Below are positions 1-64,000 of a DNA stretch of 64,000 nt, piece after piece. The position numbers were made by a program, and so were the translations under genes. Below the pieces are notes generated by a model. It saw nothing but the letters and a program-made list of their open reading frames with translations, was not told the origin of the DNA and made no database searches. This DNA comes from Lachnospiraceae bacterium (GTDB taxonomy: Bacteria; Bacillota; Clostridia; Lachnospirales; Lachnospiraceae). The DNA is taken from contig FZRB01000013.1 of NCBI GenBank assembly GCA_900199595.1, positions 1-64,000 of the forward strand, given 5' to 3'. Positions within the stretch are counted from its first letter, which is position 1, and every line of letters starts with the position of its first letter.

Positions 1-309
1 CCGGCAACTGTGAAGAAAAAATTTGCGATAAGGAATCACATATATGGTTTATAGATTAGGGCGCGGGAGCGAAGTCAAGTGACAGTACGCTGGATGCGAA
101 GCATCCGGGCAGCACTTGACGGAGTGACACGGATAATCCTGTTGTTCCAGAAACAACAAGAGTTGTTTCCCTGCCTTCCCGGCGAGGGACGGGTTTGGGC
201 GGAGCCCAATATTGCTTAAAGGTTAAATGTGCAGTATAATTTTTGCATCTATCAGCTGAACACTCAGCTGTCTTAGGTGGATTCCCACATTTGATTTCCG
301 AAAGTAAAT
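1..309. other. Hairpin-dense non-coding region at window edge
   Basis: No gene can be assigned. The first 54 bases are open in frame 1 and end in TAG, so they could be the tail of a plus-strand gene from outside the window, but frame 3 is also open and I cannot choose. From about 61 the DNA is GC-richer and full of small inverted repeats: arms GTCAAGTG/CACTTGAC at 74-81 and 113-120 enclosing a GGATGC-GAA-GCATCC hairpin (92-106), a TTGGGC-GGA-GCCCAA hairpin near 195-210, and CAGCTGA-ACAC-TCAGCTG near 252-270. It lies downstream of the minus-strand gene ending at 310 and may include its terminator. Confidence 0.5.
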
Positions 310-1599
310 TTACGCTGTCAGCTCATTTTTTACATTCTGATTATTCTGTTCTATGGTTGTATTATATATATTTACACCAATGACAATCGCTATTATGGTA
401 AATAAAGGAACCGTCACCATTATCTGCTTATAGAATATAGTCTTTCTTCTTATAATGAGATTGATGATAATCCCAAATATACAAATGTAATAAACAAAAT
501 AAAGTATGCTAAGCAGAGCTATAAGATAATGATCATCTATCTTAAGAAGTGTGTCTCTCTCAGTTATTTTTCCATCCTTATAGGTAAGCAGTCCATCAGA
601 AAGACATATAGCAAGTACTGATTTCCCACTCTCATCAGTATAGGAATCTATAAAACTTATAGTTCTGTTTTTAAGCCCGTCAGCATTACCTAAATCAAGT
701 ATTTCTTCAACCGCTCCTTCACTAATTCTGTATATCTTTTCCGGCTTATTCTCATCAAAAACATACAGCTCATCATCAATTAAAACCGCATCTGTGAAGT
801 AAGGTGATTTATCTGTATCAAAATGATACACAGCTTCTTCAAATGGTTCATCAAAACCTGTGCTATATACATTTCCATCACTTCTGACAAAAAGATATGC
901 ACCATCAATGGGAATTACATTTACCGTAAATGTACCATTGTCATCAGTAGGATAATCATGACTTATCTCAACCTTTCCGGTATTTGTATCTATCCGATAA
1001 AGCTTTACATTATCCTTATATATAAAAGCAAATGTAAGATAACCATCAAAGTAATGAAGACGGCTGATGCCGGATTCCAGCTCACCCCCGGTTCTGTCAT
1101 ACTCTATATCACATATCCCATCTATGAATTTATAATTCTTACTAAGCTTAACAATACTTTCTTTTGTAAAGGATTTATCATAACTGTCTTTATAATATGT
1201 CCTTACGGCATAGATATCTCCCTGATCAGTAACACATAAGTTGGATGGATAAAACTTATCTTTGTTTTTTGCATCTGCAAAGATATCATTGGTAAATGCA
1301 TATTCCTTTTCTTTTGTTTCTATATCATATACCGCTGTATATCCGTAATAACCAATATCCGATATGGCAGCAACTGTTCCACTGTCATTTATTGAAAAAG
1401 CCTGAACATCCTTAAACTCAGCCTCACTGAGAGGAATCTTATTTTCATCTGTAACTCCGTTAATTCGGATTGATATATAATTATCAGTCTGTGTGCAAAA
1501 TAAAATTATTAATGTAATCGTAAAAATAATCAGATACCACCTGATTTTTCCGAATAGAGTATTTATGATTTTCTTAAAGAACAATAATATCTTTTTCAT
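310..1599 (-). CDS. Membrane-anchored extracytoplasmic sensor-like protein, possibly truncated
   Basis: I do not recognise the family. The 429-residue protein has a basic N-terminus, one membrane segment (about 19-36), a long extracytoplasmic region of about 300 residues with repeated short beta-strand patterns that could be a propeller-like sensor, then two membrane segments near the C-terminus (about 356-380 and 390-410) and only about 20 residues more. Bacterial sensors with this layout normally continue into a HAMP, GGDEF, cyclase or kinase module, so the abrupt end, next to a hairpin-rich non-coding stretch, suggests loss of an output domain. That is inference; a short anchored sensor is also possible. 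It lies 138 bp downstream of a hybrid histidine kinase on the same strand, with a terminator between them. Confidence 0.55.
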   Translation of the reverse strand: MKKILLFFKKIINTLFGKIRWYLIIFTITLIILFCTQTDNYISIRINGVTDENKIPLSEAEFKDVQAFSINDSGTVAAISDIGYYGYTAVYDIETKEKEYAFTNDIFADAKNKDKFYPSNLCVTDQGDIYAVRTYYKDSYDKSFTKESIVKLSKNYKFIDGICDIEYDRTGGELESGISRLHYFDGYLTFAFIYKDNVKLYRIDTNTGKVEISHDYPTDDNGTFTVNVIPIDGAYLFVRSDGNVYSTGFDEPFEEAVYHFDTDKSPYFTDAVLIDDELYVFDENKPEKIYRISEGAVEEILDLGNADGLKNRTISFIDSYTDESGKSVLAICLSDGLLTYKDGKITERDTLLKIDDHYLIALLSILYFVYYICIFGIIINLIIRRKTIFYKQIMVTVPLFTIIAIVIGVNIYNTTIEQNNQNVKNELTA

Positions 1600-1696
1600 G
1601 AGTTATACCTATTCCAAAGACTCCGTAAGCTGCCATTTCTCGTCCCACATTTCCTCAATCTCAGGGTGTTTTAACTTTCTACCAACAAAGCATTTA

Positions 1697-1731
1697 TTTA
1701 AAAAGGCACCCTGTATCGCGCAGAGCGCCTT
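1697..1731 (-). terminator. Terminator after the hybrid histidine kinase
   Basis: Read on the minus strand, AAGGCGC pairs with GTGCCTT (one G-T wobble) and is followed by a short run of T. It sits directly after the stop of the kinase gene, so the downstream membrane gene probably relies on its own promoter or read-through. Confidence 0.5.
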
Positions 1732-1737
1732 CATCAT

Positions 1738-4449
1738 TCATCGACACGTTTGTTCAAGTCTTTCACATACTTCAGTATATTCTTTGATAAACGATTCCGC
1801 ATCCTCATAGATAAAGTCAGTATCATCTGCCTTTGCGGCAAATTCATGCTTCTTTGCTCTTTCACTAAGCTCCTGAAGTCCTATGGTTGCCATAGAGCTT
1901 TTTATAGTATGAGCATCTATCTGATAAGCCTTGATATCCTTTGCATCCAGACTTCTCCTCATTCTCTCAGTTCGCTCCGGACATTCCGCTGCTATTCCTT
2001 CTACGATTTCTATAAGCAGCTCATCTTCGCCTCCACAGTACCTGAGAGCTGTATCATAATCAAGACCTTCTATAGCTGAAAGCTTTTCCTTTACTGACAG
2101 ATTTTCTCCGGTCTCTGATATAGCCGAAGTCTCATTCACCTTATCCTCAGGAAGCATTCTTTTTACTGTCTCTTCAAGTACATTTGAATCAAGAGGCTTA
2201 GTAAGATAATCATCAAAGCCTTCACTAATGTACATCTGACGGCTGCCTGCCACCGCATTTGCTGTAAGAACAACAGCTTTTGTATCTTTATTCAGAGAAT
2301 CTGCGTCTTCTCTGATGATATGAAGCGTTTCTATACCATCCGGTTCCGGCATCATATGATCCATAAGAATAAGATCGTATCTCTTCTCTTTACATAGCTC
2401 AATGGCACGAGTACCTGTCGAACAAAGATCCGGAACTATACCATTTCGCTTCAGGAAAAGCTTGACAATTGTAAGATTAGACTGATTATCATCTACTGCC
2501 AGAATCTTCGCATCAGGAGCAGTAAAACTGCAGGTACCGACTGAAGTCGTATGTTCAATCCTGCGTTCCATAAAATCACTGCCAAGCGTTTTTTTATCTT
2601 TATATTTTACCGGAAGCTTCACCCAGAAGTCCGAGCCAACTCCATACTCACTGTCTACTCCGAGCTTACCCTCCATGGAATCAACTATGCTCTTTACTAT
2701 AGCAAGTCCGAGTCCTGTTCCTTCGATACTTGCATTTGTTTTAAGATCTGCTCTCGAAAATGCCTCAAACAGATGCTCCTGGTCTTCTTTAGGGATACCT
2801 TTTCCTGTATCCTTTACATGAAATACAAGCTCATAACCGATGTCAGTATAGCTTCCACCTATCTCAAGGGTTACCTTGCCCTCTTCAGTATATTTGACTG
2901 CATTATTCATAAGGTTGACCAGTATCTGTCTTATTCTGAATTCATCACTGATCAGCTCATCCGGTACTTCATCAGTTATCTCGCTAACAAGCATCAGATC
3001 CTTTTCTTCTGCTCTTTCCTTTATAAGAGATATGACATCATATAGCATATCTGACATAAGGAACTCCGCTTCTTTGATCTCCAGCTTTCCTGATTCGATC
3101 TTCGTAAAATCAAGAACATCATTTACCAGCATCAGAAGCATCTTTCCGGAGGTCTTTATATTTCTTGAATACTCCTCAACAGCATTATCGGTATTCTCTC
3201 TGAGTATCATCTCATTCATACCCAGGATAGCATTAATAGGAGTCCTGATTTCATGGGACATGCTTGCAAGAAATCTTGTCTTTGCTTCAGATATATCAAT
3301 GGCACGCTGCTTCTCCATATTTATCTTTCTTAAGTCATGTACCTGCTGTATCACAATAAATGCAAGCAGGAAACCAAGACCGACAACCATCGGTATTGAC
3401 TCTCTGATTATCTTGATAGAAAAAAGTATATTCGTAAGCTCTATCAGACAGCCTACCAGGAATCCCAGAAAGCCTATAAATGTATATCGATAGGAAAATG
3501 CATTTCCTTTTATGGCATCTACTATAAGAATAGCTATACCCGTTACAGCCAGAACAACAAGCACAGCATTTGCAACATCAATTACATCATAGAAGTTAAG
3601 TATCCCCATGAAATGAAGCAGTGGCCAGACAACAGCATTAAGCATCGATACCACAATTACAAAAAATATGCACTTTTTATACCGGCCTCGAAGTATTGAT
3701 GACAAGTAAATGATCAGTCCCAGCGGAATCATCAGACAGAGCATGAAACTCATCAGTCCGTTCACATGATTAACACCCAGAACAAATGGGAACAGATTTG
3801 AATCTGTAATAAGCCATGCAGCAATAATAAATATTCCCAACGCCCCGTACATCATGTCTATTTTCTGCTTATACATAAATCTGAGAACAATACTTACGAC
3901 AAATGATACAAATGAAAAAATAAGCACTATAAAAGAGAGGATGAACAAAAGACCGATTGTTTTAAACAGATAGTCTAATATCCCAAAACGCGTACCTATA
4001 TAAAAATCCGGAGTTCCCAGTTCAATATCCTGATAGGAATATCTTACTATCAAAATTTCCGTGTCTGAATCATTTGCTTTAAGAGGAACTGAAAAAAGGA
4101 ACCTTTTAAAAGATCCTCCGGGAACATTTACATCTCTTTTTTCTACAAAATCTTTTCTAAGCTCACCATTTATATATACCGAAACATCCTTACGGGTTTC
4201 AAAACACAGATATTCACCGTTTTTTATCGCCTTTGGAAGGGTTGATCTGAGCACCTGACTGCCATCATTCCCCTCTTCGACTGTCCAATTATCCATAAAC
4301 CGAACAGACTCACTTCCTATCACATCACCTCTATTAATTAATCCATATAAAATAAAAACAAGGGCATTAAATATCAACAAAACAAACAGTAAAACTTTTA
4401 CTGCTGTAATGCCTCTTTCTAACAGCCCTTGTCTTTTATTATCACTCAT
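1738..4449 (-). CDS. Hybrid sensor histidine kinase with REC and Hpt domains
   Basis: A 903-residue phosphorelay sensor. In order: one membrane segment (about 13-38), an extracytoplasmic domain (about 41-153) resembling 7TMR-DISM-type ligand domains, a seven-helix membrane bundle (about 154-370), a HisKA domain with the phosphorylated His in SHEIRTP (His399), an ATPase domain with the N-box NNAVKY and G-boxes DTGKG and GTGLGL (about 505-615), a receiver with Asp697 in ILMDHMMPEPDG, and a C-terminal Hpt domain with His847 in DAHTIKS. All phosphotransfer residues are present, so a full His-Asp-His relay is predicted. The final acceptor is not encoded nearby. Start ATG has AGGAAGG ahead of it. 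Ligand unknown. Confidence 0.9.
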   Translation of the reverse strand: MSDNKRQGLLERGITAVKVLLFVLLIFNALVFILYGLINRGDVIGSESVRFMDNWTVEEGNDGSQVLRSTLPKAIKNGEYLCFETRKDVSVYINGELRKDFVEKRDVNVPGGSFKRFLFSVPLKANDSDTEILIVRYSYQDIELGTPDFYIGTRFGILDYLFKTIGLLFILSFIVLIFSFVSFVVSIVLRFMYKQKIDMMYGALGIFIIAAWLITDSNLFPFVLGVNHVNGLMSFMLCLMIPLGLIIYLSSILRGRYKKCIFFVIVVSMLNAVVWPLLHFMGILNFYDVIDVANAVLVVLAVTGIAILIVDAIKGNAFSYRYTFIGFLGFLVGCLIELTNILFSIKIIRESIPMVVGLGFLLAFIVIQQVHDLRKINMEKQRAIDISEAKTRFLASMSHEIRTPINAILGMNEMILRENTDNAVEEYSRNIKTSGKMLLMLVNDVLDFTKIESGKLEIKEAEFLMSDMLYDVISLIKERAEEKDLMLVSEITDEVPDELISDEFRIRQILVNLMNNAVKYTEEGKVTLEIGGSYTDIGYELVFHVKDTGKGIPKEDQEHLFEAFSRADLKTNASIEGTGLGLAIVKSIVDSMEGKLGVDSEYGVGSDFWVKLPVKYKDKKTLGSDFMERRIEHTTSVGTCSFTAPDAKILAVDDNQSNLTIVKLFLKRNGIVPDLCSTGTRAIELCKEKRYDLILMDHMMPEPDGIETLHIIREDADSLNKDTKAVVLTANAVAGSRQMYISEGFDDYLTKPLDSNVLEETVKRMLPEDKVNETSAISETGENLSVKEKLSAIEGLDYDTALRYCGGEDELLIEIVEGIAAECPERTERMRRSLDAKDIKAYQIDAHTIKSSMATIGLQELSERAKKHEFAAKADDTDFIYEDAESFIKEYTEVCERLEQTCR

Positions 4450-4483
4450 GTATCGAACCTTCCTAAAACCAGATTGTCATTAT

Positions 4484-4513
4484 ATTTTACCATATGATAA
4501 TGTTATGAAACAA
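4484..4513 (-). promoter_or_regulatory. Probable sigma-A promoter of the hybrid kinase
   Basis: On the minus strand TTGTTT and TAAAAT are separated by 18 bases, about 35 bases before the ATG at 4449. Confidence 0.45.
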
Positions 4514-4532
4514 GTATAATGACATATAATAC

Positions 4533-5561
4533 CTAGATTGGTCCAAGAAGATCTTTTAATATCTGATCAGCATATTTATTAGCATAATCATCGGGGTCAG
4601 TCATCATGCAAGCCCCCTTTGTTTTCCATCTCATGCGACTAAAACTGTTGAGATAATACGTTCCTTTGGTAATGGTCCCATAACGGGAGTACCAGTCTGG
4701 ATAATACTTCTTCATGTATTTCTTAGCAAGTGTCGCAGCCTCACTGTTTTCGTCTCCGTCCGGAGTACATGTCCCGCAGATTACTACTCCCGGTGGAGAA
4801 GAATGAAGAAGAACTACGCTGGAATCTTTACACTGGCCTAAAACTATATAAACATGATCACTGGAGCTCATAATATCTCCTGCTTTAAAATCAGTAAATG
4901 AGCCGGCCTTAGCATATTTTCCCCAGCCTTTTTTTGCATAGGCTGCAGTTTCTTCCTCCTCCATAACATATCCTTCATTTCCATTTGAAGTATTGAAGGT
5001 ATTGTATACCGTCCAGCCAACATATCCGGAGCAGTCCAGGCCATCATGTATCTGATATCTGGTCTGATTATAGTCATAATCTGCATCATTCTTATCATAG
5101 AATTTCTTCCATTTTGAACTTATTCCCAGAGTAACAGCTTCTTTACCGGCGCCGGTATCCTCTTTGTTCCATCCGCCACCCCAGACATACAGAGTCTGTC
5201 CAACAGGCTTGAGGCCAGTTTTAAGAAATTTTTTCAGAGTTGATTTTTTAAGTTGAACACCTTTGTTATCAAAATAATAATACTTTTTACCGATTTTCTT
5301 AAAGCCCGTGCTCCGGTAACCTGATTTATTTATGTAATATTTCTTTCCTTTTACCGTCAGCCAGCCTTTCTTTGCTCTTTTTCCGGATTTTTTTACATAA
5401 TAATACTTTTTCGAGGATACCTTATGCCATCCTGGTTTTTCATCATTTTTAGTAGATTTATCTGCCGCATTTACCTCGGCACCAAAAGATAATGCTGAAA
5501 AAGCACAGATAAATGTACTCACTAAAAAAGCTACTGCAAAACCTTTTAAACATTTCTTCAT
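4533..5561 (-). CDS. Secreted cell-wall NlpC/P60-type hydrolase with aromatic wall-binding repeats
   Basis: A 342-residue exported protein. Residues 1-33 form a signal peptide (basic start, hydrophobic core, small residues near AEVNAA). Residues about 44-103 carry three Gly/Tyr/Lys-rich repeats (GWHKV, GWLTV, GFKKI, each followed by KKYY) like choline- or glucan-binding wall repeats. The C-terminal domain (about 115-330) has the papain-like NlpC/P60 arrangement: Cys177 in DGLDCSGYVGW, His236 in SSDHVYIVLG and a further His253. This predicts a peptidoglycan peptide hydrolase acting outside the cell. Start ATG follows AAGGATT. The sodium symporter gene lies 21 bp upstream on the same strand; no functional link is evident. 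Confidence 0.82.
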   Translation of the reverse strand: MKKCLKGFAVAFLVSTFICAFSALSFGAEVNAADKSTKNDEKPGWHKVSSKKYYYVKKSGKRAKKGWLTVKGKKYYINKSGYRSTGFKKIGKKYYYFDNKGVQLKKSTLKKFLKTGLKPVGQTLYVWGGGWNKEDTGAGKEAVTLGISSKWKKFYDKNDADYDYNQTRYQIHDGLDCSGYVGWTVYNTFNTSNGNEGYVMEEEETAAYAKKGWGKYAKAGSFTDFKAGDIMSSSDHVYIVLGQCKDSSVVLLHSSPPGVVICGTCTPDGDENSEAATLAKKYMKKYYPDWYSRYGTITKGTYYLNSFSRMRWKTKGACMMTDPDDYANKYADQILKDLLGPI

Positions 5562-5582
5562 AATCCTTAATCCCTTCCTTTT

Positions 5583-6953
5583 CTATTGTTTCGGGATAAG
5601 CCCGCTTATAAGTATGAGTATTATCAAAACCGGAAGAACATATTTGAAGTATCCGATAAGCTTGGGACTCATCTTCATTCCCTTTCCGGTATTAGTTTCT
5701 TCAAGGAATTTGTCCGCTCCCCATCCATATCTTGTAACACAGAACACAAGGAATATGAGTGCGCCTATGGGGAGCAGCAGATTACTTACAACAAAATCTT
5801 CGCTGTCAAGTATATCTCTTCCACCTATCAGGTGAACATTTTTAAGAATGTTATAGCCAAGTACGCACGGAATACTTGCAACAAGCATAAATACTGCGTT
5901 AATAAGAACAGACTTCACTCTGCCCCAGCCGAAGTTATCCATCGATGATCCTACCAGATTTTCAAACACAGCAGTAACAGTTGAGAAGCTGGCAAATGTC
6001 ATAAAGATAAAGAACAGAGTTCCCCATATCCTTCCACCGGGCATATCAATGAATACACAGGGCAATGTAATAAAAATAAGTGAAGGCCCCTCTGATGGTT
6101 CTATACCGAAGGAGAAGCATGCCGGGAAAATGATCAGTCCCGATAACAGTGCCACAAAAGTATCCAATGCACAGATTCTTACTGCTTCACCTGTAAGAGT
6201 AAATTCCTTTGACATATAGCTTCCGAAAATCTCCATAGAAGCTATACCTATACTCAGGGTAAAGAATGCCTGATTCATCGAGGCAGTAATAACCTTTAAT
6301 ATGCCGACATGTTTTACATTATCTAAATTTGGCAGAAGGTAAAAACGTATACCCTCTCCTGCATTTTTGAGCGAAATACTGTTAATCGCCAGTACCAGAA
6401 TAAGCGCCAGAAGGCCGATCATCATGAATTTGTTTACTCGTTCAAGACCGTTTTTTACCCCAAAACTAAGTACTACAAATCCAGCTATTACAATGATTGC
6501 CATGAAGATACACATTTCTGCAGGACTGGCAAGCATATTGCCAAATACATCTGCCACTTCATCCGTTTTCATATCCTTAAAAGTACCTGTCAGAAATTTC
6601 CAGAAATAATTGAGCATCCATCCTGCGACAGTCGTATAATACATCATTAAAATGTAGCTTCCGACCACACATAACCATCCATGTATATGCCAATGACTTC
6701 CTTCTTTTTCAAGTGCCTTATAGCCCATGACTATTGTCTTTCCACTGGCGCGTCCTATACTCAGCTCCATAATAAGCGCCGGAATACCCATAAACACCAA
6801 AAAAAGCAGGTAAAACAATACAAATATTGCCCCGCCATTTTGTCCTGCTACATAAGGAAACTTCCATACATTTCCTATTCCGATAGCACATCCCGCACTA
6901 ACAAGAATAAATCCAAGTCTGCTTCCGAAGCTTTCTCTTTTTTCCTGTTCCAT
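5583..6953 (-). CDS. Sodium-dependent neurotransmitter-symporter family (NSS) transporter
   Basis: A 456-residue integral membrane protein with eleven or twelve hydrophobic segments. The first helix has the NSS signature (GCAIGIGNVWKFPYVAGQNG), which lines the substrate and Na+ sites in LeuT-like structures; GxASME and SSMDNF-type segments in later helices fit too. Bacterial members import amino acids or related compounds with Na+; the substrate cannot be read from sequence. Length is normal for bacterial members (about 440-510). Start ATG is preceded by AGAGG. A perfect 11-bp hairpin lies just upstream. Confidence 0.88.
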   Translation of the reverse strand: MEQEKRESFGSRLGFILVSAGCAIGIGNVWKFPYVAGQNGGAIFVLFYLLFLVFMGIPALIMELSIGRASGKTIVMGYKALEKEGSHWHIHGWLCVVGSYILMMYYTTVAGWMLNYFWKFLTGTFKDMKTDEVADVFGNMLASPAEMCIFMAIIVIAGFVVLSFGVKNGLERVNKFMMIGLLALILVLAINSISLKNAGEGIRFYLLPNLDNVKHVGILKVITASMNQAFFTLSIGIASMEIFGSYMSKEFTLTGEAVRICALDTFVALLSGLIIFPACFSFGIEPSEGPSLIFITLPCVFIDMPGGRIWGTLFFIFMTFASFSTVTAVFENLVGSSMDNFGWGRVKSVLINAVFMLVASIPCVLGYNILKNVHLIGGRDILDSEDFVVSNLLLPIGALIFLVFCVTRYGWGADKFLEETNTGKGMKMSPKLIGYFKYVLPVLIILILISGLIPKQ

Positions 6954-6986
6954 TGTAAATCCTCTTAATTCCAGATTAATTTATAT

Positions 6987-7024
6987 TATGATGCAGGTGT
7001 CAAAAGTACCTTTTGACACCATAT
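6987..7024. repeat. Short palindromic repeat, copy 1 (perfect hairpin)
   Basis: GGTGTCAAAAG at 6996-7006 and its complement at 7010-7020 form an 11-bp stem with a 3-base loop. There is no T-run, so it is not a plain terminator. A degenerate copy with the same flanking ATGATG and ATAT occurs at 58653-58690, also between genes. Confidence 0.6.
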
Positions 7025-7031
7025 GTAATTT

Positions 7032-7457
7032 TTATAGCCTCTTTATAAACCTCAGCTGATTCTTTTCTGACAAATATCCCAGACGTTTATAAAACTCGTG
7101 AGCTCCTGTTCTTTTTTCTCCGGAATTAAGTCTCATCAGAGCAATATCCTTTTCTACGGCCCATTTCTCAGCCTGTTCCAGAAGTGCCTTGCCAATTCCC
7201 TTTTTACGATAATTGCTGCTCACTGCAAGTCCCAGTATATTAGCCATGGTTTCAAAATAAAGCGTTATATAATCTTCTACATGTACAAAACCAACTACCT
7301 TGTCATCAATGGCAGCAACAAAAACTGCCTCTCTTTTCATATCCAGCTGCTTAATTCTCTCGGAAACCAAATATTTATCACACTGGTATCCCAGATCTTC
7401 ACAGCACAGATTACATATATCCTCCGCATCATCAATTGTAACAGGTCTTACTATCAT
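7032..7457 (-). CDS. GNAT-family N-acetyltransferase
   Basis: A 141-residue single-domain acetyltransferase. The acetyl-CoA pyrophosphate loop is visible as NYRKKGIGKALLEQAEKWA (motif A, Q/RxxGxG/A), and the C-terminal part has the usual HEFYKRLGY segment. The substrate (amine of a small molecule or protein) cannot be inferred. Start ATG follows GGTGGAAGT. It lies 40 bp downstream of the DUF4250 gene on the same strand and may be co-transcribed with it. Confidence 0.85.
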   Translation of the reverse strand: MIVRPVTIDDAEDICNLCCEDLGYQCDKYLVSERIKQLDMKREAVFVAAIDDKVVGFVHVEDYITLYFETMANILGLAVSSNYRKKGIGKALLEQAEKWAVEKDIALMRLNSGEKRTGAHEFYKRLGYLSEKNQLRFIKRL

Positions 7458-7497
7458 ACTTCCACCCCACTATCATACATTAACGAATAATTGTTTT

Positions 7498-7683
7498 TTA
7501 AGTACCGGCCACAAATCTGTTATTTTCAGAATCATAATAATACCCGGCTTTACTCAACGTTTCTTTTATATCTGTTTCTGATACCCCATAACTTTTTGCA
7601 AGATCTTCAAGTGAGGAAAAACTATCTCTCAACTGAGTATTTATAAAACTGAACAGCATGATTGGATCCTTTGGAAGATTCAT
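7498..7683 (-). CDS. Small DUF4250 protein
   Basis: A 61-residue soluble protein matching my recollection of DUF4250: the opening MNLPKDPIMLFSFINTQLRD, then a helix-turn-helix-like LAKSYGVSETDIKETL and the ending GYYYDSENNRF. Its function is unknown; the middle resembles a small DNA-binding fold, but that is only a resemblance. Ribosome site GAGGG precedes the ATG. It lies 17 bp downstream of the EAL gene, so the two are probably one operon. Confidence 0.8.
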   Translation of the reverse strand: MNLPKDPIMLFSFINTQLRDSFSSLEDLAKSYGVSETDIKETLSKAGYYYDSENNRFVAGT

Positions 7684-7700
7684 TACATTTCCCTCACTTT

Positions 7701-9596
7701 TTATGTATTATTTTTTAAATCTTTTTCAATAAACTTAATAAAATCATTACCTGAAATCGGTTTCGAGAAATAGAAACCCTGTATATAATCTATTCCCAGT
7801 CTCTTTATCTCTTCAACCTGTTCCTTGGTTTCAACACCCTCTGCCACTATCTTTAATCCTAGTTCTTTTATCATGTTGATGGTAGCAAGCATAACAAACT
7901 GCGCACGAGCATTATCAAAATAACTCTGCACCATAGTTCTGTCAAACTTTACTATCTTAACAGGCATGTCAACTATGTAATTAAGATTAGACTCACCTGT
8001 TCCGAAATCATCAAGACTAAAATTACATCCGGCTGCTATAAGTTTGTTCATGTTTTCCAGAAAGACATTTCTTTGCTTTAAGGCTGAGCTTTCAGTTATT
8101 TCCAGATTAATACATTCAGGAGAAACACCTGCTATACTCATTATTTCTTTATATGTCTCAGAAAGCATCGGATTCTCACACTGGAAAACCGAAAGGTTCA
8201 CTTCTATATATTCTATACCAAGTCCGGCCAGATTTCTTTCCTTCATAAACTGACAGGTTTTTGTAAATACCACCTCACCTATCTGTTCTATCAGTCCGGT
8301 CTCTTCAGCCACAGGAATGAAACGTCCGGGCATTATCATTTTCCCGTCACGTCCCCTCATTCTTGCAAGAGCCTCTGCTGATACGAAACATCCCTTTTCA
8401 ACAGAATATATAGGCTGATAATATACCTCGATACGATCTTCCTTAAGAGCATCCCTTATTTCAACTGATATCTCATTAAAATCTCTTATACTCTGACCTG
8501 CAGATTCATCGAGAGTTTTTGTTATTTCATCGATGTTAAAACTGTCCCGATATCTGAGATAAATCATATTATATTCATCGATTGAATTTGCAATCCTACA
8601 GTCAGGTATATATAAGAATTTTGCCGGAAGAAAATATCTTCCTCCCCAGGTTTTTTCAAATCTCTGCCTTATAACATCAAGATTGACTGCACTTTCTATT
8701 TCATTCATTTCCTGTTCTTTTTTATTATATACAAGAACGAAATCATTTCCATTCAGTCTGAAAAGCTTGGAACCACCAAAAGAATTGAGAAACTCTGACA
8801 TCTCAACCAGTATACTTCTCTCGTTTTCATCGTCCATCTTCCAATTATCGGAGTTGCAGACAATGATACTGGAAAAGCTCTTAAGATCAGCGTACTCCTG
8901 TCCCACATACATCTTAAAGGTTTCTTTTGAGAAACAGCCTGAAGTTCTATCGAGAAATACTTCCGGATTCTCCAGCTGTGAATACAGAATGAAAAGACCA
9001 ACAGACGATCCGAAGCCAACAAGAAGAAGCTCAGGAACGAAGAACTGCATTATAGCAGCAACGATTTCTATAATCATCCATGACCTGATAGCCTTACGCC
9101 TATGCATATTCATCTGCTTACCATATATAAATGTACATATCAGTGCCGATAAGATGAATACTAAACAAAACAAATATGTAACTTTAACTGAAGGACCAAA
9201 GCTATATACTTTTCTTCCTTCATGGAAATACTCTACTCGAAGTAAATAAACAAAGAATATTCCTACAATAGCTATAATAAAGGTGCCCTTTCGGAAAAAG
9301 TCATTTTCTCTCAAATGTCTGACATCACTATAGGTATAAGCAAAACCAAAAAATGAAGACAAAATAAGAGTAGCCAGATATGTTTTACACAAAATCAGAG
9401 TAACTACTTCAGGAATAACATCCGTGTACTCTATTCCGATAATCGAAAGAATATCAAATGTAACACAACTGGTATATACTGCAATACACAGCTTGAAAAT
9501 CCTCTCACTGTAAAGGCCTACGCCTTCGTGTCTCAGCAAGAAGAAAATTATTAAAATGTCGAATAAAAGACCGCAAAGCTGGACTTCAATGTTCAC
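7701..9596 (-). CDS. Membrane EAL-domain cyclic-di-GMP phosphodiesterase with degenerate GGDEF
   Basis: A 631-residue protein. Residues 1-210 contain seven or eight membrane segments. A GGDEF-like domain follows (about 215-350) in which the signature is degraded to NGNDF, so it should not make cyclic di-GMP. The C-terminal EAL domain (about 375-625) is intact: AEALAR, VNLSVFQ, LEITES, LDDFGTG, FDRTMV, AEGVET and QGFYFSKP carry the metal- and base-binding residues. Predicted role: hydrolysis of cyclic di-GMP in response to a membrane signal. Start is GTG after GAGGGG at good spacing. The 640-bp upstream gap holds two foldback repeats. Confidence 0.88.
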   Translation of the reverse strand: MNIEVQLCGLLFDILIIFFLLRHEGVGLYSERIFKLCIAVYTSCVTFDILSIIGIEYTDVIPEVVTLILCKTYLATLILSSFFGFAYTYSDVRHLRENDFFRKGTFIIAIVGIFFVYLLRVEYFHEGRKVYSFGPSVKVTYLFCLVFILSALICTFIYGKQMNMHRRKAIRSWMIIEIVAAIMQFFVPELLLVGFGSSVGLFILYSQLENPEVFLDRTSGCFSKETFKMYVGQEYADLKSFSSIIVCNSDNWKMDDENERSILVEMSEFLNSFGGSKLFRLNGNDFVLVYNKKEQEMNEIESAVNLDVIRQRFEKTWGGRYFLPAKFLYIPDCRIANSIDEYNMIYLRYRDSFNIDEITKTLDESAGQSIRDFNEISVEIRDALKEDRIEVYYQPIYSVEKGCFVSAEALARMRGRDGKMIMPGRFIPVAEETGLIEQIGEVVFTKTCQFMKERNLAGLGIEYIEVNLSVFQCENPMLSETYKEIMSIAGVSPECINLEITESSALKQRNVFLENMNKLIAAGCNFSLDDFGTGESNLNYIVDMPVKIVKFDRTMVQSYFDNARAQFVMLATINMIKELGLKIVAEGVETKEQVEEIKRLGIDYIQGFYFSKPISGNDFIKFIEKDLKNNT

Positions 9597-9707
9597 GATG
9601 CACCCCTCAATCGCACTACGTTATGTAACCTCATCTTTATATCATAACATATCTAAGAATTATTTGCACCCATAATTATTATTGATATTCTTACAGCTAT
9701 TTCCACG

Positions 9708-9893
9708 GCAAGCTATAACTCGCAGTCACGAGATGATATACCTGAGAGACTCTACTCTCGTACGGTTCGGGTACCCCTAGCGGTCGCTTCGCTCGCTAAG
9801 CTCTCACTTCGCCTAAAGGCTTGTGAATCGCTAAGCGCCGAGACCCGAAACGGTCTCTCAGGCATACACTCGTGTCCTGCTCAGTTAGCTTGC
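9708..9893. repeat. Structured foldback repeat, copy A
   Basis: A 186-bp element whose two ends pair along most of their length: GCAAGCTA...TAGCTTGC at the tips, then CACGAG...CTCGTG and CCTGAGAGAC...GTCTCTCAGG. The core (about 9766-9857) is nearly identical to that of the element at 30071-30257: a TACCCCTAGCGGTCGC block, a variable hairpin with TAAA loop, then GAATCGCTAAGCGCC and the hairpin GAGACC-CGAAAC-GGTCTC. The outer arms differ completely in sequence from the other copy yet still pair. No coding potential or transposase was seen. Confidence 0.8.
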
Positions 9894-9912
9894 TCGCGAC
9901 GACATGTATATA

Positions 9913-10147
9913 CATGATTTGTGATTAGTATACTCAATGAATCGATAGCTTGATTTTCGTCAAATTCGAAGAGATAGCTTCGCGAGTTATACCGCGAGCG
10001 ATATTGTTTGAAGTCCAAATGCCTTCCTTATATGATAAAGGGCATTTGGACGAGTTAAAGCCGAGCGGTTTTTAACTCGCAGAAGGTGTCTCAAAGAATT
10101 TAGAAAATCACTAGCGTGATTCATGAGTATACTAATCACAAATCATG
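9913..10147. repeat. 235-bp foldback (long imperfect inverted repeat)
   Basis: The outer 30 bases at 9913-9943 and 10118-10147 are exact complements apart from one extra A. The pairing continues inward with interruptions (GATTTTC, AAATTC, GCGAGTTA and ACCGC blocks occur in both arms) to an apex at about 10015-10049, where CCAAATGCC pairs with GGGCATTTGG around a 16-base loop. It lies 20 bp from repeat A. It could be a non-autonomous mobile element or a long structured RNA; no open frame is present. Confidence 0.75.
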
Positions 10148-10180
10148 TCGGAACATATCTATACTCACACCAGCAATAAC

Positions 10181-10209
10181 TTACCTGTCATAAAAAAGTA
10201 TGATATACT
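10181..10209 (+). promoter_or_regulatory. Probable promoter of the Y-family polymerase operon
   Basis: TTACCT and TATACT separated by 17 bases, 31 bases before the ATG, with AGAAAGGAAC as ribosome site. The -35 match is weak. Confidence 0.45.
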
Positions 10210-10239
10210 TATACGAAAGACAGAAAGGAACATCAAGCA

Positions 10240-11619
10240 ATGAGTGAGGAGCGCAAATACATCGCCATAGACTTAAAGTCATTCTACGCCTCTGTAGAAT
10301 GCTTCGAACGTGGTCTGGATCCCCTGACCACGAATCTTGTTGTGGCCGATGAATCACGAACAGATAAAACTATCTGTCTTGCTGTATCTCCATCTCTTAA
10401 AGCATACGGAATATCCGGAAGAGCCCGTCTGTTTGAAGTGAAGAAAACTCTGAATAATTTCGAAAGAAGAACCGGCAGACACGTTGATTTTATAATAGCT
10501 CCGCCACGAATGGCTCTTTATATAAAATATTCAACTATCATTTATAATACCTATCTGGATTTTGTATCCGAAGAGGATATTCATGTCTACAGTATAGATG
10601 AAGTCTTTATTGATGTTACCAGTTATCTCAAGAACTATAAAATGACAGCACACGAGCTTGCTATAACCATGATAAGAAAGGTTCTTCTTGAAACCGGTAT
10701 TACTGCCACAGCAGGCATCGGAACCAACATTTATCTTGCAAAAATAGCTATGGATATTGTTGCGAAACATATGGAAGCTGATTCTGATGGAGTACGTATA
10801 GCAGAACTGGATGAAATGTCATACAGACATATCTTGTGGGGACATAAGCCGATCACAGACTTCTGGAGAATAGGAAGGGGAACTGCCAGACGACTGGCAA
10901 AACTGAATATCTATACTATGGGAGATCTGGCCAGGGAAAGTCTGTTTAATGAAGATTACCTGTATAAGATATTTGGAATCGATGCTGAAATACTGATTGA
11001 CCATGCATGGGGAATCGAACCCACTTTAATGAGTGATATTAAGAACTACCACAGCGACACTAAGTCTCTATCTTCAGGTCAGGTATTAAAAGAGCCTTAC
11101 ACAACTGAAAAGGCGAGAATAATCGTAAGTGAAATGACAGAGAACCTGGTACTTGATATGGTCAGAAAAGGCTATCTTTCTGAGTCCTTTACTCTTGTAA
11201 TCGGGTATGACAGGGAATCTGTAGATAATGATACTTATACCGGAGAAGTCTGTTCAGATTATTACGGACGTGTGGTACCTACTCCCTCTCACGGAACCGC
11301 CTCTTTTGGGAAGCTTACCAGTTCAACTAACCTGATCAGGAATAAAGTTTTAGCTCTTTATGACAGAATAGTTAAGCCGGATATTACTATACGCAGAATA
11401 ACTATAGCTGCAAACAATCTGAAGAATGAAGACAGTACCTACGTTCAGTTTGATATATTTACTGATGTAAAAAAAGAAGAACAGGAAAAGAAACTCCAGA
11501 AGGCCATGATTGAAATACAGGATCGATTTGGCAAAAATGCAATGCTAAAGGGTACGGATCTTCTGGAAGGTGCTACTGCCATCGAAAGAAATTCTCAGAT
11601 AGGAGGTCATAGATCCTGA
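10240..11619 (+). CDS. Y-family DNA polymerase (UvrX/ImpB-MucB-SamB type)
   Basis: A 459-residue translesion polymerase. The catalytic carboxylates are in place: Asp11 in AIDLKSFYASVE and Asp120-Glu121 in YSIDEVFIDVT. A little-finger region follows, and the middle holds the helix-hairpin-helix segment WRIGRGTARRLAKLNI. The opening and the long C-terminal part fit the UvrX/YqjW group of Firmicutes rather than DinB. Predicted role: error-prone synthesis across damaged DNA. It overlaps the next gene by one base, and that partner (YolD-like) supports the assignment. I found no convincing LexA box upstream. Confidence 0.9.
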   Translation: MSEERKYIAIDLKSFYASVECFERGLDPLTTNLVVADESRTDKTICLAVSPSLKAYGISGRARLFEVKKTLNNFERRTGRHVDFIIAPPRMALYIKYSTIIYNTYLDFVSEEDIHVYSIDEVFIDVTSYLKNYKMTAHELAITMIRKVLLETGITATAGIGTNIYLAKIAMDIVAKHMEADSDGVRIAELDEMSYRHILWGHKPITDFWRIGRGTARRLAKLNIYTMGDLARESLFNEDYLYKIFGIDAEILIDHAWGIEPTLMSDIKNYHSDTKSLSSGQVLKEPYTTEKARIIVSEMTENLVLDMVRKGYLSESFTLVIGYDRESVDNDTYTGEVCSDYYGRVVPTPSHGTASFGKLTSSTNLIRNKVLALYDRIVKPDITIRRITIAANNLKNEDSTYVQFDIFTDVKKEEQEKKLQKAMIEIQDRFGKNAMLKGTDLLEGATAIERNSQIGGHRS

Positions 11620-11819
11620 TGGAAAAAGATTATAGCAAAGAATATGCTGATATAATAAATAAAGAACGTCCCCAGCATGATGGAGATGCATTTGAAGCAA
11701 AGCATCCAAGAATGCCAAGGGAAGCCAGAGCCAAGATATTTGCACCCTTTGCTGCTCTTAAGGGACATAATGAAGCCTTAGAAGAAACAGGCAGGACTCA
11801 CGTCCTGCCTGAAGATTGA
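11619..11819 (+). CDS. YolD-like small partner of the Y-family polymerase
   Basis: A 66-residue protein containing HPRMPREARAKIFAPFAALK, typical of the small YolD-like proteins encoded after UvrX-type polymerases in Firmicutes. Its molecular role is not established. The ATG shares its A with the polymerase stop codon (TGATG), so translation is coupled. The last codons lie within a perfect hairpin (AGGCAGGAC-TCAC-GTCCTGCCT, about 11789-11811) that may help end the transcript, though no T-run follows. Confidence 0.8.
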   Translation: MEKDYSKEYADIINKERPQHDGDAFEAKHPRMPREARAKIFAPFAALKGHNEALEETGRTHVLPED

Positions 11820-11839
11820 TCAAAATAATATACACATCT

Positions 11840-12901
11840 TTACATCTGTGTTATTCCTAAAGCAATGAGAACTATGTATCCGATAATCAGAAGAGCATTT
11901 AATATCAGTCCGATTATACCGATTACCCATCCTGCTTTAGCCTTGCCGCCGGTATTTCCGGCATTTATTGCCTGTCTGCTCAGTACCATTCCTACAGGAG
12001 CAAGGATTATTCCCAAACAACAAATAAGAAGTGAGAGAATCGAACATACCAAACCACCGGTAGCTTTACCATCTTCCGGCTGCATATCACCATATGATGT
12101 GGTGTAATTCTGAGCATTGTTATATGTGCCCTGAGACTGATATGATGCCGGCTGACCATATGGTGTCTGCTGTGCTGACTGGCCGTATGGTGTCTGTGCT
12201 GACTGACCATATGGATCCTGTGCTGGCTGTGTTGGCTGTCCGTATGGATCCTGCTGTCCTACCGGCTGTCCATAGGGATCCTGTGCCGGCTGTGTTGGCT
12301 GTCCATATGGATCCTGCTGCCCTGCTGGCTGTCCGTATCCGTATGGATCCTGCTGTATCGGCTGACCATATGGGTCCTGCTGTCCTACTGGCTGTCCATA
12401 TGGATCCTGCTGCATTGGCTGACCGTATGGGTCCTGCTGCATTGGCTGGCCATATGGATTCTGCTGAGCTGGCTGTCCGTATGGATCCTGCTGTCCTACT
12501 GGCTGTCCATATGGGTTCTGCGGTGCAGGATTAATAGGATTACCAAACATATCCACATTATCGTCAAGCTGAAGAGGATCTGAACCCGGCTCTGGTACAG
12601 GCTCCATTGCAGGAGCTTCCGGAGCAGGTACTCCCTCTGAAACAGGTGCTGCTTCAGGAGCTGGTGCAGACTCAGGAATCGGTGCAGACTCTGGAATCGG
12701 TGCAGACTCAGGAATCGGTGCAGACTCTGGAATCGGTGCAGATTCCGGAACCGGTGCCGCATATGGATTCATCTCCACAGGCTGTCCAGCATCTGTATCT
12801 ACAGGCTGTCCATATGGATTAGAATCAAATGGTTCACCATATGAATTAGCATCAAATGGTGAACCGTAAGGATTTTGATTATTCTGATTGTTATCGTCCA
12901 T
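11840..12901 (-). CDS. Pro/Gln/Tyr-repeat protein with C-terminal DUF4190 membrane domain
   Basis: A 353-residue protein in three parts: NPYG-type units (about 1-50), about six PESAPI pentapeptide-like repeats (about 52-85) and about a dozen QDPYGQP repeats (about 130-265), followed by a DUF4190-type domain with two membrane helices (about 285-350, [14 protein letters not shown] and [20 protein letters not shown]). The repeats are low-complexity, on the cytoplasmic side if the two helices form a hairpin. No function is known; such domains occur in many Gram-positive envelope proteins. Ribosome site GGAGG precedes the ATG. The repeats are visible in the DNA (12180-12500) and probably vary in copy number. 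Confidence 0.75.
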
Positions 12902-12965
12902 TTTGTTACCTCCGTTACTTTTTTACATTATTTCTTGCAGTAACTCATATGGTAACATTGTATAT

Positions 12966-13205
12966 TTATACTTTTTCTTTGTCAACTTCGGTTTTAGGTT
13001 TTCTACTTACTATAAAGCTTCGTATCGAGTAACATATAAATGCTACACCGACCAGCAGGAAGATAGCGCCAATTATAGTAAATAGAAAACCTTTACCGGA
13101 TAACTCTCCACTACCGAATAATTTAACGGCCAGGTAAATCATGTACAAAGATACCAGACCACGGGTAATTAATTTTGTTAATTCCTTATCAGGTGCGTTG
13201 TTCAT
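12966..13205 (-). CDS. Small two-helix membrane protein
   Basis: A 79-residue protein with a charged N-terminus, membrane helices at about 13-30 and 40-63 and a basic tail. I recognise no family. AAGGAG lies 5 bases before the ATG, which supports a real gene. It precedes the DUF4190 gene by 64 bp on the same strand and may share its transcript. Confidence 0.6.
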   Translation of the reverse strand: MNNAPDKELTKLITRGLVSLYMIYLAVKLFGSGELSGKGFLFTIIGAIFLLVGVAFICYSIRSFIVSRKPKTEVDKEKV

Positions 13206-13269
13206 ACTATCTCCTTGATTTTAAAGAGGGTTTTTTTGTGATTTTTGAGACTTTTCTGTCGTATATATA

Positions 13270-13295
13270 TGCAGTGAGTGAAAACACTCACTGCA
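13270..13295. terminator. Strong hairpin after the sugar-importer permease
   Basis: TGCAGTGAGTG and its complement form an 11-bp stem around a 4-base loop between the permease stop and the next gene. It lacks an adjacent T-run on the minus strand, so it may be a transcript-end stabiliser instead of a classical terminator. Confidence 0.5.
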
Positions 13296-13323
13296 TAATA
13301 ATCATTTTTATTATTTTAATTCA

Positions 13324-14478
13324 TCATGACTTTCCAGTCTTATGATTAGATACTACGTCGAAGATAACGGCTACCAGGAGAACTGCTCCCTTTACTACAT
13401 ACTGCCACTGATCTGGCAGACCATAGATTGACATACCCTGGTTGATAACACCGAGGAGAATAGCTCCGACCATGATTCCAGGTACGTTACCTGAACCACC
13501 GTATGCAGAAGCTCCACCGATGAAGCAGGATGCGATAGCGTCCATCTCGTATGAATTACCCATGTTACCATCAACAGATCCGATACGCGCTGCAACAAGG
13601 AGTCCTGAGAAACCTGCGAGTACGCTCATAAGGAAGTATGCCCAGAAGTAAACCTTTCTTGGGTCAATACCTGAAAGCTTTGTTGCTTTCTCATTACCAC
13701 CGACTGCATAGAAGTAACGACCGAATACAGTAGATGATGTGATAAATGCGAATGTACAAACTACGATGAGAATCCAGATAAGCATTACAGGGATTCCCTT
13801 GTACTGTGAAAGTTTATAAGCATAGATGATTATAAGTACATCTATAACTGCCATCTTAATGATTGATGAAGCTGATGATGTCTGATAACCCTGCTTTTTC
13901 TTCTTAGCAAGATTTAATACTGTAAATACCATAAGTCCTATAGCTACTACGATACCAACGATAAGAGCTGACTTACAATCATTCTTCTGATCAAGACCAG
14001 GTATGTTGATATATGATGTGAAAAGATTTAAGAATGCAGGATTCATGATACTTATTGTTCTTGAATCAAGCACGACTCTGGCAAGTCCTCTGAAGAGGAA
14101 CATACCTGCAAGTGTACAGATGAATGGAGGAATATGTATATAACCTACCAGCCATCCCTGCCATACACCGATAACAATAGATGTTATCATTGATACAAGT
14201 ATTGCGATTGCCGGAGCGTATCCGCTATCCATCATTTTTGCAGCAAGTGCTGCTGAAAGACAAAGTGTAGAACCTACTGAAAGGTCTACGTTACCACCTG
14301 TCAGGATACATAAAAGCATTCCACATGCCATTACTAAAACGTATGCATTCTGAAGCAAGAGGTTTGATATGTTCTGAGCTAATACCAGCTTTCCACCGGT
14401 TAGTATGGTAAAGAATATAAATACTACTACCAATGCTATAACCATGGTGTATTTCTTTATAAATGTTTTGACATTCAT
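13324..14478 (-). CDS. mmsB: Multiple-monosaccharide ABC transporter permease
   Basis: A 384-residue membrane permease with about ten helices, matching the GguB/MmsB/XylH branch of the sugar ABC family: ILTGGNVDLSVGSTLCLSAALAA near the start (the ribose/xylose permease signature) and a late GLLVAARIGSVDGNMGNSYE-like segment followed by GGASAYGGSGNV. It would form the channel for monosaccharides delivered by the binding protein and driven by the ATPase, whose genes precede it in the same operon (15-bp gap). Ribosome site AAGGAGGAG. Confidence 0.9.
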   Translation of the reverse strand: MNVKTFIKKYTMVIALVVVFIFFTILTGGKLVLAQNISNLLLQNAYVLVMACGMLLCILTGGNVDLSVGSTLCLSAALAAKMMDSGYAPAIAILVSMITSIVIGVWQGWLVGYIHIPPFICTLAGMFLFRGLARVVLDSRTISIMNPAFLNLFTSYINIPGLDQKNDCKSALIVGIVVAIGLMVFTVLNLAKKKKQGYQTSSASSIIKMAVIDVLIIIYAYKLSQYKGIPVMLIWILIVVCTFAFITSSTVFGRYFYAVGGNEKATKLSGIDPRKVYFWAYFLMSVLAGFSGLLVAARIGSVDGNMGNSYEMDAIASCFIGGASAYGGSGNVPGIMVGAILLGVINQGMSIYGLPDQWQYVVKGAVLLVAVIFDVVSNHKTGKS

Positions 14479-14493
14479 TTCTACTCCTCCTTA

Positions 14494-16035
14494 TTATTTG
14501 GATGTTCCATGGGAGAGTATTGCACTCATGATCTTCTCCTGAGTTGCTTCTTCTGCCATAAACTCTCCAACGATTTCGCCTTCATTCATTACATAGATAC
14601 GATCGCACATTCCCAGAAGCTCCGGCAGCTCTGACGAAATCATGACAACCGCCTTACCCTGAGCAACCATATCATTCATTATGCAATATATCTCATACTT
14701 AGCACCAACGTCGATACCACGGGTTGGTTCATCAAGTATCAGAACATCAGGTTCCGCAAACATCCACTTTGACAGAAGAACCTTCTGCTGATTACCACCT
14801 GACAGATTTCCAACAGCCTGATCTACACTAGGAGTTTTGGTTTTCATGGCTTTTACATATTCCATAGCAACCTTTTTCTCCTTAATGAAATCTATAATTC
14901 CATTATTGGAAACCTTTTCCATCTTAGCCATGGTGGTATTCCATGCTATCGTATCTGACAGAACAAGACCATTTGTCTTTCTGTCTTCTGTAACATATGC
15001 AAGTCCATGAGCTATGGCATCATGCTCATTCTTAAGCTTTACTTCCTGCCCCTTTATATACTCCTGACCTGATATGTTGCTTCCGTAGCTCTTACCGAAA
15101 AGTGACATAGCCAGCTCTGTTCTTCCTGCTCCCTGCAGTCCTGAGAAACCAACGATTTCTCCCTTATGAACCTTAAAGCTTACATTTCTATCCATACATT
15201 TTTCGGTATATACCGGATGGAAAACAGTCCAGTTTCTGGCCTCAAATGCGACCTCACTGCTAACATGATGCTCACGTGAAGGATAACGGTCTGTAAGCTC
15301 TCTACCAACCATTCCTTTTATGATACGATCTTCATCTATGTTATGCTCGTGATTATCTATTGTCTCGATGGTTGAACCATCTCTGACTACTGTAATTCTG
15401 TCTGCGCAGTAAGAAACCTCATTAAGCTTATGAGTAATAATGATAGAAGTAAGTCCTTCTTCCTTAAACCCAAGCAGCATGTCAAGAAGCATCTTTGAAT
15501 CTTCTTCGTTAAGAGATGATGTAGGCTCATCGAGAATAAGAAGCTTAACGTTCTTTGAAAGAGCCTTTGCTATCTCTACCAACTGCTGTTTTCCGGTTCC
15601 TATATCTTTGATCAAAACTGAAGGGCTTTCCTTAAGACCAACTCTCTTCATCTGTTCGCCGGCCTTACCGAAGGTTTCACCCCAGTTAATTTTTCCCATT
15701 TTATTAGCTCTTTCGTTTCCGAGGAACATATTTTCTGCTATAGTAAGTTCCGGGATAAGAGCAAGTTCCTGATGTATAATAACTATTCCAAGTTCTTCAC
15801 TGTCATGAATATTATGAAATTCACATTCTTTACCGTTATAGATGATATTACCTGTGTACTCTCCAAATGGAATTGTGCCTGAGAGAACATTCATAAGTGT
15901 TGATTTACCGGCACCATTCTCCCCTACCAACGCATGTATTTCACCACGCTCAACCTGAAGATTAACATTATCAAGCGCTTTAACACCGGGATAAAGTTTG
16001 GTAATTTCTTTCATCTCTAATATATAATCAGACAA
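14494..16035 (-). CDS. mmsA: Multiple-monosaccharide ABC transporter ATP-binding protein
   Basis: A 513-residue double ATPase of the MglA/XylG/GguA type. The first half has Walker A GENGAGKS, signature [14 protein letters not shown] and Walker B LLILDEPT; the second half has the usual degenerate Walker A (GLQGAGRTE) and a good signature [11 protein letters not shown] with [15 protein letters not shown]. It energises import through MmsB. The start is TTG, 7 bases after GAGGAGG. A terminator-like hairpin separates it from the binding-protein gene upstream, so the binding protein should be made in excess. Confidence 0.92.
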
Positions 16036-16088
16036 ATCATTACCTCCTCTCCTATGATAATTTACGAACTATTTACTTTTTTTCTGTT

Positions 16089-16127
16089 TTAAAAAATGGC
16101 TCCTGGGTCTTTCGACCCAGGTCCATT
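16089..16127 (-). terminator. Intra-operon attenuator between binding protein and ATPase genes
   Basis: On the minus strand AATGGACCTGGGTC pairs with GACCCAGGAGCCATT around GAAA and is followed by a run of T. Position between the binding-protein stop and the ATPase start fits partial termination that favours the binding protein. Confidence 0.75.
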
Positions 16128-16150
16128 TATTACTTAATTTATACTATTTA

Positions 16151-17404
16151 TTAGTTTGTAGGATGTGGATAACCATTTTCGTCCATTGTGTAGTATCCTG
16201 TATCAACAAGTTCCTTCTGAAGGTTGTCTTTTGTAACAACTGTAGGAACAAGAAGGTATGAAGGGATGATTCCTGTACCATTGTCATATGAAGATGTATC
16301 ATATGCACAATCGAAGCTCCATCCTGCATTGTCGATAAGGCTAGCGTCAGGTGTCTGTCCACTAAGGATAGCTACACCAAGGTCAAGTGTAGCAACTGCC
16401 TCGTTAGCAACTGCCTTATAAACTGTCATTGTCTGCTTTCCATCTACAAGGTTAGCAAGGTTAGCCTCGTCACCGTCCTGTCCAGTAACGATAACTGAGT
16501 TTGTTCCAGCATAGTCAGTAGATATAGCCTGTGTAACACCAAGCGCTGTTGAGTCGTTTGAGCAAAGTGCAACGTCAAGCTGTGTTCCGTCTGAATAGTT
16601 AGAACCAAGGATGTTCTGGAATCTTGACATAGCTGTTGCTGTATCCCAAGACTTTGTAGCAACCTGATCAAATGATGTCTGTCCTGAAGGAACTACAAGT
16701 GTTCCCTTGTCGATGTATGGCTTAAGAACATCAAATGCACCATTGAAGAAGAATCCTGCATTGTTATCAGCTGGATCACCGGCTGTAAACTCAATGTTGA
16801 AAGGACCTTTTGCGTTGTCAAGGTCAAGCTGATCTCTTACGAATTCACCCTGAAGCTTACCAACTGTGTAGTTATCAAATGATACATAGTAGCTAACTGC
16901 GTCTGTGTTCATGATAAGACGGTCATAGGAGATAACTGGAATGTTCTCTTCCTTAGCTTCTGCAAGAACCTGTGAAAGTGACTCACCATCGATAGCTGCG
17001 ATAACGAGAAGATCAACTCCGTCTGCGATAAGACCTTCAATATCCTTAACCTGCTGATCGATCTTGTTGTCTGAGTAAGTAAGTGAAACTTCATATCCCT
17101 TACCCTCGAACTGCTCCTGAAGATATGAACCATCACGATTCCATCTCTCGAGAGACTTTGTAGGCATTGCGATACCAACTTTCTTTCCGCCTGCATCCTC
17201 TGAAGCGCTGTCATCAGCTGCTGTATCATCAGCTGCTGTATCGTCTGCTGCAGTGTCATCAGCTGCTGCTTCTGTAGCTGCCTCTGTTACTGTCTCAGCA
17301 TCATCATTTGATGATGTTGTATCAGCAGCGCCGCCACAACCTGTCATTAAACTTGCTACCATTGCTGTACCCAGAACAGCAGCTAAAAACTTTCTCTTAA
17401 ACAT
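16151..17404 (-). CDS. chvE: Monosaccharide-binding lipoprotein of the sugar ABC importer (ChvE-like)
   Basis: A 417-residue lipoprotein. The signal peptide ends in the lipobox LMTGC, then an acidic Ala/Asp/Thr linker (three ADDTAADD-type repeats, about 35-75) tethers a type-1 periplasmic binding fold beginning KKVGIAMPTKSLERWNRDG. Segments IAAIDGESL, ISYDRLIMNTDAVSYYVSFDN and CSNDSTALGV match the ChvE/MmsE group, which captures several aldoses. The start at 17404 is chosen because GAGGAGG lies 9-10 bases upstream and the lipobox then falls at the normal distance; an upstream in-frame TTG would add 45 unlikely residues. First gene of the importer operon. Confidence 0.9.
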   Translation of the reverse strand: MFKRKFLAAVLGTAMVASLMTGCGGAADTTSSNDDAETVTEAATEAAADDTAADDTAADDTAADDSASEDAGGKKVGIAMPTKSLERWNRDGSYLQEQFEGKGYEVSLTYSDNKIDQQVKDIEGLIADGVDLLVIAAIDGESLSQVLAEAKEENIPVISYDRLIMNTDAVSYYVSFDNYTVGKLQGEFVRDQLDLDNAKGPFNIEFTAGDPADNNAGFFFNGAFDVLKPYIDKGTLVVPSGQTSFDQVATKSWDTATAMSRFQNILGSNYSDGTQLDVALCSNDSTALGVTQAISTDYAGTNSVIVTGQDGDEANLANLVDGKQTMTVYKAVANEAVATLDLGVAILSGQTPDASLIDNAGWSFDCAYDTSSYDNGTGIIPSYLLVPTVVTKDNLQKELVDTGYYTMDENGYPHPTN

Positions 17405-17569
17405 AATTAAAAACCTCCTCTTTGTTTTAATTTGCATTGTTTTGAGATCAGTTCTAAAAACTTTAGAAACTGTAACAAAGTTCCTATGGATGCATATTAA
17501 CACAAAACAAATAGCAATAGGTTGTTTAGATTCTTTCAATTTTTGACATTAATTTGATATTAATGACAT

Positions 17570-17620
17570 AAAAATAGCACAATGTTGTCATCATTTTATA
17601 CTAATGACAATATTGTGCTA
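17570..17620 (-). terminator. Terminator after the second sugar-binding lipoprotein
   Basis: TAGCACAAT-rich arms of 17 bases (one mismatch) around a 13-base loop, followed on the minus strand by TTTTT. It overlaps the end of the upstream lipoprotein gene region and separates that gene from the importer operon. Confidence 0.7.
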
Positions 17621-17626
17621 CTAAAA

Positions 17627-18697
17627 TCAATCTACTACGTTAAGATATACATCATCCTTGGTATGGAAACCTGATTCTATAACTGTTTCATCTATATTAT
17701 CCTTTGTAACCGCTATAGGATCCAGAAATACATATGGCACCTCATTGGTTCCGTCTGAAATAGTATTGGTTACTCCCGATAGTTCTTTATTCTTTGCAAG
17801 CTGTACTGCATATTCGGCTGCTGCCTGTGCCAGTTTCTCAACCGGCTTATAAACTGTCATGACCTGAGTTCCTTCGACAACTCTCTGACAAGCCTCCAGA
17901 TCTGCATCCTGACCAACTATCTTTATTTTCCCGGCGAGTCTTGCTTCTGCAAGTGTCCTTATTACTCTGGTTGCGATATTATCATTACCACACATAATGG
18001 CGTCCACGCCATTTATTTCATTCAGATGTTCACTCAGATAACCGGCTGCCTCCTCAGCCTTCCAGTTAGGTGTATGGAAGTTATCAGTTATCTCAACATT
18101 ATTTTCCCGCATAACTTTTTTGAAGGATGTAGTTATCATCGATACATTATGATCCTCTTCCGGTCCGGAAAGCATCAGTACTTTCTTGTTCGGAAGACCT
18201 GCATCCACCAGAGCCTGTCCCATGAGTTCTCCTACCTTCTCATTATCAAAGGATATATACAGATCTACATTAGAATTCATTATAAGTCTGTCATAGGCTA
18301 TTACCGGAATTCCGGCCATATGTGCTTTATCAATCACTTCACTCAGACTGTTTGAATCGATACACACGATTACCAGCGCATCCACATTTTTATCTATCAG
18401 ATACTGTATCTGCTGCTTCTGGGTTTCAATATCTCCATTTGCATTTTGTATATTTACATCAGCATTGCTTTCATATTCTTTTATCTTTGCGACAAACACA
18501 TCACAGTCTCTCTGCCAGCGTTCTATGATTAATGAGTCTATGCTCATCCCAATGGTGAGTTTATCAGGATCATTTTTTGCATCCTCCTCGTCTGACGTGT
18601 CAGCGCCGCCACAGGCTGAGAGGCTGGAGACCAAGAGAATAGCAACAAGAATCGGGATAAGTCTTTTAATAAATCTTCTTTTTTTATATATCCTCAT
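17627..18697 (-). CDS. Second sugar-binding lipoprotein (XylF/RbsB-like)
   Basis: A 356-residue lipoprotein (lipobox LSAC at about 28-31) with a type-1 periplasmic binding domain: KLTIGMSIDSLIIERWQRD, the DALVIVCIDSNSL and VIAYDRLIMNSNVDLYISFDN segments, and MCGNDNIA near the hinge. It is a paralogue of the ChvE-like protein but lacks the acidic linker. Its gene lies between the YesN regulator and the importer operon and ends in its own terminator, so it may serve as an alternative receptor for the same permease or as a ligand presenter to the sensor. Start ATG at 18697 chosen over an in-frame TTG 9 bases upstream; AAAGGG serves either. Confidence 0.82.
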   Translation of the reverse strand: MRIYKKRRFIKRLIPILVAILLVSSLSACGGADTSDEEDAKNDPDKLTIGMSIDSLIIERWQRDCDVFVAKIKEYESNADVNIQNANGDIETQKQQIQYLIDKNVDALVIVCIDSNSLSEVIDKAHMAGIPVIAYDRLIMNSNVDLYISFDNEKVGELMGQALVDAGLPNKKVLMLSGPEEDHNVSMITTSFKKVMRENNVEITDNFHTPNWKAEEAAGYLSEHLNEINGVDAIMCGNDNIATRVIRTLAEARLAGKIKIVGQDADLEACQRVVEGTQVMTVYKPVEKLAQAAAEYAVQLAKNKELSGVTNTISDGTNEVPYVFLDPIAVTKDNIDETVIESGFHTKDDVYLNVVD

Positions 18698-18722
18698 TTT
18701 AAACAAAAACCCTTTCTATATA

Positions 18723-18905
18723 ATTCACAGTAACTTATCCTTAATTCGGAAAATCCGTGCTTCGCACTCTACCGTCTGCTTCGCAGACTATTTTCCTCAT
18801 GTCGGTTAAGTTCCTGCTTCGCAGGTACGATCTGCATTATCATAATTATTCCTTTGCCTGCAAGCAGTCACGTCATAATTATGATAATGCAGATCTACTG
18901 TGAAT
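18723..18905. repeat. 183-bp foldback with terminal inverted repeats
   Basis: Ends are exact complements (ATTCACAGTA at 18723-18732, TACTGTGAAT at 18896-18905). Inside are three hairpins with TTC loops (GTGC/GCAC, GTCTGC/GCAGAC, CCTGC/GCAGG) and a perfect 21-bp inverted repeat (18829-18849 with 18875-18895) around a 25-base loop. It fills the gap between the YesN regulator and the second binding-lipoprotein gene. Either a non-autonomous mobile element or a structured leader; no T-run follows the large stem. Confidence 0.75.
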
Positions 18906-18914
18906 AGTAACATA

Positions 18915-20501
18915 TTATCCTTTATATTCAGTTGGAGAAACTCCTGTATTCTTTTTGAAGATTCGGCTGAAATAATTCGGATTCGAATATCCCACCTCTG
19001 AGCATATTTCCTTCATGCTCAGATCTGTATTCTCCAGAAGTTCCTTCGCTTTCTCTATTCTAAGTCCTGTCAGATAATCTATAAATGTCTGTCCCGTAGA
19101 CTCCTTAAATATCTTGCTGAAATAATATGGACTTATATCGACATTTCTCGAAACATCATCCAGTGATATATCATTCTTATAGTTTGCCATTATATATTCC
19201 TGTGCTTTATCAATCACAACATTGGAATGATTTTCTTTACGGCATTTAACATTGTGGCTGGCCTCATACACCTTATCCACAAACCATTTTCTCAGCTTGT
19301 CATAGCTTTCTGTTCTGTTAATGAACTGCAGATAATCTCCTCTGGATCTGAAATGATATACCTGTCCGCCTTTTATATAAGCTACGGACTCTGCTCTCAT
19401 TACAAATTCCAGCGTCTTCAGCTTTACATCAGACTCATATTCGCCATATCTTTCTATCATCCAGTCAAAGAACTGATTTGCCGAGCTGACAGCTGCATCT
19501 GTCTCTCCTCTTTTAATTGCTTCAAAGATAGCATTTTCTCTGTCAACCGGATAATCATCTTCATATTCTACATGAGTAGCTACATCATCCGAATGAACAA
19601 CAGAGCCCTCAGATGTAGCCAGGCTGTCCAAAGCCTCATTATAAGAAATCATCTGCTTATCCAGGGGCTTGATGGAACCGACTCCCGCTCTGAAGGTGGT
19701 ATCCAGCTGCTGATTAAGCCTTCTTACCATATTTCTGGTATTATCGATTATCTCAATTCTTTCATTATAATCATATTCACTTTTATTATAAGGTATAAAT
19801 ATGGCTATCTTGTTAGCCATAACATCTCCGATGACTCCTCTAACATAGCTCTTAACTATTTCTCTTAAGTCTCTCAGATGGTTCTGTATTCTGACAGAGG
19901 TACCAACTGCATTTGTCAGTTCTCCGTTTTCCTGTTTCTCACCGAATACAAGTGCAATCATATAACCATAATCTGTATCTATCTCAAGAAGCTTCTTGAA
20001 GTTCTGTATATCATCCATATAGAAATCCTGAAAAAGGAGATTATAAATAAGACCGCTTTCGATAATAGGTGTAACTGTCTCCATTTTCTCGAGGATTTCC
20101 AACTCCTTCGCACGCTTCTCTCGCTCACTGTCAACCTGTCCCATAGCCTTATATATAGTACTGATAAACTGATGTCTTTCAACAGGCTTGTTGAGATAAT
20201 CGATTACACCAAGGCTCATTGCCTCCTGCGCATAACCGAACTTATCATAGGCCGATATCACGATAAATATAATCCCGGGATTACGCTTGGATATCTCTCT
20301 TATCGCATCGATACCATTTATACCCGGCATTCTGATATCCATAAGTGCAATATCCGGTCTGAATCGTTCTGCCAGCTCGATTACGCTTCTTCCTGTTTTT
20401 GCAGTTTCGATCATAACATTATTACCGAACTCTTCATTCAGCATATATGTATAAGAGTCAAGTACAATACCCTCATCATCTGCTATCATTATTCGATACA
20501 T
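18915..20501 (-). CDS. YesN-type response regulator with AraC DNA-binding domain
   Basis: A 528-residue regulator. The N-terminal receiver (MYRIMIADDE, phosphoacceptor Asp in IALMDIRMPG, Lys in DYLNKPV) is followed by a long linker (about 130-415) and an AraC-type double helix-turn-helix at the C-terminus (about 425-525: ISPYYFSKIFKESTG and EVGYSNPNYFSRIFKKNTG). It is expected to activate the nearby sugar-transport genes when phosphorylated by the adjacent kinase. Start at 20501 follows AGGAG by 7 bases and leaves one base after the kinase stop, so translation is coupled. A start five codons earlier is possible. Confidence 0.9.
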   Translation of the reverse strand: MYRIMIADDEGIVLDSYTYMLNEEFGNNVMIETAKTGRSVIELAERFRPDIALMDIRMPGINGIDAIREISKRNPGIIFIVISAYDKFGYAQEAMSLGVIDYLNKPVERHQFISTIYKAMGQVDSEREKRAKELEILEKMETVTPIIESGLIYNLLFQDFYMDDIQNFKKLLEIDTDYGYMIALVFGEKQENGELTNAVGTSVRIQNHLRDLREIVKSYVRGVIGDVMANKIAIFIPYNKSEYDYNERIEIIDNTRNMVRRLNQQLDTTFRAGVGSIKPLDKQMISYNEALDSLATSEGSVVHSDDVATHVEYEDDYPVDRENAIFEAIKRGETDAAVSSANQFFDWMIERYGEYESDVKLKTLEFVMRAESVAYIKGGQVYHFRSRGDYLQFINRTESYDKLRKWFVDKVYEASHNVKCRKENHSNVVIDKAQEYIMANYKNDISLDDVSRNVDISPYYFSKIFKESTGQTFIDYLTGLRIEKAKELLENTDLSMKEICSEVGYSNPNYFSRIFKKNTGVSPTEYKG

Positions 20502-20502
20502 A

Positions 20503-22005
20503 TCATATCTCCTCATAAGGAATAGTGATCACGACTTCTGTGCCCTGATCTCTTCCGTTACTGATTATTTCAACATTATTCTTATCATCAAAATAAAGTT
20601 TCAGTCTTTCAATCACATTTTTAAGACCTACACCATTACCCTTCTTATCCTTTGATGCCTCTATATCCTCACTTGTATAGGTTCCGCCGAGTATACTCTG
20701 TATAGTCTCCTGTTTCATTCCTATACCGTTGTCTGCAACACTTATATATACATTATTGTCTGAAGAATAAACAGAAAGCATGATTTTTCCTTCACGCTCT
20801 AAATCTCTGATTCCGTAATTGACACAGTTTTCCACTATCGGCTGAAGAACCATGCCCGGAATTCTTACATTCAGCAGAGCTTCATCCTCTATTTCCTTAG
20901 AAAAATGTATATCCCCCGCAAAACGCACATTCAGAATATATATATATGTATCGACCAGTTCAATTTCCTCTTTGAGTGTTACCTCATCCTTTTCAGAAAT
21001 ATTGTATCTGAAAAATGCGGCAACATTCTGTATATATTCATAGGTTCTGTCTGCATGTTCCATCATAGCAAGCTGCGTTCCGGCATTCAATGTATTAAAC
21101 AGAAAATGCGGGTTGATCTGTGCCTGAAGATACTTAAGATGTGCATCCTTCAGGTGAGCCTCCATCATAAGCTCCTTTTCCTTGAGGATCTGCTCCTTCT
21201 CCATACTGTCCTTCAGTCTTGTAAGATATCCCGGAATACTGCTCACCATCTGGTTAAAGGCTTCAGTAACTACGCCAACTTCATCTTTACTGTGAACCTT
21301 TACCTGTTCAACATTATCAAGTTCTCCTGCAGAAACCATATCTGCAGCTATGGAAAGATCCAGAAGAGGCTGTGTTATATTTCTCGTAACAAGAAGTACA
21401 AGCATTATATCAAATGAAATCAAAAGCGCAAACATTATAATGCTTAAGAATTCCAGATAACCCACAGCCGACGATAGAGCTTTATAGCTCTCATTATTAA
21501 CTCTGAAACGATATTCGTTAAGACTCGTTATATAGGAATTAATGTAGCTGTATATCTCACTTGCCTTCTCATAACGATCCTTATACTTCTCTATATTCCT
21601 TCCACGTTTGGACTCAATAGTCTCCTTTGTAAGGCGTATATACTTTTCAGACATATAATAGATGCTTCGTTCCATAAGGAGCATATGATTGTCAGTTATT
21701 TTTCCATCCAGCTCTTCTATAAGTGTACTGTACTGCTGTTCCGCTCTGTAGTATTCATCAAGCGAATCCGTATTCTTAGTATCCAGATACTCTACCATAC
21801 TGCTCTGAACCAGATCCAGCGCATCGGAAAGATCATTCAGCTTTACGTTACCAACATATACTTCATCTATCTGAAGTGTTATTCTATTAAGGTTATAGTA
21901 CATGAACATATTAACCATGAGTACAAGAAGAGTACTTCCTATAATCAGTATCGAGAGCTTTGTTCTGAGCTGAAGATCGGAAAGCTTCATGCTAAGGTAT
22001 TTCAC
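20503..22005 (-). CDS. YesM-type sensor histidine kinase
   Basis: A 500-residue membrane kinase: first helix about 15-35, extracytoplasmic domain about 36-180, second helix about 185-210, HAMP linker, then the LytS/YesM His-kinase domain with the phosphorylated His in QAQINPHFLFNTLN and an ATPase domain (PIVENCVNYGI, VADNGIGM, GNGVGLKNV). The start is GTG, 9 bases after AGGAGG, and its G is the last base of the preceding stop codon (TAGTG). Preceded by a membrane-bound binding protein, which probably presents the sugar signal, and followed by the cognate YesN regulator. Confidence 0.9.
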   Translation of the reverse strand: MKYLSMKLSDLQLRTKLSILIIGSTLLVLMVNMFMYYNLNRITLQIDEVYVGNVKLNDLSDALDLVQSSMVEYLDTKNTDSLDEYYRAEQQYSTLIEELDGKITDNHMLLMERSIYYMSEKYIRLTKETIESKRGRNIEKYKDRYEKASEIYSYINSYITSLNEYRFRVNNESYKALSSAVGYLEFLSIIMFALLISFDIMLVLLVTRNITQPLLDLSIAADMVSAGELDNVEQVKVHSKDEVGVVTEAFNQMVSSIPGYLTRLKDSMEKEQILKEKELMMEAHLKDAHLKYLQAQINPHFLFNTLNAGTQLAMMEHADRTYEYIQNVAAFFRYNISEKDEVTLKEEIELVDTYIYILNVRFAGDIHFSKEIEDEALLNVRIPGMVLQPIVENCVNYGIRDLEREGKIMLSVYSSDNNVYISVADNGIGMKQETIQSILGGTYTSEDIEASKDKKGNGVGLKNVIERLKLYFDDKNNVEIISNGRDQGTEVVITIPYEEI

Positions 22006-23096
22006 TATTCTTCTCCTCCTTCCGTCTCGAAGGAATCGAGGTTTTCAGCATCAGCCTGTTTAGAATCAATCATATAGAATTCACTGACATAACCACTTTC
22101 CAGATATTCATTCAGAGCTTCTACGGACTTCTGTCCCATCTGCTCTGAATCAACTACCATAGAAGATTTGATAATATTCTTCTGAATAGCGGACTTAATG
22201 GTTGGCGACATATAAAATCCCAGTATTTCCACTTCACCTACTTTATTATAATCTACTACAGTCTGATAAACACAGATAGTATTTTTCTCGCTTAAACATA
22301 CTATGATATCGGGAGTCTCATTTTCACTTACAAATATGTCTCTTATCTCTTCCTCTGCCGCATAGCCCTTACCGGTACTGACAACCTTGCTGTCTATACC
22401 GATCTTTGCGTTCAGATCACTGGAATCAAGAGTTTCTTTAATAGCGGTAAGAATTACAGACTGACTGCTTCCTGTGATAGAATCATCCATAAGTACAAGT
22501 ATGTTGCATTTGTCCATTTCTTTGCTTTGAACTAAAGAAACCAGCTGCTCACCATATTCTTTTCCAAGGTTGTAACCACTGATACCTATGTAGCTGATTC
22601 TTTCTCCCTCAGGAACATCTGACGCAACTGTTACTACGGGTATCCCTTCCGACATGGCATCCCTAAGTATACTTAAGGTTTTATTATCATCATCGCCCTC
22701 AACGATAATACCATCCACCTTGGAACTGGTAGCAATCTTGATAAGATCTCTCTTGGTCAGATTATCCTCCAGTCCTTCGCCCATCAGTTCTATATATGCA
22801 TTGCTCTTCAGAGCCTCAGAAAGTGCGCCCTCATAAACGTTCTTCCAAAAGTCAGTTTCTCTTGAAGAAGTGATAAGTACATAATATCTGTCGTAGGTTT
22901 TATTTTCACTAGTGCCCAGCATATTCTTAGTATTCTTCATATTTACATAGAAATAGCCAATACTAAAAACAATCATGCCGACAAGAAGCACACCCAGCAC
23001 AATGGTCGTTACGAGAATAAGCCTGTTTCCGGATTTACTCGCAGAGCTGTTATCAAAATCTTCAAATATTTCATTTTCAAAATCATTGTCTTTCAT
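22005..23096 (-). CDS. Membrane-anchored periplasmic-binding-protein sensor component
   Basis: A 363-residue protein with an acidic cytoplasmic N-terminus (about 1-24), one membrane helix (about 25-50) and a type-1 sugar-binding fold outside (YYVLITSSRETDFWKNVYEGAL; VDGIIVEGD; VVTVASDVPEGERISYIGISGYNLGKE). It has no lipobox. Overlap with the YesM kinase gene by one base strongly suggests it is a co-receptor that binds a sugar and signals through that kinase, as in three-component systems described for Clostridium and Thermoanaerobacter. Only 4 bp separate it from the DUF2752 gene upstream. Confidence 0.8.
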   Translation of the reverse strand: MKDNDFENEIFEDFDNSSASKSGNRLILVTTIVLGVLLVGMIVFSIGYFYVNMKNTKNMLGTSENKTYDRYYVLITSSRETDFWKNVYEGALSEALKSNAYIELMGEGLEDNLTKRDLIKIATSSKVDGIIVEGDDDNKTLSILRDAMSEGIPVVTVASDVPEGERISYIGISGYNLGKEYGEQLVSLVQSKEMDKCNILVLMDDSITGSSQSVILTAIKETLDSSDLNAKIGIDSKVVSTGKGYAAEEEIRDIFVSENETPDIIVCLSEKNTICVYQTVVDYNKVGEVEILGFYMSPTIKSAIQKNIIKSSMVVDSEQMGQKSVEALNEYLESGYVSEFYMIDSKQADAENLDSFETEGGEE

Positions 23097-23100
23097 ACTC

Positions 23101-23517
23101 TTACCAGTTATATATATTTCTGAATATTCCGAATAGCATAAAAAGTCCCAGCCAGATAAATAACAGGATTTTATTTATACGGTTCATTTTCTTTTTGGAT
23201 TCATTGAGATATATGAAGTATATAATTTCACATATTACATAAGGAAATGAAACGAATATAAATGGATTATATCCGAATGCCTGCTTAAAATCAAAATGAA
23301 TTATAGATATGATCATTCTTGTGATTCCACAAGAAGGACATTTCAGATGAAAAAGCTCATAGAAATAACACCTCATGGAAAAGGGTGTATACATTACAAG
23401 AAAATAATAAACTATTCCTGCAAATAGAAGAAGAACCATATCTCTTATGGTTCTTTTTCTTATGTCCTCTTTTGCAAGACTTATTCCGTATTTTTTTTCA
23501 AGTTCTTCCTGATTCAT
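23101..23517 (-). CDS. DUF2752 membrane protein
   Basis: A 138-residue membrane protein with three helices (about 28-46, 84-104, 115-135). The family hallmark CPSCGITR lies between helices 1 and 2, followed by DFKQAFGYNPF, matching DUF2752. The function is unknown; the paired cysteines could bind metal or form a disulphide. The start follows the atpC stop by one base (TAATATG), so its translation is coupled to the ATP synthase operon, and the sugar sensor follows after 4 bp. Confidence 0.82.
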   Translation of the reverse strand: MNQEELEKKYGISLAKEDIRKRTIRDMVLLLFAGIVYYFLVMYTPFSMRCYFYELFHLKCPSCGITRMIISIIHFDFKQAFGYNPFIFVSFPYVICEIIYFIYLNESKKKMNRINKILLFIWLGLFMLFGIFRNIYNW

Positions 23518-23518
23518 A

Positions 23519-23926
23519 TTATTGTATCATTTCTTTTGTTTTGATTCGGGCTACGGCACGCTTCAGACTGGCTTCCGCCAGAGTATATTCTCTTACGCTC
23601 TTCTTCTGAAGCATTGCTTCTCTGGCTGCTGCTTCCTTAGCCTTTACTCTTTCAAGATCGATCTCGTACGGCCACTCGGCTGAGTCAACCAGAACCAGAA
23701 CCTCACCGTCATCTATTCTCATCATGCCGTCTGAAACAGTAGCCTCCTGCCACTCACCATCTTCCGTCTGAAACTTGAGCAGTCCCGGAATAATGGCGAC
23801 CACCACATTCTGATGCATGGCAAGAACACCATAATCCCCATCCAGTGCGGGTACTATGAGCGAAACCATTTCACCTGCGTAAAATGTATTGTCTGCTTCA
23901 ATTATCCTGCATTTAAAACTCTTCAT
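23519..23926 (-). CDS. atpC: ATP synthase F1 subunit epsilon
   Basis: A 135-residue epsilon subunit: N-terminal beta-sandwich (SFKCRIIEADNTFYAGEMVSL, then DGDYGVLAMHQNVV) and a C-terminal helical pair (ERVKAKEAAAREAMLQKKS). It sits in the rotor stalk and can inhibit ATP hydrolysis. The ATG at 23926 is chosen because it starts the conserved fold and lies one base after the atpD stop (TAGTATG); a start 10 codons earlier would lie inside atpD. Confidence 0.93.
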   Translation of the reverse strand: MKSFKCRIIEADNTFYAGEMVSLIVPALDGDYGVLAMHQNVVVAIIPGLLKFQTEDGEWQEATVSDGMMRIDDGEVLVLVDSAEWPYEIDLERVKAKEAAAREAMLQKKSVREYTLAEASLKRAVARIKTKEMIQ

Positions 23927-23927
23927 A

Positions 23928-25331
<1,404 letters not shown>

Positions 25332-25377
25332 TTAATTCGTTTCTTCTTCTGTGCGGTGCTCATAAGCAAATAAAAGC

Positions 25378-25490
25378 AGTGCTACTGACTGCGGATAATT
25401 CTTCGAGTATAAGGAAGAAAACGCAGATGTACTAAGTACATCGAGGCTTTCTGACGCTGTAATCGGAGAATTATCTCAGTCAGGAGTGCT
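25378..25490. repeat. Foldback hairpin inside the atp operon
   Basis: Imperfect 25-bp arms at 25378-25403 and 25465-25490 (blocks CTGACTG and ATAATTCT in one, their complements in the other), with a nested GATGTACT-A-AGTACATC hairpin at about 25425-25442. The right arm overlaps the last codons of atpG. Could tune atpG/atpD ratios through processing, or be an inserted repeat. Confidence 0.65.
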
Positions 25491-26376
25491 GTTTGTTTTG
25501 TTTTTGAGCACGTGCTCCAGCGGCGACTTCTGTAATTTCCTGAGTGATAGCCGCCTGTCTTACTCTGTTATACTCTATCTGAAGTTCAGCCAGAAGGCTT
25601 TCTGCATTTTTATTTGCAGAATCCATTGCAGTCATACGCGCATTCTGTTCAGCAGAGAAGCTGTCTACAAGCGCACCATATATATTTCCGGCAACATATC
25701 CCGGAATAACTCTGTTCAGAACCTCATTTACTGAAGGATCAAATTCAAAATGTACATCCTTCTCATTCTTCTCTTCCTTCTTTGTCCAGAACTCACGTCT
25801 GTCAAATGGCAGAAGTCTCATCATCTTAACCTCTGTAAGAAATTCACTCACCATATCACTGTAAATGATACGGATCTCATCAATTTCTTTATTATCATAC
25901 TGTTCCAGAAGTATAGAACTTATCTCACGAGCTCTTGTAAATGTAGGATTCTGGGCTGTATACAGAAAAGACTGTTCTATTTCGTAGTTTCTTCGCTGGA
26001 AATATCTTCTTCCATATTCTCCTACAACATAGAGCTTGGTCTTTTTATGCTTTGACATTTCCTCTTCAGCCAGCTTGGTAACATTATGATTATAAGCTCC
26101 GGCAAGGCCCTTATCAGCGGTTATGATTAAGTATGCATAAGTTTCAGCCAGCTTACGACCGGTCTTCGGATAAAAATATCGGCTCGTAATATCAATCTCT
26201 GTCTGAAATATACGACGAATCTCATGCTCCTGCATATCGAAGTAAGGTCTCGTCCTCTCCAGCTCTTCCTTTGCCTTACGCATCTTTGTAGAAGATATAA
26301 GATACATAGCATTTGTAATCTTCTGAGTATTCTTTACACTGGCTATTCTGTTCTTAATCTCTTTTGTATTTGCCAT
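25480..26376 (-). CDS. atpG: ATP synthase F1 subunit gamma
   Basis: A 298-residue central stalk subunit: N-terminal helix NTKEIKNRIASVKNTQKITN with YLISSTKMRKAK, a middle domain with the conserved ITADKGLAGAYN, and a C-terminal helix ending NRVRQAAITQEITEVAAGA. It turns within the alpha/beta ring. It starts directly after the atpA stop. The stop codon falls inside a foldback arm. Confidence 0.95.
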   Translation of the reverse strand: MANTKEIKNRIASVKNTQKITNAMYLISSTKMRKAKEELERTRPYFDMQEHEIRRIFQTEIDITSRYFYPKTGRKLAETYAYLIITADKGLAGAYNHNVTKLAEEEMSKHKKTKLYVVGEYGRRYFQRRNYEIEQSFLYTAQNPTFTRAREISSILLEQYDNKEIDEIRIIYSDMVSEFLTEVKMMRLLPFDRREFWTKKEEKNEKDVHFEFDPSVNEVLNRVIPGYVAGNIYGALVDSFSAEQNARMTAMDSANKNAESLLAELQIEYNRVRQAAITQEITEVAAGARAQKQNKQHS

Positions 26377-28131
26377 TTATTTAACACTGTAGCTTTCTTT
26401 GAATTTATTTGCTGTTTCAATTATCTGCTGTTTATCATCATCAGACAGCTGTCCGGTTGAATCGATCTGTTTACAAAGAACCTCCTCTTCCTCATGGAAG
26501 TAATCCAGAAGCTTTGTTCTGAAATCAGCTATGTTATCAACCGGTATATCCTGCATCACATGTGCTGTAGCAGCAACCAGAATTATTACCTGCTCATGAG
26601 CCTTGAACGGATTGTTCTGAGGCTGACGTAAGAGATACATAAGTCCCTGTCCATACTGAAGCTGTTTCTTGGTAGTCTCATCCAGATCACTTGAGAACTG
26701 TGTGAAGACTTCCATCTCGCGATACTGTGCAAGATCGAGACGAAGACTACCTGTAGCCTTCTTCATAGCCTTTGTCTGTGCCGCTCCACCTACACGGGAA
26801 ACTGACAGACCAACATTAACGGCCGGTCTCTGACCTGCAAAGAACAGATCACTTTCCAGGAATATCTGTCCATCTGTAATGGATATAATATTTGTAGGGA
26901 TGTACGCCGATACATCTCCTGCCTGAGTTTCTACTATAGGAAGTGCTGTTATACTTCCTCCGCCATTCTCATCTGACAGACGTGCGGATCTCTCCAGCAG
27001 TCTTGAATGCAGGTAGAATACATCACCCGGATAAGCCTCACGTCCCGGAGATCTTTCAAGAAGAAGTGACAACGCTCTGTAAGCTATAGCATGCTTAGAC
27101 AGATCATCATACACAATAAGAACATCCTTACCTCTCCACATAAAGTACTCTGCCATAGCAGCTCCGGCATATGGAGCTATGTACTGAATAGGAGCTGTCT
27201 CTGATGCATTTGCTGCGATAACTATGGTATACTCCATAGCCTCTTTCTTCTTTAATGTCTCTACAAGATGTGCAACACTGCTTGCCTTCTGTCCGATGGC
27301 AACATATATACAGATAACTCCGTTATCCTTCTGATTAAGTATTGTATCAAGTGCGATAGCAGTCTTACCGGTCTGTCTGTCACCGATAATAAGCTCACGC
27401 TGTCCTCTTCCTATAGGGAACATAGAATCGATAGAAAGGATACCCGTATTCATAGGAGTGTCTACCGACTGCCTCTCTACTATTCCGGGAGCAGCTGTTT
27501 CTACTGCTCTGTAACCGTCAGAATCAACAGGTCCATGTCCATCTATAGGATTACCCAGTGGATCGATTACTCTTCCGAGGAACTTTTCTCCTACAGGAAT
27601 ACCCGCAGTTTTTCCTGTTCTTAGGACTCTGCTGCCTTCTGTAACATCTGTATCATCACCGAAAAGAATGACACCTATATCATCAGGTCTCAGTTCCTGA
27701 ACCATACCTCTGACACCTGATTCAAATACGACGATTTCTCCGTACATAACGGACTTAAGACCGTCAACAAAAACGATTCCGTCTCCGACTGACTCAACAT
27801 GGCCTTCCTCTTCCGGTATAACCTGAGGCTCCCACTCATGAACACTTGTCTTCATAAGAGAGATCAGTTCTTCACCTGAAGAAACCTTCTCAACCTTCAT
27901 CTCTCTCAGCATTTCCTCGAGCTGATGAAGTCTTCCTTCTTTTGTCCAGTCGTATACTTCTTCTCCGACTTCAAGCTTGAATCCATTTTCAATATCTTTA
28001 TTCTTTATATATTCAAGCTCGATACCATCCCCATGATTCTGGGAAATAAAGCTGTTAAGTCGTTTCTTTTGTTTCTCATCAGGTTCTGTCGGAGCATAGA
28101 GCAGGGCACGTATTTTTTTCTCTTCTGCCAC
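26377..28131 (-). CDS. atpA: ATP synthase subunit alpha with N-terminal delta-like domain (delta-CTD/alpha fusion)
   Basis: 584 residues, about 80 more than usual. From about residue 104 it is a normal alpha subunit: VESVGDGIVFVDGL, Walker A GDRQTGKT, the KDVLIVYDDLSKHA segment and a C-terminal helical domain. Residues about 7-77 (ending in GEEVYDWTKEGRLHQLEEML) align by eye with the C-terminal domain of the delta subunit, whose hallmark is xGDxxIDGSVRGRLxxL. No separate atpH exists in the operon, so the gene appears to be a fusion of truncated delta to alpha, missing the delta N-terminal domain. Delta is normally one copy and alpha three copies per F1, so stoichiometry is puzzling. The ATG starts right after atpF by 6 bases. 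Confidence 0.9.
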   Translation of the reverse strand: MAEEKKIRALLYAPTEPDEKQKKRLNSFISQNHGDGIELEYIKNKDIENGFKLEVGEEVYDWTKEGRLHQLEEMLREMKVEKVSSGEELISLMKTSVHEWEPQVIPEEEGHVESVGDGIVFVDGLKSVMYGEIVVFESGVRGMVQELRPDDIGVILFGDDTDVTEGSRVLRTGKTAGIPVGEKFLGRVIDPLGNPIDGHGPVDSDGYRAVETAAPGIVERQSVDTPMNTGILSIDSMFPIGRGQRELIIGDRQTGKTAIALDTILNQKDNGVICIYVAIGQKASSVAHLVETLKKKEAMEYTIVIAANASETAPIQYIAPYAGAAMAEYFMWRGKDVLIVYDDLSKHAIAYRALSLLLERSPGREAYPGDVFYLHSRLLERSARLSDENGGGSITALPIVETQAGDVSAYIPTNIISITDGQIFLESDLFFAGQRPAVNVGLSVSRVGGAAQTKAMKKATGSLRLDLAQYREMEVFTQFSSDLDETTKKQLQYGQGLMYLLRQPQNNPFKAHEQVIILVAATAHVMQDIPVDNIADFRTKLLDYFHEEEEVLCKQIDSTGQLSDDDKQQIIETANKFKESYSVK

Positions 28132-28137
28132 TTTTAT

Positions 28138-28614
28138 TTAGCTCCTTTCAGCATTATCAAGAAACATATCATATGCTTCACTGGTATTACTTGTGAGAAC
28201 AACCTTACGGGTTGCCTCCTCAACCATCTCTGTTATATCTTTCTTAGCAGATGCAACGATAGCCTTTCTCTGGTTCTCTGCATCTCTCTTGGCATCCTCA
28301 AGTATCTTGCCTGCAGCATCTCTTGCTTCAGCCTCTGCATTTGATCTCATATTAGCGATATCCAGGGATGCTTTCTTCTTCTGCTTAGAGATCTCAGCTT
28401 CAACATTCTTCAGTTTCTCTTCATATTCAGCATTCTTCTGCTCTGCTTCAGCAAGCTTATTCTTAGCTGATTCATCCATTTCCTTATAATGATTCTCTCT
28501 GTCCTGCATTATCTTTTTTACAGGAGCGTAAAGAATAAAATAAAGACCACCGAAAAGCAGAACTACATTGAACATATGAAGAAATATCTGTGTAAAATCT
28601 ATTCCTAATGGCAT
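28138..28614 (-). CDS. atpF: ATP synthase Fo subunit b
   Basis: A 158-residue peripheral stalk protein: a short N-terminus, one membrane helix (about 9-28) and a long charged coiled coil (about 30-150, heptad-like Glu/Lys/Ala). The conserved ...PVKKIMQDRENHYKEMDESA start of the helix fits. It normally binds the delta C-terminal domain, which here is on the alpha chain encoded next. atpH would be expected immediately downstream but is absent. Confidence 0.92.
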   Translation of the reverse strand: MPLGIDFTQIFLHMFNVVLLFGGLYFILYAPVKKIMQDRENHYKEMDESAKNKLAEAEQKNAEYEEKLKNVEAEISKQKKKASLDIANMRSNAEAEARDAAGKILEDAKRDAENQRKAIVASAKKDITEMVEEATRKVVLTSNTSEAYDMFLDNAERS

Positions 28615-28669
28615 ATTATTACCTCACTGGTTTTTTTATAAATATAATCTTCAAATAAATTCCGCTTTA

Positions 28670-29029
28670 TCACAAGACGAATATAATAAGGATTGCTACA
28701 ACGAGTGCATAAAGAACAGCAGTCTCTATGAAAACGACACCGAGGATCATAGTTGTTCTGATATTACCTGCTGCTTCCGGCTGACGAGCAATTCCCTCAG
28801 CTGTTTTTCCAACGCTCATACCCATTGCTATGGTTCCGAGACCGCCGGCAAGACCAATAGCGATAGCAGCTGCAATAGCCTTAGCTCCTGTTGAGTCATC
28901 CTTTGCTTCTTCTGTTTCAGCAGTTTCCTCTGCTGCATAAGATGTAATTGCAGGTGCAGCAACAGTTGCAAAGCAAAGTCCTGCAAAAAGTATGGCAAAT
29001 GTTAAAACTGTTTTCTTTAAAAGTTTCAT
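28670..29029 (-). CDS. atpE: ATP synthase Fo subunit c with signal-peptide-like extension
   Basis: 119 residues, against the usual 70-90. The extra N-terminus (1-31, KKTVLTFAILFAGLCFATVA then SYA) looks like a signal peptide, followed by an acidic segment and the two-helix ring subunit: GLAGGLGTIAMGMSVGK, loop ARQPEA and second helix with the ion-binding Glu102 (FIETAVLY). Thr103 and Tyr107 match positions used by Na+-binding rings, but the first-helix Gln of those rings is Met69 here, so H+ or Na+ cannot be decided. Confidence 0.92.
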   Translation of the reverse strand: MKLLKKTVLTFAILFAGLCFATVAAPAITSYAAEETAETEEAKDDSTGAKAIAAAIAIGLAGGLGTIAMGMSVGKTAEGIARQPEAAGNIRTTMILGVVFIETAVLYALVVAILIIFVL

Positions 29030-29109
29030 TTTACTACCTCTCTATAATCAGTATTTATAATTTTCTTTATAATTCAAATCGCTATAATTTATTTACTGCT
29101 TGTTTATAA

Positions 29110-29967
29110 TTATGCCTCTACGGCACCCCCAGCTTCAGACTTCTTCTTTTTCTTTTTCTTAGGCTTCTTCTCATGTACCTCTGATACTTCTCCATAATAT
29201 ATGGATACAAGCATTGTAAGTACGTACGCCTGCACTATCGCATGGATCAACGTGAACAGAACTCCTATGAAAACCGGAAGTACAAAACTCAGCTTAATAG
29301 TATAGTAAACAAGTTCTGTAACAAGAGTTCCTGACAGGAGTGCACAGAATAGACGGAAGCTCATGGATATAGGAAGTGAAAACTCTTTAAGTGTAAGTCC
29401 CACACCTTTTATCTTATTCTTCCATATACCACCTGACATGATAAAAAAGTATGAGAACACACCCATTCCAATTGCTCCGTTTATATCACAAAGCGGTGCC
29501 GGAAGTGATATCGAATGTCCTGCTGTTGTTATCCCCTGTACTCCGAAAAGCTCAAATATAGTTCCAACGAAGATATATGATCCTGCTGCGAATACATATG
29601 CTCCAAGGACTGTATTTAAATGTGGACTGTTCGTTTTGGCCAGATTATCAAAATATCCCACCCATGTTTCAATTATTATCTGGAATTTTCCAGGTACTAA
29701 TTTGAATCGAGGAATTGCAAATATTCTTATCAGTAAAGCCATAACAAGCAGAATAGCTGATACTGTATAAGCTGCAATAAGAGATGGATTAACTGTAAGT
29801 CCGAAGAAACTCATCTTGTTTTCTTCATGAAGCACAGCGTCCCTCATCACGACTTTTATATCTTCGTGATGTCCGCCTCCATTTCTTGTGACTATTATTC
29901 CGACCAGGAGCAGTACCAGAACTATAGCTAAGACAACAAGAGATCTGGTTCTTTTTCCTTTGTCCAA
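29110..29967 (-). CDS. atpB: ATP synthase Fo subunit a
   Basis: A 285-residue membrane subunit with about six helices. The essential Arg of the ion channel is in SMSFRLFCALLSGTLV, and the last helices (GVLFTLIHAIVQAYVLTMLVSIYYGEV) have the family pattern. A Lys-rich C-terminal tail (about 272-281) is unusual. It is the first gene of the operon atpB-E-F-(delta/alpha)-G-D-C; no atpI is seen upstream. AAGGAG precedes the start. Confidence 0.94.
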   Translation of the reverse strand: MDKGKRTRSLVVLAIVLVLLLVGIIVTRNGGGHHEDIKVVMRDAVLHEENKMSFFGLTVNPSLIAAYTVSAILLVMALLIRIFAIPRFKLVPGKFQIIIETWVGYFDNLAKTNSPHLNTVLGAYVFAAGSYIFVGTIFELFGVQGITTAGHSISLPAPLCDINGAIGMGVFSYFFIMSGGIWKNKIKGVGLTLKEFSLPISMSFRLFCALLSGTLVTELVYYTIKLSFVLPVFIGVLFTLIHAIVQAYVLTMLVSIYYGEVSEVHEKKPKKKKKKKSEAGGAVEA

Positions 29968-30011
29968 ATCATTAATCTCCTTTCCTATAAACTTACTTAA
30001 AAACCACCCCT

Positions 30012-30017
30012 CATTCT
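30012..30017 (-). promoter_or_regulatory. Extended -10 element of the ATP synthase operon
   Basis: Minus-strand TGCTAGAAT matches the extended -10 pattern TGnTATAAT; there is no good -35. It lies 45 bases before the atpB start. Confidence 0.4.
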
Positions 30018-30070
30018 AGCACAAGTCGGTGGTATATTAAAGAGGAATTTTATATCTTTGGAAATGTATT

Positions 30071-30257
30071 TAAAATACGCCTCGCATCTGAAAGAATGCA
30101 TTTCTCGACATCGCTTCCGCTCGATTTCGGGCTACCCCTAGCGGTCGCTTCGCTCGCTAAGCTCTCAGCCACCTGCTAAAGCAGATGTCTGAATCGCTAA
30201 GCGCCGAGACCCGAAACGGTCTCGAAATACATTCTTCAGCCTGCGAGGCTTGTTTTA
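30071..30257. repeat. Structured foldback repeat, copy B
   Basis: 187 bp, one base longer than copy A at 9708. The central block (about 30131-30224) is nearly identical to copy A, but the inner hairpin is CTGC-TAAA-GCAG where copy A has GCC-TAAA-GGC. The outer arms (TAAAA, GCCTCGC, CTGAA, GAATG, ATTTC and their complements) are unlike those of copy A yet pair with each other. It lies just upstream of the ATP synthase promoter. Confidence 0.8.
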
Positions 30258-30297
30258 TCCAAAAATAGCAATAATAAAAATTCAAAAAAGATAGGTT

Positions 30298-30346
30298 CAA
30301 AAAAAGACCCGACATGGTACGCAGTTCTCTGGGATGCGTGTCGGGT
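30298..30346 (-). terminator. Terminator of the rhomboid gene
   Basis: Minus strand: ACCCGACA pairs with TGTCGGGT around a loop of about 24 bases and is followed by CTTTTTTT. Confidence 0.75.
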
Positions 30347-30367
30347 ACAGATAATTATAGTGAAACA

Positions 30368-30943
30368 TCACCTCTTAGAATTCAGGATGGCGCCAAAGCC
30401 GGCTCCGCAGATACCGCCTATGATGTGGGTCAGCTGGGAGACATTATCTCTTACTGCCACCATATTAACGATCTCTGAACCAAGGTAAATGATTATGACC
30501 AGAATCATGGTTATTGGTATTTCTTTTGATTTAAGGTCTTCAGCAGATACCAGAACTATCATCATGAATACCAGTCCACTGGCACCGAGAAGTGCTGCAT
30601 GCGGAAAGAATATTATGTTAACCAAGCCTGATATTACTGCTACTATTCCGAAGGCTTCTATCAGAGTAGGTCCTCCGTACTTTTTTTCAAGCACCGGTCC
30701 AAGCAGAAGGAACAGTGTCATGTTCGATGCATAATGTGAGAGACTGGAGTGTCCCAGCACATGGCCGAAAAGTCTTATAAACCAGGTAAAAGATATAGGG
30801 CTCCTGTAGACCGAGAAAAATGCATCCGTTGTCTTCCCTTTTGTTATCCACCCAAGCACCAGAACTATGAATGATATAAGTGCAAATGTAAGTGTTACGG
30901 GTGCATTATATGTAAATGATAGCTTTTTTGAACTGTCTGACAT
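30368..30943 (-). CDS. Rhomboid-family intramembrane serine protease
   Basis: A 191-residue membrane protein with six helices. GHSSLSHYASNMTLFLLLG matches the HxxxxHxxxN region, the catalytic Ser122 is in LLGASGLVF (GxSG) and the partner His173 in QLTHIIGGICG. It would cleave helices of membrane proteins. It lies 15 bp downstream of lon on the same strand, so both are probably transcribed under the same heat-shock control; a second rhomboid gene lies at 35751. Confidence 0.88.
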   Translation of the reverse strand: MSDSSKKLSFTYNAPVTLTFALISFIVLVLGWITKGKTTDAFFSVYRSPISFTWFIRLFGHVLGHSSLSHYASNMTLFLLLGPVLEKKYGGPTLIEAFGIVAVISGLVNIIFFPHAALLGASGLVFMMIVLVSAEDLKSKEIPITMILVIIIYLGSEIVNMVAVRDNVSQLTHIIGGICGAGFGAILNSKR

Positions 30944-30958
30944 GGTATCCCCCTATTT

Positions 30959-33229
30959 TTATATTACCACCTGCTTGATTACTTCCTTTACTTTACTTAC
31001 AGGAATTATTGTAAGCTCTTTCTTTACTTCCTCTGCTACATCTTCCAGGTCTTCCACATTCTTCTGTGGTATATATACTGTCTTTACGCCTGAGCGGACT
31101 GCCGCCATAAGTTTCTCAGGAAGACCACCGATAGGCATTACATTTCCTCTGAGTGATACCTCTCCTGTCATGGCTATTGACGGATTAACTGCTTTCCCTG
31201 TAAAGAGTGACACAAGAGCTGTGGTTATGGTTATTCCGGCCGATGGTCCATCCTTTGGAACTGCGCCCTCAGGAACGTGGATGTGCAGATCCAGTTCAGG
31301 CATATTTTCTGTCTCTTTAGGATACATGAACTTAACGAGACTGATGGCTATTTCGACAGACTCTTTCATTACATCACCCAGCTGACCTGTTATGATGACC
31401 TTTCCGTTACCCTTAACGGTCTTGGTTTCTATAAAGAGTATCTCACCGCCGGCCATGGTCCAGGCAAGACCTGTCACTACTCCGGGCACTGATTTCTTAT
31501 CAATAATATCATGATCTATACCGCGTTTACCCATGTATTCCTTAAGATCCTGCGGTTTAACTGAGAGCTTGTCTCCGTTACCCTTCACAAGTCTTACTGC
31601 AGCATATCTCATAAGTGTATCTATTCTCTTCTTAAGTCCTCTGACTCCGGACTCCATAGTATAGTCCGATATAACCTTCTTAATAGCTCTGTCAGTTATG
31701 TTCAGATTCTTTCTCTTTATACCTGAAGCTTTCATTGCTTTAGGAATCAGGTGTTTCTTAGCTATATAGAACTTTTCTGTCGCTGTATAGCCAGGAAACT
31801 CAATTATCTCCATACGATTTAGAAGCGGTTCAGGAATTGTATCGGTGGTATTTGCAGTACATACGAATAGAACATCTGACAGATCATACGGCACATTCAT
31901 ATAGTGGTCCGTAAATGTATTGTTCTGCTCAGGATCAAGAACCTCCAGAAGTGCCGATGAAGGGTCCCCTCCGTAATCTCTGACAAGCTTATCAACCTCA
32001 TCAAGTACAACAACCGGATTCGAGGCTCCGCTTCTCTTCATACCCTCCATAATTCGTCCGGGCATGGCACCGATATAGGTTCTTCTGTGTCCTCTTATCT
32101 CTGCCTCATCTCTGATACCACCAAGACTTATTCTTACGTATTTTCTACCAAGAGCCTCAGCAATACTCTGACCTATACTTGTTTTTCCTGTACCGGGAGC
32201 GCCTACAAACAGCAGAATGGAACCTGACTGTTTTTTGTTAAGTGCCATAACAGCCAGCTGCTGAATGATTCTTTCCTTTACCTTCTTCAGTCCGTAATGT
32301 TCTTTATCCAGAACCTTTTCGGCATACTCAAGATCTATAGGATTAAACTCCTCATGCTTCCAGGACAGGCTTGTTACAAAGTCCAGATAATCATAAAGCA
32401 TTCCGTATTCATGTCCATCCTGCCCTTCCTGTTTCATACGGTTAAGCACCTTCAGAGCTTCCTTTTTGGCAGTCTCATTCATACCGGATTCTTCTATAGA
32501 CTTCTCAAAACGTCTTACGTCGGAAATGCTTTCAGGATGCATATCATCCAGCTCTCGCTGAAGTATCTCAATCTGCTTCTTTATTGCATCTTCTCTATAT
32601 AAATTCTCATTTCTCTGCTGCTGCTGAAGCTCTGCATTTTCCGCAACATCAGCAAGCTCCATGAAGCTGTAGGCCGCATGCTCTATCAGTCCGACTCTTT
32701 CAGACAGCTTGTCCACCTCAACTATCTCATATTTTTCCTGCCAGGTCATGCTGAAATAACCTGTCATGGAACATGCAAGCTCATTGATATTCTTCCATTG
32801 AAGTATGAATCCCCTTGCCCAGAGTCCCCACTGATAATTCTGAACAAACTTCAGGAATTTATTTTTCAGGGTTTCAAATCTGTCTTTTTCTTCGCCTTCT
32901 TCCAGATCATCTATATCAGCTCTGGGTTCCAGAAGAGCATCAATATTTCCATCTTTATCTCTGGCAAATTCAAGGAAACTGACTCTTTCCTTGGTTCTGA
33001 CCTTTACATTTCCCTCTGAATCAATTGATTCGATTCTGGCAATGACTCCTATTGGATAAACATCCGCCAGAGTTGTCACTTCTAAATCTATGTCCTCTCT
33101 CAGCATGGCAAAGGCTATTTCCTCGCCGGTCTCCAGTTGAGAGACATCCCATCCTTCTATCACTTCTTTTCTAAAATAAAATGTAACGTCAGGGAGAAGT
33201 ATTGTATCATATATAGGTATAGTAAGCAT
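30959..33229 (-). CDS. lon: ATP-dependent protease Lon
   Basis: A 756-residue cytoplasmic AAA+ protease: N-terminal substrate-binding domain, Walker A GAPGTGKTS, Walker B VVVLDEVDKL, arginine-finger region and a protease domain with Ser663 in DGPSAGIT and Lys706 in GGLPEKLMAA. It degrades misfolded and regulatory proteins. The start at 33229 is chosen because GGAGGA lies 6 bases upstream; an ATG six codons earlier has no ribosome site and falls near the CIRCE operator. A sigma-A promoter and CIRCE element sit directly upstream, predicting HrcA repression. Confidence 0.95.
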   Translation of the reverse strand: MLTIPIYDTILLPDVTFYFRKEVIEGWDVSQLETGEEIAFAMLREDIDLEVTTLADVYPIGVIARIESIDSEGNVKVRTKERVSFLEFARDKDGNIDALLEPRADIDDLEEGEEKDRFETLKNKFLKFVQNYQWGLWARGFILQWKNINELACSMTGYFSMTWQEKYEIVEVDKLSERVGLIEHAAYSFMELADVAENAELQQQQRNENLYREDAIKKQIEILQRELDDMHPESISDVRRFEKSIEESGMNETAKKEALKVLNRMKQEGQDGHEYGMLYDYLDFVTSLSWKHEEFNPIDLEYAEKVLDKEHYGLKKVKERIIQQLAVMALNKKQSGSILLFVGAPGTGKTSIGQSIAEALGRKYVRISLGGIRDEAEIRGHRRTYIGAMPGRIMEGMKRSGASNPVVVLDEVDKLVRDYGGDPSSALLEVLDPEQNNTFTDHYMNVPYDLSDVLFVCTANTTDTIPEPLLNRMEIIEFPGYTATEKFYIAKKHLIPKAMKASGIKRKNLNITDRAIKKVISDYTMESGVRGLKKRIDTLMRYAAVRLVKGNGDKLSVKPQDLKEYMGKRGIDHDIIDKKSVPGVVTGLAWTMAGGEILFIETKTVKGNGKVIITGQLGDVMKESVEIAISLVKFMYPKETENMPELDLHIHVPEGAVPKDGPSAGITITTALVSLFTGKAVNPSIAMTGEVSLRGNVMPIGGLPEKLMAAVRSGVKTVYIPQKNVEDLEDVAEEVKKELTIIPVSKVKEVIKQVVI

Positions 33230-33250
33230 TTTTCTTCCTCCATGCATTTG

Positions 33251-33277
33251 TTAGCACTTAACACACATGAGTGCTAA
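33251..33277 (-). promoter_or_regulatory. CIRCE operator (HrcA site) of lon
   Basis: TTAGCACTT, nine bases, GAGTGCTAA: one mismatch from the CIRCE consensus. It lies between the lon -10 element and the start codon, where bound HrcA would block transcription. hrcA itself is not in the window. Confidence 0.9.
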
Positions 33278-33282
33278 TTTGT

Positions 33283-33311
33283 ATTGTACTCTTTCATTTT
33301 ATTAATTGCAA
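33283..33311 (-). promoter_or_regulatory. Sigma-A promoter of lon
   Basis: Minus-strand TTGCAA and TACAAT separated by exactly 17 bases, directly upstream of the CIRCE element. Confidence 0.8.
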
Positions 33312-33325
33312 CCCATATTTAATTC

Positions 33326-33354
33326 TTTACAGTTTTGCTCTTTTGAGGTATCAT
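33326..33354 (+). promoter_or_regulatory. Sigma-A promoter of the HD-GYP gene
   Basis: TTTACA and TATCAT separated by 17 bases, 45 bases before the TTG start; divergent from the lon promoter. Confidence 0.6.
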
Positions 33355-33398
33355 AAAACAGATAAAGTATTTTTACAAGAGACAAGGAATAATAAACA

Positions 33399-34658
33399 TT
33401 GAAGATAGATTTAAATGAAATTTTATATTCCGTTTCCTCCGGTCTTGACGCCGTAGAACACGAGCTTCTTAACGTGCGCCCGGGACATTGTAAGAGGATT
33501 GCTGCCATGTCTATTATGCTGGGTAAAAACCTTGGTCTTTCACCCGACGAACTTATAGATCTGGCTGCATTTTCTATTCTTCATGACAATGCTCTTACTG
33601 AGGTAAATCAGGAAGAGATTGAGTACAGAAAATATAACAACGGTGAATGTTATTCTGTTCAGGATTACAATGCAAGAAGATGTATAATCGGCGAGCGTAA
33701 TACAAAGTTTATGCCTTTCAGAACCAATAACAGAGATGTACTTCTTCTTCATCATGAGAACGCAGATGGTTCAGGTCCCCAGGGACGTACCTATGACAGA
33801 ACACCTATCAAGGCACAGATCATACATCTTGCTGATACAATAGATAATACCTATGATCTCACAAGTACCAACAGAGAGAATCATGGAGCTATCATATATT
33901 TTGTAAAATCAAATGCCGGAAGAATGTTTTCAAGAGAAATCTCTGATACCTTCTGCAAAAGTTTCAAGATGAAGCATCTTGTATCACTTGATGTGACTCA
34001 TGTAGATAATTATCTAAGAAAAGCCACCAAGCACTTTAATGATGAATATTCTGCTCAGGAGGTTGTTAACCTTGCAACACTTCTTGCCCGTATAGTTGAT
34101 TACAAATCACACTATACCTGCAAGCACTCCACCGGTGTAGCAGAAAAATGCGCTGCCATGGCTGACTTCTATAATTTCTCCGAGGAAAAACGTACAAAAT
34201 ATTATCTTGCGGGAGCACTTCATGATATCGGCAAGCTGATGATAAGTAATACTATCCTGCAGAAGCCTTCAAAGCTTAATGACTATGAATATGAATTAAT
34301 GAAGCAGCATGCTTATTACACCTATGATATCCTAAAACATATCAAGAACAAGAATATGGATGATATCGTTTTATGGTCATCACACCACCATGAGAAGCTT
34401 AACGGAACCGGTTATCCATTCGGACTTAAAGAAGACCAGCTGTCTCATGAAGAAAGACTTATGACCTGCTGCGATATATATCAGGCACTTACAGAGGAAA
34501 GAGCATATAAAGCAGGATTCCCTCATGAACAGGCCATCTCCATAATGAGAGAAATGGTCATAAAGGGAGAGATTGATAATAATATCGTAAATGCAATCGA
34601 TAGTGTATTCTCACAAAATATCAAACACAACGTACCAACCACATCAATCCTGATGTAA
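33399..34658 (+). CDS. Tandem HD / HD-GYP phosphodiesterase
   Basis: A 419-residue cytoplasmic protein with two HD-type domains. The first (about 20-175) has HD in ILHDNAL and HHENADGSG but no GYP. The second (about 215-415) is a full HD-GYP: HSTGVAEKCAAM, LHDIGKLMI, HHHEKLNGTGYPFG and CDIYQALTEERAYK, with all metal ligands. Predicted to hydrolyse cyclic di-GMP (or another cyclic dinucleotide). No sensor or receiver domain is attached. Start TTG after CAAGGA; it has its own promoter and a bidirectional terminator. Confidence 0.85.
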   Translation: MKIDLNEILYSVSSGLDAVEHELLNVRPGHCKRIAAMSIMLGKNLGLSPDELIDLAAFSILHDNALTEVNQEEIEYRKYNNGECYSVQDYNARRCIIGERNTKFMPFRTNNRDVLLLHHENADGSGPQGRTYDRTPIKAQIIHLADTIDNTYDLTSTNRENHGAIIYFVKSNAGRMFSREISDTFCKSFKMKHLVSLDVTHVDNYLRKATKHFNDEYSAQEVVNLATLLARIVDYKSHYTCKHSTGVAEKCAAMADFYNFSEEKRTKYYLAGALHDIGKLMISNTILQKPSKLNDYEYELMKQHAYYTYDILKHIKNKNMDDIVLWSSHHHEKLNGTGYPFGLKEDQLSHEERLMTCCDIYQALTEERAYKAGFPHEQAISIMREMVIKGEIDNNIVNAIDSVFSQNIKHNVPTTSILM

Positions 34659-34707
34659 TAAAAAAGATGACAGAAGTGAACCAGGTTCACTTCTGTCATC
34701 TTTTTTA
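34659..34707. terminator. Bidirectional terminator between convergent genes
   Basis: A perfect stem of more than 20 bp (AAAAAAGATGACAG... with its complement ending CTGTCATCTTTTTT) around CAGG, with A and T runs on both sides. Ends the HD-GYP gene (plus) and the map gene (minus). Confidence 0.95.
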
Positions 34708-34731
34708 TGTAAACTTGTTAGGATTATATAC

Positions 34732-35607
34732 TTACCAGGAAATCACTTCGCTGCCATCCTCAGTTACAAGTACCTGTATCTCCCACTGTGCCGACATGGA
34801 ACCATCCTCTGTGTATACGGTCCATCCGTTATCTTCATCAATAAAGATATCCGGTCCTCCGGCATTTACCATTGGTTCTATAGTAAACATCATTCCCGGA
34901 ACCATAAGCATCTCTGTTCCTTTTCTTGACACATAGCTAACCCATGGTTCTTCATGGAACTCTATTCCTACTCCGTGTCCGCCGATTTCCCTTACAACAG
35001 AATAACCTGCTGCTCTTGCATAGTCATTTATCACCTGTCCCATATCTCCAAGGAATTTCCAGGGCTTAACCTCTTTCAGACCGAGCTCAACGCACTCTTT
35101 AACAGTCTGGACAAGCTTCCTGTTTTCCTCCGACACATTTCCCATCATAAACATACGGGATGAATCAGAAAAATAACCATTGAGTATAGTTGAACAATCT
35201 ACATTTATTATATCTCCATCCTGGAGTATTTCATCCTCACTCGGAATCCCATGGCAGACAGCATCATTAATTGATGTGCAGACACTCTTTGGAAAGCCCT
35301 CATAATTAAGCGGAGCAGGAATTGCACCATACTTGGCACATACCTCATTTATAATTCTGTTTATATCTTCCGTGCTCATACCTATACAGATTTTGTCTGC
35401 AACCACATCTAGACATTCTACATTTACCTTGGCACTTTCTTTGATAAGTGCTATCTGCTCAGGAGTTTTTATCATGCCTCGATTAGGCACTTTATGCTTC
35501 TGATTTTTATACATTTCTATTCTTCTGTCAAAATCCTCATGACAGGCTTTATACTTTTTTCCACTCCCACACCAGCATGGATCATTTCTTCCGATTTTTT
35601 TAGCCAC
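34732..35607 (-). CDS. map: Type I methionine aminopeptidase with N-terminal SEC-C zinc motif
   Basis: A 291-residue enzyme removing the initiator Met. Residues 1-25 form a SEC-C metal-binding motif (GRNDPCWCGSGKKYKACH). The catalytic domain (about 45-290) has the metal ligands in DIINVDCSTILNGYFSDSSR (two Asp), GHGVGIEFHEEPW (His), TIEPM (Glu) and near the C-terminus WEIQVLVTEDG (Glu). SEC-C extensions in such enzymes are thought to bind ribosomes, as in SecA. Start is GTG, 7 bases after GAGG. It has its own promoter. Confidence 0.93.
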   Translation of the reverse strand: MAKKIGRNDPCWCGSGKKYKACHEDFDRRIEMYKNQKHKVPNRGMIKTPEQIALIKESAKVNVECLDVVADKICIGMSTEDINRIINEVCAKYGAIPAPLNYEGFPKSVCTSINDAVCHGIPSEDEILQDGDIINVDCSTILNGYFSDSSRMFMMGNVSEENRKLVQTVKECVELGLKEVKPWKFLGDMGQVINDYARAAGYSVVREIGGHGVGIEFHEEPWVSYVSRKGTEMLMVPGMMFTIEPMVNAGGPDIFIDEDNGWTVYTEDGSMSAQWEIQVLVTEDGSEVISW

Positions 35608-35628
35608 TTTGATACCTCTTTCTGATAT

Positions 35629-35657
35629 AGTATAATAATGTTATATTTTTAAATCAA
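35629..35657 (-). promoter_or_regulatory. Sigma-A promoter of map
   Basis: Minus-strand TTGATT and TATACT separated by 17 bases, 22 bases before the GTG start. Confidence 0.65.
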
Positions 35658-35665
35658 AACATACT

Positions 35666-35681
35666 TTTAACAACTGTTAAA
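35666..35681. promoter_or_regulatory. Possible operator palindrome between map and rhomboid genes
   Basis: TTTAACA-AC-TGTTAAA, 7-base arms with a 2-base spacer, in the divergent gap. The binding protein is unknown; it may be chance in AT-rich DNA. Confidence 0.3.
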
Positions 35682-35750
35682 TATATCTTACTGTATAAAA
35701 TATGTCAATAATTATTTATATAAATCATATGTAATAGCTCAGGAGACAAC

Positions 35751-36380
35751 ATGAAAGAAACCGTTGAAGAAACGCAGGAATATGAATTTAAGCCGGTCAT
35801 AACCTTCATTATATTAGGCATTAATATAATCGTATTTTTTATAGAGGTTATAATGGGTGGTGAGGAAAATGTAGAGACAGCACTTAAGCTGGGTGGTGCA
35901 TACACCCCTTACATACTTGAAAAAAATGAATGGTACCGGCTGTTTACCTCCATGTTCATGCATTTTGGAATCAATCATCTGATCAGCAACAGTATAGCCC
36001 TTCTTGCTATGGGCCAGTATGTCGAAGCGTATTTCGGACGAGTACGCTATATAATCATATATATGATATCCGGTATATCGGGAAATGTTTTATCGCTTGT
36101 AATGGATCTCATCAATGACAGCTACCCAGTATCGGTGGGCGCCTCCGGAGCTATATGCGGACTCCTCGGAGCCATGATAATTCTGGCTATAGACAAAAGA
36201 ACCAGGAAGGTTTTTTCCATTCCCAGAATAATATTTGCACTGGTCATGGTTCTTCTTCCCGGTCTAGGTGATTCAACTATAAATATGAATGCACACCTGG
36301 GTGGTGTTATATCCGGATTCATCATAGCATTTCTGATGTATCTGATCTTCTTTCGAAACTTTGAGTCTCCGGAATCATAA
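35751..36380 (+). CDS. Rhomboid-family intramembrane serine protease (second copy)
   Basis: A 209-residue protein with six helices; Ser132 in SVGASGAICGLLG and His182 in NMNAHLGGVISG form the dyad, and FMHFGINHLISNSIALL is the first conserved loop. It is closer to canonical bacterial rhomboids (GluP/YqgP-like core) than the copy at 30368. Ribosome site AGGAG. Its stop overlaps the stop of convergent murI by 6 bases, so there is no room for a terminator between them. Confidence 0.9.
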   Translation: MKETVEETQEYEFKPVITFIILGINIIVFFIEVIMGGEENVETALKLGGAYTPYILEKNEWYRLFTSMFMHFGINHLISNSIALLAMGQYVEAYFGRVRYIIIYMISGISGNVLSLVMDLINDSYPVSVGASGAICGLLGAMIILAIDKRTRKVFSIPRIIFALVMVLLPGLGDSTINMNAHLGGVISGFIIAFLMYLIFFRNFESPES

Positions 36381-37169
36381 CTGTCTGACATATTCAAGAC
36401 GATTATGAAGTCTCAATATCTTTTCAAGCTGATCATTATCAGCAGGACGACCTGACCCCAGATAGGTTGTCCTTTTATTTATCTCTTCAATGTCAATGTC
36501 ACCAGCTTCATTTTCCTTAATTCCAAGAACCTCTGCAAGGTGTCTCACTGTTCCGACATTTCCATCTATCAGCTGTATTTCGTTATTAAACGCTTTAAGA
36601 AGACCCGGTTTAAAGTAATTAAAATGTGTACATCCCAGAACAAGCTCGCTGTATTTATCCTTATCGAATACCGCTATCTGTTCTTCTATATATGTATCTA
36701 CCTCTTCCCCTTCAAACAGCTCATCCTCTGCAAATCTTACAAGACTCGGCATAGGAAGCAGATCGACTCTGTGCTGTGTATCAACTCTTTCAAGAAGTGT
36801 ATGAAGCTTGTTCTCCCGTATGGTAACCGGTGTTGCCATGACAAGCACTCTTCCTTCTTTCGCCTCCTCAACTGCGGGCTTGACTGCAGGTTCCATTCCG
36901 ATGATAGGGACTGAGTATTTGCTGCGCAGATAGTCTGCTGCCACAGCTGTTGCAGTATTGCAGGCTATAAGAATGGCGTCAACTCCCTGCTCAATAAGAA
37001 AAGCCGTAATGCTGTCAGTATATTCAATTATCTGTTCAGAGCTTTTTATTCCATAAGGAACATGATCCACATCTGCATAAAATATATAGTCTTGATCAGG
37101 AAGTCTGTGAAATGCTTCATTCAGAACCGAAACGCCGCCTATTCCCGAATCAAATATTCCAATCTTCAT
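36375..37169 (-). CDS. murI: Glutamate racemase
   Basis: A 264-residue enzyme making D-glutamate for peptidoglycan. The opening MKIGIFDSGIGGVSVL, the first catalytic Cys70 in LIACNTATAVA and the second Cys180 in LVLGCTHFNYF are all present. The ATG at 37169 begins the conserved fold; an in-frame TTG two codons earlier is nearer to the AAAGG ribosome site, so the exact start is uncertain. It lies just after the terminator of the NYN-LOTUS operon on the same strand and may depend on read-through. Confidence 0.93.
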   Translation of the reverse strand: MKIGIFDSGIGGVSVLNEAFHRLPDQDYIFYADVDHVPYGIKSSEQIIEYTDSITAFLIEQGVDAILIACNTATAVAADYLRSKYSVPIIGMEPAVKPAVEEAKEGRVLVMATPVTIRENKLHTLLERVDTQHRVDLLPMPSLVRFAEDELFEGEEVDTYIEEQIAVFDKDKYSELVLGCTHFNYFKPGLLKAFNNEIQLIDGNVGTVRHLAEVLGIKENEAGDIDIEEINKRTTYLGSGRPADNDQLEKILRLHNRLEYVRQL

Positions 37170-37208
37170 ATACAAAATGTACCTTTCAATCTGCTTCTTC
37201 TAACAAGT

Positions 37209-37250
37209 AAAAGCCCGGAAGCCATACCCCACTTGACTTCCGGACTTTTG
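37209..37250 (-). terminator. Terminator of the dehydrogenase/NYN-LOTUS operon
   Basis: Minus strand: AAAAGTCCGGAAG pairs with CTTCCGGGCTTTT (one mismatch) around a 16-base loop. Confidence 0.75.
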
Positions 37251-37360
37251 GAGGAAAAATTATGATAAACACTAAAAATTTCTAATTCATTCTTGAGGTA
37301 ATTTTAACATATATTTATATTTTTTGCAACAAATATTATAAAATTTGCACAATTATTTTT

Positions 37361-38314
37361 TTATCTGATATATACAATCTTCTTATTATTTCCGGTGGTC
37401 TCCACCTTAAGATCCTTTATACCGTAGATAAACTTTGAAAGTGTGGCATATCCGAATTCCTTTACATTGAACTTAGGGAATTCATCATGTATCTTCTGAC
37501 CAAGCTGCCCCATTTCAATACCCTTTGTTCCTGCCTCAGCAACAGTATCTACAGCAAATTTCTTAACACGTTTCTTCATATCCTTATCTGTATGAAGAGC
37601 AACAAAGACTGTGCTGTCTTTCTTTTTTATATCAAAACCTGCTGTCTCATCGATAAATGTTGACAGTGAGCTGTAACCATAATTACGAACATCAAAGTCT
37701 GAATACTTCTTCTGAAGACGGCTTCCTATCTCACCGAGACCGGTTTCTCTACCCTTGTTGTCATTTTCAGTAATTATCTCGATAATATCATTTTCAATAG
37801 TCTTCTGGGAGATAACATTTTCGGCCTTCTTTTTCAGCTTGGACTTACCAACATTCTTAGAGTTTGCATCGTCAACACTCTGATCAAGCAAGAGCTCAAG
37901 ATCAGTAAAAACAGTACACGCAGCTCTGAAGGATCTGGGCGTTTTGTTTTCTCCCATTCCTATAACATGCATTCCGGACTCTCTAAGTCTGCTTGCCAGA
38001 CGTGTAAAATCCCCGTCACTGGAAACTATGCAGAACCCATCTACGCTTTCAGTATAAAGAATATCCATGGCATCTATAATGAGCGTCGAATCAGTGGCGT
38101 TTTTACCAACCGTATTTCTGAACTGCTGAATAGGTGTTATGGAATTCTCCATAAGCTCCTTCTTCCATTTGTTTGCCTGAGTAGAGGTCCAGTCACCGTA
38201 AATCCTCTTGTAGGTAACCACACCGTACTTTGTCATTTCATCAAGGATACTGGTTATATACTTTGATGATATATTGTCTGAATCAATTAAAACCGCATAT
38301 CGTTTGTCTTCCAT
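37361..38314 (-). CDS. NYN-domain putative RNase with two LOTUS/OST-HTH domains
   Basis: A 317-residue protein. The N-terminal NYN/LabA-like PIN-fold domain (about 5-140) has the acidic residues of a metal nuclease: AVLIDSDNIS, NATDSTLIIDAMDIL and FCIVSSDGDFTRLASRL. Two LOTUS (OST-HTH) modules follow (about 178-245 and 255-317), each with a GQ/GE...YG-Y-L-F pattern (VRNYGYSSLSTFID; VKEFGYATLSKFIY). LOTUS domains bind RNA, including G-quadruplexes. Predicted RNA-targeting nuclease. Start at 38314 has AAGGA 6 bases upstream. Third gene of an operon with an Ldh-type dehydrogenase. Confidence 0.85.
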   Translation of the reverse strand: MEDKRYAVLIDSDNISSKYITSILDEMTKYGVVTYKRIYGDWTSTQANKWKKELMENSITPIQQFRNTVGKNATDSTLIIDAMDILYTESVDGFCIVSSDGDFTRLASRLRESGMHVIGMGENKTPRSFRAACTVFTDLELLLDQSVDDANSKNVGKSKLKKKAENVISQKTIENDIIEIITENDNKGRETGLGEIGSRLQKKYSDFDVRNYGYSSLSTFIDETAGFDIKKKDSTVFVALHTDKDMKKRVKKFAVDTVAEAGTKGIEMGQLGQKIHDEFPKFNVKEFGYATLSKFIYGIKDLKVETTGNNKKIVYIR

Positions 38315-38339
38315 AATCAATCCTTTTTATGTAGTATTA

Positions 38340-38699
38340 TTAATCATCTGCCGGTTTAAGCGGAATATCCTGAAGAACCGAAACCTTTTCCTTATGTCTG
38401 TCTCTTATTGAAACAGTGCTGTCAGCCTGTAATATTTTATTTATCTCATCTTCACCATTCTTTGCAGATAATCTGGAACCCACGTTCTTATACTGCCTGT
38501 AAACGTCGAGAACAGTTTCATCGATGGATTTATGCATCTGGAAACGACGCATTTCCTCATTACTGCCAAGCAAAATGCTTCGTACCGCAGACTTATAAAC
38601 CGCCTTTGCCGCCTGCTCCTCGCTCATATTGTAACGATCCTTTAGTTCTTCCTTAATTATCCTGAGGTAATCCTCTATATATTCAGGTGCTGATCCCAT
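38340..38699 (-). CDS. Conserved-looking hypothetical protein, 119 residues
   Basis: A soluble, mostly helical, charged protein that I do not recognise. It has no signal peptide, membrane segment or clear motif. Good ribosome site (AGAGGAATAAGGT) and tight spacing (25 bp after the dehydrogenase, 25 bp before the NYN-LOTUS gene) support a real gene in that operon. Confidence 0.6.
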   Translation of the reverse strand: MGSAPEYIEDYLRIIKEELKDRYNMSEEQAAKAVYKSAVRSILLGSNEEMRRFQMHKSIDETVLDVYRQYKNVGSRLSAKNGEDEINKILQADSTVSIRDRHKEKVSVLQDIPLKPADD

Positions 38700-38724
38700 A
38701 CCTTATTCCTCTTAAATCAAATAC

Positions 38725-39837
38725 CTAATCTTCAAAACTAAATCTATAATCGAGACCGAGTGCATCTCTCACTGTTATGATATCCTTCTGCACTCCTTCT
38801 CCCACAGGAACTCCTTTATCCTTCCTGTAGAGCCATACATCGTATTCCTTTTCACCAGCAGTATATATCCTGCTCTCGCCAGGTGCTTTCTTTGAAGCCC
38901 TGAGGGCACGGCATATATCACCAGCAATCTTCTTAAACTCTTCTCTTCCCATAAATGCATCCGGATCCACCACAAAGAAGAAATGTCCGAGATGATACAT
39001 CTTCGGCTTTCCCTCTTTATCAACGCCGGTAAGAGCCTTCATAAATTCTCCGCCTGCCAGCGCTGCAGATAATATTTCTACAACGGCCGCATATCCATAG
39101 CCCTTATATCCTGCAAGTTCTTCTCCTATTCCACCAAGGGGAGCCAGTGCTGCTGTACCGGCAACAAGTTCATCAAGTATCTGCTGACTGTCTGTTAATG
39201 CTTCTCCTTTTTCAGAGATAACAGTTCCTGCAGGAGTTTTCTTTCCCTCTCTGGCATAGTACTCTATACGTCCACGCTGAACAATAGATGTGGCACAGTC
39301 CAGACAGAACGGAAATTCCTCATCTGTCGGAAGGGCAAATGTAAGCGGATTTGTACCCATCATATTTTCAACTCCGAAGGTCGGCGCTATCGATGGTCTC
39401 GCATTTGTTCCCGTGATACCAACCATTCCTTCTTTACTTGCCATAGTAGTCCAATAGCCCGCTATTCCGTAATGGGTAGAATTACGAATGGCACCACCTG
39501 CCATTCCATAGGTCCTGGCCTTCTCTATCAGCTTCTTCATCATATGGTAGCTTGCCACCATTCCCATACCATCGTGGGCATCCATAACAACCGTAGTAGG
39601 AGTCTCCTTAAGTATCTCAATATTCGTGACCGGAAGAAGAGTTCCTTTAACTATTCGATCTATATATATCGGTTTAAACCTGTTACAGCCATGACTTTCA
39701 ATTCCTCTTCTGTCAGATTCCAGAAGCACATCTGCACATATCTTTGCATCCTCCTCAGGCACCCCATAGCCTTTGAAGGCATCTATCATAAAAGAATTCA
39801 TTTGATTCCATGGAACAAACGGTCTGGTTTCCTGCAT
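38725..39837 (-). CDS. Ldh-family NAD(P)H-dependent 2-oxoacid dehydrogenase
   Basis: A 370-residue oxidoreductase of the malate/L-lactate/sulfolactate dehydrogenase (Ldh_2, YlbC-like) family, unrelated to classical Rossmann LDH. Visible family features: ESDRRGIESHGCNRF, RNSTHYGIAGYWTTMA with the catalytic His, GTNARPSIAPTFG, and GYKGYGYAAVVEILSAAL. It reduces a 2-oxo acid or oxidises the 2-hydroxy acid; substrate unknown. A terminator separates it from the phosphonate operon upstream, so a shared pathway is not indicated, though a phosphonopyruvate or phosphonolactate role cannot be excluded. First gene of its operon, with a promoter and palindrome shared with the diguanylate cyclase at 62852. 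Confidence 0.85.
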   Translation of the reverse strand: MQETRPFVPWNQMNSFMIDAFKGYGVPEEDAKICADVLLESDRRGIESHGCNRFKPIYIDRIVKGTLLPVTNIEILKETPTTVVMDAHDGMGMVASYHMMKKLIEKARTYGMAGGAIRNSTHYGIAGYWTTMASKEGMVGITGTNARPSIAPTFGVENMMGTNPLTFALPTDEEFPFCLDCATSIVQRGRIEYYAREGKKTPAGTVISEKGEALTDSQQILDELVAGTAALAPLGGIGEELAGYKGYGYAAVVEILSAALAGGEFMKALTGVDKEGKPKMYHLGHFFFVVDPDAFMGREEFKKIAGDICRALRASKKAPGESRIYTAGEKEYDVWLYRKDKGVPVGEGVQKDIITVRDALGLDYRFSFED

Positions 39838-39868
39838 AATACACCCCCAATTAATTGAGTTAAACTTT

Positions 39869-39882
39869 TGACACTTATGTCA
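39869..39882. promoter_or_regulatory. Operator palindrome, copy 1
   Basis: TGACACTTATGTCA: 5-base arms TGACA/TGTCA around CTTA, immediately downstream of the -10 box, at the expected transcription start. The same motif in the same position occurs at 63817-63830. Confidence 0.6.
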
Positions 39883-39883
39883 T

Positions 39884-39912
39884 ATTTTAACATAATCATA
39901 TCATAGAAACAA
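39884..39912 (-). promoter_or_regulatory. Sigma-A promoter of the dehydrogenase operon
   Basis: Minus-strand TTGTTT and TAAAAT separated by 17 bases, followed at once by the palindromic operator. Confidence 0.65.
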
Positions 39913-39941
39913 GAAAATCGAGCAGAATCTCTGCCCGATTT
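39913..39941 (-). terminator. Terminator of the phosphonate operon
   Basis: Minus strand: AAATCGGGCAGA pairs with TCTGCTCGATTT (one G-T pair) around a 3-base loop, followed by TTCTTGTTT. Lies 45 bp after the phosphonopyruvate decarboxylase stop. Confidence 0.7.
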
Positions 39942-39985
39942 CATGTATTAAAATGTATAAGAATACATTACTTTATCTGTTATCT

Positions 39986-41101
39986 TTATTTTAGATATTC
40001 CATAAAGTTCTCTTTATTGATTCTTGCAGGAATGGTCGGTCTTCCAAGATCAGCACGTGAACCTATACGGCTCTTTATCTCAAGGAATACTCTTCCCTTT
40101 GCATCCTTTATCTCACTGAGTTTTTTATCAAGTGACTCTGCATCTCTTACAGATGAAACTGAAGTATAGCCACAGCCCTCAGCAATCTTAAGAATATCTA
40201 TTTTTTCAGCTACTGTAGGAAGTCCGCCTACTGATTCATGAGCACCGTTATTGATCACTATATGAACCAGATTATCTACATCAGAAGAACCAATAACTGC
40301 CATACCGCCCATATGCATCAGCATAGCTCCGTCTCCATCGATAACCCAAACTCTTCTGTCCTTCTTCTGAGCAGCAATACCAAGAGCGATGGATGAGCTG
40401 TGTCCCATGGAACCTACAGTAAGGAAATCCTTTTCATGACCTTCTCCTCTTGCCTCTCTCAGCTCAAAGAGCTCACGTCCTGTCTTACCTGTTGTTGCAA
40501 CAACGATATCATCCTTGGATACATCGATGATGTGGCTGATTATCTCTTCTCTTGTCATCAGATAATCATTTGTATATTCAGGATTATTGTCATAAGTAAG
40601 CGCGCCCTTTCTTACAACAAATGAAGCCTGCTTACCCTGAGCAAAAAGCTCATTAAATTCTTTCATCTTTGCTTCAACATCAGCTGCTGTTGTATCCTTA
40701 TCAATTATCATATAAGGAACATCCATATCCTCAAGAAGCTTAAGTGTGATCTCGCCCTGGAATATATGCTGAGGCTCATCATGAACTCCCGGCTCACCTC
40801 TCCAGCCAACTATGTAAAGCATTGGAATAGCATAAACCTTCTCGTTGCAAAGAGATGCAACAGGATTAACTATATTGCCCTGTCCGGAATTCTGCATATA
40901 CACTACAGGAACCTTGCCTGTAGCAAAGTGATAGCCCGCAGCGGCTGCGACAGCATTTCCCTCATTAGCAGCAATTACATGATGTTCAGGTGTAACACCG
41001 TAGGTCTGAACCAGATAATTACCAAGAGCAGCCAGGAGGCTGTCAGGAACACCTGCATAAAAATCTGAATTGATTACACTTACTAATTCTTCTACTTTCA
41101 T
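39986..41101 (-). CDS. ppd: Phosphonopyruvate decarboxylase
   Basis: A 371-residue thiamine-diphosphate enzyme that drives phosphonate synthesis by converting phosphonopyruvate to phosphonoacetaldehyde. The ThDP/Mg site is seen as VIDGDGAMLMHMGGMAVIG with the closing Asn in VINNGAHESVGGLPT, and the N-terminal half has the FYAGVPDSLL and AANEGNAVAAAAGYH segments typical of Ppd. Length is normal. It is the last gene of the operon; PEP mutase and a reductase precede it, which fixes the assignment. Confidence 0.93.
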   Translation of the reverse strand: MKVEELVSVINSDFYAGVPDSLLAALGNYLVQTYGVTPEHHVIAANEGNAVAAAAGYHFATGKVPVVYMQNSGQGNIVNPVASLCNEKVYAIPMLYIVGWRGEPGVHDEPQHIFQGEITLKLLEDMDVPYMIIDKDTTAADVEAKMKEFNELFAQGKQASFVVRKGALTYDNNPEYTNDYLMTREEIISHIIDVSKDDIVVATTGKTGRELFELREARGEGHEKDFLTVGSMGHSSSIALGIAAQKKDRRVWVIDGDGAMLMHMGGMAVIGSSDVDNLVHIVINNGAHESVGGLPTVAEKIDILKIAEGCGYTSVSSVRDAESLDKKLSEIKDAKGRVFLEIKSRIGSRADLGRPTIPARINKENFMEYLK

Positions 41102-41171
41102 TCTTTTCCTCTTCTTTATATTCGATTATCAAAAGATAACAGTTTGAACAAAAGTTCAACTGTCACCTTTT

Positions 41172-42314
41172 TCAGTTGAGTATTTTTCTATATAGCATTT
41201 CGATTGTTTCTTCGTCCAGTGCTATAGGATGATTCTTAAGTCTTACCGGATTGACTGAGGTTTTGAGTTCTGCAAAGTCTTCCTCTTTAGCAGCAGGAAT
41301 CTCTAGTTCCAGTCTCTCAAATATCTCCTCAACTTTAGCTGCGGCATCCTTTGGTGCAGCACAACCCATTGCATCTGCTATTTCATTAAATACAGATTTC
41401 AGATATTCTTCCCCTCTCGGATCAACACATTTATCTGTATTCTCAAGCATCCATGGGAATAACACCCTGTCACAAAGTATAGCAGCATGGCCATGAGCCG
41501 CCCTGAAAAGGCTGGTTATCTTATAGCACATAGCATGTCCTGCAGTAGTCTGAGTAATGTTGATAGCCTTTCCTGCAAGATTTGCAGCCATCAGCATGTT
41601 GCTGTTACCTTCTTCGGTATTGTTAAGATAACCATCTATATTTTCCATTACCATGCGGATAGCCTGTCTGCTGTAAGACTTGCTCTCGTCAGTTGAGTTA
41701 ACTGACCAGAAGGACTCAATAGCATGACAGAAGGCATCCATCATAGTACTCTTTTTCTGATACTCAGGAAGCGTCTTAAGAACACTGCTGTCCATAAGAA
41801 CCGTCTCTGGAATGGCACTGTAATCAGCAACTGACTGCTTCTTTCCATCATAATAGACTACTGCATATCTTGTGGCTTCCGAACCTGTTCCTGCTGTAGT
41901 AGGCATAGCAAGGAACGGAACATCATTCGGAACAACATCTATCTTAAGAAATGCGCCTTCAGCACCATCACTGTCCATATTGGAGTACAGCTTGATACAT
42001 TTTGCAACATCCATAGCTGAACCGCCACCAACTGCCATGATTGCATCACTTTCTGACTCTCTGAAGAGCTTAACTCCCTTTACAACAGAATCATACAATG
42101 GATTTGGCTGGAAATCATCGAATCTTATGATCTTAAGCTCTGCTCCTGAAGGTGTGTTTCCCGTTTCTTCAATCTGCTCGATGTATTTTCTGATTTCAGT
42201 CAGAAACTGAAAGGATGTATCACATACCAGGAAAAGCTTACTGATATTGTTAGCTTTTATCCAGTCTTCTAAAGATTCAAATTCATTTATTGATGTAATA
42301 ATCTTCTGTTCCAT
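41172..42314 (-). CDS. Iron-type alcohol dehydrogenase, predicted phosphonoacetaldehyde reductase
   Basis: A 380-residue group III (Fe-ADH) enzyme: NAD site AVGGGSAMDVAKCI, substrate region AMPTTAGTGSEATRYAV, metal ligands in MMDAFCHAIESFW and TAGHAMCY...HGHAA. In phosphonate clusters this family (PhpC, FomC, DhpG) reduces phosphonoacetaldehyde to 2-hydroxyethylphosphonate. Its place between PEP mutase and Ppd, and the absence of an aminoethylphosphonate transaminase, support that role here. Substrate is inferred from context only. Confidence 0.85.
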   Translation of the reverse strand: MEQKIITSINEFESLEDWIKANNISKLFLVCDTSFQFLTEIRKYIEQIEETGNTPSGAELKIIRFDDFQPNPLYDSVVKGVKLFRESESDAIMAVGGGSAMDVAKCIKLYSNMDSDGAEGAFLKIDVVPNDVPFLAMPTTAGTGSEATRYAVVYYDGKKQSVADYSAIPETVLMDSSVLKTLPEYQKKSTMMDAFCHAIESFWSVNSTDESKSYSRQAIRMVMENIDGYLNNTEEGNSNMLMAANLAGKAINITQTTAGHAMCYKITSLFRAAHGHAAILCDRVLFPWMLENTDKCVDPRGEEYLKSVFNEIADAMGCAAPKDAAAKVEEIFERLELEIPAAKEEDFAELKTSVNPVRLKNHPIALDEETIEMLYRKILN

Positions 42315-42345
42315 TTAACTTAACCTTTATATATGTTGTATCGAC

Positions 42346-44355
42346 TTACTCTTCAGGAATAAGTGTGATGATGTCTTTGATTGACATACACTTATCATCA
42401 CATTCCTTAGCTCTGTGATTTTCAAGGATAGTACGGGCTGCATCCTGCATAGCAGGGAAACCTGTTCTTGTGAGCTGGTTAGCGTAGATGATCACGTTAG
42501 CTCCACGCTCCTTGAACTCGCTTTCATATACTGTATTGAAGCTTGTAGGAACAAGCACGATTGGTGTAGTACTGTCCTTTTCACGGAACTTCTCGATAAA
42601 TTCAAATATCTCATCCGGCTCCTTGCGGCGGCTGTGGATCATTATCGCATCAGCACCTGCGCCCGCAAATGCAAAGGCTCTTTCAAGTGCATCATCCATT
42701 CCCTGCTCAAGTATAAGACTTTCTATTCTTGCGCAGATCATGAAATCCTTTGTCTTCTGAGCCTTCTTACCGGCCTTTATCTTCTCACAGAAATTTTCGA
42801 TGGAATCCTGTGTCTGCTGTACCTCAGTACCGAAGAGAGAATTCTTCTTAAGACCGCATTTATCCTCGATAATAACCATGGATACACCCATACGCTCAAG
42901 TGAACGTACAGTATAAACAAAGTGCTCTGTAAGTCCGCCTGTATCTCCATCGAAGATAATAGGCTTCGTGGTTACTTCCATGATATCATCTATGGTTCTG
43001 AATCTTGAAGTCATATCTACAAGTTCGATATCCGGTTTACCCTTTGCTGTTGAATCGCAAAGTGAAGAAACCCACATAGCATCGAACTGATAGGTCTTTC
43101 CATCCTGAAGAACTGTTGTCTTCTCAGCAATAAGACCTGTAATACCTGAATGTGCCTCTATGGCATTTATGCAGCCTTTCATAGCTATAAGCTTACGAAG
43201 TCTTCCACGTCTCATATCCGGCATGGAAAGCTCTGCTCTTGATGCTCTGTCAAGCTCTTTGAACTTCTCATCCTTTGAATAAGGATACTCAACAAGCTTT
43301 CCGCCATAGCTCTCAAGGATGTTTATAACCTCTTCCCTGATAGGCTTCTGGAAACCTGTGCACCAGTCATCACCATGAACGACAAAATCAGGTTTTAGTT
43401 CATTAAGTATATTCCTGTAGCTGAGTTCCTTCTGCTCAACCACCCTGGTAACGCCTTTTATATTTGCGATAAGAGCTTTTCTCTCATCAAAGCTTATTAG
43501 CGGATATCTCTTATAGCTTGCAACTGCCTCATCTGAAAGCACACCAACTGTAAGTTTACCTAAAGCAGCCGCCTTCTTGATGATAGCTATATGTCCGCTA
43601 TGGATAACATCTGTTGAAAAGCACATATATACTCTTCTGTGTGTTATCTCATGAAGTCTCTTTGATACTATCTCCAGATCTTCAGGTGTATCTATCTCGG
43701 AGCAGAGTCTGTCCTCAACATCAAATGCCTTGATATGACATATATCTGATATCTCGTTAAATGCGTTCTCTGCATATACATTTCTATTGTCGTTGTCGCA
43801 GAACTCTTCAATCTTATCCAGCCATAAGTTCCAGTCCTCTTTATTCAGCTTATAAAGAGCCTGTGCTTCCATGGCATCATCAAAGCAGTCGATGGCAACC
43901 TTCTTTACAAAACCATCCTTAACTACCGCCTTAAAGTCCTTCTCCGGAAGTGGGATGGTAGAACTAACCTTCATGCAGCTCTCAGGACAGCTGATAAGGT
44001 CCTCAAGCACGCTCTGCTCAAATACAAGATCACCATGCATGAAGACTATATCCTGATCACGGAGATAATCCTTTGCACAGTAAATGGAATAGATATAATT
44101 AGTCTTGTCATATAACGGATTATTTACATAGGTTATATTCAGAGACAGATCCAGGGAATCACAATACTTCATAAGTACTGTATCATAATAACCGGTTGTC
44201 ATTACAACCTCTGTTATTCCCATCGCCTCTATAAGTCTCAGCTGGCGGCTGAGGATGGTATCTGTGGAAGATACCTCAGTCATACATTTGGGATGCTCAC
44301 AGGTGAGAACCCCCATACGGCTGCCAAGACCGGAATTAAGGATCAATGCTTTCAT
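42346..44355 (-). CDS. pepM: Trifunctional fusion: LicC-like nucleotidyltransferase, TagD-like cytidylyltransferase, PEP mutase
   Basis: 669 residues in three domains. (1) About 1-235: nucleotidyltransferase with LNSGLGSRMG...HPKCM and FMHGDLVF, like choline-phosphate cytidylyltransferases. (2) About 238-375: a second cytidylyltransferase of the TagD/glycerol-3-phosphate type with HSGH in STDVIHSGHIAI and VVHGDDW. (3) About 385-669: PEP mutase with IIFDGDTGG, the mutase-specific EDKCGLKKNS and MICARIESLI. PEP mutase makes phosphonopyruvate, the committed step; the transferase domains should activate the phosphonate end-product as a CMP ester. GAGGAAATT precedes the ATG. Two CTP-type domains in one chain with PepM is unusual. 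Confidence 0.92.
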   Translation of the reverse strand: MKALILNSGLGSRMGVLTCEHPKCMTEVSSTDTILSRQLRLIEAMGITEVVMTTGYYDTVLMKYCDSLDLSLNITYVNNPLYDKTNYIYSIYCAKDYLRDQDIVFMHGDLVFEQSVLEDLISCPESCMKVSSTIPLPEKDFKAVVKDGFVKKVAIDCFDDAMEAQALYKLNKEDWNLWLDKIEEFCDNDNRNVYAENAFNEISDICHIKAFDVEDRLCSEIDTPEDLEIVSKRLHEITHRRVYMCFSTDVIHSGHIAIIKKAAALGKLTVGVLSDEAVASYKRYPLISFDERKALIANIKGVTRVVEQKELSYRNILNELKPDFVVHGDDWCTGFQKPIREEVINILESYGGKLVEYPYSKDEKFKELDRASRAELSMPDMRRGRLRKLIAMKGCINAIEAHSGITGLIAEKTTVLQDGKTYQFDAMWVSSLCDSTAKGKPDIELVDMTSRFRTIDDIMEVTTKPIIFDGDTGGLTEHFVYTVRSLERMGVSMVIIEDKCGLKKNSLFGTEVQQTQDSIENFCEKIKAGKKAQKTKDFMICARIESLILEQGMDDALERAFAFAGAGADAIMIHSRRKEPDEIFEFIEKFREKDSTTPIVLVPTSFNTVYESEFKERGANVIIYANQLTRTGFPAMQDAARTILENHRAKECDDKCMSIKDIITLIPEE

Positions 44356-44440
44356 ATGCTAATTTCCTCATTCTTTCTGTACAGGTCCCCCCTGTCAGAG
44401 GAATCCTGTCATTTTTAGTTAGTCAGTTGATATGAACGAT

Positions 44441-44638
44441 CTACTTCTCAGCAGCATCTATCTCCTGAATCTCGTCTTCAACTTCCTTCTTGCTGTTCTC
44501 ATCTATGTTGAGTGTCTTACTAACCTTCTTCTTTGCTTTTCTCCAGAAAACTGATATTACAGCACCACCTGCGATAACGATGGCTGCAACTGCCTGGATA
44601 ATATAAGTAGTTACTGACGGATCGATGTAAAGTATCAT
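44441..44638 (-). CDS. Small single-helix membrane protein of the phosphonate operon
   Basis: A 65-residue protein: MILYIDPSVTTYIIQ, one membrane helix (about 10-32), then a basic stretch (RKAKKKVSK) and an acidic tail. Similar short proteins beginning MILYIDP occur in Lachnospiraceae near surface-polymer genes (recollection, unchecked). It has a good AAGGAG site and lies between the YidC-transferase and PEP mutase genes. It may be an accessory or anchor subunit of the transferase. Confidence 0.7.
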   Translation of the reverse strand: MILYIDPSVTTYIIQAVAAIVIAGGAVISVFWRKAKKKVSKTLNIDENSKKEVEDEIQEIDAAEK

Positions 44639-44674
44639 TTTGTTTTCTCCTTTGCTTAGATAAAATGATTTTCC

Positions 44675-46585
44675 TTATTTCTCTTCTTTTCTCTTCTGTG
44701 CCTTTTCCTTCAAGCTGTTGATGATATACTTGGCACTCTCTTCACCGCTGTGTCCGTAGTTAGCTATGAGTTCATTTCGTATATCAATGTTATTCTTTAT
44801 ATATTCATCCTGTCTGTCTATCAGGTCGCGTACTGTTTCAGCGATACCCTCAAGCTTCTCAGGATTCATTCTGATACCAACCTTATCTCTAAGGCTTATT
44901 TCAAGTGGCTCTATGCCAATCTCCTTGTAGTTCGGATTGTTGACCTTCATAGGTGTATCTATGAAAATACATGGCTTACCGGTTACAAATGAGAACTCAT
45001 AGGTAGTTCCTGACCAGTCTGATATAGCAACATCCGAATCAAAGATTGAATCATTCTTGGTAAAATCAAGCTCAAATGTAAGATCATCACCATCGTAATT
45101 CTCATAACGCTTAACAATTGCATCCATTCTTGCGCCGTATCTCTTAACATACTCGGGATGAGGTCTTACATGTACATTGAAGCCCTTTCCGAGAAGTCCC
45201 TTAAGCATGTCATCGATGCAGGAATCAAGGATGTTTCCTTCCTGCCATGACGGAGCAATAAGAATCTTATTACCCTTCTGAAGGTTATCCTTTATCTTAT
45301 CATAAGCAGCCTGAAGCTTCTCCAGCTGACCATAACCTGTAACAACAAGCTTCTTTTCAGGCAGCTTGTGAATCTCCTCCTGCTTTCTGATCTCAGGAAT
45401 CTGGAAATCACCTACGCAGAGGATGGTATCATAATGATCAAGAGCTCCTGTATGAAGTACCATGTGTGTACTGAGAGGATAATGGAACATGTAAACATAC
45501 TCCACATCTTTTCTTACATAGCTTCTCTTGATATGATAATTCTCCAGATCAGACATAGTCATAACAACCATATCTGCATCCATCTTCATCATAAGAGTGA
45601 TAAGTCTCTTTTCACCTATATAATATCCTCTGATATGAGGATTCTCTTTTTCCATTTCAAATATCTGATCGTTAGGATCACTAGTCACATAATGTATCGT
45701 AACATTTGTATGCTCAAGCAGATACTTTATTGTATCTTCAAAATATTTATAGAAACCATTCTTCTCTGAATAGAATACCAGGTGCTTATTTGCTACGCTG
45801 AAGAACTTCTTGTAATCAGCCTTCTCCTTAGCCTTCTGTTCCTTGGTCACTTCGCCGCTGCCCATATGTTCAAGTTCAGCCAGCTGCTTACGGCTGTCTT
45901 CAAGAGCTTCATGGTCGATATACTTATTTGGATTAATTATGAGATTTAATAATACCTGCTGAAGTATCGTAAAAAGATTGCTGCATATCCAGTAGAAACC
46001 TACTGCCATAGGAACGAAAAATCCCAGAACCAGTGATATACCTACGGATATGGCAAGTGTACTTATCTGTCCTGCACCTGACTGTTCAGCCTGAAGCGGA
46101 TTCAGTTTATTCTGAGCAAGTCCGAGAATAAGTGCCGAAAGTCCTGCCAGAACAGGCATGAGAAGATAAGCTCCTCCGACTACATTGGGATAATCCTGAA
46201 ATCTTATGCCTGCGATCTCCATAGCACTTTCGCTGAGGCTTGCAAGCTGAGGATTTCTAACCACATGTATTATTCCGAGAAGAAGCGCTATCTGTATGAT
46301 TGTCGGAATGATTGTAAGAAAAGGATTATAATGTTCCTTCTTATAAAGCTCAGTTGTTTCGTCTGCTATCTTGTCTTTGTCGCCGAAATACTTAACCTTG
46401 ATCATATTCAGTCTCGGCTGCATGATAACCATTTTGATACTATTCTTCTGTGTCCATATGCTGACCGGAAGAAGAATAATCTTCGAAAGAATCGTAAAGA
46501 GTACTACTGCCACCAGATAATTCTGAAATCCGATGCTATAACAGAATTTAAATACCACACCAAATGCTGATGCTATATAAGACAT
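44675..46585 (-). CDS. YidC/Oxa1-like membrane insertase fused to CDP-glycerol-type phosphotransferase
   Basis: 636 residues. Residues about 5-225 are a YidC/Oxa1-type domain: five helices, cytoplasmic loop with MQPRLNMIKVKYFGDKDKIADETTELYKKE and the later VPMAVGFYWICSNLFTILQQ; the groove Arg of YidC is Lys in ILSKIILLPVS. Residues about 265-620 are a TagB/TagF CDP-glycerol glycerophosphotransferase: ILIAPSWQEGNIL, VHVRPHPEYVK, SDWSGTTYEF and CIFIDTP. The second domain transfers alditol-phosphate-like groups from CDP- or CMP-esters at the membrane. As first gene of the phosphonate operon it probably transfers the CMP-activated phosphonate, with the YidC part acting as membrane anchor or acceptor platform. 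Confidence 0.9.
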   Translation of the reverse strand: MSYIASAFGVVFKFCYSIGFQNYLVAVVLFTILSKIILLPVSIWTQKNSIKMVIMQPRLNMIKVKYFGDKDKIADETTELYKKEHYNPFLTIIPTIIQIALLLGIIHVVRNPQLASLSESAMEIAGIRFQDYPNVVGGAYLLMPVLAGLSALILGLAQNKLNPLQAEQSGAGQISTLAISVGISLVLGFFVPMAVGFYWICSNLFTILQQVLLNLIINPNKYIDHEALEDSRKQLAELEHMGSGEVTKEQKAKEKADYKKFFSVANKHLVFYSEKNGFYKYFEDTIKYLLEHTNVTIHYVTSDPNDQIFEMEKENPHIRGYYIGEKRLITLMMKMDADMVVMTMSDLENYHIKRSYVRKDVEYVYMFHYPLSTHMVLHTGALDHYDTILCVGDFQIPEIRKQEEIHKLPEKKLVVTGYGQLEKLQAAYDKIKDNLQKGNKILIAPSWQEGNILDSCIDDMLKGLLGKGFNVHVRPHPEYVKRYGARMDAIVKRYENYDGDDLTFELDFTKNDSIFDSDVAISDWSGTTYEFSFVTGKPCIFIDTPMKVNNPNYKEIGIEPLEISLRDKVGIRMNPEKLEGIAETVRDLIDRQDEYIKNNIDIRNELIANYGHSGEESAKYIINSLKEKAQKRKEEK

Positions 46586-46649
46586 ATCACATTACTCCTG
46601 TAAAGACTAAATTTCCCCTATTAATATGTAAAAAATCACTAACTAAATA

Positions 46650-46678
46650 AATTTACACCATAAAACCATATTCGTCAA
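46650..46678 (-). promoter_or_regulatory. Sigma-A promoter of the phosphonate operon
   Basis: Minus-strand TTGACG and TAAATT separated by exactly 17 bases, 65 bases before the YidC-transferase start. This makes the operon independent of the polyamine-type genes upstream. Confidence 0.75.
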
Positions 46679-46711
46679 GAGCGGAAAAAACCTTCATTTA
46701 CAGTTCCATTA

Positions 46712-48241
46712 CTATTCCCAATTTCTAACTGCTTCATTATAATACTGGATCATAACCGGTTTAGTCAGTTGATTAACTTCCACCTCTTCTCCCTCTTTAG
46801 GCTTCTCATCCTTGCCAAATGTAAAGAGTGCCGGGATGTTATCCTTTGAGAGATATTTTGTATCTATAGATTCATCAATGACTATCTTATTAGGATTCGA
46901 TATATAATCATTATCCTGTTTTACTGCCATATTAAAGCCCCAGTCACCGAATGCCGGAACCTGAAGATGATAGGGTGCCACCGTAAAGCCTTCGCTTTCA
47001 AGAGTCTTTGTAACACTCCAGAAGGACTTAGTAGCATAATAAGGACTTGTGGACTGGATATTCAGAACCCCTTTGTCATCCAGTACATTTTTGCACATAC
47101 GATAGAAAACATTTGAATAAAGCTTGGCAAGTGCTTCATTATTAGGATCCGGCAGATCCACTATTACAACTCCATACTTTTTATTACATTTTTCAAGATA
47201 TTCATAGGCATCCATGTTGATGATGGTCAGCCTGTCAGACTTAAGAGCATTCTGATTAAGCTCTGAAATGACCTTATCCTCGCTGCAGATTCTGGTCATT
47301 TCACTATCAAGATCCACCATGGTGATTTTGGTATCAGGATATTTCAGGAGTTCGCGTGCAGCCATCCCGTCTCCACCTCCCAGAATAAGGACCTCACTGC
47401 GGCTTCCTGTTATACTCATTGGTATATGAACCAGCGCCTCATGATATCTGTATTCATCCACGGAGGAGAACTGTACATTTCCATCTATATAAAGCCTTAC
47501 ATCATCCTTATGCCTGGTTACAACTATCTTCTGATATTGAGTCTGCTCAGACATAATGACCATATCTCTGTAAAGTCCGTTTTCTATAAATCTTCCTATA
47601 TTCTCTGAAACAACCATTCCGAATATCATAATGAGCATAAGCACTACGGTAAGCACCTTGTATACTTTCTCTCCACGAATCCTCTTATGGTATTTGAAAA
47701 CTATAAGGCAGGCACATATAAGATTAAATGTACCGGCCATAAATGACGTTGCAAAGAACCCCAGCTTAGGCATAAGGAGCAATGGAAATGCCACCGAACC
47801 GATAAGTCCTCCGATATAGTCAAAGCTGAAAAGACTGGACAGAGTAATTCTCAGGTTCTTATTATCATTCTCGATAATTCTTGTAAGGATGGGAATCTCC
47901 GCTCCGACTATGGTTCCTATCAGAATGATCTCCACATACATAACTATCTCATAGGACTCCAGATAGAGATTTGCCAAAAAAAGAAGAAGTGAGCTGAGTC
48001 CACCTATCACGCCCACTCCAATTTCGATATTTGCGAACCAGTTAAAAAGGTCTTTCTTTATGAATTTAGACAAAAATGATCCGATTCCCATGGCGAACAT
48101 ATATAGTCCGATGGTAATCGAATAGTGAAGGGTACTGTCCCCCACCAGATATGAGCTTACCGCACTGATAATCAGTTCATAGACCATGGAACATCCCGAA
48201 ATGATCAGTGTGGTAAGCATTAATAATCTGTAATTTTTCAT
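46712..48241 (-). CDS. Membrane spermidine-synthase-like aminopropyltransferase
   Basis: 509 residues: six or seven membrane helices (about 5-215), then a spermidine-synthase fold (about 230-465) with the nucleotide motif VLILGGGDGMAARELL, the acidic MVDLDSEM and the catalytic-loop VIVDLPDP, and a C-terminal extension. The last motif keeps the Asp residues that hold decarboxylated AdoMet and amine. Membrane-bound relatives are widespread but their amine acceptor is unknown. The ATG follows the DUF350 stop directly (TAAATG). Last gene of the SpeD-DUF4178-DUF350 operon. Confidence 0.85.
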   Translation of the reverse strand: MKNYRLLMLTTLIISGCSMVYELIISAVSSYLVGDSTLHYSITIGLYMFAMGIGSFLSKFIKKDLFNWFANIEIGVGVIGGLSSLLLFLANLYLESYEIVMYVEIILIGTIVGAEIPILTRIIENDNKNLRITLSSLFSFDYIGGLIGSVAFPLLLMPKLGFFATSFMAGTFNLICACLIVFKYHKRIRGEKVYKVLTVVLMLIMIFGMVVSENIGRFIENGLYRDMVIMSEQTQYQKIVVTRHKDDVRLYIDGNVQFSSVDEYRYHEALVHIPMSITGSRSEVLILGGGDGMAARELLKYPDTKITMVDLDSEMTRICSEDKVISELNQNALKSDRLTIINMDAYEYLEKCNKKYGVVIVDLPDPNNEALAKLYSNVFYRMCKNVLDDKGVLNIQSTSPYYATKSFWSVTKTLESEGFTVAPYHLQVPAFGDWGFNMAVKQDNDYISNPNKIVIDESIDTKYLSKDNIPALFTFGKDEKPKEGEEVEVNQLTKPVMIQYYNEAVRNWE

Positions 48242-48679
48242 TTATGCTATAACTCCGCTTATAACCAAACCTAATCCTACAAACATTCCGAATACCATAA
48301 TACCTGCGGCCGCATTTCCATTTCCAACCTCAGTATTAAGGTCATACTGCTTATTGATAAACTTAAGTATCAGATAGCCTATCATAAGAAATGCAGCTCC
48401 AAGCACATAATAGAATACTGTATTTAAAATACCTGATAACAGACTGGTTTCTATCTCACTGATTACCTCGGTCGAAGCAATGGCTACCTTTATTATGAGA
48501 CCGATTGCTATATACGCACCTGCTGATATCCATCCAATAGCCTTATTTCCTTTTTTGATCTCTTCCGGAAATGAACAGGGGATAACCAGATCAACCAGGA
48601 AGCTTCCCAGAAGCATAAGCACTATTCCAAGTACTGAATATATAGAAACACTGACTAATTCATTAAGTATAGAACTCAT
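48242..48679 (-). CDS. DUF350 membrane protein
   Basis: A 145-residue protein with four helices in two similar pairs (about 10-30, 48-68, 84-104, 120-142), typical of DUF350; GNKAIGWISAGAYIAIGLII and NGNAAAGIMVFGMFVGLGLVI are the internal repeats. Function unknown; the fold suggests a small channel- or scaffold-like membrane protein. Strong ribosome site AAGGAGGG. It lies in the operon with SpeD, DUF4178 and the aminopropyltransferase. Confidence 0.85.
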   Translation of the reverse strand: MSSILNELVSVSIYSVLGIVLMLLGSFLVDLVIPCSFPEEIKKGNKAIGWISAGAYIAIGLIIKVAIASTEVISEIETSLLSGILNTVFYYVLGAAFLMIGYLILKFINKQYDLNTEVGNGNAAAGIMVFGMFVGLGLVISGVIA

Positions 48680-48691
48680 ATAAAACCCTCC

Positions 48692-49813
48692 TTATTTACC
48701 ACTACTCAGACCACCACCATCAGAACTTCTCGATGCGATACTGCTCTGTCTGACAGAATTTGAATAATTATTAAGACCGTTGTTCGAATCGTATGTTACT
48801 GTACCATCTGAATATCCATCATATGATGAATGATATCTGCTGTAAGAACCCGAATCATCATTATAACCGGTGGAATAATAGAATCTTCTGTAGTATCTGC
48901 GAGTCCTGTTTCTGGAACGATAGGGTTCCTTATCCGTTGAATAAGCATATTTTCTTGAAGATACCTGAACAAGAATCTTATCATCTTCACTTCGGTAAAT
49001 AATACAGTATTCCTTCGAAGTGAGTATGGCCACCGTATGATCATCCTTTTCATCATTCTGCTGGATGGCACTTGAATTTCCATTGATTCCATCTATGATA
49101 TCCTGTGCGACCTTATTGAGAGCCTCCTCCTCCGAATAATTTGAAAGCAACGAGGAACCACTCAGATATTCATATACATTTGCCTTCTGCTTTTCCTCAC
49201 CTGTAATAGAGGTAACATATTCATATAAAAATGTCTGTTTTTTCAGATAAGGCTCTATCTTTTTATTCTGAGGTATCAACCCCTTCAGTGAAGAACCCAT
49301 AAATGCAAGCACAAATATTATAATAATAATCGCCTTGCCGAATATAGTCGTTTTCCCAGTCAGACCTGAACTGAAGCTGCCGCCCCGGATTTCTCCTTCT
49401 CTTCCGAATTCCCAGGGATCCAGATAATAGCCTGACGAGTACTCATCTTCATCATCCCAGTGTTCTATGGAAACGATTTTTTCCTCTGTATGATCCTCAT
49501 ATTCTTCGAAGATTACCTCGTCCCCGATTTCCACATCCACATCACCAGCTACGCCAGCCACTTTAGCAGTTCCTCTGTCAACCAGATGATATCCGGAGGT
49601 GCTGGCAAAAGGATTCTTCTTTGAAAGAGAATATTCATTGTAAGCATAATCAACTGACAGCCATCTCTCTTCATTATTGAAGTTTTCAGCCCGGAGTCTG
49701 TATTCATCCCAGGTTTTTCCATCTGCTTTATTCAGATATGTTATCCTGCCGAGTACTCTGTAATTATCGCCATCGGCCGTGATAATTTCGCCGATATTAT
49801 ACATATTTCCCAT
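48692..49813 (-). CDS. DUF4178 protein with membrane helix and Ser/Tyr/Arg-rich tail
   Basis: A 373-residue protein. An N-terminal beta-rich DUF4178 domain (about 1-150: YNIGEIITADGDNYRVLGRITYLNKADG, EEYRLRAEN, WLSVDYAYNEYSLSK) precedes a membrane helix (about 168-182) and an outer region with a low-complexity Arg/Tyr/Ser tail ending SSDGGGLSSGK, like DUF4247-type tails. Function unknown. Start codon follows the SpeD stop without a gap, with GGAGG inside the speD end. Confidence 0.8.
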   Translation of the reverse strand: MGNMYNIGEIITADGDNYRVLGRITYLNKADGKTWDEYRLRAENFNNEERWLSVDYAYNEYSLSKKNPFASTSGYHLVDRGTAKVAGVAGDVDVEIGDEVIFEEYEDHTEEKIVSIEHWDDEDEYSSGYYLDPWEFGREGEIRGGSFSSGLTGKTTIFGKAIIIIIFVLAFMGSSLKGLIPQNKKIEPYLKKQTFLYEYVTSITGEEKQKANVYEYLSGSSLLSNYSEEEALNKVAQDIIDGINGNSSAIQQNDEKDDHTVAILTSKEYCIIYRSEDDKILVQVSSRKYAYSTDKEPYRSRNRTRRYYRRFYYSTGYNDDSGSYSRYHSSYDGYSDGTVTYDSNNGLNNYSNSVRQSSIASRSSDGGGLSSGK

Positions 49814-50173
49814 TTATTCCTCCGACTTATCCGATGTCCTTCCTATTACTCTTTCACACCTTCCGAGCTTAACCTCAGATGCCTTGAAATAATCCTTCAG
49901 CATCCGGGTTATCCTATCGGTAACCGACTCTCCGCAGGAAAAAACATCCACTGCTGCATAGCCATATTCAGGCCAAGTATGTATAGAAAAATGTGACGTA
50001 GTAATAACAGCAAAATAAGTGATTCCTATAGGTTCAAAGGTATGGACACATTCCTCCACTATCTCTGCACCAATATCAGAAACCACTTGTCCTGCTATCC
50101 TGCGTATAGCCTCTTCATTATTAAGGATTTCTTCGTCGCATCCATATAGATCTGCAAACAGCTGACTTGCCAT
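49814..50173 (-). CDS. speD: S-adenosylmethionine decarboxylase proenzyme (SpeD type)
   Basis: A 119-residue proenzyme that self-cleaves to form a pyruvoyl cofactor and makes decarboxylated AdoMet, the aminopropyl donor. The processing Ser60 is in TSHFSIHTWPEYGYAAVDVF, with His65 and Cys80 (FSCGES) also conserved. The residue before the cleavage Ser, normally Glu (ESH), is Thr here. The start at 50173 is chosen because GGAG lies 7 bases upstream and because a consensus promoter lies at 50203-50231, which rules out a longer form. First gene of the operon with DUF4178, DUF350 and the membrane aminopropyltransferase. Confidence 0.9.
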   Translation of the reverse strand: MASQLFADLYGCDEEILNNEEAIRRIAGQVVSDIGAEIVEECVHTFEPIGITYFAVITTSHFSIHTWPEYGYAAVDVFSCGESVTDRITRMLKDYFKASEVKLGRCERVIGRTSDKSEE

Positions 50174-50202
50174 AATAAATCTCCAAATCATAAACTGCTT
50201 CA

Positions 50203-50231
50203 AGTATACAGTAATAAAAAGTCAGTGTCAA
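50203..50231 (-). promoter_or_regulatory. Consensus sigma-A promoter of the speD operon
   Basis: Minus-strand TTGACA and TATACT separated by 17 bases; transcript would start about 23 bases before the ATG at 50173. Confidence 0.85.
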
Positions 50232-50305
50232 AACTATAATCGAATTCATTTATTATAATTTATAGCATAGTTCTGCCCGAGAAATTCTGTACCTGATCTA
50301 TTCAG

Positions 50306-50334
50306 GAAAAACGGGTGCGGAATAATCCGCACCC
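50306..50334 (-). terminator. Terminator of the large surface-protein gene
   Basis: GGGTGCGGA and TCCGCACCC form a 9-bp stem with a 4-base loop, followed on the minus strand by GTTTTT. Confidence 0.85.
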
Positions 50335-50382
50335 ATAACCCCACTTCGAACCAACTAAATGCTTCTTAAGGAAATGCCTTTA

Positions 50383-53300
50383 CTACTTTGCATTCTTCTT
50401 GATGTACTTAGCCTTCTTAGGCTTTGACTTCTGAATCCACTTCTTGATGCTGTTAAACTTCTTCTTATCTGATACGTAGATATTAAACTTAGCCTTCTTC
50501 TTAATGTTCTTGAATGCAGTCTTGTTGATTGACTTAAGATTATTTCCATAGATATTTATTGTCTTAAGCTTGGTGCATCCGCTGAATGCTTTACTTCCAA
50601 TAGCAGTTACTGTTGAAGGAATAGTAACTGTTGTCAACTTTGTATCACCTTCAAATGCGCTCGCTGCTATAGATACTACAGTATACTTAGCATCCTTATA
50701 TGTGATTGATTCAGGAATCTTTACTTTTGCAGCCTTCTTGGATGGTCCAACATACTGAACTGTTCCAGCTGTAGCTCCATTGGCTGCTGTAAGAACTTTG
50801 TAAACAGCCTTAGATGTAGTATCTAATATCTCATCTCCCACCTTAGGAACATCAGCCTGCTTAGCTGCCTCAACAGCAGCTGCCTTTTCAGCCTCAGCTT
50901 TCTTAGCTGCGTCTTCCGCTGCTTTTGCCGCCTCTTTCTTTGCATCTTCAATTGCCTTTGCCTTGTCTGCATCAGCCTGTTTCTTAAGAGCATCTGTTGC
51001 CTGCTTAACCGCAGCCTGAATAGCCTCAGTCTTAGCCTTTTCATCTGCCTCTTTCACAATTGCAATTTTAACTGCTTCAAGCGCATCACTCAACTTAGCA
51101 ACTACATCATCATCTACATATTTTTTCTGATCTGCAGTAAGTGCATCATATGCTTTCTTTACTGATTCAATAGCATCCTTATCAGCAGCCTTGATCTTGT
51201 CGCTGGAAGAAAGTGCATTTATCTTATCAACAACCTTCTTAGCCTCTTCTGCATTCTTCCCTGCTTCTTCTATAGCCTCATCAAGAGCAGCCTTAACTGC
51301 TTCGAGCTCTTCAAATACAGATGCATCTACAAGCTTCTTCTGTTCATCTGAAAGAGCCTCTGCAGCTTCTACTGCTGCTTTTACTGCTGCTTCATCCTGA
51401 ACAGATATTTTATTTGCATCAGGAAGCTCATCAACTAACTTAGTAACATTATCTGCCTTATCAATATCTGCCTGAATATCATCAGAATACTTAACTACAT
51501 CATCTCCGGGATGGAACCAGAAACTAATATCAAAATCATCATAAGAATCACCGCTCTTTACCCAGTTACCATTATTATCCTGATAATACCATTCTTCCAT
51601 TCTATGGAAATCTGCATTAACTTCAATATCATCTGTAGCTTCTTCTGAAATATTAACTGTTATAACTCCATTTTCATCCATTGAAACCGTTGCATCACTG
51701 GATCTGCCTCTAGGCTTCGAAGTAATCGTAACAGTTCTCTTATAATCATCCGAATCTTGATTCATAGTCATGATATAGAAGGTTCTTCTGTCTTTATTAT
51801 AATTTGTGTCACAACCTGCAAGAATATACTTCTCAGTTGCCATCTTGGTTCCAAATATAGCAGCGTTAGGTAAACCTGCATCAATAGAAATCATCGATTT
51901 ATCATCGCCATTTGTATAAACTAAGCGATATTTACCGGTCTTATTAATATAGATATAGAATACATCATCTATCTCATGATATATGTCCTTTTTATTTACA
52001 TCATCCCAGGTAGTATATCCACCCATTTCTATAGTTGCTATACTTTCCGGTACCTTATCTCCCTTGTCATCAACTATACTAAGCTTTCCTAAACTATCTT
52101 TTTTCAGCAATGTAATGCCATCACCATTTCTAAATCCAAGGGTAACTGATCGATTATAATAAATATCGGTTCCGGTATTCTTTTGGAAAGCATCAGGTTC
52201 CTGTTGAGGGTCTTTTGCATAATCTCTCCAGATATCATCTCCTGCATCTCGCCAATCTGAATCAGCAATCAGAAGTCCGTCATTCTCTCCCTCTAATCCA
52301 AATCTAAATTCATTAGTATTACCATCCTGTTGCGGTAATCTGACAAAGATTCCTTCCCAGAAATGATCAACCATTGCTGCAGGAACAGTAAACTCTACAG
52401 AGCTAAAGTCCCAATCATTTATATCAGGAGTTTCTAATTCATCTATAAACGCTATAGAACCTCCAGTATACCAATCACCTTTCTTTACATCATCTAATGC
52501 TATAATATAATATTTCTTACCCGGTTCATATTTAAGCCACTCATTTCTTGCACAGACTAAAGCCGCTTCACTGGCAGTATTTGCAGAATAAATAGCAACC
52601 TCCGGTAATCCTATAAATATATCAACTGATAAATTATTATCTCCATCTTTATAATTTATTTTATAATCTCCACACTTATTAATCTTAAATTCAAATAATC
52701 CTGGAGCGTATGTCTTCAGATTGTCTTCATCATAGTACTGATTAGTAATCATTGCATCATCTTCTGCTATAGGATTACCTTCCATATCAGTAATGGAAAG
52801 AGCATTTATATCTGAAACAGGTGTTATAGTATCATCCTTTACTACTGCAAGAGCAATTGTTCTTCCCTCTCTTGCACTGGATCCAAAACCAAAATCATAA
52901 CGACCTACATCATCACTAAAATGAGGACCGTCATCCTGCCAGTCAGGATCTGAAATCAATAATCCTTCCTTCAGAGGATCAAAGAAGAACCTGTTTCCCA
53001 TATTATTGCTGTTATTTTCTCCCCAGGTTATAGTGCCTTCACATACTACATCAAAGTAATCAAGGCAATCCGGCGCAATAGTTATCTTATATAAGCTGTC
53101 ATCAACCTTTTCTAGTTTAACCTTATCACTATTATAGTCTTCTTCTTCATGTTTTTCTTCATTCCATACTATTGCCTTAACAGAATCCAGAACACACGAC
53201 TCTGCATCATCATTCATGAATTTAAAATAGTAAACACTCTCTTTATCAACAGGATGCCTTATAATTCTGCGATCCGTAGCCATCGTCTCCGAAGTAAATG

Positions 53301-53805
53301 TGCCGTCTGAATCATATACACCTATTTCCGGAAGGCCAACTCGAAGAACCGCATATTTATTATCAACAGAAATAATATAATCTCCTATCTGATCGATTTT
53401 AATTCTGAAGAAGCCTTCATCCGGTGTATATTTCTGTCTCTGTTCATCATCCCATCCTGTATAAGGTTCAAAAAAGACTTTGTCAGTTATATCTTCATTT
53501 GTATCAGCATTCTCAATTTTCACTTTAGATACATCAGCTGCCGCAAGCTTTTCATCTTTAGTATAACCTATATACACTAAAGCCTCATCACGAATACTAA
53601 ATCCAAAATCATTCGTATACCAGCCATCATCATCACTTTTAAAAGGATCACCTGTTTCTTCATTTCTTCCGGCTTCCCAGGCTAAAACAAGACCTGTATC
53701 CTCGGGAACACCCCCATAAGCCTTCGCACTTATCCCCGTGAAGAGGCTCATTATCATAGCCAGCGCAAGTGCTAGTGCCCAGCTACGTTTTTTAACTATT
53801 TTCAT
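50383..53805 (-). CDS. Large secreted surface protein with Ig-like repeats, helical repeats and BspA-type leucine-rich repeats
   Basis: 1140 residues. Signal peptide about 1-29 (ending AKAYG). Three repeats of roughly 230 residues (about 35, 275 and 510 onward) share LAW/LLIxDxDW openings, an acidic body and repeated VGLPE/IGLPE and VGRYDFGF motifs, probably beta-sandwich domains. From about 775 come two three-helix repeats with YDALTADQKKYV, then an Ala/Lys/Glu coiled coil (about 905-985), and a C-terminal BspA/LRR_5 segment (ASAFEGDTKLTTVTIPSTV, KAFSGCTKLKTI). There is no LPXTG; the very basic tail may bind wall polymer. Likely an adhesin or glycan-binding protein. Ribosome site AGGAGG. Confidence 0.8.
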   Translation of the reverse strand: MKIVKKRSWALALALAMIMSLFTGISAKAYGGVPEDTGLVLAWEAGRNEETGDPFKSDDDGWYTNDFGFSIRDEALVYIGYTKDEKLAAADVSKVKIENADTNEDITDKVFFEPYTGWDDEQRQKYTPDEGFFRIKIDQIGDYIISVDNKYAVLRVGLPEIGVYDSDGTFTSETMATDRRIIRHPVDKESVYYFKFMNDDAESCVLDSVKAIVWNEEKHEEEDYNSDKVKLEKVDDSLYKITIAPDCLDYFDVVCEGTITWGENNSNNMGNRFFFDPLKEGLLISDPDWQDDGPHFSDDVGRYDFGFGSSAREGRTIALAVVKDDTITPVSDINALSITDMEGNPIAEDDAMITNQYYDEDNLKTYAPGLFEFKINKCGDYKINYKDGDNNLSVDIFIGLPEVAIYSANTASEAALVCARNEWLKYEPGKKYYIIALDDVKKGDWYTGGSIAFIDELETPDINDWDFSSVEFTVPAAMVDHFWEGIFVRLPQQDGNTNEFRFGLEGENDGLLIADSDWRDAGDDIWRDYAKDPQQEPDAFQKNTGTDIYYNRSVTLGFRNGDGITLLKKDSLGKLSIVDDKGDKVPESIATIEMGGYTTWDDVNKKDIYHEIDDVFYIYINKTGKYRLVYTNGDDKSMISIDAGLPNAAIFGTKMATEKYILAGCDTNYNKDRRTFYIMTMNQDSDDYKRTVTITSKPRGRSSDATVSMDENGVITVNISEEATDDIEVNADFHRMEEWYYQDNNGNWVKSGDSYDDFDISFWFHPGDDVVKYSDDIQADIDKADNVTKLVDELPDANKISVQDEAAVKAAVEAAEALSDEQKKLVDASVFEELEAVKAALDEAIEEAGKNAEEAKKVVDKINALSSSDKIKAADKDAIESVKKAYDALTADQKKYVDDDVVAKLSDALEAVKIAIVKEADEKAKTEAIQAAVKQATDALKKQADADKAKAIEDAKKEAAKAAEDAAKKAEAEKAAAVEAAKQADVPKVGDEILDTTSKAVYKVLTAANGATAGTVQYVGPSKKAAKVKIPESITYKDAKYTVVSIAASAFEGDTKLTTVTIPSTVTAIGSKAFSGCTKLKTINIYGNNLKSINKTAFKNIKKKAKFNIYVSDKKKFNSIKKWIQKSKPKKAKYIKKNAK

Positions 53806-53925
53806 TTGCTATCCTCCTTTGATTACACAGTTACATTACATTGCTACATTCTCCATTTTGTTCATTTTGTATTCCTTATTTCTTCCCCTCAAAGAATAAC
53901 AAAATTCTTACAAAAATATAAAAAT

Positions 53926-53954
53926 ATTGTACTATGAATAAATATGTTTTTCAA
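53926..53954 (-). promoter_or_regulatory. Sigma-A promoter of the large surface-protein gene
   Basis: Minus-strand TTGAAA and TACAAT separated by 17 bases, giving a leader of about 115 nt. The leader holds a 9-codon reading frame preceded by AAGGA that could be a leader peptide. Confidence 0.75.
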
Positions 53955-54019
53955 TCGCAATGTGGTGAAATTGACAAAAATGACAATGACATTTTCTTGT
54001 CAATTCTTTTATATGTTTT

Positions 54020-54054
54020 CCATAAAAGAAATAGCCCGGTGCATTGCACCGAGC
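54020..54054 (-). terminator. Terminator after the tethered BECR-like gene
   Basis: GCTCGGTGCA and TGCACCGGGC form a tight stem followed on the minus strand by TATTTCTTTTA. Confidence 0.6.
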
Positions 54055-54088
54055 TTATCTTCGAATATAATACTACTGTCTTACTGTC

Positions 54089-54754
54089 TTACTGTCTGTT
54101 ATAGTATTTGATTCCGTCTGAAGGATTAAAGTAGGTTCTTATATATCCATCAGTTGAAACCACTACGAATTCATTTGTTTTTTCAACATAGTATACGTCA
54201 TCGCCATCTTCTTTTTCTGTTTTATGAAGCGCTTCAGGATTATTTACTACGTCAGAGGCTGCATCTTCATAGCTTTCCGGAGAGTCAAAACCCATTTCAC
54301 GTCCATGTTTATCATAATGGCTGTTCAGAAGTTTGTTACTTCTGAATTCATATTCCGGTTCTTCAGGATCTTCCGAATCCACTGTTTCTGCTTGCTCTTG
54401 AGCTGTTGTTTCATCCTTTTGCTCAGATGATTCGTTCTGCAATTCCTGAGATGTGTTATCCTGGAACTCTGATGATGTCTGTTCCTGAAACTGATCATTA
54501 TTATCTGCAGCTTCTTCATGATCATCTGTTTCTTCTGCTGTAGCAACCTGGAGCTGATTTGAGCTTTCCGTCGTAACCACCTGAAGCTGATCTGAGCTTT
54601 CTGTCGTAACCACCTGAAGCTGATCTGAGCTTTCTGTCGTAACCACCTGAAGCTGATCTGATGAATCGTCCTTCGGGAGAATCACAAAAAATAATATCAG
54701 CATAACAACCAGCACAGCGGCAGCAATTACTATATATCTTTTCTTATCATTCAT
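54089..54754 (-). CDS. Membrane-tethered repeat protein with putative BECR-fold nuclease-like C-terminal domain
   Basis: 221 residues: one N-terminal membrane helix (about 7-26), four tandem 11-residue repeats (SSDQLQVVTTE, residues 31-74), an acidic Gln/Glu-rich stalk (about 75-135) and a C-terminal domain (about 138-221). That domain has LLNSHYDKHGREMGF and NEFVVVSTDGYIRTYF, a pattern I associate with the Barnase-EndoU-ColicinE5-RelE (BECR) nuclease-like domains at the ends of polymorphic toxins and phage head proteins; the assignment is from memory. No immunity-like gene is adjacent. If topology is as predicted, the domain lies outside the cell. It follows the aldo/keto reductase by 32 bp. 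Confidence 0.6.
   Translation of the reverse strand: MNDKKRYIVIAAAVLVVMLILFFVILPKDDSSDQLQVVTTESSDQLQVVTTESSDQLQVVTTESSNQLQVATAEETDDHEEAADNNDQFQEQTSSEFQDNTSQELQNESSEQKDETTAQEQAETVDSEDPEEPEYEFRSNKLLNSHYDKHGREMGFDSPESYEDAASDVVNNPEALHKTEKEDGDDVYYVEKTNEFVVVSTDGYIRTYFNPSDGIKYYNRQ
54533..54664. repeat. Tandem 33-bp repeat, four units
   Basis: Four in-frame 33-bp units, three almost identical and one diverged, encoding the 11-residue repeats of the overlapping gene. Copy number may vary by slippage or recombination. Confidence 0.85.
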
Positions 54755-54786
54755 AAGCCTTTTCCTTCTTAAGATAGTCTGCTGAT

Positions 54787-55632
54787 TCAGAAATCCGGAT
54801 GTTCTCCTGAATATCCGAATTCAGGCAGACATGAGAGATATGATATATCCACTTTTGCTATCTCAAATCCAAATATATTCAGATTTTCTTTCATCCTGTC
54901 AACTGATGATGCCTTAGGTATAACAGGTATGCCACGCTGAACAAGATACTTAAGAAGAAGCTGTGCATTGCTTACTCCATACTTAGAAGCAATCTTTGTT
55001 ATTCTTTCATCCTTCAAAACTCTTGCTCTTCCCAGTGGACTCCACGCCTGAGGAAGTATCCCCTCTTTACCAAGGTAAGAAAGAGTATATTCCTGCATAT
55101 AACCAACATGAAGCTCCAGCTGATCCACCATAGGTCGGATCTTTGCACTGTCAAGAAGAGGCATTAAATGATGTGGAAGAAAATTCGAAACACCTATGGC
55201 TTTTATCCTTCCTTCTTCATATAGAGTCTCCATAACCTTCCATGCTTCAGAAACCTTTGTGAACCAATCAGGATCTTCCGGATCCTCTTTTGGCCAGTGA
55301 ATCAGAAACATATCCAGATAATCTGTTTTTAGCTTACTGCATGACTCCTCAAAAGATTTTAAGGTCCATTCCTTTCCGAGATCTGAAGGCCATACCTTAC
55401 TGCAAAGAAATATATCACTTCTTGATATTCCGTACTCTTCCAGAGCCTCGCCGATTTCTTCTTCATTATTATAAAACTTAGCCGTGTCTATATACCTGTA
55501 GCCTGTATCAAGAGCATCCTTTATGGTCTGTTTACCATGTGTATCCGTAGCAAGAAATGAACCAAAGCCTACAGCAGGTATCTCAATTCCATTCTCCAAT
55601 TTAAAACTATAATCTTTTCCCCTGTTAATCAT
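54787..55632 (-). CDS. Aldo/keto reductase
   Basis: A 281-residue NADPH-dependent reductase of the AKR superfamily. The tetrad is visible as Asp in YRYIDTAKFYNNEEEIG (with Tyr), Lys in LCSKVW and His in MFLIHWPKE; the cofactor site includes IPVIPKASSVDRMKENL. It reduces aldehydes or ketones, substrate unknown. The ATG at 55632 follows AAAGGAG by 7 bases; a longer frame would run through that site. It may be co-transcribed with the downstream tethered repeat protein. Confidence 0.9.
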   Translation of the reverse strand: MINRGKDYSFKLENGIEIPAVGFGSFLATDTHGKQTIKDALDTGYRYIDTAKFYNNEEEIGEALEEYGISRSDIFLCSKVWPSDLGKEWTLKSFEESCSKLKTDYLDMFLIHWPKEDPEDPDWFTKVSEAWKVMETLYEEGRIKAIGVSNFLPHHLMPLLDSAKIRPMVDQLELHVGYMQEYTLSYLGKEGILPQAWSPLGRARVLKDERITKIASKYGVSNAQLLLKYLVQRGIPVIPKASSVDRMKENLNIFGFEIAKVDISYLSCLPEFGYSGEHPDF

Positions 55633-55646
55633 AAATAAACTCCTTT

Positions 55647-55760
55647 TTAATTCATAACACAAGCATCAACACAAGCACGCCCATGGATGCACCTTCGGTA
55701 ACAAGTGGAATCATTGCAGCATATGACCATCAGTGTCTGACCTATAACAATTTGTCTCAT
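55647..55760 (-). pseudogene. Possible relic of a membrane-protein gene or a Cys-rich micro-ORF
   Basis: The 140-bp gap between two minus-strand genes holds a 37-codon frame with GGAG upstream, encoding six cysteines (ICC, STC, RRC, RAC, DAC), ending inside the aldo/keto reductase ribosome site. In another frame of the same DNA the text SYAAMIPLVTEGASMGVL followed by LMLVL and a stop reads like the C-terminus of a membrane protein. A decayed gene (start joined to end with a frameshift) would explain both; chance is also possible. Confidence 0.25.
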
Positions 55761-55790
55761 TTATCACCATCTCCGTTTCTTAATAAACCA

Positions 55791-57389
55791 TTAGAAAACC
55801 GATAGATTATTCTGAATGAGCATTGAGTATTCCTTACCAACTCCCTCTCCTGTATTTGGACCAACTGTAACACATACCACTGCATCGATAATAAATAATA
55901 TAACTAATACGGTACAGATAATAATTGATTTTTTTCTTCCAAACTTCAGCATCAGATTCTTAATAAGCGGTCCGAGTATGTATATTCCAAGGAACCCACC
56001 AATAGCAAATGCGATAAGACCTGCAAGACAAACTCTTCCGTTCAGATTTATCTTCATTTTATGATAATCCCAGTATGACATATTCTGGAAAAACTCCAGG
56101 ACAAAGCTTGTGGTATATTCAAGAATGCCGCAGAGAACCATAGTTGAAATAAACAGTTTGGGTTTATTGTTCTTAAACCTGTTCAGAAGTGCAATTATAA
56201 ATACTCCTCCGGCACCATATATAGGAAGCCATGGTCCATACATAAATCCTCTGTTATGAAAAGCGTGATCCTTTACAATATGAAGACCAACCTCCCATGC
56301 CCAGCCAACAAAACAGAAAATAAAGAACATAGCAATAAAATCTGTGATTGCATATTTATCAGCCTCATCAAAGTCTGAATTTCTTATCTGAAAATTAGGC
56401 AGTTTATATACCGGAGTGATATCCTCTGCCTTTTCGCCTGCTTTAATTCTGTCCGTATATGCAGCTTTATCAAATTCATCTTCTATAAATTTACTTCTAT
56501 CAATATCCGTTCTCTGTCTGAGAGTAAAATACATATCTGTAATAGCCGTATAATATACCGGAAGACCGATAAAAAGATCTCCAAAAGGTATTATCGAGAC
56601 GATTACAAGATATATATATGACAATTCAGTTAAAAACATTTTCATTTTATAACCTTTTGTCATTTCTTTTGAAAGATTTCTTGCTTCTTTCCAGCCAAGA
56701 TCCGGTTTCTCCGCCAGCAGATAAGGAACAAAATAGTATTGATAGTATTTGATGACGCCACCAATCAGGGTAAGCCACCACAAGAAGGATACTATCAGAT
56801 ATATACTCATCACTCCGACAATATGAAGAAATTTTTTGTTTCCAAATGGAGCAAATATTCGACGAATCTGCACATTTTTCTGACATCTGTTTTCCATAAG
56901 AGCTCTGGCAACTCCAACAGAAAGTGTCTTCTTAAGGAAAGAACCGACGCCTTTATAAATCACCACAAAAAGCATTAATAACGCAAAGACTTCACCGATA
57001 TTTCTTGACATGTAAGCGTCATTTTTTGAAAAAAGATTGAGAAGCCAGCTATAAGATGTTAATGTACTCCAGATAATACTTATAACAATCTCTTCCCTTA
57101 CAAATTTAGGCATAGCCTGTAATAGTCTGGTGTTTCTGACATATTCAAGAATATTAATAATATCCTCCTTATTTACAGCGCCTCTTCCAATCTTCATATC
57201 AATTTCATTTATCTCTGAATAAGCATTTGTTCTTATGATTCCTATAAACGAAAAAATAAAAACTATCAGAACAAGAACCAGATAAGCATTAATTCCCTTA
57301 GTAAATACAGTTCTCCTAACTCTTCTTCTTATGTCTAAAACACTCCACTTAAGGCTGTCTTCACTTTTAATGCCATTATAATTATCCAA
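55791..57389 (-). CDS. DUF975 / CmpB (putative ABC transporter type IV) membrane protein
   Basis: 532 residues, about ten helices in two parts. The N-terminal part (about 10-290) resembles DUF975 (LRRRVRRTVFTKGINAYLVLVL, DLGWKEARNLSKEMTKGYKMKMF). The C-terminal part (about 345-495) resembles the CmpB/ABC_trans-type family: FFIFCFVGWAWEVGLHI, RGFMYGPWLPIYGAGGV, LEYTTSFVLE, YWDYHKMKINLNGRVCL. No ATPase gene is nearby, and transport is not demonstrated for the family. The start is TTG, 8 bases after GGAGG. Confidence 0.8.
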   Translation of the reverse strand: MDNYNGIKSEDSLKWSVLDIRRRVRRTVFTKGINAYLVLVLIVFIFSFIGIIRTNAYSEINEIDMKIGRGAVNKEDIINILEYVRNTRLLQAMPKFVREEIVISIIWSTLTSYSWLLNLFSKNDAYMSRNIGEVFALLMLFVVIYKGVGSFLKKTLSVGVARALMENRCQKNVQIRRIFAPFGNKKFLHIVGVMSIYLIVSFLWWLTLIGGVIKYYQYYFVPYLLAEKPDLGWKEARNLSKEMTKGYKMKMFLTELSYIYLVIVSIIPFGDLFIGLPVYYTAITDMYFTLRQRTDIDRSKFIEDEFDKAAYTDRIKAGEKAEDITPVYKLPNFQIRNSDFDEADKYAITDFIAMFFIFCFVGWAWEVGLHIVKDHAFHNRGFMYGPWLPIYGAGGVFIIALLNRFKNNKPKLFISTMVLCGILEYTTSFVLEFFQNMSYWDYHKMKINLNGRVCLAGLIAFAIGGFLGIYILGPLIKNLMLKFGRKKSIIICTVLVILFIIDAVVCVTVGPNTGEGVGKEYSMLIQNNLSVF

Positions 57390-57434
57390 TCATTTGTCCT
57401 CCAACATCTTGATAATAATTTTATAAACGTCATG

Positions 57435-58616
57435 CTAATCAAACTTAACATTTAACAAGGTTACTTCACTATCTGTTCCAAGCCGGACAGGTGGTCCGTA
57501 ATATCCAACACCTGCCGTTACAACAGTTGTGATTCCATAAAGCTCTTTAACACCATAAGCATTTTCGTTAAATGCAGGTATTATCAGATTCCCGGGAAAT
57601 ATCTGGCCATTATGGGTGTGTCCTGATAGAATCAGATCAGCACCATTCTGAGCAAGATTCTTATAATCTATCGGTTCATGCTCAAGTACTATAACAGGAG
57701 CTTTTTTATCTGTTTTTTTTAACAGGTCCCCAGCACTTAGTCTGTTTTTTGTACCGTCACCGGCCTTCTCACCATCGATTCTTCCAACGAGAGTAATTAA
57801 TCCATCTTCGATACTGACTTCTTCATCATACAACATTTTGAAGCCGGCATCCTCAAAAAACTTTTCCATCTCAGGTATTCTGAAGGCTTCAGATATCGGA
57901 GATACGGAAAAACCTCCGAAGAGATTCTCATCAACATCATGATTTCCACAGACTGCATAGACTCCGTATCTGGCACGCATTTTACTTAGGGCAGCAGAAT
58001 ACTTTTCAGGATGTTTCAGACCGGCATAATTGCTTGTAAATATATCTCCTGCTATAACAATAATGTCAGGCTCAGCTGAATTGACAATCTCTACCATTTT
58101 TTCTGTGGCTCTTACATCGGAATTAACACTGAGATGCAGGTCTCCCAGAAGAACAATCTTAAAGTTCTCACCCTTAGCAGATTCATTTTCCAATAATATA
58201 TCATAGCTTTTAAGCTTGGGATTCTGTGCATGTACAAGACCACATATCGTCAGTATAAGAGCAATTATAAATGCAAAATGTAATGCATGTCCAATAAGCG
58301 ATCTGTCTTCTACCCTTCTGATCTTTGTGATAACAAACAGAATAAGAACAAGAAGAATTACAAATGCAGAATAAAACATAAGGAATCCAAGCCAGAGATT
58401 TCCATATTGCATGCACCAGAATTTGAATTTACATTTTGGAAGGTATGCCCCCAGAACAGGCACAACCGCCAGGATAACGTAAATAACAATTCTGGGAATT
58501 AATGATTTCTTACCTAAATTATTAAATGCTTTATGATTTTTTAAAGCATACTCTGTAAGTAACGAGATTGAAACCTGTAGTATTATATAAATAACAAGAA
58601 ATATTTTTCCAAACAT
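57435..58616 (-). CDS. Membrane-anchored metallophosphoesterase
   Basis: A 393-residue protein with four N-terminal helices (about 1-135) and a calcineurin-like phosphoesterase domain outside (about 150-390). All metal-site motifs are present: LLGDLHLSV, IVIAGDIFT, VCGNHDVDE, VLEHEP and LILSGHTHNGQIFPG. Relatives act on phospholipid- or nucleotide-type phosphoesters (YkuE-like); substrate unknown. Ribosome site GGGAG is rather far from the ATG. Confidence 0.88.
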   Translation of the reverse strand: MFGKIFLVIYIILQVSISLLTEYALKNHKAFNNLGKKSLIPRIVIYVILAVVPVLGAYLPKCKFKFWCMQYGNLWLGFLMFYSAFVILLVLILFVITKIRRVEDRSLIGHALHFAFIIALILTICGLVHAQNPKLKSYDILLENESAKGENFKIVLLGDLHLSVNSDVRATEKMVEIVNSAEPDIIVIAGDIFTSNYAGLKHPEKYSAALSKMRARYGVYAVCGNHDVDENLFGGFSVSPISEAFRIPEMEKFFEDAGFKMLYDEEVSIEDGLITLVGRIDGEKAGDGTKNRLSAGDLLKKTDKKAPVIVLEHEPIDYKNLAQNGADLILSGHTHNGQIFPGNLIIPAFNENAYGVKELYGITTVVTAGVGYYGPPVRLGTDSEVTLLNVKFD

Positions 58617-58652
58617 TTACTTATTTTTGCTCCCTTTTTTCTAATCACTACA

Positions 58653-58690
58653 TATGATGTGGGTGTCTAAAGTACCTTTTTACACTATAT
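58653..58690. repeat. Short palindromic repeat, copy 2 (degenerate)
   Basis: ATGATG-GGTGTC-AAAGTACCTTTT-ACAC-ATAT pattern shared with 6987-7024, with mismatches that weaken the hairpin. Lies upstream of the metallophosphoesterase gene. Confidence 0.5.
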
Positions 58691-58748
58691 AACATAAACG
58701 CATTTTAATGCAAATTTAAGATTTCTTACATTTCAAATTAATATTATC

Positions 58749-58777
58749 TTGCTATTATCAATGCCAGCATGTAAAAT
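58749..58777 (+). promoter_or_regulatory. Sigma-A promoter of the zinc-ribbon/DUF4870 gene
   Basis: TTGCTA and TAAAAT separated by 17 bases, 40 bases before the ATG. Confidence 0.7.
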
Positions 58778-58816
58778 TGATAGCGTTATTTCGTTTAGTA
58801 ATAGGAGGACATATTA

Positions 58817-59269
58817 ATGATCTGTTATAATTGCGGAAATGAAGTTACTACAGAAGGCACAAACTGCCCTTTCTGCGGTTCACCACTTAGTGCAGCTGCC
58901 GGAAATCAGGCTGAATACAACCAGAAAGCTCAGGGTAATTACTGGTCACAGAGCCAGAGCAGCAATGCTTCACTGGATCCAAAAACTGCCGGAATTCTCT
59001 GTTACATAACATGGATAGGATTCCTGATTGCCGTTATCGCTGGAGACAAAGATAATCCATTTGTAAAGCATCACATGAATAATGCACTTGTGATTTTTAT
59101 AGCATCTCTCATCCTCGGAGCTGTATGTGTGGTTCCGATTCTCGGATGGTTAGTTGCTTTTGCAGGTGAAATATTCCTTGTTGTATGCATTATTATGGGA
59201 ATCGTAAGTGCAGTCAATGGCAACATGAATGAGCTTCCGCTTATCGGACAGTTTAAGCTGATTAAATAA
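58817..59269 (+). CDS. Zinc-ribbon DUF4870-like membrane protein
   Basis: 150 residues. An N-terminal zinc ribbon (CYNCGNEVTTEGTNCPFCG, two Cys pairs) is linked by a Gln/Ser-rich stretch to a DUF4870-like domain with three helices (about 58-75, 87-108, 112-135): LDPKTAGILCYITWIGFLIAVI, DNPFVKHHMNNAL and a conserved ending. Function unknown. Strong ribosome site AGGAGG and its own promoter; it is the only plus-strand gene in this neighbourhood and meets the MBL gene tail to tail. Confidence 0.82.
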   Translation: MICYNCGNEVTTEGTNCPFCGSPLSAAAGNQAEYNQKAQGNYWSQSQSSNASLDPKTAGILCYITWIGFLIAVIAGDKDNPFVKHHMNNALVIFIASLILGAVCVVPILGWLVAFAGEIFLVVCIIMGIVSAVNGNMNELPLIGQFKLIK

Positions 59270-59274
59270 TACGA

Positions 59275-59913
59275 TTATATCATCTTAAACTCATTCCAGG
59301 TTGGTCTTCCATGTCCATAATAGAGTTTTCTTTTTCCAAGCTTTTTGATTTTCTCGGCGCTTTGTTTCAAGTCATCTAAATTACTGTATAGATGACCAAT
59401 CGTCGGGAAAATCCAGTTATCAAGAGCATCTCCCACTATCAGCCCCTGGCCGGCGATATCTACGCCGATCGATCCCTTTGTATGACCCGGAAGTTCTATG
59501 ATTTTTGCAGGAATGCCGTATGATTTAAGGGAATCACCTTCTTTGAGATATACAATATTCTCCGGCTTTTCAATTATTGTATCTTTTAATGGCTTTATAG
59601 AAAGACCAAGCACAGTCTTTCCTACTGCGCCATATGACATAAGCGGCTGCTCCGAATAATTATCGAACAGTTCTATATCCGCTTTATGAAATGCTACCGG
59701 AATATTAAAATGCTTTGCTATTCTTGCAGCATTCTCGGCATGATCAAAATGAACATGCGTCAGCACCACAAGCTGCATATCGTATTTACTGCACTCTTCA
59801 ATGACTTTGTCGTAGGCTTCAGCAGTTCCTGTATCGACAAGAATCGCCTTATTCCCATTGGCAACAACATAGCAGTTATCTGTTTTGTAATTTACTCTTT
59901 GTATTGTAGTCAT
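59275..59913 (-). CDS. Metallo-beta-lactamase-fold hydrolase
   Basis: A 212-residue soluble hydrolase with the binuclear-zinc motif VLTHVHFDHAENA (HxHxDH), a further His in LPGHTKGSIGV, Asp in LIVGDALDNW and a final His in YYGHGRPTW. Glyoxalase II-like members hydrolyse thioesters or lactones; the substrate is unknown. The ATG at 59913 follows AAAGGAG by 8 bases. It lies 31 bp after the XRE-Uma2 gene on the same strand and is probably co-transcribed. Confidence 0.88.
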   Translation of the reverse strand: MTTIQRVNYKTDNCYVVANGNKAILVDTGTAEAYDKVIEECSKYDMQLVVLTHVHFDHAENAARIAKHFNIPVAFHKADIELFDNYSEQPLMSYGAVGKTVLGLSIKPLKDTIIEKPENIVYLKEGDSLKSYGIPAKIIELPGHTKGSIGVDIAGQGLIVGDALDNWIFPTIGHLYSNLDDLKQSAEKIKKLGKRKLYYGHGRPTWNEFKMI

Positions 59914-59944
59914 TTTTCTATCTCCTTTTTTCAACATCAATTCA

Positions 59945-60736
59945 TTAATACATAAATTCTATCTTTTCATATATCTTTTTAAAATCTATCCGGCACTCTC
60001 CGTTCCATATACCAACAGGCACGGTATCCTCGAATGAATACTGTACAGGTATATCACTCTTTTCAAATTCATAAACAATTACAGCTTTATCATCCGGAAG
60101 AACCACCCAGTATTCACGAACTCCCGCATTCTTATACTTTGCCAGTTTAATGACAAGATCCATCATGAAATTGCTTGGGGATAATACCTCTACAATAAAA
60201 TCCGGAGCTCCTACAAGCCTTGCCCTGGTAATCTTATTCCGGTCGCATACCACAAAAACATCCGGCTGAACTATGGTTCTGTCATCCATATCTATCTGAA
60301 CATCCGTAGGTGCTACGAATGTAATACAACTGCCTTTATTTTTTTCTACATGGGTTTTAAACAAGTACCCTAATTCTAAACTTATACTCTGATGTATCAT
60401 TGTCGGAGCAGCCATATCATAGAACTTACCATCTATAAGTTCTATACGGGCACCCTCGGGAAGCGCCAGATAATCCTCCAGTGTTTTTTCCTCATATGAG
60501 CTTTTTAGTCTTTGCTTCGATGCTACATTATACCTAAAAGCCGCCTCTTTGTGTACCTCATTATATGCCTCATCAAACACACTGGAAAGTAATTGAATGG
60601 TTTCATACCTGGGACTTTTTGTTTCTCCACTAAATATCTTCTGAACGGTTCCAATCGGAACTCCCGACAATTCTGCAATCTTACTATTCGAATATCCATA
60701 TTCTTTTTTCTTATCCATCATCTGCTGAATGGTCAT
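59945..60736 (-). CDS. XRE-type helix-turn-helix fused to Uma2-family nuclease domain
   Basis: 263 residues. Residues about 1-58 are an XRE/Cro helix-turn-helix (YSNSKIAELSGVPIGTVQKIFSGET). Residues about 80-262 are a Uma2/DUF820 domain of the PD-(D/E)XK superfamily: LPEGARIELIDGKFYDMAAP, VQPDVFVV with Asp, PDFIVEVLSPSN with Glu and KYKNAGVREYWVV with Lys. Uma2 proteins are suspected DNA nucleases, largely uncharacterised. The fusion predicts operator-directed binding, perhaps autoregulation. It has a near-perfect promoter upstream. Confidence 0.85.
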   Translation of the reverse strand: MTIQQMMDKKKEYGYSNSKIAELSGVPIGTVQKIFSGETKSPRYETIQLLSSVFDEAYNEVHKEAAFRYNVASKQRLKSSYEEKTLEDYLALPEGARIELIDGKFYDMAAPTMIHQSISLELGYLFKTHVEKNKGSCITFVAPTDVQIDMDDRTIVQPDVFVVCDRNKITRARLVGAPDFIVEVLSPSNFMMDLVIKLAKYKNAGVREYWVVLPDDKAVIVYEFEKSDIPVQYSFEDTVPVGIWNGECRIDFKKIYEKIEFMY

Positions 60737-60779
60737 AATTTAACACCACCTTTTATTAGCAAATTCTATTTTTGTTCAT

Positions 60780-60808
60780 ATTATAACCATTTTAGAATAA
60801 TTTTTCAA
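60780..60808 (-). promoter_or_regulatory. Sigma-A promoter of the XRE-Uma2 operon
   Basis: Minus-strand TTGAAA and TATAAT separated by exactly 17 bases, about 45 bases before the start codon. Confidence 0.85.
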
Positions 60809-60929
60809 CCATTCAAGATATCATTTTTATATTTTTATGGACATTTCGGTATAATTATGGATAATTCCTCCAAAATCGTGAACTCTTTGTGAAAAAGCAA
60901 TTTTTAATAACTAAATAGCAATTTTTGAA

Positions 60930-60958
60930 TTGTTTATTACATATTTATGTGTTAACAT
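60930..60958 (+). promoter_or_regulatory. Probable promoter of the PgaC/PgaD-like operon
   Basis: TTGTTT and TAACAT separated by 17 bases, giving a leader of about 80 nt. The rest of the roughly 300-bp divergent gap (60737-61043) shows nothing else I can assign. Confidence 0.5.
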
Positions 60959-61043
60959 CTCAAATCGAACCTTAAGGCACATCACATAAGCAAGTAACCT
61001 ATAATCAGATATTCATTTTAAAACAATTCGTTTGAGGTGCAAT

Positions 61044-62282
61044 ATGCATATATCTCTAAAACTCATAGAACTCTTTGTATTCTGGTATCCGGCCATAATG
61101 TCTGTCATATGGATGGCTGGCGGAATTATATTCTTCGTCTGTAACGAACGAAAACAGGCACTTCCCTTATACAAAACTCCTATGGTTTCCATTCTTGTTC
61201 CTTGTTTTAATGAAAGCGATACCATCGAAGGTACCGTAGAAAGACTTTCTGAAATAGTATATCCCAATTATGAAATAATAGTTATAAATGATGGTTCTTC
61301 TGACGATACTTCAGAGAAAGTCAGATCGATCATTGACAAATATCCCAAGCTCAGATTTATCGATCTTAAAGAAAACTGTGGTAAGGCAAATGCACTGTAT
61401 CTCGGTCTTATGGCAGCAAAAGGCGAAATCCTTGTGGGAGTTGATTCTGATTCTTATATAATGCCTGATGCACTTAACTATATGGTGCCACATTTTACTA
61501 ACCGATATAACGGAGAAAGAGTCGGAGCCGTAACCGGTAATCCACGTGTAAGAAACAGAAGTTCTCTTCTTGCCAAGATTCAGCTTTGTGAATATGCAAG
61601 TATAATCAGTCTGATAAAAAGAACCCAGCGCGTATGGGGTAAGATAATGACAGTTTCCGGTGTTGTAGTTGCTTTCAGAAAGAGAGCCCTTATGGATGCA
61701 CAGCTCTGGGACAGAGATATGGTTACAGAGGATATCGGTGTAACCTGGAAGCTGGAAAAGAATTTCTGGGATGTTCGTTATGAACCTCGTGCACTGTGTA
61801 TGATGCTGGTTCCCGAATCCTTAAAGGGACTTGCAAAGCAGCGTAACAGATGGACAAATGGCGGTATAGAGATTCTGAAAAGACATTTCAATATCTTCAA
61901 ACACTGGAAGGAAAGACGATTGTTTCCGGTTTATGTAGAACAGCTCTGCTCCATTCTCTGGTCTGTATGCTGGCTTATAATGCTTATCATTATCTTATAT
62001 CATCTGGTAGTTGATCATACATATATTCAGCTTCCATATATATGGAAATGTTTATTCCTGTCTTCAGTGTGCCTGATACAGTTTGCCGTTGCAATACTGC
62101 TTGATAAGCGATATGATCCTCAGCTATTTAAGCATAGTATAGTTGCCGTATGGTATCCATTTGTATACTGGTACGTAAATGCTTTACTTGTTATAAAATC
62201 CATTCCGACATTTTTCAAATGTAATCAGAAGCTTGCCAGATGGCATAGTCCGGATAGAGGAATTGAAACAGCGGGTCAATGA
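61044..62282 (+). CDS. PgaC/BcsA-like membrane glycosyltransferase family 2
   Basis: A 412-residue processive polysaccharide synthase. An N-terminal helix precedes a GT2 domain with the UDP-sugar motifs VINDGSSDD and VGVDSDS, acceptor-site MVTEDIGV (TED) and the processivity motif QRNRW, followed by three or four C-terminal helices. This matches poly-N-acetylglucosamine synthase PgaC/IcaA. The ATG at 61044 is chosen because GAGGTG lies 4-5 bases upstream. The downstream gene overlaps by 4 bases and is PgaD-like. No PilZ domain is attached. Confidence 0.88.
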   Translation: MHISLKLIELFVFWYPAIMSVIWMAGGIIFFVCNERKQALPLYKTPMVSILVPCFNESDTIEGTVERLSEIVYPNYEIIVINDGSSDDTSEKVRSIIDKYPKLRFIDLKENCGKANALYLGLMAAKGEILVGVDSDSYIMPDALNYMVPHFTNRYNGERVGAVTGNPRVRNRSSLLAKIQLCEYASIISLIKRTQRVWGKIMTVSGVVVAFRKRALMDAQLWDRDMVTEDIGVTWKLEKNFWDVRYEPRALCMMLVPESLKGLAKQRNRWTNGGIEILKRHFNIFKHWKERRLFPVYVEQLCSILWSVCWLIMLIIILYHLVVDHTYIQLPYIWKCLFLSSVCLIQFAVAILLDKRYDPQLFKHSIVAVWYPFVYWYVNALLVIKSIPTFFKCNQKLARWHSPDRGIETAGQ

Positions 62283-62806
62283 GAAAAAACAATATGAAAC
62301 AACAGAATAATGATTCTCTTCCTCAGGAAGTAGAATATGATATAAAAGAACATCTGATTCTTGGAAAGCAGAAGAAATGGAAGCAGGTTATAGAATGGAT
62401 TCTGACAATACTCGGCTGGTTTATAATGCTTTCATATATCGGTTATATCATATATGGAAATATAGCCATACGCCACAACCTTTTCCTTCCGGAATTGGGT
62501 GTCTTCAACAGATATATGATTGAAGAGGTCGATAAATACTATCTGTTTCTGCTAGTGATTCTTCTTCTGATTTTTCTGATATTTATCATATGGAAAAATT
62601 ATAATAAAAAAAGATTCGGTTCTCTTCACAGAAGACAGTTCAAACCGGATGTTACAGTAAAAGAGCTGGCAGAAAGGTTTGAAACGACTGAAGAGAAAAT
62701 ATTGGAAATGCAAAATGAAAGAGTAATAACTCTTGAACATAATATTATTCCGGAAGAACTCGGAATAGGTAAAAGCTCCTCAAAGCGAAAAGATGCCGAC
62801 AGATAA
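62279..62806 (+). CDS. PgaD-like accessory protein of the polysaccharide synthase
   Basis: A 175-residue protein with two membrane helices (about 41-62 and 90-112) and a basic cytoplasmic tail. The order, size and the FGSLHRRQF segment after the second helix resemble PgaD, the small partner that is needed for PgaC activity and, in E. coli, for cyclic-di-GMP control. Family membership is inferred largely from position and topology. ATGA overlap with the synthase gene couples translation. Confidence 0.7.
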   Translation: MRKNNMKQQNNDSLPQEVEYDIKEHLILGKQKKWKQVIEWILTILGWFIMLSYIGYIIYGNIAIRHNLFLPELGVFNRYMIEEVDKYYLFLLVILLLIFLIFIIWKNYNKKRFGSLHRRQFKPDVTVKELAERFETTEEKILEMQNERVITLEHNIIPEELGIGKSSSKRKDADR

Positions 62807-62825
62807 TTCTGCGGCATCTTTTTAA
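62791..62825 (+). terminator. Terminator of the PgaC/PgaD-like operon
   Basis: GATGCCG and CGGCATC with a loop of about 14 bases, followed by TTTTT; the 5' arm overlaps the last codons. Confidence 0.85.
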
Positions 62826-62851
62826 TTCAATTATTATTATGTATTATCTAT

Positions 62852-63766
62852 TTATTTCTTATCGTCATTCTTTTCCTGAGCTACGATCATCTCATGCTGG
62901 ATATTGATGTCCACCAAAGCATCTATACCTGCATCCTTACATTTTCTGTCGATTCTCTGAATCATCTTATCTATATAAGTCTGAGGAAATTCAGGCAGTA
63001 TAAGGAAGAACTGATTCTGTCTGGACTGCATCATTATATCGCTTCTTCTGAGTGATGAATTGATTATCTGACCACCTTTCTTTACAGTCTGATAAAAATC
63101 ATACTCATTCATATTTACGTTCTTAGGAACGATTGTAACGAGCATCTTAAGTGCAGTGTCATTATAAGTCTCTATATGTCTGCGGATATAACGATATACT
63201 ATACTGAAATAGTCATAGTCAAGCCAGAGAGCACCTCTCTGATCACCGCTCTCATCCATATTACGGCTCAGATTACCCATCTCACTCTTATACTTCTTAT
63301 TGCTCTCATCTGTATAGAATGCACAACCATGATTACCTGTCTGCTTAATTCTGTCAAGGGCATAATCTGCCTTGCTGAAAAGCGATTCATAATCTGTACC
63401 CTGCTCAGGAACAACTACAGCTCCTATAGACACTCCCATGGAAATCTTCTCGCTTACACCCAGAAGTTCCTCCATGGTAGAATCAATCTTTTTATTGATA
63501 TAGCCAAGCATTTCACGGAGTTCATCTCTGCTCTCAAGACCTCTGCAGAAAACTACAAATTCGTCACCGCCCAGACGCCCCTTTATATCTTCTCCGGCAG
63601 TAACGCTGTTGATAATTCCGGCAATTCTGTTTATAAGATGATCTCCCATCTCACGACCATATACATCATTGAAAAAGTTGAAATTATCAAGGTTTATAAG
63701 CATGAGCATACCTTTTTCTTCGGCACATGCTTTTCTTAATTGTTCTATAACTCCGCCTTCTGACAT
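62852..63766 (-). CDS. GGDEF diguanylate cyclase with second degenerate domain
   Basis: 304 residues without membrane segments. The N-terminal GGDEF domain (about 1-160) is intact (INLDNFNFFND, GRLGGDEFVVF at 66-70, SIGAVVV). The RxxD inhibitory site is absent (Ala at the Arg position), so no product inhibition is expected. The C-terminal half (about 175-295) looks like a diverged GGDEF-like or receiver-like fold without signature. Predicted to make cyclic di-GMP. It converges on the PgaC/PgaD-like operon, a possible target. It shares its promoter and operator arrangement with the dehydrogenase operon at 39837. Confidence 0.88.
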   Translation of the reverse strand: MSEGGVIEQLRKACAEEKGMLMLINLDNFNFFNDVYGREMGDHLINRIAGIINSVTAGEDIKGRLGGDEFVVFCRGLESRDELREMLGYINKKIDSTMEELLGVSEKISMGVSIGAVVVPEQGTDYESLFSKADYALDRIKQTGNHGCAFYTDESNKKYKSEMGNLSRNMDESGDQRGALWLDYDYFSIVYRYIRRHIETYNDTALKMLVTIVPKNVNMNEYDFYQTVKKGGQIINSSLRRSDIMMQSRQNQFFLILPEFPQTYIDKMIQRIDRKCKDAGIDALVDINIQHEMIVAQEKNDDKK

Positions 63767-63816
63767 TTTTTCGCCCCCCTAAATGGATTATATTATTACT
63801 CAACATATTTTATATA

Positions 63817-63830
63817 CGACACTTATGTCA
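63817..63830. promoter_or_regulatory. Operator palindrome, copy 2
   Basis: CGACACTTATGTCA, one base different from the site at 39869-39882, again directly after the -10 box. Confidence 0.6.
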
Positions 63831-63831
63831 T

Positions 63832-63860
63832 ATTCTAACATGACTCATAAAATCATTCAA
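63832..63860 (-). promoter_or_regulatory. Sigma-A promoter of the diguanylate cyclase gene
   Basis: Minus-strand TTGAAT and TAGAAT separated by 17 bases, 65 bases before the ATG. Confidence 0.65.
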
Positions 63861-63865
63861 CGATT

Positions 63866-64000
63866 TTATTGCTCCCATACAACCTTATTTCGTCCGGTGC
63901 GTTTTGCATCGTATAAGCAGTCATCAGCCCGGTTGATCAGCTTTTCCAGAAGCAGATCACCCTTATCTGTGGCCGCTCCCATACTGACGGTCACTTTGAT
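63866..64000 (-). CDS. C-terminal end of a GGDEF-domain protein (cut by the window edge)
   Basis: The last 44 codons of a minus-strand gene whose start lies beyond the window. The translation contains VTVSMGAATDKGD, then LINRADDCLYDAKRTGRNKV and a stop after VWEQ. This is the typical end of a GGDEF domain (S-x-G-A and ADxxLYxAKxxGRN), so it is probably a diguanylate cyclase upstream of the one at 62852. Activity cannot be judged because the GGDEF signature lies outside. Confidence 0.85.
   Translation of the reverse strand: MKVTVSMGAATDKGDLLLEKLINRADDCLYDAKRTGRNKVVWEQ

Follow-up and report, generated by a model that had tools for sequence, protein, structure and literature searches.

The window is a 64,000-nucleotide stretch of the genome of a gut or rumen Lachnospiraceae bacterium (GCA_900199595.1, contig FZRB01000013.1), and its minus strand harbors a phosphonate operon of five genes at 39986-46585. 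All five open reading frames are present where a sequence-only reading, prepared before this analysis, had placed them, and the gene identities and domain memberships given below are observed directly. The features, with domains indicated beneath the gene that contains them, are as follows:

44675-46585, minus strand: fusion of a YidC/Oxa1-like membrane domain and a TagF/TarL-like transferase, 636 aa
45938-46585, minus strand: YidC domain, residues 1-216, groove residue K35 (PF02096)
44678-45805, minus strand: TagF/TarL-like transferase half, residues 261-636, invariant H368 and H476 (from relatives' profiles and structure)
44441-44638, minus strand: small membrane protein, 65 aa, motif LYIDPS, single hydrophobic stretch
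42346-44355, minus strand: fusion of two cytidylyltransferases and a phosphoenolpyruvate (PEP) mutase, 669 aa
43642-44355, minus strand: MobA/LicC-like cytidylyltransferase domain of the type found in 2-hydroxyethylphosphonate (HEP) loci (PF12804)
43231-43641, minus strand: Fom1-like cytidylyltransferase domain, HSGH motif (PF01467)
42349-43200, minus strand: PEP mutase domain, EDKCGLKKNS (TIGR02320)
41172-42314, minus strand: iron-type alcohol dehydrogenase (Fe-ADH), predicted phosphonoacetaldehyde reductase, 380 aa (PF00465)
39986-41101, minus strand: phosphonopyruvate decarboxylase, 371 aa (TIGR03297)
46650-46678, minus strand: predicted promoter, TTGACG-N17-TAAATT
39914-39942, minus strand: terminator-like hairpin, 13 pairs

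The genes are separated, in order, by 36, 85, 31, and 70 bases, their order is the same in the relatives L125 and L126, and we know of no activity for any of the encoded proteins. The predicted promoter is a weak consensus match (9/12), and promoter-like sites in the region are not above chance (45 observed, 41.7 ± 6.9 expected); it is nonetheless credible, because its box is kept, identically in L125 and as TTGACA-N17-TACAGT in L126, amid upstream DNA that has diverged. The terminator that had been proposed together with this promoter is present as a hairpin, of a kind that is no commoner in the region than expected by chance (8 observed, 7.9 ± 2.8 expected). The base composition of the operon resembles that of the rest of the window, and a horizontal island was rejected on this measure.

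The first three enzymatic functions are assigned by family membership. The PEP mutase domain scores 402 bits against TIGR02320 (cut-off 319.55) and contains the motif EDKXXXXXNS, and the decarboxylase scores 458 bits against TIGR03297 (cut-off 312.5). The Fe-ADH, whose gene adjoins those of the mutase and the decarboxylase, is a candidate phosphonoacetaldehyde reductase of the PhpC/FomC/DhpG type; it is a PF00465 member and not PsrA, scoring 132 bits against TIGR03405 with its curated cut-off of 423.7. Its metal ligands, which we take from the family to be D193, H197, H260, and H274, are kept in 31/31 (D193), 30/31 (H260 and H274, one gap) and 25/31 rows (H197). PEP mutase occurs in 46 of 397 genomes of the source organism's bacterial family, and 48 PEP-mutase loci of the family sample were typed by translated searches of the DNA, because longest-ORF calling lost genes in dense loci; the choline-kinase genes of L184 and L203, for instance, had been missed in this way. 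This survey, which the sequence-only reading had suggested, parts the loci by cytidylyltransferase type: 18 have the Fe-ADH without a transaminase, and all 18 carry the HEP-type PF12804 domain (NTP3), while the 16 with a transaminase and no Fe-ADH are of PntC type (14) or neither type (2), none being of NTP3 type. Two further loci, L120 and L124, carry the HEP-type NTP3 with no reductase in reach.

That the end product is instead 2-aminoethylphosphonate (AEP), made by a transaminase from another part of the genome while the Fe-ADH has some other role, is thus highly improbable. AEP is named as a typical surface phosphonate in PMC6697681, and one locus, L090, combines a transaminase with a weak Fe-ADH match; L090, like the 16 transaminase-only loci, is without the HEP-type cytidylyltransferase, and a search of the whole source genome found no close AEP transaminase, the best match being 23% identical. 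AEP was rejected on the association counts and on this search, and production of HEP rather than AEP is well supported by association.

Activation of the headgroup with CMP, also proposed before, is well supported by the families of the two cytidylyltransferase domains. The PF12804 domain is fused to a PEP mutase, as expected of PntC, and on the tree it does not group with the enzymes of AEP-type loci. A single change parts the HEP (30) from the AEP (14) rows if only these are counted, while HEP against all other rows needs five changes; because HEP and AEP rows separate, the domain is not classed as PntC, although it is predicted to work like PntC. NTP3 is fused directly to the Fe-ADH in L123 and L153, the only two cases seen, and a supposed third fusion in L124 was rejected, as this protein consists of NTP3 and a membrane domain. 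The second domain has the features of the Fom1 type, namely an HxGH motif, fusion to PEP mutase and closeness to the solved Fom1 structure 5x3d (E 2e-40; 54% identity over 119 residues). The variable residue of HxGH is S, G, or N in 29/29 HEP loci and E in 13/16 AEP loci; on the tree of this domain, the neighbors of Fom1 are one untyped and one AEP row with weak support, and no starred set includes Fom1. Why two cytidylyltransferase domains are needed is not explained by the pathway proposed below.

CMP-HEP is also an intermediate of fosfomycin synthesis, via Fom1 (PMC6697681), and the operon could accordingly be read as making a small free phosphonate, whether fosfomycin-like or of another kind, in place of a surface decoration. 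The operon contains no further tailoring gene, and of the sampled HEP modules some adjoin genes for LicD, flippase-like proteins and glycosyltransferases and others the YidC-transferase, hence we regard this as very unlikely. In the surroundings of 13 HEP modules that lack the YidC fusion, the most frequent Pfam family is LicD (7/98 flanking proteins, counted without a control set), and polysaccharide, flippase-like and glycosyltransferase genes adjoin some of them.

The transferase half has no meaningful Pfam match of its own, falling below the gathering cut-off of PF04464, and a direct sequence search of the PDB gave no useful match. Its kinship emerges through relatives and structure: in the A2 set (13 rows, no YidC domain) 12 match PF04464 at E 0.1 or better, the thirteenth being the window without a match, and structure alignment gives Z 20.5 with TagF (3l7j) and 20.4 with TarL (8va1), only a little ahead of the remaining GT-B enzymes, which reach at most 19.9. 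H368 and H476 are invariant in 60/60 rows and, judging from alignment offsets and entry titles, probably match the catalytic H300 of TarL and H444/H548 of TagF. The CDP-glycerol-type transferase of the sequence-only reading is therefore well supported as a remote TagF/TarL relative.

What this half transfers is less direct to read, as it might make a polymer backbone instead of adding HEP. It would then be a polymerase or primase using CDP-polyols for glycerol- or ribitol-phosphate, with HEP added elsewhere, for example by LicD. The nearest solved structures, TagF, TarL, and Cps3D, are all polyol-phosphate polymerases, no recognised headgroup gene lies within 8 kb in 36 of 80 related transferase loci, and a motif scan finds LicD in 4 of the 13 HEP modules that have no YidC fusion. 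Of the 14 rows in one starred clade, most of them from Eggerthellaceae and their kin, 12 have no recognised headgroup gene and two have choline-kinase-like genes. The source genome, however, already has six other Glyphos_transf genes above cut-off, and relatives of the transferase adjoin HEP, AEP, choline-kinase and NTP3-aminotransferase genes. Moreover, with labels repeated from the translated DNA searches, the transferase tree follows headgroup type in 10 changes against 18.6 when shuffled (0/500 as low; 38 typed rows), where the initial labels had given 9 against 16.6; such clustering is inflated by kinship among rows. A backbone enzyme is on balance unlikely. In the NTP3-fused aminotransferase only PF00155, PF00483, and PF12804 were detected; its ‘CobD-like’ name is a presumed label, from which the phosphoethanolamine reading is drawn. 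The transferase is not obligatory for HEP loci, since it is missing within 6 kb in 15 of the 18 of the family sample. Angelakisella massiliensis (L154) is a cultured species that has both the HEP module and the YidC-transferase.

The fusion of this transferase to a YidC domain, which the sequence-only reading had treated as a detail, is the most unusual part of the operon. The domain scores 112 bits against PF02096 (cut-off 35) and has the fold of Bacillus halodurans YidC (3wo7; Z 18.8, rmsd 2.9, 202 aligned residues). Since the YidC fold is retained, the domain might be an ordinary insertase or assembly chaperone for the small segment or another partner, with no direct movement of lipids or headgroups. 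The positive groove residue is kept as well, being K in 67 of 70 YidC-transferase fusions, R in two and a gap in one, and E. coli YidC with a lysine in the groove is active (R366K/Y517A; PMC8920935). On the other hand, the source genome has a separate YidC with R in the groove, and across relatives the domain has two different envelope enzymes as fusion partners. In all eight YidC-sulfatase fusions examined the groove position is N, whereas the insertase literature describes the positive charge as strictly conserved, though dispensable in the presence of some neighboring residues. We consider a purely ordinary insertase rather unlikely. E. coli YidC is described as scrambling lipids in vitro (PMC10491306).

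The genes around related transferases point to further partners. Of 80 related transferase loci, 65 have a relative of the small LYIDP protein within 8 kb, and in relatives this segment is fused either to the transferase or to an LtaS-like enzyme. For an LtaS-like gene within 8 kb the count is 46 of the 80, against none of 35 PEP-mutase loci that lack the transferase. There is none beside the operon of the window, while in the close relative L126 one follows the decarboxylase gene, and the two nearest relatives of this enzyme in the source genome (56-57% identical) are encoded on another contig; for this reason the earlier description of the operon as self-contained is too strong. A true sulfatase was rejected as an identity for the LtaS-like enzyme, as its sequence profile ranks LtaS first; its fold cannot separate sulfatases, phosphonate monoester hydrolases and YejM (best 50 rows, which hold no LtaS entry). 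Its T248 is invariant in 32/32 rows and is the likely nucleophile.

Taken together, we judge it probable that HEP is made, activated with CTP and transferred to an envelope acceptor by the YidC-TagF fusion. PEP mutase would form phosphonopyruvate, the decarboxylase would convert it to phosphonoacetaldehyde, and the Fe-ADH would reduce this to HEP. The LicC-like domain, and perhaps also the Fom1-like domain, would then form CMP-HEP from HEP and CTP, a donor assigned from the enzyme families. At the cytosolic face, the TagF-like half may transfer HEP from CMP-HEP to either a lipid carrier or a glycan, with the YidC domain and the small LYIDP segment as the presumed membrane part of the complex, and an LtaS-like enzyme encoded elsewhere in the source genome would probably complete the transfer outside; the acceptor class, the topology and the direction of flow are those that we infer for this scheme.

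In gut Bacillota and Eggerthellaceae, four different two-part fusions link the YidC domain, the transferase, the small segment and the LtaS-like enzyme. Together with the varied headgroup neighbors, they suggest a single decorating machine that spans the membrane and works with interchangeable CMP-headgroups (HEP, AEP, phosphocholine, and presumably phosphoethanolamine). A specific form of it, in which the TagF-like half loads a lipid carrier, YidC has turned into a lipid flippase, the LtaS-like enzyme transfers outside and the window holds the HEP version, is conceivable but doubtful. A bolder variant would have HEP, with its free hydroxyl kept, as the building block of a polymer, the phosphonate counterpart of teichoic acid. 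No description of such a machine was found in titles and abstract openings of literature on YidC with glycerophosphotransferase, sulfatase or LtaS, or on surface HEP and phosphonates, gut or other (in both cases among the matches listed), nor in those on YidC lipid scrambling.

Surface phosphonates withstand enzymes that strip phosphate esters, and beyond LicD-like guesses we know of no transferases that attach them. The operon offers a candidate for such a transferase, together with a matching reductase and cytidylyltransferase pair for HEP. Should headgroup lipids be moved by the YidC domain, the in vitro scrambling by YidC (PMC10491306) would gain a biological use, and gut bacteria would have an envelope assembly machine of a new type.

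PEP mutases in triple fusions and polymers decorated with HEP are not new in themselves. Fusions of PEP mutase with both PF12804 and PF01467 were counted in 42 of 1485 cases by Rice et al. (2019; PMC6697681), in the text of which the word YidC is absent. The Pnt pathways described there share the PEP mutase-cytidylyltransferase fusion and the use of CMP-phosphonates for surface tailoring; the characterised PntC enzymes prefer AEP, whereas here the Fe-ADH and a separate cytidylyltransferase type imply HEP. Fom1 of Streptomyces wedmorensis likewise has a PF01467 domain fused to PEP mutase, the closest solved domain, but a single cytidylyltransferase domain is mentioned in the available sources, and its CMP-HEP goes to an antibiotic, fosfomycin, and not to a polymer. 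The TagF/TarL polymerases share with the operon's transferase the fold and, by our alignment, probably the positions of two invariant histidines; they differ in sequence (13-18% identity in structure alignments), and the operon-type transferase is fused to or partnered with YidC and has CMP-headgroup genes of several kinds as neighbors. Phosphonoglycans of Glycomyces reportedly bear HEP. Marine polysaccharides bear HEP esters (PMC5649143, PMC9381506), and both cases resemble the present proposal in placing HEP on a polysaccharide, but in other producers. The Lic phosphocholine pathway (LicA/LicC/LicD) follows the same logic of a CMP-activated headgroup, and LicD adjoins some HEP modules, whereas the window has the YidC-TagF fusion where LicD would stand.

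Five closely spaced minus-strand genes were found where the sequence-only reading had placed them, encoding a YidC-transferase fusion, a small LYIDP membrane protein, a PEP mutase fused to two cytidylyltransferase domains, an Fe-type alcohol dehydrogenase (Fe-ADH) and phosphonopyruvate decarboxylase. The operon and its surroundings comprise:

39986-46585, minus strand: the five-gene phosphonate operon
46712-50203, minus strand: a four-gene polyamine/membrane operon (AdoMet decarboxylase, DUF4178, DUF350, membrane-fused spermidine synthase)
38725-39837, minus strand: an Ldh_2-family dehydrogenase, directly downstream of the putative operon terminator
61032-62806, plus strand: a family 2 glycosyltransferase and a PgaD-like protein

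The source genome comprises 47 contigs totalling 3.49 Mb, and the base composition of the operon DNA is ordinary. The operon looks accessory, since G160, the sole other genome of the genus in the samples, has neither PEP mutase nor transferase at the thresholds used. Among the matches listed, the nearest named relative is L125, a Eubacterium sp. MAG from sheep omasum that matches the transferase half at 99%. The window's promoter box is kept in L125 and in L126, a second relative of the same gene order, although the DNA further upstream diverges, so the operon appears to be a unit of its own, apart from the upstream polyamine operon. Operons resembling the latter are tied to PspA systems in a passage of PMC11237479. 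The plus-strand pair is possibly a poly-N-acetylglucosamine synthase, which would place a possible polymer acceptor close by. A gene similar to the Ldh_2-type gene adjoins PEP mutase and cytidylyltransferase at L116, where no decarboxylase was found, and hence a phosphonolactate route, with reduction of phosphonopyruvate by the Ldh_2-family enzyme, is conceivable.

The product is much the likeliest 2-hydroxyethylphosphonate (HEP), by association rather than assay, owing to association counts, domain types and the lack of a close aminoethylphosphonate (AEP) transaminase in the window's genome. The earlier proposal of HEP is probably right. PEP mutase and decarboxylase both score above curated profile cut-offs, and the mutase also shows EDKXXXXXNS, the motif used for PEP mutases in a section of Rice et al., 2019 (PMC6697681); Fe-ADH enzymes are treated as phosphonoacetaldehyde reductase (PhpC) in part of PMC9381506. 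PEP mutase occurs in 46 of 397 genomes of the same family (E 1e-60). Across 48 loci (the window and 47 others, holding all 49 matches; neighbours within 6 kb), Fe-ADH without transaminase was found at 18, transaminase without Fe-ADH at 16, both at 1 and neither at 13. The window-type PF12804 cytidylyltransferase domain is present in 18/18 Fe-ADH-only loci versus 0/16 transaminase-only loci, 14 of which have the PntC type and 2 neither type. Of the 13 untyped loci, L120 and L124 have the window type, one more has the PntC type and the other 10 have neither. In a tree of 69 PF12804 domains, one change splits HEP (30) from AEP (14) rows when these alone are counted; versus all other rows, HEP takes 5 changes and AEP 3. 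A direct fusion of this domain to Fe-ADH occurs at L123 and L153.

L108 and L109 are HEP modules of a single genome, separated by about 12 kb; the decarboxylase of L108 reads as one ORF of 110 aa and another of 249 aa. L124 has a 617 aa ORF joining the HEP-type cytidylyltransferase to a membrane domain that is rhomboid-like by eye. L119 and L121 carry PEP mutase, decarboxylase and two PF01467-like domains, one fused and one free, with neither Fe-ADH nor transaminase found.

Two cytidylyltransferase domains are kept at most loci, and the second (PF01467) has Fom1 as its closest solved structure. Its HxGH motif and tree (2 changes) differ between HEP and AEP loci; median identity to Fom1 is 50% and 38%, respectively, with overlapping ranges, and Fom1 itself is not placed among the HEP rows of the tree. 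The domain is not always needed, because L123 is without it.

At 13 HEP modules that lack a YidC fusion, LicD is the commonest Pfam family of the flanks (7 of 98 proteins; 112 families in all, counted without a control set), beside nucleotide-sugar epimerases, polysaccharide flippases, glycosyltransferases, transposases and many single families, and a motif scan placed LicD-like proteins at 4 of the 13. These surroundings fit transfer from CMP-HEP to a glycan, and in the window operon the YidC fusion takes LicD's place. The transferase half alone gave no useful Pfam or PDB match; PF04464 was matched by 12 of the 13 rows in an alignment with relatives without the YidC domain, the thirteenth row being the window's own, and profile searches found TarL and the TagF-like Cps3D. 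A confident structure model (mean pLDDT 91.4, built with 60 sequences) best matched TagF (Z 20.5 over 335 aligned residues) and TarL (Z 20.4 over 332). The scores of non-hydrolysing epimerases and other GT-B folds are close behind (Z 19.9 and below), so the function does not follow from the fold alone. H368 and H476 are invariant in 60/60 rows and, by alignment offset, would be the counterparts of the TarL/TagF catalytic histidines.

Relatives of the transferase half occur in 20 of 250 family genomes and as at least 553 confirmed stretches in named genomes. The best 80 of these, with record titles including Lachnospiraceae, Oscillospiraceae, Christensenellaceae and Eggerthellaceae, have within 8 kb a YidC domain (78), a relative of the LYIDP protein (65) and an LtaS-like enzyme of the alkaline-phosphatase superfamily (46); the last was found at 0/35 PEP-mutase loci without transferase, a comparison whose query came from transferase neighbourhoods and may favour them. 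Headgroup genes at these best 80, again within 8 kb, are HEP (15), AEP (3), choline kinase (8) and NTP3-aminotransferase (5), the rest having cytidylyltransferase alone (9), Fe-ADH alone (3), another PEP mutase (1) or none (36). On the transferase tree, headgroup types cluster beyond chance (10 changes, 18.6 when shuffled; 0/500 shuffles as low; 38 typed rows, not independent of each other), also after two near copies were dropped (36 typed rows).

Four fusions were found among 2344 ORFs, copies included: YidC-transferase (86), YidC-LtaS-like (12), small segment-transferase (12) and small segment-LtaS-like (10), the small segment being called by BLAST or by YIDP then G/S near the N-terminus. 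As all linking fusions occur, the four parts would form one machine. The window's own genome holds further pieces: a 951 aa YidC-LtaS-like fusion on contig 16 (L226, 7887-10742), whose groove residue is N; a tandem pair of LtaS-like genes on contig 11, 56-57% identical to the gene following the operon in L126; and, on contig 7, a second transferase, a LYIDP-transferase, adjoining a fusion of cytidylyltransferase (NTP3) and class I/II aminotransferase fold (L049, 7597-10634), a second headgroup locus, perhaps for phosphoethanolamine.

The YidC domain still folds like B. halodurans YidC (Z 18.8). The groove position, strictly positively charged in insertases according to a section of PMC8920935, is K in 67, R in 2 and a gap in 1 of 70 YidC-transferase fusions, R in the genome's own YidC and N in 8/8 YidC-LtaS-like fusions examined. 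This N does not prove lost insertion, since, in the same paper, suitable neighbours can make the charge dispensable. Joining to a cytosolic transferase or an outside-facing enzyme is expected of a part linking both membrane faces, and such fusions in different lineages make a flippase role attractive but unproven; lipid scrambling in vitro by E. coli YidC is described in part of PMC10491306. The main rival is that the domain is an assembly chaperone.

HEP polymers are already known, as are CMP-phosphonates and triple-fused mutases. No description of a YidC-TagF-type transferase within a general headgroup-decorating machine of gut bacteria was found in the literature listings searched, and the putative role of this transferase as part of such a machine would be the new aspect.
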